Source: an uncultured Alphaproteobacteria bacterium (GTDB taxonomy: Bacteria > Pseudomonadota > Alphaproteobacteria > RF32 > CAG-239). From it: a stretch of DNA of 48,692 nt. The stretch is from positions 1-48,692 of the forward strand of contig CANPYJ010000009.1 in NCBI GenBank assembly GCA_947588275.1. The letters run 5' to 3'. The position numbers and the translations under genes were made by a program. Shown piece by piece: positions 1 through 48,692 of this stretch; positions within the stretch are counted from its first letter, which is position 1; the number at the start of each line of letters is the position of its first letter. The notes beneath the pieces are model-generated. The model was not told where the DNA came from and ran no database searches. It saw nothing but the letters and a program-made list of their open reading frames with translations.

Positions 1-382
1 GTGGAATAGGTGACATAGTAACAGAGAACGGCGACCGCTAGTTCAATGACAACAATTATAAGAACTAAAGGAATAAATGGCAAACCAGAAACCGTTAGGA
101 TGCATTTCCTTTGAAAAAAGAGCATTTTGCGGGCTGACGGGAAATGTTATATTTTTTAAAAAAAAATGTTGCAATTTGAGTCGGTTGGTTGTACAAGGAA
201 GCGAATTTTCGGAAATTATTTTTACGAATCGGCGCGATGATTGGGCGCAATGCTCGGGTAGCCGCCGGTTTCAGCCTGTTTTTTATTTTTTTTGTAACGT
301 TACACTTAAACCCTCTGCGCGCGGGGCTCAATTTGTTTGACGGAATGGCCGCAGAGTCTAACCACTAAAAGGATATTGCATT

Positions 383-3300
383 ATGAAGGAATCTTATACG
401 GACAAAAGACGTGTAAGGAGAAATTTCGGCCGAATCGACGCGGTTGCCGACATGCCGAATTTGATTGAAGTCCAGACCGGCTCATACAACAGTTTTATTC
501 AGGCCAAAGGCGCCGAGAAATGCGAGTTCGGTTTGGAAGAAGTGTTTAAATCCATTTTCCCCATCAAAGATTTTTCGGGCAACGGCGAATTGGAGTTTGT
601 GTCTTATGAGCTGGAAGAACCCAAATATGATGTGGACGAATGCATCAAACGCGACATGACTTATGCCGCGCCGGTCAAAGCTACTCTGCGATTGGTCGTG
701 TGGGATACCGATGATGCCACCGGCGCCAAATCGATTCATGACATTAAAGAGCAAGATGTCTATATGGGCGACATTCCGCTGATGACCGACAAAGGCACCT
801 TTATTTTTAACGGCACGGAGCGCGTTGTGGTTTCGCAAATGCACCGTTCGCCGGGCGTGTTTTTTGACCACGACAAAGGTAAGACAATGGCCAGCGGCAA
901 ATATTTGTTTGCGGCGCGAGTGATTCCTTATCGCGGTTCGTGGTTGGACTTTGAGTTTGATGCCAAAGATTTGGTTTATGCACGCATCGACCGTCGCCGC
1001 AAACTGCCGGTCACCTCGGTGCTGTATTCGCTTTATTCGGCCGAAACCGAGAAGAAAATCGCCGCCTTGGCCAAAAAAGGCAAGACGATTGATCCTGCCG
1101 AAATCAAAGGCATGGATAAAGAAGAAATTCTTAATTATTTCTATGAAGCCGATACTTATACCGCCGACAAAAAGGCATGGAAAGTCAAGTTTGTACCGGA
1201 ACGCATGAAAGGTGTCAAGTTTGAATTTGACCTTGTCAACGCCGCCAACGGCAAAACGGTGCTTGAGCGCGGCAAAAAGCTGTCGCCTCGTGCCGCTCAA
1301 AAACTGGCTGACGACGGGCTGGAGTTTTATAGAGTTACGGCAGAGCAGATGATCGGCAAGTTTTTGGCCAATAATGTCTGCGTGGCCAAGACGGGCGAAG
1401 TTCTGGCAGAGGCCGGAGATGAAATTACGGCCGAAATGCTGGAAAAGTTTGCCACAAGTAAAATAAGCGAAATCAAGACCTTGTTTATTGACGGCGTGAA
1501 TGTCGGTCCGTATATCCGCAATACGCTGGCCGCCGACAAAAACAGCTGCCGCGAGGAAGCGCTTTTGGATATTTATCGCGTTATGCGTCCCGGCGATCCT
1601 CCGACCTACGAAACGGCAGATCAGCTGTTTAAGACTTTGTTCTTTGACAAAGACCGTTATGATTTGTCGTCGGTCGGCCGCGTGAAGATGAACGTGGCGC
1701 TGGATATTCCGTTCAGCGAGGCGCCTGATACGCTCGGCACGCTGCGCAAAGACGATATTTTGCGCATTGTCAAACGTCTGTGCGAATTGCGCGACGGCAA
1801 GGGCGAAGTCGATGATATTGACCATCTCGGCAACCGCCGCGTGCGTTCTGTCGGCGAGTTGATGGAGAATCAATATCGTATGGGTCTTTTGCGTATGGAA
1901 CGCGCTATCCGCGAGCGGATGAGCTCGGAGAATCTGAACAACGTCAAACCGCAGGATTTGGTCAATGCCAAGCCAATTGCGTCGGTTATCCGCGAGTTTT
2001 TCGGTTCTTCGCAGTTGTCGCAGTTTATGGATCAAAACAATCCGTTGTCGGAAATTACGCACAAGCGTCGTCTGTCGGCTTTGGGACCCGGTGGTTTGAG
2101 CCGTGACCGCGCCGGTTTTGAGGTGCGCGACGTGCATCCGACGCATTATGGACGCATCTGCCCGATTGAGACGCCGGAAGGCCCCAACATCGGCTTGATT
2201 AACTCGTTGTCTACTTATGCGCGGATTAACAAATACGGCTTTATCGAGTGCCCGTATCGCAAAGTGGTTAAGGGCGTGGTTACCAATGAGGTGGTTTATT
2301 TGTCGGCCAACGAGGAGGGCAAGTTCAAAATCGCCGAGGCCAACGCTAAAGTCAAGGACAACGGACACTTTGTCAATGATTTGATTGCTTGTCGCAAAGC
2401 CGGCGAATTTGAGTTTGCGCATCCGGAAGAGATTGACTTTATTGACGTCTCGCCGAAGCAGCTGGTTTCGGTGGCTACCGCACTTATTCCGTTTTTGGAA
2501 AACGATGACGCCAACCGCGCGCTGATGGGATCTAACATGCAACGCCAAGGCGTGCCTTTGCTGCGTTCTGAGGCGCCGCTGGTGGGTACCGGCGTGGAAG
2601 GCGTGGTTGCCAAAGATTCCGGCGCTACCGTCGTGTGCAAGGCTGACGGTATTGTCGACGCGGTCGATGCCAACCGAATAGTGGTTCGCTCCAAAGACGA
2701 GCATGCTGCCGATGCCGGTGTGGAAATCTATCGTCTGGCCAAGTTCCGCCGCTCTAACCAAAATACCTGCATCAATCAGGTACCGCTGGTCAAAGTGGGC
2801 GATGAAGTCAAAGCCGGCGACATTATGGCCGACGGCCAATGCACCGATTTGGGCGAGCTGGCGCTGGGCAAGAACGTCTTGGTGGCTTTTATGCCGTGGA
2901 ACGGTCTTAACTACGAAGATGCCATTTTGCTCTCGGAGAGAATTTCGCGCGATGACGTGTTTACTTCTCTGCATATTGAAGAATTTGAGGTAATGGCACG
3001 TGACACTAAACTCGGTCAGGAAGAAATTACCCGCGATATTCCGAATGTCGGCGAAGAAGGGCTGCGCAACCTTGACGAGGCCGGTATCGTGTATATCGGT
3101 GCCGAGGTCAAGGCCGGCGATATTCTGGTCGGCAAGGTGACGCCGAAAGGCGAATCTCCGGTGACGCCGGAAGAAAAACTTTTGCGGGCAATTTTTGGCG
3201 AGAAAGCCAGCGACGTCCGCGATACGTCTTTGCGCGTGCAGCCGGGCATCGAGGGAATTGTCGTCGACGTTCATGTCTTTTCTCGCCGAGGGGTGGAGAA

Positions 3301-4558
3301 AGACGAGCGCGCGCTTTCTATCGAGCAGGAAGAAATCTCGCAGTTGGCCAAGGATCGCAATGACGAAATCGCAATTATCCGTCGCAATGTGGAAGCGCGT
3401 TTGAAGAGCATGCTGGTCGGGCAGAAAGTCGTGTCCGCTCCGAAAGGAACGTTTGCCAAAAATGCGGTTGTCAGCGAGCAAAAGCTGGCCGAAATTCCTT
3501 CGGCGCAATGGCGCGAAATTGTGGTCAAGGACGAAACGGTTATGGCTAACATTGAAGAACTGCTTACCGCTTATGACCAGCGTTTGCAGAAGATTCAGAA
3601 GCACTTTGACGACAAAGTCGAGAAGGTGCAGCGCGGTGATGATTTGTTGCCGGGCGTTCTGAAGATGGTTAAGGTCTTCATTGCCACCAAGCGTAAGATT
3701 CAATCCGGTGATAAGATTGCCGGACGCCACGGTAACAAAGGTACCATCTCGCGTGTTTTGCCGCTGCAGGATATGCCTTATATGGAAGACGGAACGCCGG
3801 TTGACATCGTGCTTAACCCGCTCGGCGTGCCGTCGCGTATGAATGTGGGGCAAATTTTGGAAACGCACCTCGGTTGGGCGGCGCAAAAACTCGGACAGCA
3901 ACTCAATGAACTGCTGGAACAGTACAAAGCCGGAACCAAGACCGAAAAAGACTTGCGTGCCAAGCTCAAAGACGTGTACGGCGAAAAGCAGTATAAGCGC
4001 GATTTGGAGGGAATGAGTTTGGAAGATTTGGAATTGATGATTCCGAATCTCAAAAACGGTGTGCCGATGGCTACGCCGGTCTTCGATGGCGCTACCGGCG
4101 ACGATATCAACGAGATGCTGTCCAAAGCCGGTTTGCCGACTTCCGGTCAGATTGACCTCTATGACGGACGTACCGGCGAGAAGTTTGACCGCAAGGTTAC
4201 TGTCGGCATTATCTACATGATTAAGTTGCACCACATCGTTGACGAGAAAATGCACGCTCGTTCGGTCGGTCCGTACAGTCTGGTGACGCAGCAGCCGTTG
4301 GGTGGTAAGGCGCAATTCGGCGGACAACGTTTCGGCGAAATGGAGGTTTGGGCTTTGCAGGCTTACGGCGCGGCTTATACGCTGCAGGAAATGCTGACGG
4401 TTAAGTCCGATGACGTGAACGGCCGCACCAAGGTCTATGAGGCTATTGTCCGCGGTGAAGACAGCTTTGAGGCCGGCATTCCAGAATCGTTTAATGTTCT
4501 GACCAAAGAAATCAAGTCTTTGTGTCTGAATGTTGAGTTGTTGAACGAAGAAGTTTAG
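383..4558 (+). CDS. rpoB: DNA-directed RNA polymerase subunit beta
   Basis: 1391-aa ORF with hallmark RpoB motifs ([78 protein letters not shown]); AAAGGA RBS upstream. Confidence 0.99.
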
Positions 4559-4567
4559 GCAGAGGAG

Positions 4568-7500
4568 ATGCAGAATATGAATGAATTAGCAAAATATTTT
4601 GGTCAGCAAGTATCTGGCGAATCTTTTGACCAAATCAAAATTTCCATCGCCTCTCCTGAGCAAATCCGCTCGTGGTCTTATGGCGAAGTCAAAAAACCCG
4701 AGACTATCAACTACCGCACGTTTAAGCCGGAGCGCGACGGTTTGTTCTGTGCTCGCATTTTTGGTCCGACCAAGGACTATGAATGCTTGTGCGGCAAATA
4801 TAAACGCATGAAATATCGCGGCGTTGTCTGCGAGAAGTGCGGCGTTGAGGTTACGCTGGCCAAAGTGCGCCGCGAACGCATGGGGCATATTGAACTGGCG
4901 GCGCCGGTGGCTCATATTTGGTTTTTGAAATCTTTGCCAAGCCGGATTTCGATGATTACCGATATTCCGATGAAGTCTTTGGAAAGAGTGTTGTATTTTG
5001 AAAACTATATCGTTATTGAGCCGGGGCTTACTCCGCTTGGCGTTAACGAACTCCTGACCGAAGAACAATATCAGGAAGCCATTGACGAATATGGCGAAGA
5101 TTCTTTCCGGGCCGGTATCGGCGCCGAGGCTATCCGCGAGATTTTGGCATCAATAGATTTGGAAGCCGAAAGAACGGCTATCCGCGCCGAGCTCAAGGAC
5201 AATGCTTCGGAAGCCAAGCGCAAAAAGCTGGTGAAACGGCTGAAGATTATCGAATCTTTCATCGAATCGAATACAAAGCCGGAATGGATGATTTTGACCG
5301 TCCTGCCGGTTATTCCGCCTGAGCTGCGCCCGTTGGTGCCGTTGGACGGCGGACGGTTTGCAACGTCGGATTTGAATGATTTGTATCGCCGCGTGATTAA
5401 CCGCAACAATCGTTTGAAACGCCTGATCGAGTTGCATGCGCCGGACATTATTATCCGCAATGAAAAACGCATGTTGCAGGAGTCGGTCGACGCTTTGTTT
5501 GACAACGGCCGCCGTGCCCGTGCGATTACCGGTACCAACAAGCGTCCGCTGAAATCTTTGTCAGACATGCTGAAAGGCAAACAAGGGCGTTTCCGTCAAA
5601 ACCTGTTGGGTAAACGCGTTGACTATTCCGGACGTTCGGTTATTACGGTGGGACCGGAGCTCAAACTGCATCAATGCGGTCTGCCCAAGAAGATGGCTCT
5701 GGAATTGTTTAAGCCGTTCGTTTATGCCAAACTGGAACTCTACGGCCACGCCACCACCATTAAGGCGGCCAAGCGCATGGTTGAAAAAGAGCGTCCGGAA
5801 GTTTGGGATATTTTGGAAGAAGTTATCCGCGAGCATCCGGTGCTGTTGAACCGCGCGCCGACATTGCACCGCTTGGGTATTCAGGCTTTTGAACCGGTTT
5901 TGGTCGAAGGCAAGGCTATTCATCTGCACCCGTTGGTTTGTACGGCGTTTAATGCCGACTTCGACGGCGACCAAATGGCGGTTCACGTTCCTTTGTCTAT
6001 TGAAGCGCAGCTGGAAGCCCGCGTTTTGATGATGTCAACCAACAATATCCTGTCGCCGGCATCGGGCAAGCCGATTATCGTGCCGACTCAAGATATGGTT
6101 TTGGGTATCTACTATCTGACTTATGACGCTGAGGGAATGGCCGGCGAGGGTATGATTTTCAGCGATTTCAACGAAGTCCAGTTGGCGTTGAACGAAAAGG
6201 TCGTCGATTTGCACGCCAAAATCAAATGCCGGATGGAATATGTGAATGATCAGGGCAAGCTGGTGAAAGGTCTGGTTGAGACCACGCCGGGACGCATTAT
6301 CGTTTCGGAAACCCTGCCCAAGCACGAGAATGTTCCGTTCTCTTTGGTTAACCGCCTGCTGCGCAAGAAGGAAATTGGCGAAATCATTGATACGATTTAT
6401 CGTCATTGCGGTCAGAAGGAAACCTGTTTGTTTGTCGACAAGATTATGACACTCGGTTTCCAAAACGCCTGCAAGGCCGGCATTTCGTTCGGCAAAGACG
6501 ATTTGATTGTGCCGGAAGCCAAGAAAACTCTTATTGAAGAGACAGAAAAACAGGTTAAAGAGTTTGAGGAGCAGTATCAGAACGGTCTGATTACCAAAGG
6601 CGAAAAGTACAATAAGGTGGTTGATATTTGGGCGGCTTGCACCGACAAGATTGCTGATGAGATGATGAAAAACATCTCCAAGACAGAGCATGGCTATATC
6701 AACTCTGTGTATATGATGGCTCACTCCGGTGCCCGCGGTTCGGCCGCGCAAATGCGCCAATTGGCCGGTATGCGAGGTTTGATGGCCAAACCGTCAGGCG
6801 AGATTATTGAGCAGCCGATTATCTCCAACTTTAAAGAAGGTCTGACCGTGTTGGAATACTTTAATTCTACTCACGGTGCGCGCAAAGGTTTGGCCGATAC
6901 GGCTTTGAAAACCGCTAACTCCGGTTATCTGACACGTCGTTTGGTTGATGTGGCGCAAGACGTTGTCATCACCGAAGCCGATTGTTGCACCGAACGCGGT
7001 ATTATCGTGCGTCCGGTGGTTGACGGCGGCAATGTCGTCGTTTCGATCGGCGAGAGAATCCTCGGCCGTACGGTGCAAGAAGACGTCTTGCATCCGGAAA
7101 CCGGCGCGGTTCTGATTCCCAAAGGCAAATTGGTTGATGAAAACGATGTTGAAGCGGTCGAAGCGGCCGGCGTCGAACAGGTTAAGATCCGTTCGGTTTT
7201 GACCTGCGATACCAAAGACGGCGTCTGTGCGGCTTGCTATGGACGCGACTTGGCGCGCGGTACGCCGGTTAATATCGGCGAAGCAGTCGGTGTTATTGCC
7301 GCTCAGTCAATCGGTGAGCCCGGTACTCAGCTGACGATGAGAACTTTCCACATCGGCGGTGCGGCGCAAAAAGGCGCCGAGCAGGCTTCGGTCGAAGTTC
7401 CGTTTGCCGGTGTGTTGAAACTTGAAAATAACCGCACGGTTGTTAACTCCGACGGCCATTTGATCGTGTTGTCGCGCAACTGCGAGATTGTGATTACCGA

Positions 7501-8719
7501 TGCTCAGGATCGCGAAAAATCGCGCCATCATGTTCCGTATGGCACCAAGATTTTGGTTGCCGAAGGGGCAAAGGTCAAAAAAGGACAGAAAGTCGCCGAG
7601 TGGGATCCGTTTACGGTTCCGGTTATCAGCGAAAAAGCCGGTAAGGTTGAGCTGGTTGACTTGATTAACAATGTTTCGGTTCGCGAAAATGTTGATGAAA
7701 CCACCGGTATCGTTTCCAAAGTCGTTATTGACTGGCGTTCTTCTTCTGCCAGTGCCGGCCTTAAGCCGAGCATCGTGCTGAAAGATGCCAAAGGCAAACG
7801 GATTGTCGGCGACAATGGCAAAGAGATTTGCTATTATATGTCGGCGGATGCGATTTTGTCGGTTGACAACGGTGATGAAGTCAAAGTCGGTGACGTTATT
7901 GCCCGTATTCCGCGGGAAAGCTCCAAAACAAAAGATATTACCGGTGGTCTGCCGCGGGTGGCCGAGTTGTTTGAAGCACGTCGTCCAAAAGATCCGGCCA
8001 TTATCTCCGATATTGACGGTATGGTCGAGTTTGGCAAAGACTACAAGGCTAAACAGCGGATTACGGTTATTCCGACCAAGGGGCAGCCGATTGAATATCT
8101 GATTCCGAAAGGCCGTCATCTGGCGGTTCAGGACGGCGACCTCGTCAAGAAAGGCGATGCGCTGGTGGACGGTATTCCGGCACCGCACGACATTTTGCGC
8201 GTGCTTGGTGTCGAAAAACTGGCGGAATATCTGGTGAAAGAAGTTCAGGATGTTTATCGTCTGCAAGGTGTGAAGATTAACGATAAGCATATTGAAGTCA
8301 TCGTTTCGCAAATGTTGCGCAAGGTCGAGATTACGGCTCCGGGCAGCACGACGTTCCTGGTTGGCGAACAAGTTGACCGCGATGTCTTTGAAGCCGAAAA
8401 TGCCAAGGTTATTGCCAATGGCGAAGAACCTGCAACGGCTGATCCGGTGCTGCTGGGTATTACCAAGGCTTCGTTGCAAACCAAGTCGTTTATCTCGGCG
8501 GCTTCGTTCCAGGAGACCACGCGTGTCCTGACCGAAGCGGCGGTTGAAGGCAAAGTTGATACCTTGAGAGGCCTCAAAGAAAACGTTATCGTCGGCCGTC
8601 TGATTCCGGCCGGAACGGGTACGGTTTTGCGGGCGCTCAAGAAAGTGGCGGCGCAGAATGATAAGGAAATCCAAGCGCTTAAAGCCGAATCTCAACTGGA
8701 AACGCCAGCTAACGAATAA
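4568..8719 (+). CDS. rpoC: DNA-directed RNA polymerase subunit beta'
   Basis: 1383-aa ORF with [40 protein letters not shown] zinc site, and [19 protein letters not shown]; immediately downstream of rpoB. ATG at 4577 is an alternative start. Confidence 0.99.
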
Positions 8720-8732
8720 GCTCTTGAATGAG

Positions 8733-8769
8733 TAAAAAAAGCCTTTTGCAGAAGCGAAAGGCTTTTTTA
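8733..8769 (+). terminator. Rho-independent terminator after rpoC
   Basis: aaaaaaagccttt-tgcagaagcg-aaaggcttttttt-like hairpin followed by a T run. Confidence 0.85.
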
Positions 8770-8773
8770 GTGG

Positions 8774-9568
8774 TTATTTTGGATTAATGCGAATGGTTGC
8801 AATTTTGACTGCCAGACCGGTTTGGTCATCGGTTTCGATGAAGGTTCCGCAGACGGTGCCACGGCCGTTGAGCGGCGTCAGCCGACTGCCGGAATAACCG
8901 CGGCGGCAAAGATGATCAATGGGAGCTGCGATGTCAAAACCGATGACTCCGCCGTAGTCGCCGCACATGCCGGCATCGCTTTGATAAGCCGTTCCTTTGG
9001 GCAGAATGACGGCATCGCTTGTGGGAACATGGGTGTGCGAGCCGATTACCGCCGAAACCCGACCGTCAAGATAGTGTCCGAAAGCCTGTTTTTCACCGGT
9101 AGCCTCGGCATGAAAATCTACGAATATCGCATCAATGTTACGTCCCAGCGTGTAGGTTCTGAGCAGTTTGTCCATTGTCTGCGCCGGACAATCTGCGGCG
9201 TCCATAAATATGCGGCCGACAACTTCCGCCACCAGAAGTTTTTGACCGTTGGGCAGAAGAATTTCACGGGAGCCGCAGCCGGGCGCCGTATCAGGATAGT
9301 TCAGCGGGCGGGCGATTTGTTTACATTCGTCCAAAAAAGGCACGATGTCGCGTTGATTCCAAACATGGTCGCCGGTGACAATGGCGCTCACGCCTTTTTC
9401 CAGCATGTCGCGGCAAATTCCCGGAGTTACGCCGAATCCGTGCGCCGCGTTGTCGGCATTGACAATCAACGCATCAAATTTATATTGCGCGCGGAGGTTC
9501 TCAATATTGTTATAAACGGCCTCGCGTCCGGCGCGAGCAACGATGTCGCCGAGATAAACGATTTTCAA
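8774..9568 (-). CDS. YmdB-family metallophosphoesterase (TIGR00282-like)
   Basis: Starts (L/M)KIVYLGDIVARAGREAV, with VNADNAAHGFGVTP, GDHVWNQRDIVPFLDECKQIARPLNYP, DFHAEATGEKQAFGHYLDGRVSAVIGSHTHVPTSDA. Likely TTG start at 9568 preceded by GAAAGG, so the ORF track start at 9622 is probably too long. Confidence 0.9.
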   Translation of the reverse strand: MKIVYLGDIVARAGREAVYNNIENLRAQYKFDALIVNADNAAHGFGVTPGICRDMLEKGVSAIVTGDHVWNQRDIVPFLDECKQIARPLNYPDTAPGCGSREILLPNGQKLLVAEVVGRIFMDAADCPAQTMDKLLRTYTLGRNIDAIFVDFHAEATGEKQAFGHYLDGRVSAVIGSHTHVPTSDAVILPKGTAYQSDAGMCGDYGGVIGFDIAAPIDHLCRRGYSGSRLTPLNGRGTVCGTFIETDDQTGLAVKIATIRINPK

Positions 9569-9602
9569 ATAAGTGCCTTTCAGTATGTCAAATTTTATAA
9601 AA

Positions 9603-9636
9603 GAAAATCCCGTTGAAGTCAACGGGATTATAAAAA
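9603..9636 (-). terminator. Terminator downstream of the 6S-like RNA
   Basis: On the minus strand: aatcccgttga-ctt-caacgggatttt, a strong hairpin followed by T-rich sequence. Confidence 0.7.
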
Positions 9637-9637
9637 C

Positions 9638-9799
9638 CGGCAGAAACCGTTTAGCCGTATGGATACATTCTTATCGAACCGCTTATGACCAAGTGGGTGC
9701 AATGTAAATAAACCACGATTTATTCAGTGACCGCTCCCTAAATAATAATGTTGGCTCGGAAGATCTGCGGAAATACGAACTACGCAGTTTCTAGCTTTT
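9638..9799 (-). ncRNA. ssrS: probable 6S RNA (SsrS)
   Basis: Non-coding gap directly downstream of zapA on the same strand, which is the conserved proteobacterial 6S location. The reverse complement has a closing helix (ctagAAACTg...cgGTTTCTg), a gagcc/ggttc helix flanking a large internal region, and an inner hairpin aataaa-tcgtgg-tttatt. Boundaries approximate. Confidence 0.6.
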
Positions 9800-9810
9800 A
9801 TGGTTACAGT

Positions 9811-10140
9811 TTATTTTAAATTTAATTCGTTGGCAAGCAAATTCAACTTTTCATTCAGAACTTTTATTTGGGCGGCCAAGGAAGTGTCAATTTGGCTCAA
9901 ATCCGGCATCGGCGCCGATACGGCAGCGGGATTTTTTTTGATTTCGGTCAATTCGTCGGCCAGCACCAGTCCGACCATGGCCAGCAACATATTTTCGTTG
10001 ACCTGCTGAGTGGCGTCTTCGGTCAGGGCAGAAGCTTTTTCATCAAGAATGCGCGCCAGCTGCATAATGCGAAGTTCCTGTCCGTCTTCGCAGGCCACGG
10101 CATATTCGCGCGAGTTAATTGTGATGGTTACCTGTGCCAT
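9811..10140 (-). CDS. zapA: cell division protein ZapA
   Basis: MAQVTITINSREYAVACEDGQELRIMQLARILDEKASAL... ENMLLAMVGLVLADELTEIKK, typical ZapA. Confidence 0.9.
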   Translation of the reverse strand: MAQVTITINSREYAVACEDGQELRIMQLARILDEKASALTEDATQQVNENMLLAMVGLVLADELTEIKKNPAAVSAPMPDLSQIDTSLAAQIKVLNEKLNLLANELNLK

Positions 10141-10384
10141 TGTTTTCCAGCATGTTGTCTATTTGAGCAATAATCTGAGTTAATGAATCAAGCGTTGTTG
10201 CCGAGCTTTGCCGCAGGTTTTCCAACGCCTCCGCTTTGGCCGCAATCTCGGCTTGAGCGGCGGCCGCGGCCGTTTGTCCGCGCTGGCCGGCGTTTTGCAC
10301 GGCGGCAGACAGCACGGCAAGAGTGGCGCTCATTTCAGAGAGCGCCTGCGTCGTCTGCGGCAAGGCAAAAAACTTGTTGTCCAT
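10115..10384 (-). CDS. small coiled-coil protein encoded upstream of zapA (DUF4164-like)
   Basis: 89-aa Ala/Gln-rich helical ORF overlapping the zapA start by 26 nt; position matches alphaproteobacterial small coiled-coil proteins paired with zapA. Confidence 0.65.
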   Translation of the reverse strand: MDNKFFALPQTTQALSEMSATLAVLSAAVQNAGQRGQTAAAAAQAEIAAKAEALENLRQSSATTLDSLTQIIAQIDNMLENNGTGNHHN

Positions 10385-10464
10385 TGTAAATTTTTCTTTC
10401 TAATTCCAAAAACTTCACATATTATTCCAGATATAATAAACAACTTAACGGGTTTTACAAGCCA

Positions 10465-10980
10465 ATGCCAGATATTATCCTCAAAATTAACGATATTGAC
10501 GATGTTATTTATGAAGCGGACGGAATCTGTTGCTATGTGGGAGAAACATCTTTGCCGGACGCGGTGTTTGAAAAGCTCAAAGCTACCGGAAAAATGGTTT
10601 TGGCAAGCGGCGAACGGGCGGTTGAAAAGGCGCTTGCGCTTAAGCTTGACGGAATAGTTATAAAGACAGATTCCGCCAAGCCGCTCAAAGCACAAATTCG
10701 TCCGCAGCGCGAAAGAATGGGGGCCAAGAAAGCCTTGGGCGTGATTGTCGCGCCTAGCCGTCACGAGGCCATGCTGGCGGCCGAAACCGAACCGGAATTC
10801 GTAGCCTTTGCCTGTACGCCGGAGAATCTGGAAAAAGTGCGGGAAACGGTCGATTGGTACAATGAGTTTTTTCTGATACAGTCAGCGCTGGCGCCGGAGG
10901 GGAAGATTGCGGCCGACAAACTGCCGGCAGCGGATTTTGTGATTTTAAATTCCGCCGAATATAAAGATTTTAGTTGCTAA
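10465..10980 (+). CDS. thiamine-phosphate synthase-like (ThiE/TenI fold) protein, divergent
   Basis: Pattern LDGIVIKT ... KKALGVIVAPSRHEAMLAAETEPEFVAF resembles the ADGVHLGQ ... IGVSxHsxeEAxxAxxxxADYVxFG of ThiE/TenI; located next to efp. Confidence 0.5.
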   Translation: MPDIILKINDIDDVIYEADGICCYVGETSLPDAVFEKLKATGKMVLASGERAVEKALALKLDGIVIKTDSAKPLKAQIRPQRERMGAKKALGVIVAPSRHEAMLAAETEPEFVAFACTPENLEKVRETVDWYNEFFLIQSALAPEGKIAADKLPAADFVILNSAEYKDFSC

Positions 10981-11037
10981 ATGGCAAAGTTTATATTAGT
11001 TTGCCAATAAAAGAGATTTTTTTGAAGGAGAAAATAA

Positions 11038-11601
11038 ATGAAACAACAAGCAGGCTCCATCCGTATCGGCTGGGTTATCGAATATAAAAACAAACCGTGG
11101 ACAGTTACCAAAACCAATTTTGTCAAGCCCGGCAAAGGCGGTGCTTTTATGCAGGTGGAAATGAAGTCGGTGGAAGAGGGAACCAAAACCAACGAGCGTT
11201 TTCGTACCGAGGACATGGTCGAGAAAATGATGGTCGAGACCAAAGACTGCCAATTTTTGTTTGAAGACGGCAACGGCCTAAACTTTATGGAAAGCGAGAC
11301 TTTTGAGCAGTTTGCGATGCCGGCGGACGTGCTGGGAGATTCTCGTCCGTTTTTGACCGATGGCATGGAGGTTAAGGCCAGCGTTATCGACGGCAAGCCG
11401 ATTTCCATAGAACTGCCGTTGCAGGTTATTTGCACGGTGACCGAAACCGAGCCGGTTATTAAAGGACAGACCGTGTCTTCTTCATATAAGCCGGCAATTT
11501 TGGACAACGGTGTCCGCACGACCGTGCCGCCGTTCGTCGGTACCGGAGATAAAATTGTGGTGGCAACTGCCGATGCGTCTTATGTCGAGAGAGCAAAATA
11601 A
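11038..11601 (+). CDS. efp: elongation factor P
   Basis: 187-aa EF-P with the conserved VKPGKGGAFMQVEMK loop and C-terminal VPPFVGTGDKIVVATADASYVERAK; GAAGGAG RBS. Confidence 0.98.
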   Translation: MKQQAGSIRIGWVIEYKNKPWTVTKTNFVKPGKGGAFMQVEMKSVEEGTKTNERFRTEDMVEKMMVETKDCQFLFEDGNGLNFMESETFEQFAMPADVLGDSRPFLTDGMEVKASVIDGKPISIELPLQVICTVTETEPVIKGQTVSSSYKPAILDNGVRTTVPPFVGTGDKIVVATADASYVERAK

Positions 11602-12359
11602 TGGCATATCTTTCATTGACGCTCAATTTTTTAATCGGCGTGGTCAAAAAGGCTGCGAATCCGCTGACACGCGATTTTAACGAGATTGAAAAACTGCAGA
11701 ATTCGGTGCGCGGGCATCAGGAGTTTGTGCGGGCGGCTCTGGAACGCGTGAGCAAGGCGCTGCGCGTGGAGTTGCAGAAAGGGCGTCCCAATTATGCGGT
11801 GATGAGCGATGCCGGCCAACTTCCGGAAATCCCGTGCTTTGTGATTGCCCCGCTGGACGGCGTTCTCAACTTTATGCACGGGATACCGTATTTTGCCGTT
11901 GCCGCGGCGATTGCCGAAAGAGGGGAGATTACGGCCGGCGTGGTCTATAATCCGGCGACCGGAGATTTGTATTTTGCCGAGAAGGGCAAAGGCGCGTTTA
12001 AGGAAGGCTATCGCAGTCAGGAAAGACTGCGGGTTTCAGCGCGTAAAGAGTTGAAAAATTGTTTGCTGGCGGCATCGGCGTCGGTGGACGGAATCGCCGA
12101 CTTTCGCAACAACGGTTCGCTCAGCTTGGATTTGGCCGGTTTGGCAGCCGGACGCTATGACGGGGTCGTCTGCCAAGGAGCCATGGCCGGAGAACTGGCT
12201 GCCGGAATGCTCTTGGTGAAAGAGGCCGGCGGGTATGTTTATGAATATAATCAAAAGGATATTCGCACGGATGATCAGGCGGCCGTCTTGCAGAGCGGAT
12301 GCCTGGTTGCCGGTAATGCAGCGGTCGGTGCAAAGTTGTTTACCGCGTTGCACAAGTAA
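11601..12359 (+). CDS. inositol monophosphatase (SuhB) family protein, probably catalytically degenerate
   Basis: IAPLDGVLNFMHGIPYFAVAAAIAERGEITAGVVYNPATGDLYFAEKGKGAF and GSLSLDLAGLAAGRYDGVV...LAAGMLLVKEAGG align to SuhB by eye. Overlaps the efp stop. Confidence 0.85.
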   Translation: MAYLSLTLNFLIGVVKKAANPLTRDFNEIEKLQNSVRGHQEFVRAALERVSKALRVELQKGRPNYAVMSDAGQLPEIPCFVIAPLDGVLNFMHGIPYFAVAAAIAERGEITAGVVYNPATGDLYFAEKGKGAFKEGYRSQERLRVSARKELKNCLLAASASVDGIADFRNNGSLSLDLAGLAAGRYDGVVCQGAMAGELAAGMLLVKEAGGYVYEYNQKDIRTDDQAAVLQSGCLVAGNAAVGAKLFTALHK

Positions 12360-12383
12360 ATTAAAGACAAGGGGAGAAAACAG

Positions 12384-13334
12384 ATGACAAAACGCATGAA
12401 ATCCGGATTGGCCGTATGTGTCGCGATTTGCAGTTTGACTCTGAGCGCGGAAGCACAGGAAGATTCGGTGTATGTGAATCTATCGGCGCTGGACGCTTTG
12501 GATAATTCGCAGGGGAGCGTTTTGTCTTCTACCGAGCCTTTGTTTCCGGTGATAAGCCGGCAAAAAGCCGTCAAAGCCCAAAAAGCCGGACGGGCCAAAT
12601 CGTCAAGGCCGGCGCACAAAAATGCTCCCAAACAGCCTGAGGCAAAAATTGCAATGCCTAAAAAATCGCCGGAAATAAATATGCCGGCGCTTGAAAAGCC
12701 GACGGCCGAGGCTTCGGCGGCTGTGGAACCACAGGCAGGCACATTGCAGGAAATACCGTATGTCGAAAGCAATGAGGCGGTTGTAGTGGTCGACGTTGAG
12801 CCGATTGCTCCGACTCCGGCGGCAGAAATACGGCCGGCCGATGTTTCGGAGACTGAGACTCCGGTCGATGAAACTCTTGCAGGCGGCGCACCGTCCGAGG
12901 AGATCTCGGCTCAGACGGCGTCCGCAGATGAAGCTGCCGCTCTGGCAGAGACCGCCGTTTCGGCTTCCAAGGCTAAGCTGCTGGTGGATGATGCGGCTGC
13001 GCCGGCAGCGGAAAAAGTCGTTCCGCCGGCGGCAGATTTGGGCAAACTGGTTTTTGAAGCGGATTCTGACGAATTGACGGACGAGCACAAAGCGGCTATC
13101 GACATGGCGCTTGCATCGTTCAGCGATGCCGTTCACAACAAGATTGCCATCTATTCTTATAATCTTGACGACGGAGTCGATACATTCAGAAAAAAACGGC
13201 TGAGCCTGAATCGTGCGGTGGAAGTGCGCGGATATCTGCTGCCGAAGGGATATAAGAATTTCAGCATTAAGGTCATTAATGTCGATGCCGAATCGGACAA
13301 AGGCAATACCGTTGTGCTGGAAGAACTGAAATAA
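12384..13334 (+). CDS. secreted Ala/Pro/Glu-rich protein with divergent C-terminal OmpA-like domain
   Basis: N-terminal signal peptide (MKSGLAVCVAICSLTLSAEAQ), long low-complexity middle, C-terminal LVFEADSDELTDEHKAAIDMALASF...RKKRLSLNRAVEVRGYLLPKGYKNFSIKVINV resembling OmpA_C. Confidence 0.65.
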   Translation: MTKRMKSGLAVCVAICSLTLSAEAQEDSVYVNLSALDALDNSQGSVLSSTEPLFPVISRQKAVKAQKAGRAKSSRPAHKNAPKQPEAKIAMPKKSPEINMPALEKPTAEASAAVEPQAGTLQEIPYVESNEAVVVVDVEPIAPTPAAEIRPADVSETETPVDETLAGGAPSEEISAQTASADEAAALAETAVSASKAKLLVDDAAAPAAEKVVPPAADLGKLVFEADSDELTDEHKAAIDMALASFSDAVHNKIAIYSYNLDDGVDTFRKKRLSLNRAVEVRGYLLPKGYKNFSIKVINVDAESDKGNTVVLEELK

Positions 13335-13432
13335 ATTAAAAAAATATATAAATTTTGCTTGCGTTCTTAGAATGATTAATGTATAAGGACACCAAAATGC
13401 CTACGCAAGTTTAATTTGAGGAGTTTAGTATA

Positions 13433-13666
13433 ATGAAAAAAGGTATTCATCCCGATTATCACGAGATTACCTATGTGATGACAGACGGAGAAAAAGTCAA
13501 GGTGCGCTCTACTTTGGGCAAAGCCGGCGACGTTATCAATCTGGAAGTCGATCCGAAATCGCATCCGGCATGGACGGGGGTTCGCCGTTTGGTCGATACG
13601 GGCGGTCAGCTGTCTAAATTCAAAAGCAAGTTTGGTGCTTTTGGCCTTAAGACCGGTGAGAATTAA
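13433..13666 (+). CDS. rpmE: 50S ribosomal protein bL31
   Basis: MKKGIHPDYHEITYVMTDGEKVKVRSTLGK...LEVDPKSHPAWTG; zinc-free (no CxxC) type. Confidence 0.93.
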   Translation: MKKGIHPDYHEITYVMTDGEKVKVRSTLGKAGDVINLEVDPKSHPAWTGVRRLVDTGGQLSKFKSKFGAFGLKTGEN

Positions 13667-13696
13667 TTTCGATAATTGCGGATTTACGATTTAGTA

Positions 13697-13731
13697 ACCT
13701 GCGCCTGTTATATTATAGGCGCAGGTTTTTT
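13697..13731 (+). terminator. Rho-independent terminator after rpmE
   Basis: aacctgcgcct-gttatatt-ataggcgcaggtttttt. Confidence 0.88.
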
Positions 13732-13748
13732 ATGCTCTGGACACAACG

Positions 13749-15332
13749 ATGATTAAAATTGCGCATTACGAAGTTTATACGGACAAAGGATCCGGCTGGC
13801 AGCTTCTGGAGAGATTCGCCGCCGAACAGCGTTCGGAAGCTTTTAATCTGGCCAAAGAAAAAGAGGCGGATAATCTCAAGGTGAAGATTATCAAAGAAAT
13901 TTTTGACGTGGAAGACAACAGTTATCAAGAGAGCGTGGAGTATATCAGCAACCTAAACCGCAAAAGAGCCGGCGGAAACGGTTATGTCAGCCACAATTTG
14001 TCGGCGGACGGAGCGGCGGAAGCGTTGCCCAAGGTCAAGACACTGTTGTCGCGCACCAGTTTGCCGGGGGCAGTGGTCAAACTCATTGTCCTGACCGCCG
14101 TCAGTTTGGTCTTTGCCAATTTGTTCGTTGGTCTGCTGTTTCCGCTGCTGGAGATTTTTGTGCCGGAGGAAAACAGCCGCCCGATTTTGTTCGGCGTTTT
14201 TTTCGTTATCTTTTTGGCCATGGCCATTCCGCTTTTGTTGAAAAATATTCCGTGGTACGTGTTTGCCGGCACCAAGGCCAAGCCGGTTAAGGAAGAAAAG
14301 TTTTATACCAAGGCCGATACACTGATTCAGGCATATAACATTAATTCAAACAAAGAACCGATAACGGCCGCGGCTTATCCGGAAGCGCCGCTTGAATATA
14401 AGCAATATGTGGTGTCGTTTTTGAGCGAGATTGTTTCGCAGCTGCAGTCACGAACGGTGATGAAAAACAGTTTTTCGCGGTTGGGCGTTAAATTGCTGGT
14501 TTACGGAGCCTGTCTGGAGTTGGCGCGTTATTGCGGACTTAATTTGCCCGAAGCCAACTCGATTCTTTATGACGCGTTCAAAATTACCGACGGCGATCAG
14601 ACAGATTTGGAGGCTTTTTATGAAGCCAAACAGACTTATAAGGACAATAAAGTGGCCATTTATCTGACCGGTGTCGGGGCGCATCTGATGTCGCAGGTTA
14701 TCGGCGGAATTCCGATTTCTACCGAGCTGTTGAATCTGGCCTTTGACAAATGGGAAGCGCAGAACAGCAGTCCGGAAGTCAGCAATCCGGTGCCGCAGTC
14801 GGAAGAATCGGCCGAACAATCCAAAATGCCCGGCGACATTTATATGACTACGCTGGTCAGCCTTAAAAGCGGACTTAAATTTATGGACAGCGCTATGCCT
14901 GATAAGGAGCAGACCGCCGCGGAAATCAGCGCTCAAATCCGCAATATTGTTAACAATTTGATGGAAAAATATCAGGGATTTGACGTCGTCGAAGCCGACG
15001 GAATTACGTCGGTGCGGTTTTTAAAACTCAATCACGCGTTGAAATTTGCCTCGGAGTGTCTGAAAGACATTTCGGTCTATTATGATGAACTTGGCAATGA
15101 TAATCTGATTATGCGCAATTGCTGCGCGGTTATTCCGTATAAGCAGAACGAAGAAACCAATCAGAATCTGTATCTGAACGATATGTTTGAACATATCTAC
15201 AACAATGAAATCGTGTTGAATAAAGAAATCAAAGAGAATCTGAACGAACAGGATTATCATTTGGACTTTTTGGGCGAAAAAAACTTTAAGAATTTGAAGG
15301 TGGAAGAAGAATTGTATAAGTTATTGGAATAA
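13749..15332 (+). CDS. membrane protein with C-terminal degenerate class III cyclase-like domain (hypothetical)
   Basis: 527 aa; two hydrophobic segments (AVVKLIVLTAVSLVFANLFVGLLFPLLEIF; PILFGVFFVIFLAMAIPLLL). C-terminal ADGITSVRFLKLNHALKFASECL...RNCCAVIPYKQ...LDFLGEKNFKNLKVEEELYKLLE resembles cyclase domain topology. Confidence 0.55.
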   Translation: MIKIAHYEVYTDKGSGWQLLERFAAEQRSEAFNLAKEKEADNLKVKIIKEIFDVEDNSYQESVEYISNLNRKRAGGNGYVSHNLSADGAAEALPKVKTLLSRTSLPGAVVKLIVLTAVSLVFANLFVGLLFPLLEIFVPEENSRPILFGVFFVIFLAMAIPLLLKNIPWYVFAGTKAKPVKEEKFYTKADTLIQAYNINSNKEPITAAAYPEAPLEYKQYVVSFLSEIVSQLQSRTVMKNSFSRLGVKLLVYGACLELARYCGLNLPEANSILYDAFKITDGDQTDLEAFYEAKQTYKDNKVAIYLTGVGAHLMSQVIGGIPISTELLNLAFDKWEAQNSSPEVSNPVPQSEESAEQSKMPGDIYMTTLVSLKSGLKFMDSAMPDKEQTAAEISAQIRNIVNNLMEKYQGFDVVEADGITSVRFLKLNHALKFASECLKDISVYYDELGNDNLIMRNCCAVIPYKQNEETNQNLYLNDMFEHIYNNEIVLNKEIKENLNEQDYHLDFLGEKNFKNLKVEEELYKLLE

Positions 15333-15403
15333 CTTATAAAAACAATCCTTGTCTTTTGCCGGTTTGTATGATATAATAAAAAAGTAGTGCAAGGAGGTAC
15401 AGA

Positions 15404-16240
15404 ATGTCCGCAATTGACAGCCTTAAAAACAGTGTTCTGGATAGCAGCACCGCGCGGTCATGGGAAAAAACCGTGACGGATATGAACGATGTTGACGAGA
15501 CTTTTGCCAATGCCCGAGATCTCGGTCATACGCGGTTGAACTATTCGCGCATTACGGCGGTGGGCGAACTCTCAAAACGTGACAGTGTAGATATTTATAA
15601 GACCAAGGTTGTCAGCCCGCGCGGCAAGCTGGCACTTTCGGTACGCAATACCAAAGGCGAGCAGGACAAAGTTTTGGATCTCTCCAAGTATGAGGATTAC
15701 CTGAATGAATTGAAACAGCAATTTTCGCCGGAAGAATATGCTAAAGAACAGGCGGAAAAGTTGGCTGACAGTAAAGATATGAAGCCATTGGAATTGACGG
15801 CTCCGGGGGTACGGATTGAAGTCTACGGCACCGATCGTTACGGCCGGCAGGTTTTGATTGCCGACAGCGCCGCCGACGAAGACAGCAAAGAATATCAAAA
15901 TATGATGGCGCTGCTTGAAGGAAGTTATGAGGCTTCGAAAGGAGACTACTACATTAGGGTCAGCCGTGATGAAAGCATTGATGCCGACGAAGAAATGCCT
16001 TATGCTGTGCAAATTACGATGGGCAAGGGATATAAACACGATTATGTGGCGATTGAAAGTAAATCCGACGACACCAAAAATGACAAAACGTCGCGCGTGC
16101 CGCTGACTAATGCCAACGGAGCGCTGTCGGCTGTCAATGCCTTGCAAATTCAGGCTATGCGCTATCAGGCGACGGCCCAAATGTTGCAAGTGGGTTATTT
16201 GAACATGGCCAATATTCTCAATCGAAACAGCAAATTTTAA
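15404..16240 (+). CDS. hypothetical protein with PPC-like beta domain
   Basis: 278-aa ORF, GGAGG RBS, no signal peptide. Segment SVDIYKTKVVSPRGKLALSVRNTKG...VRIEVYGTDRYGRQVLIADSAADED...LLEGSYEASKGDYYIRVSRD...PYAVQITMG resembles the pre-peptidase C-terminal domain pattern. Confidence 0.55.
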   Translation: MSAIDSLKNSVLDSSTARSWEKTVTDMNDVDETFANARDLGHTRLNYSRITAVGELSKRDSVDIYKTKVVSPRGKLALSVRNTKGEQDKVLDLSKYEDYLNELKQQFSPEEYAKEQAEKLADSKDMKPLELTAPGVRIEVYGTDRYGRQVLIADSAADEDSKEYQNMMALLEGSYEASKGDYYIRVSRDESIDADEEMPYAVQITMGKGYKHDYVAIESKSDDTKNDKTSRVPLTNANGALSAVNALQIQAMRYQATAQMLQVGYLNMANILNRNSKF

Positions 16241-16280
16241 CAGATAGAAACAGGTACTTAAAAAATACTTGTATATTTGC

Positions 16281-16319
16281 AAAAGAAAAACTATCCTAAA
16301 GATAGTTTTTCTTTTTTTA
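16281..16319 (+). terminator. Rho-independent terminator
   Basis: aaaagaaaaactatc-ctaaa-gatagtttttcttttttt. Confidence 0.85.
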
Positions 16320-16336
16320 TGTGAAAGGATTTTTTG

Positions 16337-17254
16337 ATGACAGCTCCTCTTATGCCTCGGGCAACGGCGGTTTGGCTGGTTGAAAACACGACGCTGACGT
16401 TTCGGCAGATTTCGGTTTTTTGTGAAATTCACGAATTGGAAATTCAGGCTATTGCCGATGGCGACGTTTCGGGCAATATTCGCGGTTTGTCGCCGGTTGA
16501 CAACGGTCAGCTGAGCTGGGACGAAATTCGTCGTTGCGAGGCTGACGCCAAGGCTAATCTGCAGGCCAATCAAATGGAACGCAATGTTAAAGAGCGTAAT
16601 TTGAAAGCGAAAAAAGTTTTGTCGCCCTCACAGCGGCAAGAGAAGCCCAATGCGGTTGCTTGGGTGATTAAAAATTATCCGCAGCTTAAAGACAGCCAAA
16701 TCTGCAAGCTCATTGGCACAACAAAAACAACGATTGAAGCTATTCGCAACGGGACGCATAAGGATATGGCTGTTATCCGCCCGAAGAATCCGGTTACGGT
16801 CGGTTTGTGCACTGAGCAGGATATTGAGAAGGCACTTGTTGCCGCTCAGCCCAAACTCGTGAAAACGAAAAAAGTGAAAACAAGGAGGAAAAAAACGATG
16901 ACCACTACAGCTAAGAAGCCTGTTACCAAGACAGCAGAACCAGCCAAGAAACCGGCAGTAAAGAAAGCTCCGGCCAAAAAGCCCGCAGCTGCCAAAAAGC
17001 CGGCGGCAAAGAAAGCTCCGGCCAAAAAGCCCGCAGCAGCCAAGAAACCCGCGGTAAAGAAAGCTCCGGTCAAAAAAACGGCAGCGGCCAAAAAGCCGGC
17101 GGTAAAGAAAGTTCCGGCCAAAAAGCCCACAGCAGCCAAGAAACCTGCGGTAAAGAAAGCTCCGGCCAAGAAACCGGCAGCGGCCAAGAAACCTGCGGCA
17201 AAAAAAGCTCCGGCCAAGAAACCGGCAGCTAAAAAAGCTCCGGCCAAGAAATAA
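16337..17254 (+). CDS. trcR: TrcR (DUF1013)-type cell cycle regulator with C-terminal histone-H1-like Lys/Ala/Pro tail
   Basis: MTAPLMPRATAVWLVENTTLTFRQISVFCEIHELEIQAIADG...PNAVAWVIKNYPQLKDSQICKLIGTTKTTIEAIRNGTHKD...DPVTVGLC-like DUF1013 pattern, then KKPAAKKAPAKKPAAAKK repeats. GAAAGGA RBS; ORF track start 16334 is TTG, the ATG is 16337. Confidence 0.85.
   Translation: MTAPLMPRATAVWLVENTTLTFRQISVFCEIHELEIQAIADGDVSGNIRGLSPVDNGQLSWDEIRRCEADAKANLQANQMERNVKERNLKAKKVLSPSQRQEKPNAVAWVIKNYPQLKDSQICKLIGTTKTTIEAIRNGTHKDMAVIRPKNPVTVGLCTEQDIEKALVAAQPKLVKTKKVKTRRKKTMTTTAKKPVTKTAEPAKKPAVKKAPAKKPAAAKKPAAKKAPAKKPAAAKKPAVKKAPVKKTAAAKKPAVKKVPAKKPTAAKKPAVKKAPAKKPAAAKKPAAKKAPAKKPAAKKAPAKK
16922..17252 (+). repeat. 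tandem low-complexity KKAPAKKPAA-encoding repeat
   Basis: Imperfect repeats of 'aaagctccggccaaaaagcccgcagcagccaagaaa' encoding an H1/AlgP-like tail. Confidence 0.9.
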
Positions 17255-17266
17255 AACTAATTATTG

Positions 17267-17301
17267 CCAAAAAAAGCTCCGCCATGTGGGGCTTTTTTTA
17301 T
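17267..17301 (+). terminator. Rho-independent terminator after trcR
   Basis: aaaaaaagctcc-gccatgt-ggggctttttttat. Confidence 0.85.
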
Positions 17302-17413
17302 GACCGATGGAAAAGTTACAAAGTGCTTGCATTGTAATTGGGGTTATTATACAACAAAAATAGGTAAGTATTTTTAGCACATAATTATAAATCTTAATTT
17401 AAACCTAAATTAT

Positions 17414-17731
17414 ATGAAAAGTTGTTTTACTTTTTGGGGCTGGCAGACCTGTTTTTGCGTTTTGGCAGTATTCATGGCCGTTTTGGCGGTTTTTGCCTGC
17501 GAATGGCTGTGGGTTCGCCATAGAAAAGAAAAAACACGTTTGCAGAGAGAACAGTTTGTTCTGCAATGCAGGACAAGGCTTGAAAAAATGTCCAATCTGG
17601 AACTGCGTCTTTTTTACAAAGATCAGCGCAAAACCATCGGCGAGTTTAAGGATGAGGCAATTGCGTTGATAAAACAAGAAATGGCTCGGCGCCGGATGTC
17701 AGCCAATTCCGTATACAGAACAGAAATTTAA
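17414..17731 (+). CDS. small single-TM hypothetical protein
   Basis: 105-aa ORF: N-terminal TM (CFCVLAVFMAVLAVFACEWLWV) then charged cytoplasmic tail; AT-rich leader without SD. Confidence 0.55.
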   Translation: MKSCFTFWGWQTCFCVLAVFMAVLAVFACEWLWVRHRKEKTRLQREQFVLQCRTRLEKMSNLELRLFYKDQRKTIGEFKDEAIALIKQEMARRRMSANSVYRTEI

Positions 17732-17737
17732 ACGACT

Positions 17738-18112
17738 TTGACTATGATAATAATTATTGTTTTATTAGCATTAATGAGTGTTTTCAGCTCCATATTTGCT
17801 TGTTTGTGCAAAACCCGCAAGTCAGCCGAGGAAGATTTTCATCGAAAGTTTTCGGACTGGGTCGCCGGTTTGAAGTCAATGACATCCGAACAGCTGGCGC
17901 GGGAATATCAGTGTCTGAAAAAGGCTTGGTATATTACCGAAAGTCAGGAGGACGAGTTGGTGTTCAAGCTGCAAGCCATTACGGAAGAAGAGCTGCGCAG
18001 ACATTCAAGTCGCAAAGGTTTGAAAGGACTCAGGGGAAGAAACGGTCTAAGCCGGCTGAAGCATTTGTTCTGGCGCAAACGAGCCTCAGACCGAGACGAA
18101 GACTTGTATTGA
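17738..18112 (+). CDS. small single-TM hypothetical protein, possible paralog of the preceding ORF
   Basis: 124-aa ORF 6 nt downstream; N-terminal TM (MIIIIVLLALMSVFSSIFACLC), then LKSMTSEQLAREYQCLKK, similar in layout to LEKMSNLELRLFYKDQRK of the upstream ORF. Confidence 0.5.
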   Translation: MTMIIIIVLLALMSVFSSIFACLCKTRKSAEEDFHRKFSDWVAGLKSMTSEQLAREYQCLKKAWYITESQEDELVFKLQAITEEELRRHSSRKGLKGLRGRNGLSRLKHLFWRKRASDRDEDLY

Positions 18113-18115
18113 AAA

Positions 18116-18149
18116 TAAACTCCGGAGGTTGCTCTGGAGTTTTTTCTGA
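18116..18149 (+). terminator. Rho-independent terminator
   Basis: AACTCCGGA-GGTTGC-TCTGGAGTT followed by TTTT. Confidence 0.7.
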
Positions 18150-18183
18150 CTTATTATTCGATTTTAAACGGGAGGATGAATTT

Positions 18184-19143
18184 ATGTTATCGGCCATTGC
18201 TGCGATTTTAATCGGTTTTATTATGTTGATGGGCGGCGCGGAGTTTTTGGTGCGTGGCGCGGTTGCCATTGCCAGCAAACTCAAAATACCGTCGTTGATT
18301 ATCGGTCTGACCATTGTAGCTTTCGGAACGTCGGTTCCGGAATTGGTGGTGAGCGTGGAGGCGGCTCTGGGCGGCAATGCCGAAATTTCGGTCGGCAATG
18401 TTATCGGCTCGAACATTGCCAATATTCTTCTGGTGTTGGGAGCTTCGGCGTTGATTTATCCGATTGTCTGCAAACGCAGGGTTTTGCTGCGGGATTTTTT
18501 GTTTATGTTTTTCGCCACGCTGGTTTTCGGCGTTTTTGTGCTGCAAAAAAAGCTGGTGTATTGGAATGGCTGGATATTGCTGACAATGTTGGTTTTGTTT
18601 GTATTGTACAATTATAAAAACAGCAAGAACTCGAGTTGTGACGAAGATTTGCCTTCACAATTGGTGAACAAAGGCTGGTTGACAGTTTTGGCAGTTTCGG
18701 CCGGCGGCTTGACGGCCATTATGTTTGGCACCGATTTTTTGATTGACGGTGCCGTTCGCGCGGCCGAATTGTTCGGAGTATCCAAAGAGATGATAGGACT
18801 TACGGTTATTGCCGTGGGAACGTCTTTGCCTGAGTTGGCAACCAGTTGTGTGGCGGCATATCGGCACCAAAACGGAATTGCCATTGGCAATGTCATCGGC
18901 TCAAATATTTGGAATATCGTATGCATTATGGGTACAACCGCGGCGATTACAACGGTTAACGTGGCGCCGCAATTTGCCGCATTTGATTTGTGGGTGATGA
19001 TTGCGGCGGCTTTCGTATTGGTGCCGATGCTGATGTTTAAAGACAAAATTACCCGCATTGAGGGCGGGTTGATGTTGATGGGCTATGTCGCTTATTTATA
19101 TGCGCAGATTCTGATTGTGCGGGGCGAATTGCTGCCGGGTTGA
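18184..19143 (+). CDS. calcium/sodium antiporter (CaCA family, YrbG-like)
   Basis: Two alpha repeats: GLTIVAFGTSVPELVVSVEAALGGNAEISVGNVIGSNIANILLVLG and GLTVIAVGTSLPELATSCVAAYRHQNGIAIGNVIGSNIWNI. Start reassigned to ATG 18184 (GGGAGG RBS) instead of 17800. Confidence 0.93.
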   Translation: MLSAIAAILIGFIMLMGGAEFLVRGAVAIASKLKIPSLIIGLTIVAFGTSVPELVVSVEAALGGNAEISVGNVIGSNIANILLVLGASALIYPIVCKRRVLLRDFLFMFFATLVFGVFVLQKKLVYWNGWILLTMLVLFVLYNYKNSKNSSCDEDLPSQLVNKGWLTVLAVSAGGLTAIMFGTDFLIDGAVRAAELFGVSKEMIGLTVIAVGTSLPELATSCVAAYRHQNGIAIGNVIGSNIWNIVCIMGTTAAITTVNVAPQFAAFDLWVMIAAAFVLVPMLMFKDKITRIEGGLMLMGYVAYLYAQILIVRGELLPG

Positions 19144-19185
19144 TTTTTGATTCCGACGGTTTATTATAAACGGCAGGAGAAATAA

Positions 19186-20991
19186 GTGTTTGACATCAAG
19201 CAAGGGCTTAACAATCTGCTGAAACATATCCGCATTGCTCCCGAAGCACCCGGCGTTTATCGGATGATCGGAGAACATGAAGAAGTTTTGTATGTCGGCA
19301 AGGCCAAAAATATTCGCAAGAGGATAACTGCGTATTCACATCTTAACAAACTTCCGGTGCGGCTGCAGCAAATGGTTGCGCAAATCGTGCGGATGGAGTT
19401 TATTATTGTTGAAAACGAGGCGCGCGCGCTGTTGGTTGAAAATGAACTTATCAAAAAGTATAAGCCGCGCTACAACATTCTGTTGAAAGACGACAAAACA
19501 TTTCCGCATTTAATGATTGACGTGGAGGCAGAGTTCCCATGTCTGCGCAAATATCGCGGCATCCGCAAGGACAAAAACAAATATTTCGGACCGTTTGCCA
19601 GCGTGTTGGCGGTGAACAGCGTGTCTGACATTATGCAAAAGGCGTTTTTGCTGCGCTCCTGCCGCGACAACGTGTTTAAGAATCGACAGCGTCCGTGTCT
19701 GATGTATCAGATAAAACGTTGTTCGGGGCCTTGCGTCGGCAAGATTTCGGCTGCGGATTATCGGCGGCTGGTTAATGAAGCCATCGCTTTTTTGGAAGGG
19801 CGAAACACTCGTTTGCAAGAGGAATTGTCGCAAAAAATGAATGCGGCCAGCGCTGCGGAAGATTATGAAACGGCTTTGGTTTTGCGCGATCGCATTCGGG
19901 CGTTGACCGCGGTGCAGTCCAAGCAAAATGTTGAATACGCGGGCATAAAATCGGCGGATATTATCGGGTTTAAGCGTGACAAAGGCATAACGTGCCTTCA
20001 GATATTTTTTATTCGTTCGGGACAAAACTGCGGCAACACGCCTTATTTTCCCGAGCAGGCCGAAGATGCCGACGAAAGTGAAATTTTGGAGGCTTTTTTG
20101 AGCGGCTTTTATACGTCTCACATTCCGCCGCAGGAAATTGCAGTGCCGATAGAGTTGGAAAATAAGGCTTTTTTGGAACAGGCGCTGGGGTGCAAAATCA
20201 ACAATTATAAAAAAGGCAACAAAGCGGCGCTTTTGAAGATGGCCGAAGTCAACGCGCAGGCCTCAATCGACCGCAGAGTAGCGATGATGGCCGGCGTCAA
20301 AAGCAATTTGGAAGAGTTTTGCCGCGTGTTTAATCTGCCGCGACTGCCGCAGCGTATTGAAATTTATGACAATTCGCACAATCAAGGAAGTTTTGCGGTA
20401 GGCGCGATGGTGGTGGCGACGCCGGAGGGTTTTGACAAGAAAAGTTATCGGACCTTCAACATAAAATATACAGATGAAACCCGAGATGATTTTGCCATGA
20501 TGCAGGAGGTTTTGCGGCGCCGTTTTGCGCGGATGACGCCGGAAAACAAGCCTGACGTCATCTTGCTGGACGGCGGTCGCGGACAGCTTAACGCCGTGCA
20601 TGAAAGCCTTAAGGATTTTGATTTGGACGGCATTCGCATTATCGCCATTTCTAAAGGTCCGGACAGAAACGCGGGAAGAGAATTTTATCATCAGCAAGGA
20701 TATGAGAGTTTTGAGCTGGAATATCGTTCGCCGCTGGCGTTCTATTTGCAAAATTTGCGCGACGAAGCGCATCGGTTTGTCATTGGCGCGCATCGGCAAA
20801 AACGCGCCAAGTCGGTTTATAAGTCCAGAATCGATGAAATTGAGGGAATCGGCGCAAAGCGCAAGCGGGATTTGCTGAGCTATTTCGGTTCGGCGGAAGA
20901 AGTCGCGCAGGCAGATGTCAAAGATTTGCAAAAAGTCAGCGGAATCAGCAAAAAAACGGCGGAAAAGATTTATAAGTACTTCCATAATTAG
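19186..20991 (+). CDS. uvrC: excinuclease ABC subunit C
   Basis: GIY-YIG domain (GVYRMIGEHEEVLYVGKAKNIRKRI), UVR motif, DGGRGQLNAV and C-terminal HhH (IEGIGAKRKRDLLSYFGS). GTG start. Confidence 0.97.
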   Translation: MFDIKQGLNNLLKHIRIAPEAPGVYRMIGEHEEVLYVGKAKNIRKRITAYSHLNKLPVRLQQMVAQIVRMEFIIVENEARALLVENELIKKYKPRYNILLKDDKTFPHLMIDVEAEFPCLRKYRGIRKDKNKYFGPFASVLAVNSVSDIMQKAFLLRSCRDNVFKNRQRPCLMYQIKRCSGPCVGKISAADYRRLVNEAIAFLEGRNTRLQEELSQKMNAASAAEDYETALVLRDRIRALTAVQSKQNVEYAGIKSADIIGFKRDKGITCLQIFFIRSGQNCGNTPYFPEQAEDADESEILEAFLSGFYTSHIPPQEIAVPIELENKAFLEQALGCKINNYKKGNKAALLKMAEVNAQASIDRRVAMMAGVKSNLEEFCRVFNLPRLPQRIEIYDNSHNQGSFAVGAMVVATPEGFDKKSYRTFNIKYTDETRDDFAMMQEVLRRRFARMTPENKPDVILLDGGRGQLNAVHESLKDFDLDGIRIIAISKGPDRNAGREFYHQQGYESFELEYRSPLAFYLQNLRDEAHRFVIGAHRQKRAKSVYKSRIDEIEGIGAKRKRDLLSYFGSAEEVAQADVKDLQKVSGISKKTAEKIYKYFHN

Positions 20992-21048
20992 AAAATCTAA
21001 CTTAGTATAATTGATACAGTTTAATTGTTTGCCAAAGAGAGGTAGAGC

Positions 21049-21717
21049 GTGTATAGTTTGCCTAATTTGCTGACCATTTCCCGAATCGTGGTTATTCCGG
21101 TCATTTTTCTTTCGGTTTATATTACGGTAACATGGTGGAGTTTGTTTGCCGCCATTCTGTTTATCGTGGCTTCGATTACCGATTATTTTGACGGCTATCT
21201 GGCGCGTGCCAGGGGCGAGGTTTCGGCTTTGGGGCGACTGTTGGATCCGATTGCCGACAAGCTGCTGGTAACTTCGGCGCTGGTTGTTTTGCTGGCTAAG
21301 CCGGGGATGCTGGTATCCAGACTCAGCTTTATTCCGATTATCGTTATATTGTGTCGGGAGCTTCTGGTCTCCGGACTGCGGGAGTTTTTGCGCGAGGTAA
21401 ACGTCGGCATGCCGGTGACCAAATTGGCCAAATGGAAAACCGGTTTTCAGATGACGGCGCTGTCAATGATGATGCTTAAGGGTTTTTGGTTCTGGGGCGG
21501 AATCGGCGAGTTGTTGTTGTGGATTGCCGGTGTGTTGACGTTTATTACCGGATATCAATATTTTCAAAAAAGTCTGGATTATATTCGCGAAATAGACGTG
21601 CAGCGTCCGTCTGCGACAGTTGCACCTAAGCAGAAAGGCAGACAGACGGCCAAAGCCAAAGTCGCATCTGCAAAATCCAAACGTAAATCTCCGGTTCGTA
21701 AACCCAAAAAAGCATAA
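21049..21717 (+). CDS. pgsA: CDP-diacylglycerol--glycerol-3-phosphate 3-phosphatidyltransferase with Lys-rich tail
   Basis: CDP-alcohol phosphotransferase motif (DYFDGYLARARGEVSALGRLLDPIADKLLV), next to uvrC; C-terminal QKGRQTAKAKVASAKSKRKSPVRKPKKA. Confidence 0.93.
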   Translation: MYSLPNLLTISRIVVIPVIFLSVYITVTWWSLFAAILFIVASITDYFDGYLARARGEVSALGRLLDPIADKLLVTSALVVLLAKPGMLVSRLSFIPIIVILCRELLVSGLREFLREVNVGMPVTKLAKWKTGFQMTALSMMMLKGFWFWGGIGELLLWIAGVLTFITGYQYFQKSLDYIREIDVQRPSATVAPKQKGRQTAKAKVASAKSKRKSPVRKPKKA

Positions 21718-21727
21718 ACGGTGTCGA

Positions 21728-22417
21728 ATGAGCAGCGAAGTCAAACATATTTTGGTGGTTGACGATGATACGCGTCTGCGGTCTCTGTTGCAGCGTTTTT
21801 TGCGAGAAAACGATTTTTTGGTTTCGGTGGCTAAAGACGCTGCGGAAGCCAGACGTTTTTTGGAGCAGTATCGATTTGATTTGCTGATTGTCGATATTAT
21901 GATGCCCGGAGAAAGCGGACTGGAATTTTTGGCTAAACTGCGGCAAGACAATATGGTGCCGGTTATCCTGCTGACGGCCATGGGAGAAACGGCCGACCGG
22001 ATTGCCGGTTTGGAAGAAGGCGCCGATGATTATCTGCCTAAACCTTTTGAACCCAAAGAACTGGTTTTGCGCATCAAAAATATTTTGAAGCGGGCGCCGG
22101 CAGTCAAAAAGTCTGAAAGCGAAAAGCTCGATTTGGGGCTTTGTGTTTATGATCTGCAAAAGAAGGAACTGCTTACGCGGCAGGGCAACGTTGTGCATAT
22201 TACGCCGGTAGAACAGGCGTTGCTTGGCGTTTTGGGAGCCAAAACGGGACAGGTGTTTACCCGCGAGAAACTGTCCGAACTTTTGGGCGCCGGCCAAAGT
22301 CCGCGTTCAATAGACGTACAGATTACGCGCCTGCGCAAAAAAATTGAGCGGGACTCCAAGAATCCCCGCTATCTGCAAACGGTTCGCGGCAAGGGATATA
22401 TGCTGCTGCCGGAATAA
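21728..22417 (+). CDS. OmpR-family response regulator
   Basis: MSSEVKHILVVDDDTRLRSLLQRFLREN... LLIVDIMMPGESG; winged-helix C-terminus RSIDVQITRLRKKIERDSKNPRYLQTVRGKGYML. Start reassigned to ATG 21728. Confidence 0.95.
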   Translation: MSSEVKHILVVDDDTRLRSLLQRFLRENDFLVSVAKDAAEARRFLEQYRFDLLIVDIMMPGESGLEFLAKLRQDNMVPVILLTAMGETADRIAGLEEGADDYLPKPFEPKELVLRIKNILKRAPAVKKSESEKLDLGLCVYDLQKKELLTRQGNVVHITPVEQALLGVLGAKTGQVFTREKLSELLGAGQSPRSIDVQITRLRKKIERDSKNPRYLQTVRGKGYMLLPE

Positions 22418-22441
22418 TTTTTGTTGGAAAGGACATGACTC

Positions 22442-23800
22442 ATGCATCTTAATCTTTCTCCTAAAGTCGAGGAAAAACTGCGTTATCTGCGACTGAAATT
22501 TTTGCCGAGAACTTTGTTCTTCAGGACGATGCTGTTGATTTTTGTGCCGCTGATTGTGGTGCAGATTGTTTCGGTGGTGATGTTTTTTGACGGAAGCTGG
22601 AGTCGTATGGGGCGCCGCTTGTCGGAGAGTCTGGCCTCGGATATGCTGTTCGTGACCAAACTGGCAGAGACCGCGCCGGACAAGATGGATGAGATTCAAA
22701 AAATGTCGTCGGAAATTTTTGATATTGAAACCGAATATTACGACAATGACGAAAAATATCAGGTTATGAATAAACTTCACCGCGGCAGTCCGTTGGTCGT
22801 CGGTTATCTGGAAAACTCTTTGAAAACCGCTTTTCCGGAAGACAAGCGCGAGATTTATCTGAGCAAAAACGATGACAAATTAATCGTTCTTATTGATAAC
22901 AAAGACGGACTGTTTAAGTTTGTGACGTCCAAGAAAAAAATCTTCAGCTCTTCAATCTTTATGTTTGTGATATGGATGGCCGGAACGTCATTGTTGTTGT
23001 TTATCGTGGCGGTTTTGTTCTTGAGAATACAGGTGCGCTCCATCGCCGAGCTGGCACAAGTGGCGGAAGATTTCGGCAAGGGTATAGACAACAAAAGCTT
23101 TAAGCCCTATGGCTCTTCGGAAGTGCGCCGCGCGGCAATAGCGTTTATTAAAATGAAAGAAAGAATCCAGCGTCAAATCAGCGAACGCACGCAAATGCTG
23201 GCCGGTGTTTCGCATGATTTACGCACACCACTCACCAGAATGAAACTGCAAACTTCTATGATGCCGGACGGACAGGATAAGAAGGACTTCTTGTCGGACA
23301 TCGATGAAATGGAGAAAATGCTCGACGGTTATTTGTCGTTTGTCAGCGGCGAGGGCGGAGAAAAGTCATCGTTTGTCGATATGAATGAGCTTATCCTCAG
23401 CGTCATTAACAAATTCCGCAACACCAAAGCGTTGATTCGCTACTCTACCAATGACGAAGTGAGCGCCATTCAGGGACGCGAACAAGCCTTGAAGCGGGCC
23501 TTGAGCAACATTATATCCAATGCTTTCCGCTACGGAAAAACAATAGCGGTCAAACTTGAAAGTTATGATAAGAACTTGAGCGTGTCGGTTGAAGATGACG
23601 GACCGGGGATTCCCGCCGATAAGCGCGAAGACGTGTTTAAGGCGTTTTACCGTTTGGAAAACTCGCGCAACAAAGAGACCGGCGGCGTCGGGCTCGGCCT
23701 TTCGATTGCCAAAGACATTATTTCGTCTCACGGCGGCACGATTGAGCTCGGAGACAGTGAGCTTGGCGGCCTGAAGGTTTTGATTACAATACCGTTGTAA
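22442..23800 (+). CDS. EnvZ-like sensor histidine kinase
   Basis: Two TMs, HAMP, H box (LAGVSHDLRTPLTRMKLQ), N/G boxes (NIISNAFRYG, EDDGPGIP, GGVGLGLSIAKDII); adjacent to the response regulator. Confidence 0.95.
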   Translation: MHLNLSPKVEEKLRYLRLKFLPRTLFFRTMLLIFVPLIVVQIVSVVMFFDGSWSRMGRRLSESLASDMLFVTKLAETAPDKMDEIQKMSSEIFDIETEYYDNDEKYQVMNKLHRGSPLVVGYLENSLKTAFPEDKREIYLSKNDDKLIVLIDNKDGLFKFVTSKKKIFSSSIFMFVIWMAGTSLLLFIVAVLFLRIQVRSIAELAQVAEDFGKGIDNKSFKPYGSSEVRRAAIAFIKMKERIQRQISERTQMLAGVSHDLRTPLTRMKLQTSMMPDGQDKKDFLSDIDEMEKMLDGYLSFVSGEGGEKSSFVDMNELILSVINKFRNTKALIRYSTNDEVSAIQGREQALKRALSNIISNAFRYGKTIAVKLESYDKNLSVSVEDDGPGIPADKREDVFKAFYRLENSRNKETGGVGLGLSIAKDIISSHGGTIELGDSELGGLKVLITIPL

Positions 23801-23810
23801 AGGTAAAAAA

Positions 23811-24628
23811 ATGGCAGAAGAAGACAAAACATCAGAATTGCCCGAAGTGTCTGAAGTTGACAATGCCGATGTCCTTTCGGTTTCGGATGATGAAGATTTT
23901 TTGAAGGAATTTTCTTTTGACGATGATGTCGAATCTGATGCCGAAGGTCAACAGATTGACCAAAACGCCGGGATGGATGTTTTTGAAAACAGGGCGGTTT
24001 TGTCTGAGACGCCGATGGAAAAATCGGACATGGCAGAATCGACTGCCGATGAACCGGCATCCGAAGCATTCTTTGAAGAAACTTCGGCAGAGGCCGGGCC
24101 GACGGCCGTCGAGCAGGAGAGCGCGGAAGAGTTGTCTTCCGCTGCACCGGAGGTGACTGTCTTTTCGGAAACGCCGGAAATAGAAAAAATTGATTTTTCG
24201 GATATTTTGGAAGATGAAACTGCACTTGTCAGTCCGGCAGAGACAGAACTTTCTTCAACGGAGAAAGAAGAATTTTCTGCGCCGGAAGGCGTATCGGAAG
24301 CGCCGGAGCCCCGCAGCTTTGTCAGCTGGTATAGCGGCAGCCGCGAAGACAAGCAATTTGAGCTGTCTAAGGAATCGATTTCGCAAGTCTTTAACGGCGA
24401 CGAAAACTGCCGTATTATCCATGTGAATGTCGGTTTTGACACCTACGGCTGGCTGATTAAGTTTGCCGACGGAACGATTATGAGTCTGCGGGACGCGCGC
24501 GAATACCAGTTGCGCAACGGTGGGCTTCCGGCCGCAGACGGAGTTATATGCTATGGGGAATTGCAGGCGGAATTCCACAATATCGAGAAAATCACAATTT
24601 ATGAAAGCGTGCGCTATTTTACCTATAC

Positions 24629-24632
<4 letters not shown>
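23811..24632 (+). CDS. acidic, largely disordered protein with small C-terminal domain (hypothetical)
   Basis: 273-aa ORF rich in Glu/Asp/Ser for about 165 aa, then ordered segment [62 protein letters not shown]. Converges with and overlaps the uvrB stop by 4 nt. Confidence 0.6.
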
Positions 24633-26604
<1,972 letters not shown>

Positions 26605-26608
<4 letters not shown>

Positions 26609-29157
26609 TGCGCTTCCAAACTGTCGTCTTTGAGAGAATCGTCATAAAATTTGGCATAACTGGTAAATGCCTGAACATCGTTTACGATGGAGTTGATTTG
26701 GTTTATGTCGATTTTATCTTTTTCCATATGGTTTGTTAAGATGTTAAATATACTATAATGCTTTGTATTAACGAAGTAGGGCATAAATTTGTTGCGCAGG
26801 CGAACCAAAACGGTTTCTTTGCCGGCTTTTTTGAGTGTCGTGGCCCAGTCCAAAATATATTCAATCTGTTCTTCCGGCAAAGGCTCGTCGGCTTTGGGTT
26901 CGTTGATCAGGTATTTGATGGTGTCGGCCGCATCTGCCCACCGCTCGGCATTCCAATAAAGCTCAAACTTGTGAAGGAGGGCGGTTTTGCCATAGTCATT
27001 GGCCAGCAGAGCCAAGGCTTCGTCCGTTTTGCCCAGAGCCGATAAGGCGCGGGCGCGAATTACCCGTCGCGGATTGGTGGTGGCCGGAAGAAGGTTCGGA
27101 AACTCGGTTTCGTCCAGAATCTCAAGCGCCAGCAGCGGCTGATTGTTAAACAGGCGAATTATGGCCAAACGCGAGCCGATGCGGGCGCGGTTTTCAGGCG
27201 TGAGGTCTTTGTGTTCCAGAAGTTCGGTCAGCAACTCGGTGGCGCGTGCCAGCAGATCTACGGCGACCAACCGATCAGCCAACCGTTGAATAATCTCGTT
27301 TTTTCTGTTGCTGGAATCAGCCAGATATTTGAAGTCGTGATATAGCGCCAAAGCTTTGACCGGCGAGAGCTTGCTGTCGGCCTGATTGCTTAAGAAGATT
27401 TCTTCAAACACTTTTACCATTTGATGATTAATCGATTGCCGCTGTTCCCGCGTCTGCACCAGATGAAGCGATTCATCCAGTGTGCGCAGCGCATTGTAAT
27501 AATCAAAATCTTTTAAGTACAGTTTGGACAACTGTTCCATCAGCTTAAGCTTAAATTCTCTTTCACTCCAAGCATAACGCAATTTTTCGAGTTCCGCGAT
27601 GGCGTCTTTGAGGGGCATGGCGTTAATCCGCTGACTTAAAACAGCGTTATCATAGCGCGCCAGAGCCGAGTATTTGGTCGAATCGCTGTAAAGAAGATTG
27701 CGATATTCCTTAATGGCGTTGCGGGGATAACCCTGAAGCTCAAGTTTTTTTGCAGCCAGATAATTTATCTGCGGATCCAGATTGCGCAGTCTGTCGGGAA
27801 CCGAGCGCAAGATGTCTATGAAACTTTGTGAGGATAAGTCGTCGCCGGTTTTGAGCGCGTTTTCGGTGGCAACAAGGGCAACCTGATCTTTAATCTCCTG
27901 CGGGTAGTCGCGAATCAGCGAAATATGGGCAAAGATAACGGCGTTGTTGGTTTCTTTGAACTGATAGGCGCTTTGCGCCAAAGTCCGCCAAAAAATGCCT
28001 TCGGTCAGGTCAGGCAGATGACCAGCGGAAAAGTCTTCTTCGGCTTCTTTGTAACGCCGCGCCAAAAAGTTGGCAATACCGCTCAGCGAGTGGAAGTCAT
28101 CGGTTTGAGCCTCGGGAAGATTGGCGTGTTTCATCTGGTTGAGAATATACAGAGCCTCCGTTCCCAGACCGTTATGCACATAATAGCGCGCCAATTCAAT
28201 GCGCAAGGCATTTTTGTCGTCCGGTTTGGCGTCAATGATGTTTTTTTTGAGCTGATCAATGGCGTCCGGAAACTTTAAGTCTGCCAGTTTTTGCGGAATT
28301 TGCAGATTAAAGGCTTTGACATTTTTTTCAGCCATCTGCTGTTCTTTGAGGTTTTCCAAGTCGCCGGTAATATTCAGACCGCGGCCTCTGGCACGCAGCG
28401 TCAGGCCGGAATTGCTGCGGTTTAAAACAATATCCGGCGAGTTTATGACAAAAGCCAGACCTTGCATGGTTTTTAAGATGTCAAATTCCGGATAACGATA
28501 CATTTCGGATGTTCCCATATAAGGCTGCGAAGACGGCGCAATGCTGATGATGTCACCAATCTCAGGATCAATGATGGAAATCACGTTACCTGCGTGTTCG
28601 GTCGGAATGAACAAATAGGGATGTTTGAGGCTGTCATATTGCGTAAATATCGTCATTTCCCGAAAAGGCGGCTGCGGCAAATCATCGTTGTGCAAGTCAA
28701 CCACCCAGAGAAGGCCTTCCTTGCGGACGGAATATTTGATGCCGTCGGCCGGCGTGATTTGGATGAGGGTCGCCAGCGGATGGGGAAACTGCAAAATGTT
28801 TTCGGCCAGATCTCCGGCCGTTTTCTTGAGACCTTCAATATCAATTTTTTGCAGATGGTCAAAAATGAGCCACAATTTACCGTTGCGCTCAAACGCCGCC
28901 AGATTGACCGGCGTGTTCCACGCAAAACTCAGGGTGGCTACTCGTCGGGAGTTTTGCTGCGGCGTTGAAAGCGGGGTTTCCGTCATCTCGGTGTTCGTTT
29001 GTTCCGGCTGCAGCCGCTCTGTCGGTGCAAGCTTCTCGGCGGCAGGCAGGTTTTCTACAATGATTTCGTTTTGCGCTCGCGCATCGGTAATGCCGTTTCC
29101 AAACCAAAACGGCGTCAGTGCCAAAAGTAACAGTATGTTGCGTTTAATCGTCAACAA
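26605..29157 (-). CDS. large secreted TPR-like protein in flagellar operon (hypothetical)
   Basis: 850 aa with signal peptide ([21 protein letters not shown]); C-terminal two thirds helical/TPR-like (e.g. [38 protein letters not shown]). Stop overlaps uvrB start (ATGA). Confidence 0.7.
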
Positions 29158-29169
29158 TTACGGAATCCC

Positions 29170-29817
29170 TTAATTATTGAGGTTGTTGCCAATCAGCTCC
29201 GCAGTGACGGCTTGGGCTTTTTGCGAATCCATTTGCGACAGGATGGCCGAAGAACTCGTCGGTTTCATTCCGCGCAGCAACGCTACCAAAATATTCATGT
29301 CCAGATTGTTAAATATGCGGGCGGCGTCTTTGGGCTTCATGGACGAATACATTTTGACCATAGCCTCAATATTGGCTTTTTCTTTTTCCGAATAAGCCTG
29401 AACCAGTTTTTGCAGGCGTTGTTCATAGTCTTTAAGCTGGCGCAGTTTCTTGTCAATTTCTTCTTCGGTCACTTTGAGCTGGATGGCCCGTTTGTCGATT
29501 TCTTGTGCGCGCAAATCCAATATCTCGCGGCGTTCGGCCAGCTCTTGCAGAATCATAATCTCCGATTGAGTAAAGGTGTTGCTTTCCGGCTCGGCGGCAT
29601 CGGTCGATGTCGAACCGTTTTGTAAAACGTTCGTGAGTTCGGCAGAAGCATTGCTGAGTTTTTCCTGCGCTTCCACTCTTGCCGCCGATACGGTAAGCCG
29701 CTGTCTTATCTCATGATTGTAGAAGTCAAAGATGTTGTTGACTCTGATACTTAAAGTCAAAACGGCCATAAAGATAAAAACGGGCAGAAGGCGAATTTTG
29801 GTTTTGGTCAGGTTCAT
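29170..29817 (-). CDS. MotE-like (MgtE N-terminal-like) flagellar protein
   Basis: 215 aa: TM, coiled coil, then MVKMYSSMKPKDAARIFNNLDMNILVALLRGMKPTSSSAILSQMDSQKAQAVTAELI. Confidence 0.8.
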   Translation of the reverse strand: MNLTKTKIRLLPVFIFMAVLTLSIRVNNIFDFYNHEIRQRLTVSAARVEAQEKLSNASAELTNVLQNGSTSTDAAEPESNTFTQSEIMILQELAERREILDLRAQEIDKRAIQLKVTEEEIDKKLRQLKDYEQRLQKLVQAYSEKEKANIEAMVKMYSSMKPKDAARIFNNLDMNILVALLRGMKPTSSSAILSQMDSQKAQAVTAELIGNNLNN

Positions 29818-29830
29818 TGTTTCTCTCGGT

Positions 29831-30283
29831 TTATTTTATTGAGCGCAACGCTTTCAGAAGCTCCAGCTCCGCTTCCGCTCTGGAATCTGCAGTTTTTTCG
29901 TCGGCCGGTTCCTTGGCAGTGTCCGGTTCTTTGTTGTCGACCGGTGTCGGCCGAATGCTGCGGCCGGTATTAATAACGTTCTCAAGACGGTCGGCGAGCG
30001 TGTCGGCACGCTCGTTGATGAACAGCAAATCATCTTTGAGTCCCTTGGCGCAGTCAACCACTTCTTTGAGGCCTTCCGAGGAGTGCTCGGTAACGGACTT
30101 TATTTTCGGAATGCTGTTTTCGGCCTTGAATGTCGCGTCATTAAGCGCGTTTACAAGCTGTGCCAGGCTGTCTTGATTTTGGCGTAAAATTTTGAGACTG
30201 TTGTTCAGCCGATAAGCGTATATGATTGTCGGAATCAACAGTGCGATTATGATGATGTTGATGACCAGCTCCAAATTATCCAT
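29831..30283 (-). CDS. DUF6468-like flagellar operon protein
   Basis: MDNLELVINIIIIALLIPTIIYAYRLNNSLKILRQNQDSLAQLVNALNDAT; between fliM and motE-like gene. Likely ATG at 30283, overlapping the fliM stop. Confidence 0.7.
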   Translation of the reverse strand: MDNLELVINIIIIALLIPTIIYAYRLNNSLKILRQNQDSLAQLVNALNDATFKAENSIPKIKSVTEHSSEGLKEVVDCAKGLKDDLLFINERADTLADRLENVINTGRSIRPTPVDNKEPDTAKEPADEKTADSRAEAELELLKALRSIK

Positions 30284-31277
30284 CGACTTCAGCCTTTCCG
30301 TCAATTTTGATGACAATCTGATCAGACTTGCGCCCCATTGTTCCCTTAAACAACGGGACGTCTCCGCAGACTACGGTGATTTGTTCGTGCGGGGTGATTT
30401 CCAACGGAACAAACGATCCGACCTCCCATTGAGAGATTTCTGAAAGGCAGATGTTTTTTTCTTTTAGTACGGCTTGTATCTCGACTTCGGTTTCCCATAG
30501 CTGCAACATGAGGTGGTTTTCCCATATCGTATCGCGGCCGAAACGCTCTCCCATAAACATTTGAAGCAAAAGTTCGCGCACGGGTTCCAGAGTAGCATAC
30601 GGAATCATCAGGTCGATTTTGCCTCCGCGGTCTTCCATATCTACGCGCAGATGCGCCACAATGACGGCATTTGACAAGCGCGAAATGGTGGCAAAACGCG
30701 GGTTGGTTTCCAGCCGGTCAAAGGCAAAGGTGACCGACGTAATCGGGTCAAAAGCCGTGGAAAGGTCAGACAAAATACGCTGAATCATATCTTTGACGAT
30801 GTTCAGTTCTATGGTGGTGTAAGGGCGCCCTTCAATCCGCATGGCCGCGGTGCCGCGCCGGCCGCCGAGCAGAACATCGACCATTGAATAGATGAGAGAA
30901 CTGTCTAAAGACATCAGCCCGTAGTTGTCCCATTCTTCTGCTTTGAAAACGTTAAGCAAAGTCGGCAGCGTCAGCGAATCTATGTATTCGCCGAAACGCA
31001 TCGATTCAATACTGTCGAGAGAGACTTCAACGTTGTCTTGCGTGAAGTTGCGCAAAGAAGTTGCCATGAGCCGAATCAGACGGTCAAAGACAATTTCCAG
31101 CATCGGCAGGCGTTCATACGAAACCATGCTGGAGTTGAGGATGGCGTGCACGCCGGTTTTTTGGGCGCCGTAATCGGCATCGGTGTTGGCGCCGTAGCCT
31201 AACAGAGTGTCAATCTCTTCCTGATTGAGAATTTTCGAATCAGGGGCTGTCGGTTGCGTTTGGTTTTCTTCTGCCAC
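30276..31277 (-). CDS. fliM: flagellar motor switch protein FliM
   Basis: ILNQEEIDTLLGYG N-terminal CheY-binding motif, SLDSSLIYSMVDVLLGGRRG, C-terminal SpoA domain. Confidence 0.97.
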   Translation of the reverse strand: MAEENQTQPTAPDSKILNQEEIDTLLGYGANTDADYGAQKTGVHAILNSSMVSYERLPMLEIVFDRLIRLMATSLRNFTQDNVEVSLDSIESMRFGEYIDSLTLPTLLNVFKAEEWDNYGLMSLDSSLIYSMVDVLLGGRRGTAAMRIEGRPYTTIELNIVKDMIQRILSDLSTAFDPITSVTFAFDRLETNPRFATISRLSNAVIVAHLRVDMEDRGGKIDLMIPYATLEPVRELLLQMFMGERFGRDTIWENHLMLQLWETEVEIQAVLKEKNICLSEISQWEVGSFVPLEITPHEQITVVCGDVPLFKGTMGRKSDQIVIKIDGKAEVDG

Positions 31278-31288
31278 GTTTTTGTTCC

Positions 31289-31822
31289 CTATTTATTATC
31301 TTCTCTTTGAATCTCAAAAGACTTAATGTTTAAGCCGCTCAGTTTCACCGGTGCCACAACCAGGTTGAGGCGGTAAAACAGTTCTTCTTTAAGCCAGTAC
31401 AGGCCATTGCTTCCCTCAAGCTCGGCCGGAGTGAGCTCAATGATGTGCGATATGACGGTATCATTGATGCGCGCGGTCATGGTTTCGACCGATGCCACGT
31501 CTTCAATAGCCGAAAGCTCCAAATTGAGACGCAACAGCAGGCGTTCCTGATCCGGTCCGGAGTTGTGCAGAGGCACGGCTATTTCCGGAAGGTCATAAAA
31601 AACCGTAATACTTTCAGCTCCGTCGGCGCCCGGTTTGCGGATGATGCTGTAGATGGCGTCAGAACTTTTGTATTCGCGGTTAAAAACATAATAAAAGCCG
31701 ACGGACAAGCCGATAACAATCAATATCGGCAAAATGAGAATCAGCAATTTTTTGCGACTCGATTTGTTTTTGGCCGCAAGCTCTTCCTCTTCCTTGTCTA
31801 AATCTTCGTCCTGGTCAAGCAT
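31289..31822 (-). CDS. fliL: flagellar basal body-associated protein FliL
   Basis: Single TM, VFYDLPEIAVPLHNSGPDQERLLLRLNLELS..., upstream of fliM. Confidence 0.88.
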   Translation of the reverse strand: MLDQDEDLDKEEEELAAKNKSSRKKLLILILPILIVIGLSVGFYYVFNREYKSSDAIYSIIRKPGADGAESITVFYDLPEIAVPLHNSGPDQERLLLRLNLELSAIEDVASVETMTARINDTVISHIIELTPAELEGSNGLYWLKEELFYRLNLVVAPVKLSGLNIKSFEIQREDNK

Positions 31823-31939
31823 AAACCCTCCGGAGTTTTGGTTATTTCACCAGCGTTTAACTTATTTTACAGCATTATTTTTATAAATAAATGCAAATCT
31901 TCCACTTATTACCAGCCTTGGCCAAGATTCATGCGGAGG

Positions 31940-32680
31940 TTATTGGAAACTGTTTATCAGGCTGCCGGCCAGCATATACCATCCGTCAATCAAAACAAAA
32001 AAGATGACCTTAAACGGCAAAGCCAAAACGGACGGCGGCAGCATCATCATACCCATTGACATCAGAACCGAGGCGATGACCATGTCGATAATGAGAAACG
32101 GCACAAAAATCAGAAAACCGATTTCAAATGCCCGCCTCAGTTCACTGATCATAAAGGCCGGAATAATGATTTTGAGCGGTGTGGCTTCAACCGAATCGGT
32201 TTTGGCATCCGGAGCCAGCTCGGCAAACAACATCAAATCTTTTTCGCGCGTGTTGCGCACCATAAACTCTTTGAACGGAACAACGGCTCGGTCAAGCCCT
32301 TCCATAACCTCAACTTTTTCGTTTACAATCGGTTCAATGCCTTCTTCCCAAGCCTTGTCAAAGGTCGGCGTCATGATAAACAGGGTCAAAAACAAGGCCA
32401 GCGATACCAAAACCATGTTGGGCGGGGTGGTGTTGGTGGCCAAAGCGCTGCGCGTAATGGAAAAGACAACGGCAATGCGGACAAACGAAGTCATCATAAT
32501 CAGAATCGACGGGGCCAGCGACAAGACGGTTATCATCGCCAAAATGCCCAAGATACGTCCGGTGGCGCTGCCGGTCGGAGCGTCGGTCAGATTCAGACTG
32601 ACGCTTTGTGCCGCCGCAGAATCCGAAAGCAAGACAAGCGCAGCTATGAGAAATAGGAAACAGAGCAGTTTTTTAGTCAT
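31940..32680 (-). CDS. fliP: flagellar export apparatus protein FliP
   Basis: LGILAMITVLSLAPSILIMMTSFVRIAVVFSITRSAL...PTFDKAWEEGIEP... IDMVIASVLMSMGMMMLPPSVLALPFKVIFFVLIDGW. Confidence 0.97.
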   Translation of the reverse strand: MTKKLLCFLFLIAALVLLSDSAAAQSVSLNLTDAPTGSATGRILGILAMITVLSLAPSILIMMTSFVRIAVVFSITRSALATNTTPPNMVLVSLALFLTLFIMTPTFDKAWEEGIEPIVNEKVEVMEGLDRAVVPFKEFMVRNTREKDLMLFAELAPDAKTDSVEATPLKIIIPAFMISELRRAFEIGFLIFVPFLIIDMVIASVLMSMGMMMLPPSVLALPFKVIFFVLIDGWYMLAGSLINSFQ

Positions 32681-32963
32681 TGGCAGTTCTTTCGATGGGT
32701 CTGGAGGTCAACACAAGATTTCCGGAAGTGCCGAGCAGCAGCAAATATTCGGTCTGGCCGTCTTGCAGCAGCACAACTTGGTTTTTGGCGTCGAGCTGCC
32801 GTTTGTCTACTACCTTCAGGCGCCGGTCGGCATTCAGGCCGCAAAACAATTTGCAGTTCAGGCTTTTTTGCTCGCATACCTTAAATATCCACAGACAAAC
32901 CAACAGCAGTCCGATTACAAAAATCAGCGCTGCCGCCGCCTGCACAATCTGAGTCCATTCCAT
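32673..32963 (-). CDS. fliO: flagellar biosynthesis protein FliO
   Basis: 96 aa, N-terminal TM then LKVVDKRQLDAKNQVVLLQDGQTEYLLLLGTSGNLVL; overlaps fliP start by 8 nt. Confidence 0.88.
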   Translation of the reverse strand: MEWTQIVQAAAALIFVIGLLLVCLWIFKVCEQKSLNCKLFCGLNADRRLKVVDKRQLDAKNQVVLLQDGQTEYLLLLGTSGNLVLTSRPIERTAND

Positions 32964-33062
32964 AGTCGCCTCCGGTTTGTTTACCGAAGATTATATTCTC
33001 AAAGGCCGGCAATCGTCAACAAAAGGCTTGCCCTTGTTGATATTGTCTGGTAAGTTGGATTT

Positions 33063-33617
33063 ATGAGCAAAAACAGCAAAACAATCGATATTATCAGCAG
33101 TGAGCGCCGCAGTTCGGATTTGCGGGCCCTGTCGGGGCTGCTGCCGCCGCTGGTGAAAAAAATATTGGGCAAAAAAGCGCTGGTTGAGACCGACTTGCTG
33201 GCCGAGTGGGCAGACATCGTCGGCGACGATTTGGCAGCTTATACGCGTCCGCAGCGGTTGGTTTTCAAACGCGGCGAACGCAGCGGCGGCGTCTTGCGGA
33301 TTGAAGTTCCGAGCGGCGCGTTTGCGCTGGAGCTGCAACATCGCGAACAATATGTTTTGGCGCGGGTGAACGCTTATTTCGGGTATCCGGCGGCCGGGCG
33401 AATATCCATCGTGCAGAATGCGGATTTTTCGCTGCCGGCAGACGATGTGGGGAAGACGCAAAAAATGCTTGTAACCGCGGAAGAAGAATCTTATATTAGA
33501 GAACTAAGCGAGGGTATACAAAACAAAAATCTGCGCTCCAGACTCCAAAGTCTCGGCCGATGGGTCGTCAGCAGCAACAAGGATGAAAAGCAAGATGAAT
33601 TTGAACCAAATCATTAA
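33063..33617 (+). CDS. DUF721/DciA-like protein (DnaB helicase loader family)
   Basis: LVETDLLAEWADIVGDDLAAYTRPQRLVFKRGERSGGVLRIEVPSGAFALELQHREQYVLARVNAYFGYPAAGRISI; next to dsbA-like gene as in other alphaproteobacteria. Confidence 0.85.
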   Translation: MSKNSKTIDIISSERRSSDLRALSGLLPPLVKKILGKKALVETDLLAEWADIVGDDLAAYTRPQRLVFKRGERSGGVLRIEVPSGAFALELQHREQYVLARVNAYFGYPAAGRISIVQNADFSLPADDVGKTQKMLVTAEEESYIRELSEGIQNKNLRSRLQSLGRWVVSSNKDEKQDEFEPNH

Positions 33618-34365
33618 AACCATCAGCGGTATTGTCGCCGCCGTTATAGTCTTTTTTATGGCCGGCGGTTTGTATCTGTCGTCCAAAGGTTTTGTCATGC
33701 AGGATGACGGCTCCATCGTTTTGGTGCGCTCCGCCTACGCCGAAGATGACGAAACGGCCAAAGAGTTGCCGGTTATTCCCGACAACATCGTTTTGCCCGA
33801 TAATCACAGCATGGGCTCCCAAAATGCGCCGATAACCATTTATGAGTATTCGTCCTTCGGGTGTTCCCATTGTGCCGATTTTCATTTGGAAATTTTGCCC
33901 GAGCTTAAGGAAGCTTATGTCGACAAAGGCCTGCTGCGCGTGGTTTTTGTGCCCTTTCCGATTGACAAAACATCAATGAACGCGGCGTTGCTGGCCGAAT
34001 GCGTGCCGGATGACAAATATTTTGCCTATGTCGAATTGTTGTTCAAAAAACAGCGCGAATGGGGTTTGGCGCGCAATCCCCTTAAAGTGCTGAAACAATA
34101 TGCGGCGCTTAGCGGCGTGGCGGCAGAAAAAGCCGATGCCTGCCTCAAAAATGATCGGACGGCGACCGAGCTTTTGACAAATCGGCAAAACGGACTTAAA
34201 CAGCTGGGCATACAGGGGACGCCGTCTTTTGTGGTCAGCATGGACGGGCACAATGAACTGATTTCGGGGGCGCGTTCGTTTGACGGTTTTGCGGAAATTA
34301 TTGATGCCAGACTGGCCGCGCGCAAGTCTGAAGAGGGCGGCGAATCAAAATCTGCCAAAAAATAA
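33583..34365 (+). CDS. DsbA-family thioredoxin-like protein
   Basis: TM anchor then APITIYEYSSFGCSHCADFHLEILPELKEAY (CSHC) and IQGTPSFVVS cis-Pro region. Overlaps the preceding ORF end; ATG 33595 also possible. Confidence 0.92.
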   Translation: MKSKMNLNQIIKTISGIVAAVIVFFMAGGLYLSSKGFVMQDDGSIVLVRSAYAEDDETAKELPVIPDNIVLPDNHSMGSQNAPITIYEYSSFGCSHCADFHLEILPELKEAYVDKGLLRVVFVPFPIDKTSMNAALLAECVPDDKYFAYVELLFKKQREWGLARNPLKVLKQYAALSGVAAEKADACLKNDRTATELLTNRQNGLKQLGIQGTPSFVVSMDGHNELISGARSFDGFAEIIDARLAARKSEEGGESKSAKK

Positions 34366-34422
34366 TCGTCGGAACTTCGTTTTTTAATAACTGCTTAATC
34401 ATTTTTAATGTAGAGTTTGATA

Positions 34423-34731
34423 ATGAAGAAAACACCTGAGGACATTCGGCAACTTGAAGAGCGAATCTCCGAACTGAAATCTCGGGAAACCGAATCTCGC
34501 CGCGATAAGCCTGAGTCTGAGTTTTCGTTCGCGGCCAAAACCGGTTTTCGGATTGGAATCGAATTGTTGTCGGGTGTATTGGTCGGAGCTGCGCTGGGAC
34601 ATGTGTTGGACAAAGTGTTCGGCACCAGACCTTGGCTTTTGGTCGGGTTTATGTTTTTAGGCGGTGCCGCAGGTGTTTTGAATGTGTATCGTTTTGCAAA
34701 AAACGAGGAAAAAAGCAGGCAGAAGGAGTAG
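34423..34731 (+). CDS. atpI: ATP synthase protein I (AtpI/AtpZ)
   Basis: TGFRIGIELLSGVLVGAALGHVLDKVFGTRPWLLVGFMFLGGAAGVLNVYR; directly upstream of atpB. ATG 34423 preferred. Confidence 0.88.
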   Translation: MKKTPEDIRQLEERISELKSRETESRRDKPESEFSFAAKTGFRIGIELLSGVLVGAALGHVLDKVFGTRPWLLVGFMFLGGAAGVLNVYRFAKNEEKSRQKE

Positions 34732-34734
34732 CCC

Positions 34735-35457
34735 GTGTCCAGTCCGATGGAACAATTTGTCGTTAAGCCGATTATCCCGATTAAGGTCGGAGGAATAGAT
34801 ATTTCGTTTACCAATTCGGCGTTGTTTATGGTTTTGGCGGTTGCAACCTCAACCTTGCTGTTGGCTTGGTGTCTCAGACGGCGGTCATTGGTTCCGAATC
34901 TGGCGCAGTCCGTTCCCGAAACCATATATGAGTTTGTGGCCTCGCTGCTCAGGGAAAACGTCGGTGCCGAAGGGCTGAAATATTTTCCGTTCATTTTTTC
35001 GATGTTTTTGTTTGTGGCGTTTGGCAATCTGCTTGGACTGCTGCCGTATGCCTTTACGTTTACGTCGCATTTGACGGCCGTGGGCAGTTTGTCGCTGATT
35101 GCGCTGGCATTTAACATTATTATCGGTATCAAAAAGAAAAAAATCGGCTGGCTGCGAACCTTTTTGCCTAAAGGAATCCCTCTGGCGCTGGCGCCTTTGA
35201 TTGTGCCGATTGAGATGATTTCGTTTTTATCAAAACCTTTCAGCCTGACTGTTCGTTTGGTCGCCAATATGACCGTGGGGCATATTATGCTCAAGATTAT
35301 TGCCGGTTTTGTGGCGGCGCTCGGGGTGCTGGGTTTTGTGCCGATACTGTTTAACAGCTGTATCGTCTGTTTCGAGATTTTTATTGCTCTGCTGCAAGCC
35401 TTTATATATACGGTGCTGAGCTGCATTTATCTGGGTGATGCGTTGCATGAGCATTAA
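34735..35457 (+). CDS. atpB: F0F1 ATP synthase subunit a
   Basis: FTNSALFMVLAV...FVFVAFGNLLGLLPYAFTFTSHL...LSKPFSLTVRLVANMTVGHIML...LQAFIYTVLSCIYLGDALHEH. GTG 34735 or ATG 34747. Confidence 0.97.
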   Translation: MSSPMEQFVVKPIIPIKVGGIDISFTNSALFMVLAVATSTLLLAWCLRRRSLVPNLAQSVPETIYEFVASLLRENVGAEGLKYFPFIFSMFLFVAFGNLLGLLPYAFTFTSHLTAVGSLSLIALAFNIIIGIKKKKIGWLRTFLPKGIPLALAPLIVPIEMISFLSKPFSLTVRLVANMTVGHIMLKIIAGFVAALGVLGFVPILFNSCIVCFEIFIALLQAFIYTVLSCIYLGDALHEH

Positions 35458-35511
35458 TTTGGGCCGGAGCCTGCCCTAAAGGCTGGTGTTATAATTAGGA
35501 AAGGAAAGACA

Positions 35512-35733
35512 ATGGAACCGTTAGCTTATATTGGCGCTGGAATGTGCGCTCTGTCGATGATGGCCGCCGCTTGGGGCGTTTCTCAGGTGTGGACAACCAT
35601 TATTTCGACCGTCGGCCGCAATCCGCAGGTTAAGAAAGACGTTGATATTTACGGTTGGGCAGGCTTTGCCGCTGTTGAAGCGGTGGCGCTGTATGCTCTG
35701 GTTGTTGCTTTGGTAATGCTTACCGGAAATTAA
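35512..35733 (+). CDS. atpE: F0F1 ATP synthase subunit c
   Basis: 73 aa, two TMs with RNP loop and TM2 carboxylate (GFAAVEAVALYALVVALVML). Confidence 0.95.
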   Translation: MEPLAYIGAGMCALSMMAAAWGVSQVWTTIISTVGRNPQVKKDVDIYGWAGFAAVEAVALYALVVALVMLTGN

Positions 35734-35868
35734 TTGGAAATATATGTCAGACGGGCGGAGCATTCGAACTTGCCCCGGTAATTCGCAAATTGCTCGGACA
35801 ACATGAGTTCCGCTTGTCTTGCAAAATATAATTGTCTTTGATTAACCGTTTTTGATGGGAGTTTGGGT

Positions 35869-36360
35869 ATGCCACAACTTGATTTCAGTATTTTTCCGTC
35901 GCAGTTTTTTTGGCTGTGCATAAGCTTTTTTGTCATGCTGTTTATAATGGGCAAATTTATCGTTCCGCTGACCGCGGAAATGATTAACTTGCGTAAGGCT
36001 AAGATCGATGCTGATTTGGCGGCCGCCGCCGAACTCAAGCAAAAGGTCGAAAAAACGCTTGAAAAATATAATGAGGCTCTGAGCAATGCTTCGGAAGAGG
36101 CCAATGCGTCCGTGCTCAAGACCAAAGAAGAACTTAATGCCCTTATGGAACGCCGGGAGGCAGAATTGGCCGCCGAAATCGGCCGACAAATTCTCGCCGC
36201 TGAAAAAAAGATTGAAAAGGCACGTCAAAAAGCATTGTCCGAAGTTGACGGAATTGCGGCCAAATTGGCGCCGATTGTCTGGAAAAAGCTTGACTTCGAC
36301 AAATTCCCATCGGCCGAATTGCAGGCTGTCGTTAAGGCTACGGGAGAACTCAAAAAATGA
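35869..36360 (+). CDS. atpF': F0F1 ATP synthase subunit b'
   Basis: MPQLDFSIFPSQFFWLCISFFVMLFIMGKFIVPLTAEMINLRKAKIDADL; helical stalk. Confidence 0.93.
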   Translation: MPQLDFSIFPSQFFWLCISFFVMLFIMGKFIVPLTAEMINLRKAKIDADLAAAAELKQKVEKTLEKYNEALSNASEEANASVLKTKEELNALMERREAELAAEIGRQILAAEKKIEKARQKALSEVDGIAAKLAPIVWKKLDFDKFPSAELQAVVKATGELKK

Positions 36361-36962
36361 TAGGTTCGCCCAACAATGAACTTATTGACTCGGCGCAGGA
36401 TGCTGTTTTGAACGCGGCTGAAAGTATGGCTTTGGCTTTTGAAAATACCACTCAGGAGCTGGCCGAACATCATGAACCGCTGTTGCAGAGCGCGGAATTT
36501 TGGGTGGCGGTGTCTTTTGTGCTGGCTGTCGTGCTGTTGGCACGTCCGGTTTATAAAGTAGTGCGGCATATGCTTTACAAACGTGCCAACGACATCAGCA
36601 AACGTTTGTCCGATGCTTCGAATCTGAAACTTGACGCCCAGAAACTGCTTGCCGAATATGAGCGCAAATATCGTCACGCCAAGCAGGAAGCTCAGGAAAT
36701 TTTGTCACGCTCGGAACGCGAAATCAATTTGTTGCGCAAAGACAATATGGCCAAACTCGAGAACGAAATGGCGGCCAAGGAAAAAGAAGCCAAAGCGCGG
36801 GTGAAGTCCGCACAGGAACAAGCGGCCAGGGAAATTACCGCCAAAACCGTGGAACGCACAATCAGCATCGTAGAAACCCTGTTGGAGCAAAAGCTTGACT
36901 CCAAAGCGCAAAGCCGATTGATTGACGAATCCATAAAGCGTTTGGCGCAAACCAAATTTTAG
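36357..36962 (+). CDS. atpF: F0F1 ATP synthase subunit b
   Basis: FWVAVSFVLAVVLLARPVYKVVRHMLYKRANDISKRLSDASNLKLDAQKLLAEYERKYRHAKQEAQEIL; starts 4 nt inside the b' gene. Confidence 0.93.
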   Translation: MIGSPNNELIDSAQDAVLNAAESMALAFENTTQELAEHHEPLLQSAEFWVAVSFVLAVVLLARPVYKVVRHMLYKRANDISKRLSDASNLKLDAQKLLAEYERKYRHAKQEAQEILSRSEREINLLRKDNMAKLENEMAAKEKEAKARVKSAQEQAAREITAKTVERTISIVETLLEQKLDSKAQSRLIDESIKRLAQTKF

Positions 36963-36974
36963 TTTCAGATTAGA

Positions 36975-37691
36975 TTACATATTCATCTTAAGTTTATTCC
37001 AGCCTTTGCGGGCGTTGTCGGCCTTTTCTTTGGCCGCGGTCTGCTCTTTGGCCCAATTGCGTACGGGCGCGTTTTTTTGTTCCAAAAGTTTTTGCTGTTC
37101 TTCGGTTTGAGCAATGCCGATGGGCAGCAGCTGGTTTAGCAGCGCCGGCGAAGCAAAATCGACCTTACCGCTAATCAGAGGATTTATCAACGCGTCAATA
37201 ATCGGTGCCGCCGGTTTGGCATTGAAGGCGCTGACTTTGCCGCCGTAAAAGATGGCAAACGCATGGCAGGGCGAAGATAGCAAAACATCTGTATAGTCAA
37301 CGCCGCGGACAAAACGCAGCATAATTTGCGGACGAATAACGCAGTTTTCGGTTACATCAAAAATAATGTTGTCCGGATTCATCATCAATTCGGAAGTTAC
37401 CATAGTTTGCAATTCTTTGTTGATAACACCGCAAAATCCAACCAGAGCCATGCCGTCGAGCGTATAACCGGTGTAGTTTTCGGGACGGTTGGCAATCTGA
37501 TAGCAAAAGACTTGTTCGGCGCCGGATATGTTGGCTATGGCGACGGGGCCGGCGGCCGAAGAAATTTCTTCCAAGATTGTCGTATGTTCGGGATTAGGCT
37601 GCCAAGCCGGCGCCGGTTCAGCCTGCGCGGCGACCGAATACGGAACAAATGTTCCGGCCAGGGTTATCAATAGAGCCAAAATCCGTATCAT
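36975..37691 (-). CDS. secreted hypothetical protein
   Basis: 238 aa, signal peptide MIRILALLITLAGTFVPYSVAAQA. Confidence 0.6.
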   Translation of the reverse strand: MIRILALLITLAGTFVPYSVAAQAEPAPAWQPNPEHTTILEEISSAAGPVAIANISGAEQVFCYQIANRPENYTGYTLDGMALVGFCGVINKELQTMVTSELMMNPDNIIFDVTENCVIRPQIMLRFVRGVDYTDVLLSSPCHAFAIFYGGKVSAFNAKPAAPIIDALINPLISGKVDFASPALLNQLLPIGIAQTEEQQKLLEQKNAPVRNWAKEQTAAKEKADNARKGWNKLKMNM

Positions 37692-37759
37692 TGCGAACCT
37701 CCGTAAAAAATTTTCCTATTCATTATATAATCATTAAAAAAGATTTCCAGTTTTTTATT

Positions 37760-37808
37760 CGGGTTATAAAAAACAACCGCCGCGGTCCATGAAGGAGCGC
37801 GGCGGTTG
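37760..37808 (-). terminator. Terminator for the minus-strand lipoprotein gene
   Basis: 11-bp perfect arms CAACCGCCGCG (37774-37784) and CGCGGCGGTTG (37798-37808), followed on the minus strand by tttttt. Confidence 0.85.
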
Positions 37809-37817
37809 CAAACAGAG

Positions 37818-40800
37818 TTATTCGACAGTGTTGTCGGGGACAAAGCTGAAAGATTCTCCGTTATAGCTGACGGTGATTTTCTTTATTTCACCGTTTTTAT
37901 AACGTTCTATTTTGCGAGAGTCGTCAAACCATACAACTTGTCCGCCTTTGTCCGTTAGGAAAGTCGTAGACACAAGCTGCGTGCGTGAACCGTCATAGCA
38001 AGCATAGGCATAATCGGTTTCCTGTTTGGTGCCTTTTTTGGTACCGACTTGGTAACCGTATGTCCATTTGTCCGTGATGGTCGAATATTCCATCGAATAA
38101 GGAGAGTTGGAGGTCTGTTTGCCCACAGTTTCCTTATCTTGCGGAAGTTTCGAACGATCACCGTTGCCAACATTGAAAGCATGGTGAATCATAATGCCGT
38201 CGCCGCCTGATTTGCTGGTGAGCCGCGCTGTGAAAACAACCAACCAACTATGGCCCGTACGGTCCAAAATCATGGTTGTCGCGGCTTGGCTCAGTTCCGT
38301 TTCCGTCAATGTATAGCCGGGGTACGTCGGAGTTTCGGGCTTTTCAACCTTAATTTCCTGCGTGCCGGTGGCAATTTCAATGGCGTCGGCGTAGAGAGCG
38401 GCCTCATTGCTGTAAAGTCCTTCTTCGGTAGAGCTGAAGTGCTTTGACCGAACGGAATAAACAGCGCTGATCGGCTTGGTGACAGTCGTTCCGTCAGAAG
38501 TTTCAAACTGCGCTTCGGTCGGAACGCTAACCGTCCACGAATCCTTAAAACTGTGGCCGCCCAGCGTGTAACTGAACTGTGCCGAAGAGCTTGCGTAGTC
38601 GGCGTTGGAAGCGCTCAGTGACAACGTTTTGCTCGACTGTTTTGTGATTCTCGGACCAGCTTGCAAAGAGGCGGTTACGGTTTTCTTTAAGTCAACACTT
38701 TCACCCGTGCGGTGACCATCAACGGTTTTGTGGGCTTTGAGAGTGACTTCGCTGCCGCCGCTCCACTTGGCATAATCGTCAAATTCCCACCCCGGAGTAT
38801 GCGGAGCCGGTTGAATGATGATTTGCTGCGTGGCCGAGCTGACAACGAATCCGGCAATGGATAATTCCGCCTTGTTGGAATAGATGTTTGAACTGTTGGT
38901 AAAACTTACCGATTTTACAATCCATCTATCTTTCAGGCGGCGCTTGACTGCCGTTCCGTCACTGCCCGTAAACGTAATCTCGGAAGGCACGGTTATCGTC
39001 CATTCGTCGCCGAACGTTTGATTGTCCAGCAAATAAATAAACGATGCCTTGTTGCCGGTGATGCCGGGAGTAACCGAAGCCAGAGAAGGAGAGTTGTCAG
39101 ACTGCTTGATTATCGCTTCGCCGGCGCTGAGGCTGCCGGTGAAAGTCGTCTCAAGCTGTTTGGTAACGCCCGTGCGGTTGCCGTCTTTGGTTTCATACTC
39201 GGTTAAGGTGGCCTTTAGAGAACCGTTTTCACCTTGGGAAATTGTCGGGTAGATGTCCCATTCATAGCCTACATGGCCGTTGCCAAGAGACTGATGAATT
39301 TTCTTGTCATCTTCCGCAACTTTCACGCCATCGCACAACAGCTTGAAATAAGCCGTGTTCATAATGTCGTGATATTCACCCGAAGTGTTGTCCACAGTGT
39401 TAATGTTGCCGTTGCTTTCAATGGTCAGAGTCGTGAAGTCGATGGGAACGGTCACGTCGTTGCCTTCTTCTTCGTCAAAGAATGTGACGGTTAAAGGCAT
39501 GCCGACCACAGCGGTGAAAGTAACAATGTTCATTGCGACTTCGTTATTACCGTTGTGAGCGGTGACTGCGCTGCCATAACCCAGAGGACTGAGATTGGAA
39601 GTGTTTTGAACATCGCCGCATTCAAACAGGACTTTTAACGTTGCATTCAGAGTTGACTGCGCGGTTTGTTCCTGATTGACAAAAACGGTTTTGGTGATTT
39701 CCAAGCCGCCGGTTGGGGTTACATGAGCGTTGCCGTACTCAACTTCGCGTTTGTCGCCGGATTTTCTCTGGAAGATGATTTTGTCGTCTTCAGCTACCTT
39801 TACGCCATCGCAAACCAGCTTGAAATGAGCTGTGTTTTTGATGTTGCGGAAGGCGTCCGTCGAGTTGTCTTCGGTGGTGATTTCGCCATTGCTTTCAATG
39901 GTCAGCGTTTCATAAACCACAGGTTTCACAATGGTTTCTCCCGTTTCTTCGTCGGTGAAAGACACTTTGGTCGGCATTCCGACAACCGCGGTAAAGTTGG
40001 TGATGTTCATAGAAACCGTCACCGAACCGTTTTGAGCCGTTGTCGGTTCGCCATAAGCCAGAGGTGTCAAATCGCCGCCGACAATGGTCGGATCGCCGCA
40101 TTCCAGCAGAGCGTTAAGGTCAAAAGTAAAGGTCTTCGTCGAAGTGATTTCGTCGTTGACCGTTACCACTTTGGTGACCTCAAGTTTGCCTTCCTCGGTA
40201 ACGGTTGCGTCGGTGTAGGTGTTGACGGAGATATCTTTCTTGTCCGTTTGGCGGATAAGTTTGGTATCTTCAGCCATATCTATGCCGTCGCAAACCAGTT
40301 TGAAATACGCGGTATTGACGAGATCGGTTTCTTGTTCGGTCGAATTGTCTTCCACCGTAATAACGCCGTTCTTTTCTACCGTCAGAGTGTCCCAAACCAG
40401 AGGCACTTTTACGGTTTCGTCAGTTTCTTCATCAACAAACGATACTTCGTTGACGGTTGTAACCGTTGCCGAAAAGCTGATGATGTTCATCTCGATTACA
40501 GCGACATTTTCGCTGATGATTGACTGCCCATAATCCAATTTTTTGAGGTTTGAAATGGTCAGCATTTCACCGCATTCGAGCGCAAACTCGATATTTTCGA
40601 TGAAAATGTCGCGACTGGACGAAACATTGCCGTTGATAAGCGTTTGTTTCTGCAATTTGGCCATGTTGCGGGCAACTACGCGCGCCGGCGTATAGTTTAC
40701 CGTAACTTCATCACCGGAGACAACGGTGAGTTCAAACCGGATTTCCGCCGTTTCAAGGGGTGTCTCCGCATCTGCGTCAGAATTGCCGATGGCAACCGTG

Positions 40801-41342
40801 ACAAACAGCGGAAGCTTATCCTCGACGATACGGCCGGTTCGGAACTCAATGCCCTGAGGCTGACAAACGCCGAGTTCGGGATAGCTGTAGGTCGTCCCGT
40901 AAAGGGTGACGCTGCCGCATTCCGGAGTGGCGTTGCTCAACACATAAGCATTTTTACCGATGGAAAATTCACCGTTGACGATTTTACCAGATTGTTCTTC
41001 AACCGTTTTGAACTGATTGGCTTCAATATTGGCCAAGTATCTGGACAATTCAAATACGGTTTTGACTTTGTACAACTCTGTAGCTGTCAGGATTTTGCCG
41101 TCAGGATTTTCAAGCCAAGCTTCGTGCATGGCGGTTGCGTACGGTTTGTTGACTTCGTATGCAGTTGAATCCGCAGCGGTAAACGAGCCTGCCACATGAG
41201 CCGTTTTTAAGACGGGATCGGTTGAACCACCCGTTCCAGAACCAGAAGCACTTCCCGACAAGAAAAGTTCTTCACCATCTTTGCTGCAAGCGCAGAGAGC
41301 CAATGTCATGGCTGCAACTGCAAGAAAGTTATAAGCTTTCAT
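37818..41342 (-). CDS. large repeat-containing lipoprotein (hypothetical)
   Basis: 1174 aa, lipobox LALCAC followed by SKDGEELFLSGSASGSGTGGS; two families of internal beta-rich repeats. Confidence 0.8.
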   Translation of the reverse strand: MKAYNFLAVAAMTLALCACSKDGEELFLSGSASGSGTGGSTDPVLKTAHVAGSFTAADSTAYEVNKPYATAMHEAWLENPDGKILTATELYKVKTVFELSRYLANIEANQFKTVEEQSGKIVNGEFSIGKNAYVLSNATPECGSVTLYGTTYSYPELGVCQPQGIEFRTGRIVEDKLPLFVTVAIGNSDADAETPLETAEIRFELTVVSGDEVTVNYTPARVVARNMAKLQKQTLINGNVSSSRDIFIENIEFALECGEMLTISNLKKLDYGQSIISENVAVIEMNIISFSATVTTVNEVSFVDEETDETVKVPLVWDTLTVEKNGVITVEDNSTEQETDLVNTAYFKLVCDGIDMAEDTKLIRQTDKKDISVNTYTDATVTEEGKLEVTKVVTVNDEITSTKTFTFDLNALLECGDPTIVGGDLTPLAYGEPTTAQNGSVTVSMNITNFTAVVGMPTKVSFTDEETGETIVKPVVYETLTIESNGEITTEDNSTDAFRNIKNTAHFKLVCDGVKVAEDDKIIFQRKSGDKREVEYGNAHVTPTGGLEITKTVFVNQEQTAQSTLNATLKVLFECGDVQNTSNLSPLGYGSAVTAHNGNNEVAMNIVTFTAVVGMPLTVTFFDEEEGNDVTVPIDFTTLTIESNGNINTVDNTSGEYHDIMNTAYFKLLCDGVKVAEDDKKIHQSLGNGHVGYEWDIYPTISQGENGSLKATLTEYETKDGNRTGVTKQLETTFTGSLSAGEAIIKQSDNSPSLASVTPGITGNKASFIYLLDNQTFGDEWTITVPSEITFTGSDGTAVKRRLKDRWIVKSVSFTNSSNIYSNKAELSIAGFVVSSATQQIIIQPAPHTPGWEFDDYAKWSGGSEVTLKAHKTVDGHRTGESVDLKKTVTASLQAGPRITKQSSKTLSLSASNADYASSSAQFSYTLGGHSFKDSWTVSVPTEAQFETSDGTTVTKPISAVYSVRSKHFSSTEEGLYSNEAALYADAIEIATGTQEIKVEKPETPTYPGYTLTETELSQAATTMILDRTGHSWLVVFTARLTSKSGGDGIMIHHAFNVGNGDRSKLPQDKETVGKQTSNSPYSMEYSTITDKWTYGYQVGTKKGTKQETDYAYACYDGSRTQLVSTTFLTDKGGQVVWFDDSRKIERYKNGEIKKITVSYNGESFSFVPDNTVE
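39170..40600 (-). repeat. three tandem ~159-aa (about 477-bp) repeats inside the lipoprotein gene
   Basis: Repeated ECGD/E...L..L.YG...N..V.MNI..F.A.V......V.F.DEE......VP....TLT.E.NG.I...DN....... NTA.FKL.CDG...AED.K...Q; ECG codons near 40575, 40100 and 39622. Confidence 0.8.
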
Positions 41343-41716
41343 AAATAATATAAATTTGTTATTGTTATTAATTTATTTACCAAGTTTTTGCTTTCTTTTG
41401 TCGAATAAATCTATCTGACTGCCGAACAATCCGATAACTATGCTAAGCTTAGGGATTTGGCAGAGTTGACAATAATTTATTAATGACTTAAAGCAAGAAT
41501 ATTATAGCATAAATTCTGCTAAAATCAATACAAAAAACAGCATCTGTAAAAATTTGTATACTTTTTGTCAAATTAAGCGCGGCTATTGATATATTTTACT
41601 TTTTGCTTGTAGAATCGGAATTGTTGGTATAGGTTAGTGACGAATATAAGTTCATCAAACGGAGAAATCCGTCTGATTTGTTTTAACCAGTGCTTGATGA
41701 GGAGCGATGAAAAACC

Positions 41717-44407
41717 ATGAGTAAATGGGTTTATACATTTGGAAACGGCAAAGCCGAAGGCGATGCCACCATGCGTAATCTCCTCGGCGGCAAAGGCGCT
41801 AACCTGGCTGAGATGAACAAGGTCGGTTTGCCGGTGCCTCCGGGATTTACGGTTACAACGGAAGTTTGTACCTATTATTACAACAATAACAAAACTTATC
41901 CGGCCGACCTGAAAGAGCAGGTTCGTGAGGCTGTTGCCGGAGTCGAGAAAGTTATGGGCAAAAAGTTTGCCGACGCAAATAACCCGCTGCTGTTTTCCGT
42001 TCGTTCCGGCGCCCGCGTTTCCATGCCGGGCATGATGGATACGGTTTTGAACCTCGGTTTGAATGACCAGACCGTTCAGGCTTTGGCCAAAGCTTCCGGC
42101 AGCGAGCGTTTTGCCTACGATTCTTATCGTCGTTTCCTGCAGATGTTTTCTGACGTGGTTTTGGGCGCGGATATCGAGCTTTATGAAGAAGCGCTGGAAA
42201 ATATGAAGAAATCCAAAGGCTACAAGTCGGATACCGATTTGACGGCCGAAGATTTGAAAGAATTGGTCAAGCAGTACAAAGCTATCGGCCAAAAAATCGG
42301 CAAAGTCGTGCCGCAGGATCCTTGGGAGCAATTGTGGGCCGGTATCGGCGCCGTGTTCGGTTCGTGGATGGCTGCCCGTGCCATTACTTACCGCAAGCTC
42401 AATAATATTCCGGGCGATTGGGGTACGGCCGTTAACGTTCAGACCATGGTCTTCGGCAATGCCGGCGATGACTGCGCTACCGGCGTATGTTTCTCGCGCG
42501 ATCCGGCTACCGGTGAAAACGTTTATTACGGCGAATATTTGGTCAATGCCCAAGGCGAAGACGTGGTGGCCGGTATTCGTACGCCGCAGCCGATGGCTTC
42601 CAAGGGCGACGGCAATTCGCTGGAAGAAAAATGGCCGAATCTGTATAAAGAATTGGTCGATGTCCGCAATAATCTGGAAAATCACTACAAAGATATGCAG
42701 GACATGGAGTTTACCATTGAACACGGCAAATTGTGGATGTTGCAGTGCCGCAACGGCAAGCGTACCGCTGCCGCGGCCGTGCGGATGGCTGTCGAAATGG
42801 TTGAAGAAGGCCTGATTAATAAGGAAGAAGCCATCATGCGCGTCGGTGCCGACCAGCTTGACCAGCTTTTGCACCCGATGCTTGATCCCAAAGCCAAGAA
42901 GACGGTTATTGCCACCGGTTTGCCGGCCAGCCCGGGAGCCGCTGTCGGCCGCGCGGTGTTCAACGCCGAAGATGCCGAGGCTTGGGCCGCCAGAGGCGAA
43001 AAAGTCATTCTTATCCGCAACGAAACCTCGCCGGAAGACATCGGCGGTATGCATGCTGCTCAGGGCGTGATTACGGCGCGCGGCGGTATGACTTCGCATG
43101 CGGCGGTTGTGGCTCGCGGAATGGGCACCCCCTGCGTTTCCGGTTCTCACGAAATTCACATTGACTATGCCAGCAAGACCATGACGACCGATAAAGGGAC
43201 CGTGGTCAAGGAAGGCGATTGGGTTTCTTTGGACGGAGCCAAAGGTCAGATTATCGAAGGCCAGGTTCCGACTGTCAAAGCTGATACCAACAGCGGAAAC
43301 TTCGGTAAACTGATGGGCTGGGTTGATGAAATCCGTACGCTGGAAGTTCGCGCCAACGCCGAGACTCCGAAAGATGCTCAGACGGCACGTGACTTCGGCG
43401 CTCAGGGTATTGGTCTGGCGCGCACCGAACACATGTTTTTTGATGCTGATCGTATTCCGGACATGCGGGCGATGATTTTGGCCGACAACGAGGAAGGGCG
43501 CCGCGCCGCGCTGGCTCGCCTGTTGCCCTATCAGAAGCAAGACTTCAAAGACTTGTTCAAAATTATGGAAGGACTGCCGGTGGTTATCCGTTTGTTGGAT
43601 CCTCCGTTGCATGAGTTCTTGCCGAACACCGATGCCGAAATGCAGGAATTGGCCAATAAAATGGGTATAACGCTGGAGAAGGTTAAACAGCGTGCCAACT
43701 CTTTGCATGAGGCCAACCCGATGCTTGGCCATCGCGGCTGCCGTCTGCCGATTACCTATCCGGAAATCTGCGAGATGCAGACTCGGGCGATTTTGGAAGC
43801 GGCTTTGGAATGCGAGGCCGAAGGCATTAAGGTTTTGCCGGAAATCGAAGTTCCGTTGACCGGTTCCAAGAAAGAACTGGATATCGTTAAAGACATCATT
43901 GATTCGACCGCGGCCAAGGTTTTTGCCGAAAAAGGCAAGAGCACCAAGTACGAAGTCGGTTCAATGATTGAGTTGCCGCGCGCCGCCCTTAAGGCTGACG
44001 AACTGGCGCAATCGGCTGAATTCTTCGGCTTTGGTACCAATGACCTGACGCAGACAACTTTGGGCATGAGCCGCGATGACACGGGCGCGATTTTGGACGA
44101 ATATCGTGCACGCGGCGTGTATGTGGCTGATCCGTTTGCTTCGATTGACGTCGAAGGCGTCGGTTGTCTGGTTAAGATGGCCTGCCAGAAAGCTCGCAGC
44201 TCCAATCCGAAGATTTGGCTTGGCGTCTGTGGCGAGCACGGCGGAGATCCGGCGTCTATTGACTTCTTCCAGACTTGCGGCATGAACTATGTTTCGTGCT
44301 CGCCGTACCGTGTGCCGGTTGCGCGTTTAGCTGCGGCACAGGCCGCTGTCCGCCACAAAGGCGAGAAAGTCAGCGATGGCAACTGCTGCTGCAAGAAGTC
44401 GGCGTAA
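41717..44407 (+). CDS. ppdK: pyruvate, phosphate dikinase
   Basis: 896 aa: MSKWVYTFGNGKAEGDATMRNLLGGKGANLAEM, ITARGGMTSHAAVVARGMGTPCVSG (catalytic His), GTNDLTQTTLGMSRDD, CGEHGGDPASIDF. Confidence 0.98.
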   Translation: MSKWVYTFGNGKAEGDATMRNLLGGKGANLAEMNKVGLPVPPGFTVTTEVCTYYYNNNKTYPADLKEQVREAVAGVEKVMGKKFADANNPLLFSVRSGARVSMPGMMDTVLNLGLNDQTVQALAKASGSERFAYDSYRRFLQMFSDVVLGADIELYEEALENMKKSKGYKSDTDLTAEDLKELVKQYKAIGQKIGKVVPQDPWEQLWAGIGAVFGSWMAARAITYRKLNNIPGDWGTAVNVQTMVFGNAGDDCATGVCFSRDPATGENVYYGEYLVNAQGEDVVAGIRTPQPMASKGDGNSLEEKWPNLYKELVDVRNNLENHYKDMQDMEFTIEHGKLWMLQCRNGKRTAAAAVRMAVEMVEEGLINKEEAIMRVGADQLDQLLHPMLDPKAKKTVIATGLPASPGAAVGRAVFNAEDAEAWAARGEKVILIRNETSPEDIGGMHAAQGVITARGGMTSHAAVVARGMGTPCVSGSHEIHIDYASKTMTTDKGTVVKEGDWVSLDGAKGQIIEGQVPTVKADTNSGNFGKLMGWVDEIRTLEVRANAETPKDAQTARDFGAQGIGLARTEHMFFDADRIPDMRAMILADNEEGRRAALARLLPYQKQDFKDLFKIMEGLPVVIRLLDPPLHEFLPNTDAEMQELANKMGITLEKVKQRANSLHEANPMLGHRGCRLPITYPEICEMQTRAILEAALECEAEGIKVLPEIEVPLTGSKKELDIVKDIIDSTAAKVFAEKGKSTKYEVGSMIELPRAALKADELAQSAEFFGFGTNDLTQTTLGMSRDDTGAILDEYRARGVYVADPFASIDVEGVGCLVKMACQKARSSNPKIWLGVCGEHGGDPASIDFFQTCGMNYVSCSPYRVPVARLAAAQAAVRHKGEKVSDGNCCCKKSA

Positions 44408-44499
44408 AAACCACATACGGATTGTCGGGCGGCGGTTGTTCTGCCTTGGCGGGAGATGCAAAGCCCGACATTCTGTTGACTGGTTGATTGTGAAATTGT

Positions 44500-44535
44500 C
44501 TATGCCCCTCAAATACGGGGCATAGATTTTTTTTG
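44500..44535 (+). terminator. Rho-independent terminator after ppdK
   Basis: CTATGCCCC-tcaaatac-GGGGCATAG followed by a T run. Confidence 0.88.
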
Positions 44536-44553
44536 TCGCAGCCAAATTTTTTG

Positions 44554-44582
44554 TTGACGTTTTTGTCTATTTTTGCTATATG
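44554..44582 (+). promoter_or_regulatory. sigma70-like promoter for the 44622 ORF
   Basis: TTGACG (44554-44559), 17-nt spacer, TATATG (44577-44582). Confidence 0.55.
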
Positions 44583-44621
44583 TGAAGACAGCTATTTATT
44601 ATTAACTAAACTACTACAATT

Positions 44622-45257
44622 ATGAAAACTAATTCGGGAGTTAACATTTCGGGACCGCAAATCGATGAGGGTTTTACAAGGTTCAATTCAACGGAAAAAC
44701 AGTTGACGCACAGGAAAAAAACTGCTGAAGCACTTAAAGATTACACAAAGGATCGTGAGTGCGAACGAGGAACTCTGCTAACCGCGATTTGTGACTATTT
44801 CGGTTCTGATATCGAAGACAAGCCCGAAACCAGACGCTCATGGTGGTGTCAGGTTTTGGCAAATCCATCAAGAGGCACTACGTTTCCGAGGATATTTTTT
44901 GCTCAGACTTATCTGGTAAAAAGCGAACCGGTTGTTATTTTGGACAACGATGAATGGTTGCAAAGAGAAGCTGTCAAAAAAGCGTTTGCGCAAATTGTGC
45001 AACTGCGGGCGGAAACAGACGCATCCTGGCGAAAAAACTTGTCGCCTTTAAGTTTGGCATTTGCTGAACTGCATTATGCGGAGAGGTTGTGCTGGACGGC
45101 TTTGGCGGGTGAGCACAGGCTTGTCTGTTTGGTTACCAACGGACTGATTGTTCCGAATTTTGAAGGCAAGATTACTCCGTATACGTCCGGCAAAAAGCTG
45201 ATACGAAGTGCCGAGTGCGTATTTCGGCCATATGACAGCTTTTTAGAAAGGCTTTAA
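44622..45257 (+). CDS. hypothetical protein
   Basis: 211-aa ORF between a good promoter and a strong terminator; no recognised family; AT-rich leader without SD. Confidence 0.65.
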   Translation: MKTNSGVNISGPQIDEGFTRFNSTEKQLTHRKKTAEALKDYTKDRECERGTLLTAICDYFGSDIEDKPETRRSWWCQVLANPSRGTTFPRIFFAQTYLVKSEPVVILDNDEWLQREAVKKAFAQIVQLRAETDASWRKNLSPLSLAFAELHYAERLCWTALAGEHRLVCLVTNGLIVPNFEGKITPYTSGKKLIRSAECVFRPYDSFLERL

Positions 45258-45259
45258 CC

Positions 45260-45291
45260 AAAAAAGCACGGTTATGAAACCGTGCTTTTTT
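45260..45291 (+). terminator. Rho-independent terminator
   Basis: aaaaaagcacggtt-atg-aaaccgtgctttttt. Confidence 0.88.
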
Positions 45292-45424
45292 GATTCTCTG
45301 TGAAACCGCTTATGTTCTTCTGCTATGGAATAAAGGGCTTCATTTTTTTTATCAAGTTTCAATCATTGTCTCTTTAAAGCGCCTAAACTTTGATGCGGCA
45401 ACGGAATTTGACGGATTCGCGCAT

Positions 45425-45458
45425 AAACAAAAACCCCGTGGCAGATAACCACGGGGTT
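45425..45458 (-). terminator. Rho-independent terminator for rpmJ
   Basis: Arms AACCCCGTGG (45432-45441) and CCACGGGGTT (45449-45458), followed on the minus strand by TTTTGTTT. Confidence 0.8.
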
Positions 45459-45475
45459 CTGTGAAAGAACGCAAA

Positions 45476-45601
45476 TTAACCCTGACGGGCTTTCATCTTG
45501 GGATTCTTTTTGTTAATCACATAAACGCGGCCTTTGCGACGAACGACTTTGCAGTCCTTGTCACGGGTCTTTTTGCTTTTTAATGAGCTGTAAATTTTCA
45601 T
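45476..45601 (-). CDS. rpmJ: 50S ribosomal protein bL36
   Basis: Hand-translated 41-aa ORF absent from the track: [41 protein letters not shown]; zinc-free type. Confidence 0.93.
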
Positions 45602-45741
45602 CGCTTTTATCCTTAAACAGTCAAAATTTATCCGCAACTTAAGCTAAATCTGCGTCTTTGTCAACTTAATTTTTCAGATTCTTTGGTAAAAATTGGATAA
45701 TGCCTTTGCTTTTTGTGTCAAAGCGCTTATAATGCACGCTT

Positions 45742-46305
45742 ATGAAAGCAAGTTTAAAATGTTTGATTGTCGCCTTTGTTTGGCTGGCCGCAATGCCGGC
45801 GGCCGCTCAAATGCCGTATATTGAAGAAGCTCGCGCCCTTGGCGCCATTTCCGGACAAGGGTTGGCTTGCGGCGCTTCCAAATATGATACGTTTGAAATG
45901 CTGGCGCGCGCTATTTTGCTTACCAAGTCGCCGAGCGACAAACTTCAGACCGATGCCATCTACGCTTATTCGGAAGAAAAAGCCAATGTCTATATTTCCA
46001 AGGAAATGGACGGTTTTTACGGCTGTGCGGAAATTAATCGGCGGTTTGACAATCAGGATATTTTTAAGGCTGTGCTGTATGCCGACGGCACCATTAAAAT
46101 GCCGGACGGACAAATCCTAACCCCCCGCCAGCCTTATGATGCCCGCATGATTTATAAAAACAACAAGGATCGTGAGGCGGCGCAGGCCATTTATAACGGC
46201 GCCCAAGGTACCATTACCAAGGTTAATGTCAAAGATGAGACCATCGCGCGGATGAACGGGGCATTGCCCGAGCCGGCGGTCAAACAGTTTGGCCGCCGCA
46301 ATTAA
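45742..46305 (+). CDS. secreted hypothetical protein
   Basis: 187 aa with signal peptide (LKCLIVAFVWLAAMPAAAQ). Confidence 0.65.
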   Translation: MKASLKCLIVAFVWLAAMPAAAQMPYIEEARALGAISGQGLACGASKYDTFEMLARAILLTKSPSDKLQTDAIYAYSEEKANVYISKEMDGFYGCAEINRRFDNQDIFKAVLYADGTIKMPDGQILTPRQPYDARMIYKNNKDREAAQAIYNGAQGTITKVNVKDETIARMNGALPEPAVKQFGRRN

Positions 46306-46371
46306 AAAAGTTGCTTTTTGCAATTTTGCCTGTATAGTCTTAGCAAATTTTGTCAATGAGGAGATGAATAA

Positions 46372-48051
46372 ATGGCCGCAGTCCAATATGTGTTTGTGAT
46401 GCAAAATCTGAGCAAGGTTTTTCCCGGCGGAAAAGAATTGTTTAAGGGAATCACCCTGTCGTTCTTGCCGGGGGCAAAAATCGGCGTTTTGGGCGTTAAC
46501 GGCGCCGGCAAGTCGACGTTGCTTAAAATTATGGCCGGCGTGGATAAGGAGTTTAACGGCGAAGCTTGGGCCGCCGAAGGAATCCGCGTCGGATATTTGG
46601 AACAAGAGCCGCAGCTCGATGCCTCTAAAAACGTGATGGAAAATATTATGGACGGGATGAAAGAAACCCGAGACTTGTTGCGTCGGTTTGAGGAAGTGTC
46701 AATGCGTTTCGGCGAAGAAATGTCTGATGACGAGATGAACGAGCTGATTAACGAACAAGCCGAGTTGCAAGAAAAAATAGACGCCTGCAACGGCTGGGAG
46801 CTGGAACGTACAATCGAGATTGCCATGGATGCGCTGCGTTGTCCGCCGGCCGATGCCGATGTGACCAAACTTTCAGGAGGCGAAAGACGTCGTGTGGCTT
46901 TGTGTCGGCTGTTGCTCTCCAAGCCGGATATGCTGCTTTTGGACGAGCCGACCAATCATTTGGATGCCGAATCGGTGGCGTGGCTGGAAAATCATCTTAA
47001 GGATTATAAAGGAACGGTGGTTATGGTGACGCACGACCGCTATTTCTTGGACAACGTTACCGGTTGGATTTTGGAGCTTGACCGCGGGCAGGGAATCCCC
47101 TATGAGGGAAACTATTCTTCTTGGCTGGCGCAAAAGCAAAAACGTTTGGAGCAGGAAGCGCGCGAAGAATCGGCGCGGCAAAAGGTTTTGGCCAACGAAT
47201 TGGAGTGGATTCAAAAGAATCCCAAGGCCAGACAAGCCAAGTCTAAGGCGCGTATCAACGCTTATGATGAACTTTTGGCGCAGGCTGCCAAAGACAAAAT
47301 CAGTACCGCCAACATCACCATTCCGATGACCGAACGTCTCGGCGATTTGGTTATCGAAGCCAGTCATATCAGCAAGGCATATGGCGACAAGGTGTTGATT
47401 GATGATTTGTCGTTTAAGATTCCCAAAGGTGCAATTGTCGGTATCATCGGTCCTAACGGTGCCGGCAAAACGACGCTGTTTCGGATGATTACGGGGCAAG
47501 AAAAACCCGATGCCGGAGAAATCAGAATCGGCGACAGCGTGGATTTGGGCTATGTTGACCAAACTCGTGACGAGCTCTGCGCCGACAAGACGGTATGGGA
47601 AGAAATTTCGGACGGACTGGATATGATTCAGTTGGGCAAAAAGGAAGTGCCGTCACGGGCTTATGTCGGGCAGTTTAACTTTAAGGGTTCCGATCAACAG
47701 AAAAAAGTCGGGCAGCTCTCAGGCGGCGAACGCAACCGCGTGCATTTGGCCAAAATGCTCAAAAAAGGCGCCAACGTCATCTTGCTTGACGAGCCGACCA
47801 ATGATTTGGATGTGGATACGCTGCGTTCTCTGGAAGAAGGAATAATGAACTATCCCGGTTGTGTGTTGGTCACTTCACACGATCGCTGGTTTTTGGATCG
47901 CTTGGCCACGCATATTTTGGCTTATGAAGACAACGGTCATGTCGAGTGGTTTGAGGGCAATTTTGAAGACTATGAAAAAGATAAAATCCGCCGTCTGGGC
48001 GAAGATGCCGTCAAGCCGCATAGAATGAGGTATAAGACGCTTACTCGATGA
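46372..48051 (+). CDS. ettA: energy-dependent translational throttle protein EttA (ABC-F)
   Basis: Two ATPase domains ([96 protein letters not shown]) and [21 protein letters not shown]. Confidence 0.96.
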
Positions 48052-48120
48052 ATAAAAAGGTGAGCGGGAAGAGCGCAACTAAAAAAGGTTCTGGTAAAAA
48101 AGGCATATAATCTGGAGCAA

Positions 48121-48175
48121 AGAACGGTCAAAATCCATGTACATATATGTACACTAAATTTTGACCGCTTTGTTT
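48121..48175 (+). terminator. nested inverted repeat after ettA, possible terminator
   Basis: Outer arms CGGTCAAAAT (48125-48134) and ATTTTGACCG (48158-48167); inner 16-bp palindrome TGTACATATATGTACA (48138-48153); followed by ctttgttttt. Confidence 0.6.
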
Positions 48176-48251
48176 TTCATTCTGTCTGCACTATTTTCCG
48201 CTCTTTTTCCTGCGTCATCGCCAAATGGTTATTGGTCATTATATATTCCTT

Positions 48252-48345
48252 TGTTTGTCATTGTGCACTCTTTGTCATTGCGGAGTTTTCTCCTTCCTTT
48301 GTCATTGCGAGGAATGGAGCGTATGCGAAATGACGAAGCAATCCA
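48252..48345. repeat. TGTCATTGCGAGG-type imperfect palindromic repeat cluster
   Basis: Three TTTGTCATTG cores in about 50 bp, the last within TTGTCATTGCGAGGAATGGAGCGTATGCGAAATGACGAAGCAATCC, whose ends form GTCATTgCG...CGaAATGAC. Confidence 0.6.
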
Positions 48346-48467
48346 TCTTTATTTAGTCAGCAACTCAATGTTCGGTTTTGTTTCACGACTTTCAATGAAC
48401 CTGACTTTCTGAGATTTTACTTAAAATTAAGCATTTTGTCGATATAGTGTGATGTATGAAATATTTC

Positions 48468-48496
48468 TTGCAGAAAGAGGTATTTTGTGATAAAAT
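48468..48496 (+). promoter_or_regulatory. sigma70-like promoter upstream of flagellin
   Basis: TTGCAG (48468-48473), 17-nt spacer, TAAAAT (48491-48496), about 60 nt before the flagellin ATG. Confidence 0.45.
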
Positions 48497-48555
48497 AAAT
48501 CTTGTAGCGCGAGAATTGCGCCACAAGCAGTGTCCACAGTATTTGGAGAAAAACC

Positions 48556-48692
48556 ATGTCAGATATTTCCCTTACCGCCTCTATGAGATCGAATCTGCTG
48601 TCTTTGCAGAACACACAGAGCTTGATGGACCGGACGCAGGAGCGTTTGGCCACCGGAAACAAAGTTAACTCAGCCTTGGACAATCCGTCATC
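48556..48692 (+). CDS. flagellin, N-terminal part (truncated by window end)
   Basis: Hand translation MSDISLTASMRSNLLSLQNTQSLMDRTQERLATGNKVNSALDNPSS matches the flagellin D0/D1 N-terminus; GGAG RBS. Confidence 0.9.
   Translation, partial: MSDISLTASMRSNLLSLQNTQSLMDRTQERLATGNKVNSALDNPS

Follow-up and report, generated by a model that had tools for sequence, protein, structure and literature searches.

The efp-suhB locus

The window, by which we mean the whole 48,692-nucleotide stretch of DNA that was analysed, comes from a gut alphaproteobacterium and carries efp, encoding elongation factor P (EF-P), and directly downstream of it a suhB gene whose ATG overlaps the efp stop codon (TAATG):

11038..11601, + strand: efp (elongation factor P); its stop overlaps the suhB start as TAATG
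11601..12359, + strand: SuhB ortholog, 252 aa, inositol monophosphatase fold, predicted to be catalytically dead (ORF, profile search, alignment, AlphaFold model, fold comparison)

The 252-aa protein matches the Inositol_P profile PF00459 with 113 bits (cut-off 27), and by sequence its top match in the PDB is Bartonella SuhB (3luz, E 2.8e-40), followed by E. coli SuhB. An AlphaFold2 model built from a 38-row alignment (mean pLDDT 91.3, pTM 0.91) also has Bartonella SuhB as its top PDB fold match (TM 0.83/0.89). E. coli SuhB follows closely, on its own and as chains of the rrn antitermination complex, and its structure with NusA AR2 is matched as well. Profile score and IMPase fold, with TM values of up to 0.88 to SuhB structures, both place the protein in the PF00459 family. 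The closest solved structure by sequence and fold, SuhB of Bartonella henselae (3luz, 3lv0), is likewise an alphaproteobacterial SuhB, but it has the canonical DPLDGT motif, which the window protein lacks.

Across the genus, suhB lies directly downstream of efp, with the TAATG junction present in 32 of the 33 full-length genes. This position, together with the grouping of the protein with efp-linked SuhB, identifies it at the level of sequence as the alphaproteobacterial SuhB ortholog; deep branches inside Alphaproteobacteria are not resolved in the SuhB tree. Origin as a paralog born by duplication is not favoured, since synteny with efp holds throughout and the intact paralogs lie elsewhere and are distant. 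The non-efp IMPase paralogs of the genus (L014, L019, L022, L024, L027, L028 and a ~290-aa group carried by other genus genomes) are PF00459 members like the window protein, have intact motifs where these are covered, and are set apart by low identity and by the tree. A separate intact non-efp IMPase is present in 6 of the 34 genus genomes, and 15 of the 34, including that of the window, contain no further PF00459 member. The initial annotation had proposed looking for a second intact IMPase. The window genome amounts to 1.39 Mb in 39 contigs, with a listed completeness of 100%; a profile search found no second PF00459 protein in this 39-contig assembly, leaving no candidate there for compensation by such an enzyme.

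The genes on either side of the pair have features of their own. The gene upstream of efp (10465-10977, + strand) has no Pfam or NCBIfam match; over 101 aa its product aligns at 30% with a ThiE (PF02581) encoded upstream of efp in another family (L002), and it appears to be a further degenerate enzyme beside efp. Downstream of suhB, the gene at 12384-13331 (+ strand) is OmpA-like and fast-evolving, scores just over the cut-off for PF00691, and keeps the same place throughout the genus.

Replacement of the catalytic residues

We take the catalytic set of E. coli SuhB to be D44, E67, D84, D87, T89 and D212, corresponding to D47, E70, D90, D93, T95 and D220 of human IMPA1/IMPase. Residues were numbered by alignment of the window protein to E. 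coli SuhB (NP_417028, locus L086), in which D44, E67, E68, D84, T89, W211 and D212 align with L, D, A, A, V, G and E, respectively:

11739..11741, + strand: L47 codon, equivalent to E. coli D44 (human IMPA1 D47), lost (alignment)
11808..11813, + strand: D70-A71 codons, equivalent to E. coli E67-E68 (metal-ligand Glu), lost (alignment)
11847..11864, + strand: A83-P-L-D86-G-V88 codons, equivalent to D84-P-L-D87-G-T89; D84 and T89 lost, D87 kept (alignment)
12189..12194, + strand: G197-E198 codons, equivalent to W211-D212, lost (alignment)

A catalytic inositol monophosphatase (EC 3.1.3.25) is expected to carry the metal ligands and the D44/T89 pair, and five of these six residues (D44, E67, D84, T89 and D212) are replaced in the window protein; D87 alone, the Asp of the DG pair, is kept, as D86. 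The motif losses described in the initial annotation (E67/E68 to D70/A71, D84 to A83, T89 to V88, and W211/D212 to G197/E198) were all recovered, and the alignment to E. coli SuhB that it had suggested as a check revealed no intact metal site; the loss of D44 (L47) is an addition to its list. Chance or sequencing error is excluded as the source of these changes because the same losses recur in other species of the genus. The sequence therefore indicates a pseudoenzyme. With the IMPase fold kept and a catalytic metal site predicted to be unable to form, Mg-dependent phosphatase activity would not be expected, and we infer with high confidence that the protein lacks it.

A dead SuhB relative is present in all 33 other genomes of the genus, and the same dead protein occurs in ~20 genomes of related genera. 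D84 and E67 are absent from every efp-linked copy in the genus (in L059, cut at a contig end, D84 is the one of the two positions that can be read). Named genomes were scanned as well, and the dead protein turned up in further gut MAGs from sister genera, in some of them with D87 lost too. In a tree computed with the active-site columns left out, the dead proteins form one clade with 98% ultrafast bootstrap and an SH-aLRT of only 47. A genome of the same order and another family (G034) encodes a SuhB with all metal ligands present and T89 replaced by S. Two contigs labelled Lactobacillus sp. (L114) and Candidatus Paceibacterota (L130) carry alphaproteobacterial SuhB, that of L130 with its active site partly lost; the MAGs are probably mislabelled or come from mixed bins.

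Given that most dead relatives keep D87 and that some have an acidic residue at position 212, residual metal binding or new chemistry may persist among them. A re-specialised enzyme or ligand sensor, carrying out other chemistry or binding a metabolite via D87 together with K134, E135, R138 and R222, would fit both the retention of the D87 equivalent in ~81% of the dead clade and the clade-wide conservation of new polar residues. We nevertheless regard such a protein as improbable: the substituted positions vary freely among species and do not converge on a new set, and D87 is also lost in L108, L110-L112, L115, L116 and L118-L122.

Repeated loss across Alphaproteobacteria

Our survey covered one genome from each of ~130 alphaproteobacterial families, with SuhB beside efp read from the DNA around efp. 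A SuhB ORF adjoins efp in 107 genomes from ~105 families, and efp is found without an adjacent SuhB in 18 sampled families. All six catalytic residues are present in 87 of the 107 efp-linked SuhBs, and the protein appears dead in 15 of the 107 genomes, representing 14 families:

Dead: G000, G081 (the family of the window), G042, G051, G055, G092, G117, G123, G128, G136, G142, G154, G159, G163, G164
Remaining rows: G068, partly changed; G034 and G061, T89 only; G098, cut short; G126, too divergent to judge

On an EF-P tree the dead state corresponds to 13 changes, at least 8 of which are forced by well-supported branches, the number of losses being approximate (187 columns, two long-branch rows). 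The direction is that of loss, because the outgroup and most families are active. These data indicate that the active site has been lost many times independently across Alphaproteobacteria. Outside the survey count, SuhB-like proteins that were not found beside efp, and are dead or partly dead, occur in G102 (L182), G140 (L188) and G166 (L172). The dead lineages have smaller genomes than the others (median 1.5 vs 2.75 Mb; Mann-Whitney p = 0.0002, uncorrected for kinship).

Selection on the dead protein

Concentration of the losses in small genomes, where genes decay, would be in keeping with a decaying pseudogene. Within the genus, however, the frame is open in 33 of 33 full-length suhB genes, and dN/dS between close pairs, restricted to those with unsaturated synonymous sites, is 0.04-0.11, compared with 0.00-0.02 for EF-P and mostly about 0.1-0.24 for the gene downstream of suhB. 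Neither a broken frame nor a dN/dS near 1, as expected of a pseudogene, is found. The open frames and dN/dS values refute this reading for the genus, and with the fixed junction and the confident fold they make a decaying pseudogene or an assembly artefact exceedingly improbable. Because dN/dS is this low in close pairs, the dead SuhB appears to be a maintained protein under purifying selection and not a decaying gene. The description of the protein in the initial annotation as a probable pseudoenzyme under selection is thus strongly supported, by family-wide ligand loss, open frames, constraint, a confident fold and repeated independent loss.

Segments gained, lost or conserved

At 41 columns, at least 95% of the active efp-linked SuhBs share the residue; 8 of these columns belong to the active site and 33 do not. 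The dead proteins keep the conserved residue in a mean of 13% of cases at the active-site columns vs 75% at the other 33; since six of the 8 active-site columns served to define the dead set, the 13% is partly so by construction, and the informative part is that the rest is kept. Two segments stand out:

11670..11705, + strand: R24-S35 codons (RDFNEIEKLQNS), shared by active and dead efp-linked SuhBs of Alphaproteobacteria; candidate binding surface (column conservation)
12000..12023, + strand: K134-E141 codons (KEGYRSQE), a lineage-specific segment that the dead family conserves as KEGxRNHE and that carries a 4-residue insert (family alignment)

The first contains an N-terminal RDFxEIExLQ motif that is retained in active and dead efp-linked SuhB, has no counterpart in E. 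coli SuhB or the non-efp paralogs, and is a candidate contact surface. The second, KEGxRNHE with its 4-residue insert (FKEGYR-..RLRV), is characteristic of the dead family, as is a QKDIR segment. The initial annotation had also noted a shortening before ADFRNNGS. This shortening is real and amounts to ~18 residues, but only members of the genus show it: much of the segment is still there in dead relatives from sister genera, among them Azospirillum sp. CAG:239 (L101). Because these relatives are dead without the deletion, we reject it as part of the active-site loss and treat it as a separate event.

A proposed non-catalytic role

E. coli SuhB, a Nus factor and inositol-1-monophosphatase, shares fold, family and a full-length alignment with the window protein. 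It differs in having an intact metal site and in not lying beside efp; R184 and the AR2-contact residues also differ between the two, and the RDFxEIExLQ and KEGxRNHE segments belong to the window protein. The main cellular role of E. coli SuhB is held to be non-catalytic (PMC6614801, PMC4807359). Effects of suhB mutation are relieved without phosphatase activity, which is reported to be dispensable, and variants unable to bind RNA polymerase fail to complement (PMC6614801); SuhB works with Nus factors in ribosome biogenesis (PMC4807359). On this precedent, the dead protein may act as a scaffold in the transcription machinery. The best explanation of the gene is that it is a vertically inherited, efp-linked SuhB of Alphaproteobacteria turned pure scaffold, and we consider it probable that this scaffold is efp-coupled, non-catalytic and, most likely, a Nus-type accessory of RNA polymerase. 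Its synthesis would probably be translationally coupled to that of EF-P, and it would act through protein or RNA surfaces, most likely in rRNA synthesis or ribosome assembly, like E. coli SuhB.

The Nus partners that such a role calls for are present: the NusA encoded in the window genome has both C-terminal repeats, and a search for NusB succeeded in 35 of 35 genomes. These findings lend indirect support to the Nus/RNA polymerase role proposed in the initial annotation, which is plausible, and we hold the Nus-like function and the identity of the partners with moderate confidence. A strict copy of the E. coli system is less well supported. The ~170-nt rRNA leader of a relative (G007), the one leader from the genus that could be used, contains no match to the E. 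coli boxA consensus with 2 mismatches or fewer, and the E. coli residues that contact NusA-AR2 (K251, L254) are unconserved in the window protein, as they are in active alphaproteobacterial SuhB; the missing boxA, in one leader, and the unconserved K251/L254 speak against such a copy and cast indirect doubt on the Nus role. E. coli R184 is also replaced in the window protein. The 16S gene is absent from the assembly of the window genome. The G007 leader (L301, 2900-3500, - strand) has a promoter-like TTGACA/TATAAC ~170 nt upstream of 16S.

Alternatively, the non-catalytic role could be tied to EF-P and translation instead of the Nus complex, with the SuhB fold binding EF-P, the ribosome or tRNA. 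Such a role would explain the fixed TAATG coupling, seen in nearly all genus genes (32/33), the efp-suhB adjacency in ~105 families, and the alphaproteobacteria-specific RDFxEIExLQ, which active and dead efp-linked SuhBs share and which the non-efp-linked E. coli SuhB and paralogs lack. Operon neighbours, however, often share expression alone, in 18 of the sampled families no SuhB adjoins efp, and no contact between EF-P and SuhB was found in the literature searched; we judge a translation role unlikely, if less so than a re-specialised enzyme. Comparably tentative is a broader proposal, in which efp-linked alphaproteobacterial SuhB would serve the gene-expression machinery above all as a structural partner, possibly contacting a partner other than NusA AR2 (EF-P or the ribosome) via RDFxEIExLQ, with the phosphatase an optional activity shed about a dozen times. 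The Nus-type accessory remains our preferred reading.

Significance

The family and the non-catalytic role of E. coli SuhB are already known. In the literature searched we found no report of repeated natural loss of chemistry in SuhB orthologs, no paper linking SuhB with the term "pseudoenzyme", and none describing a "catalytically inactive" inositol monophosphatase in alphaproteobacteria. Two functions have been described for SuhB, phosphatase and Nus factor, and arguments over which of them is under selection have drawn on E. coli mutants. That the metal site has repeatedly been lost in nature while the gene stays under strong constraint is evolutionary evidence that Alphaproteobacteria maintain SuhB for its non-catalytic role: a dead SuhB under selection, together with many independent losses, suggests that the important job of SuhB in this class is not chemistry. 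The dead and active orthologs form a comparative set from which candidate binding surfaces can be picked out and with which the question can be tested, and where "inositol monophosphatase" is annotated beside efp, the gene product may sometimes be no enzyme.
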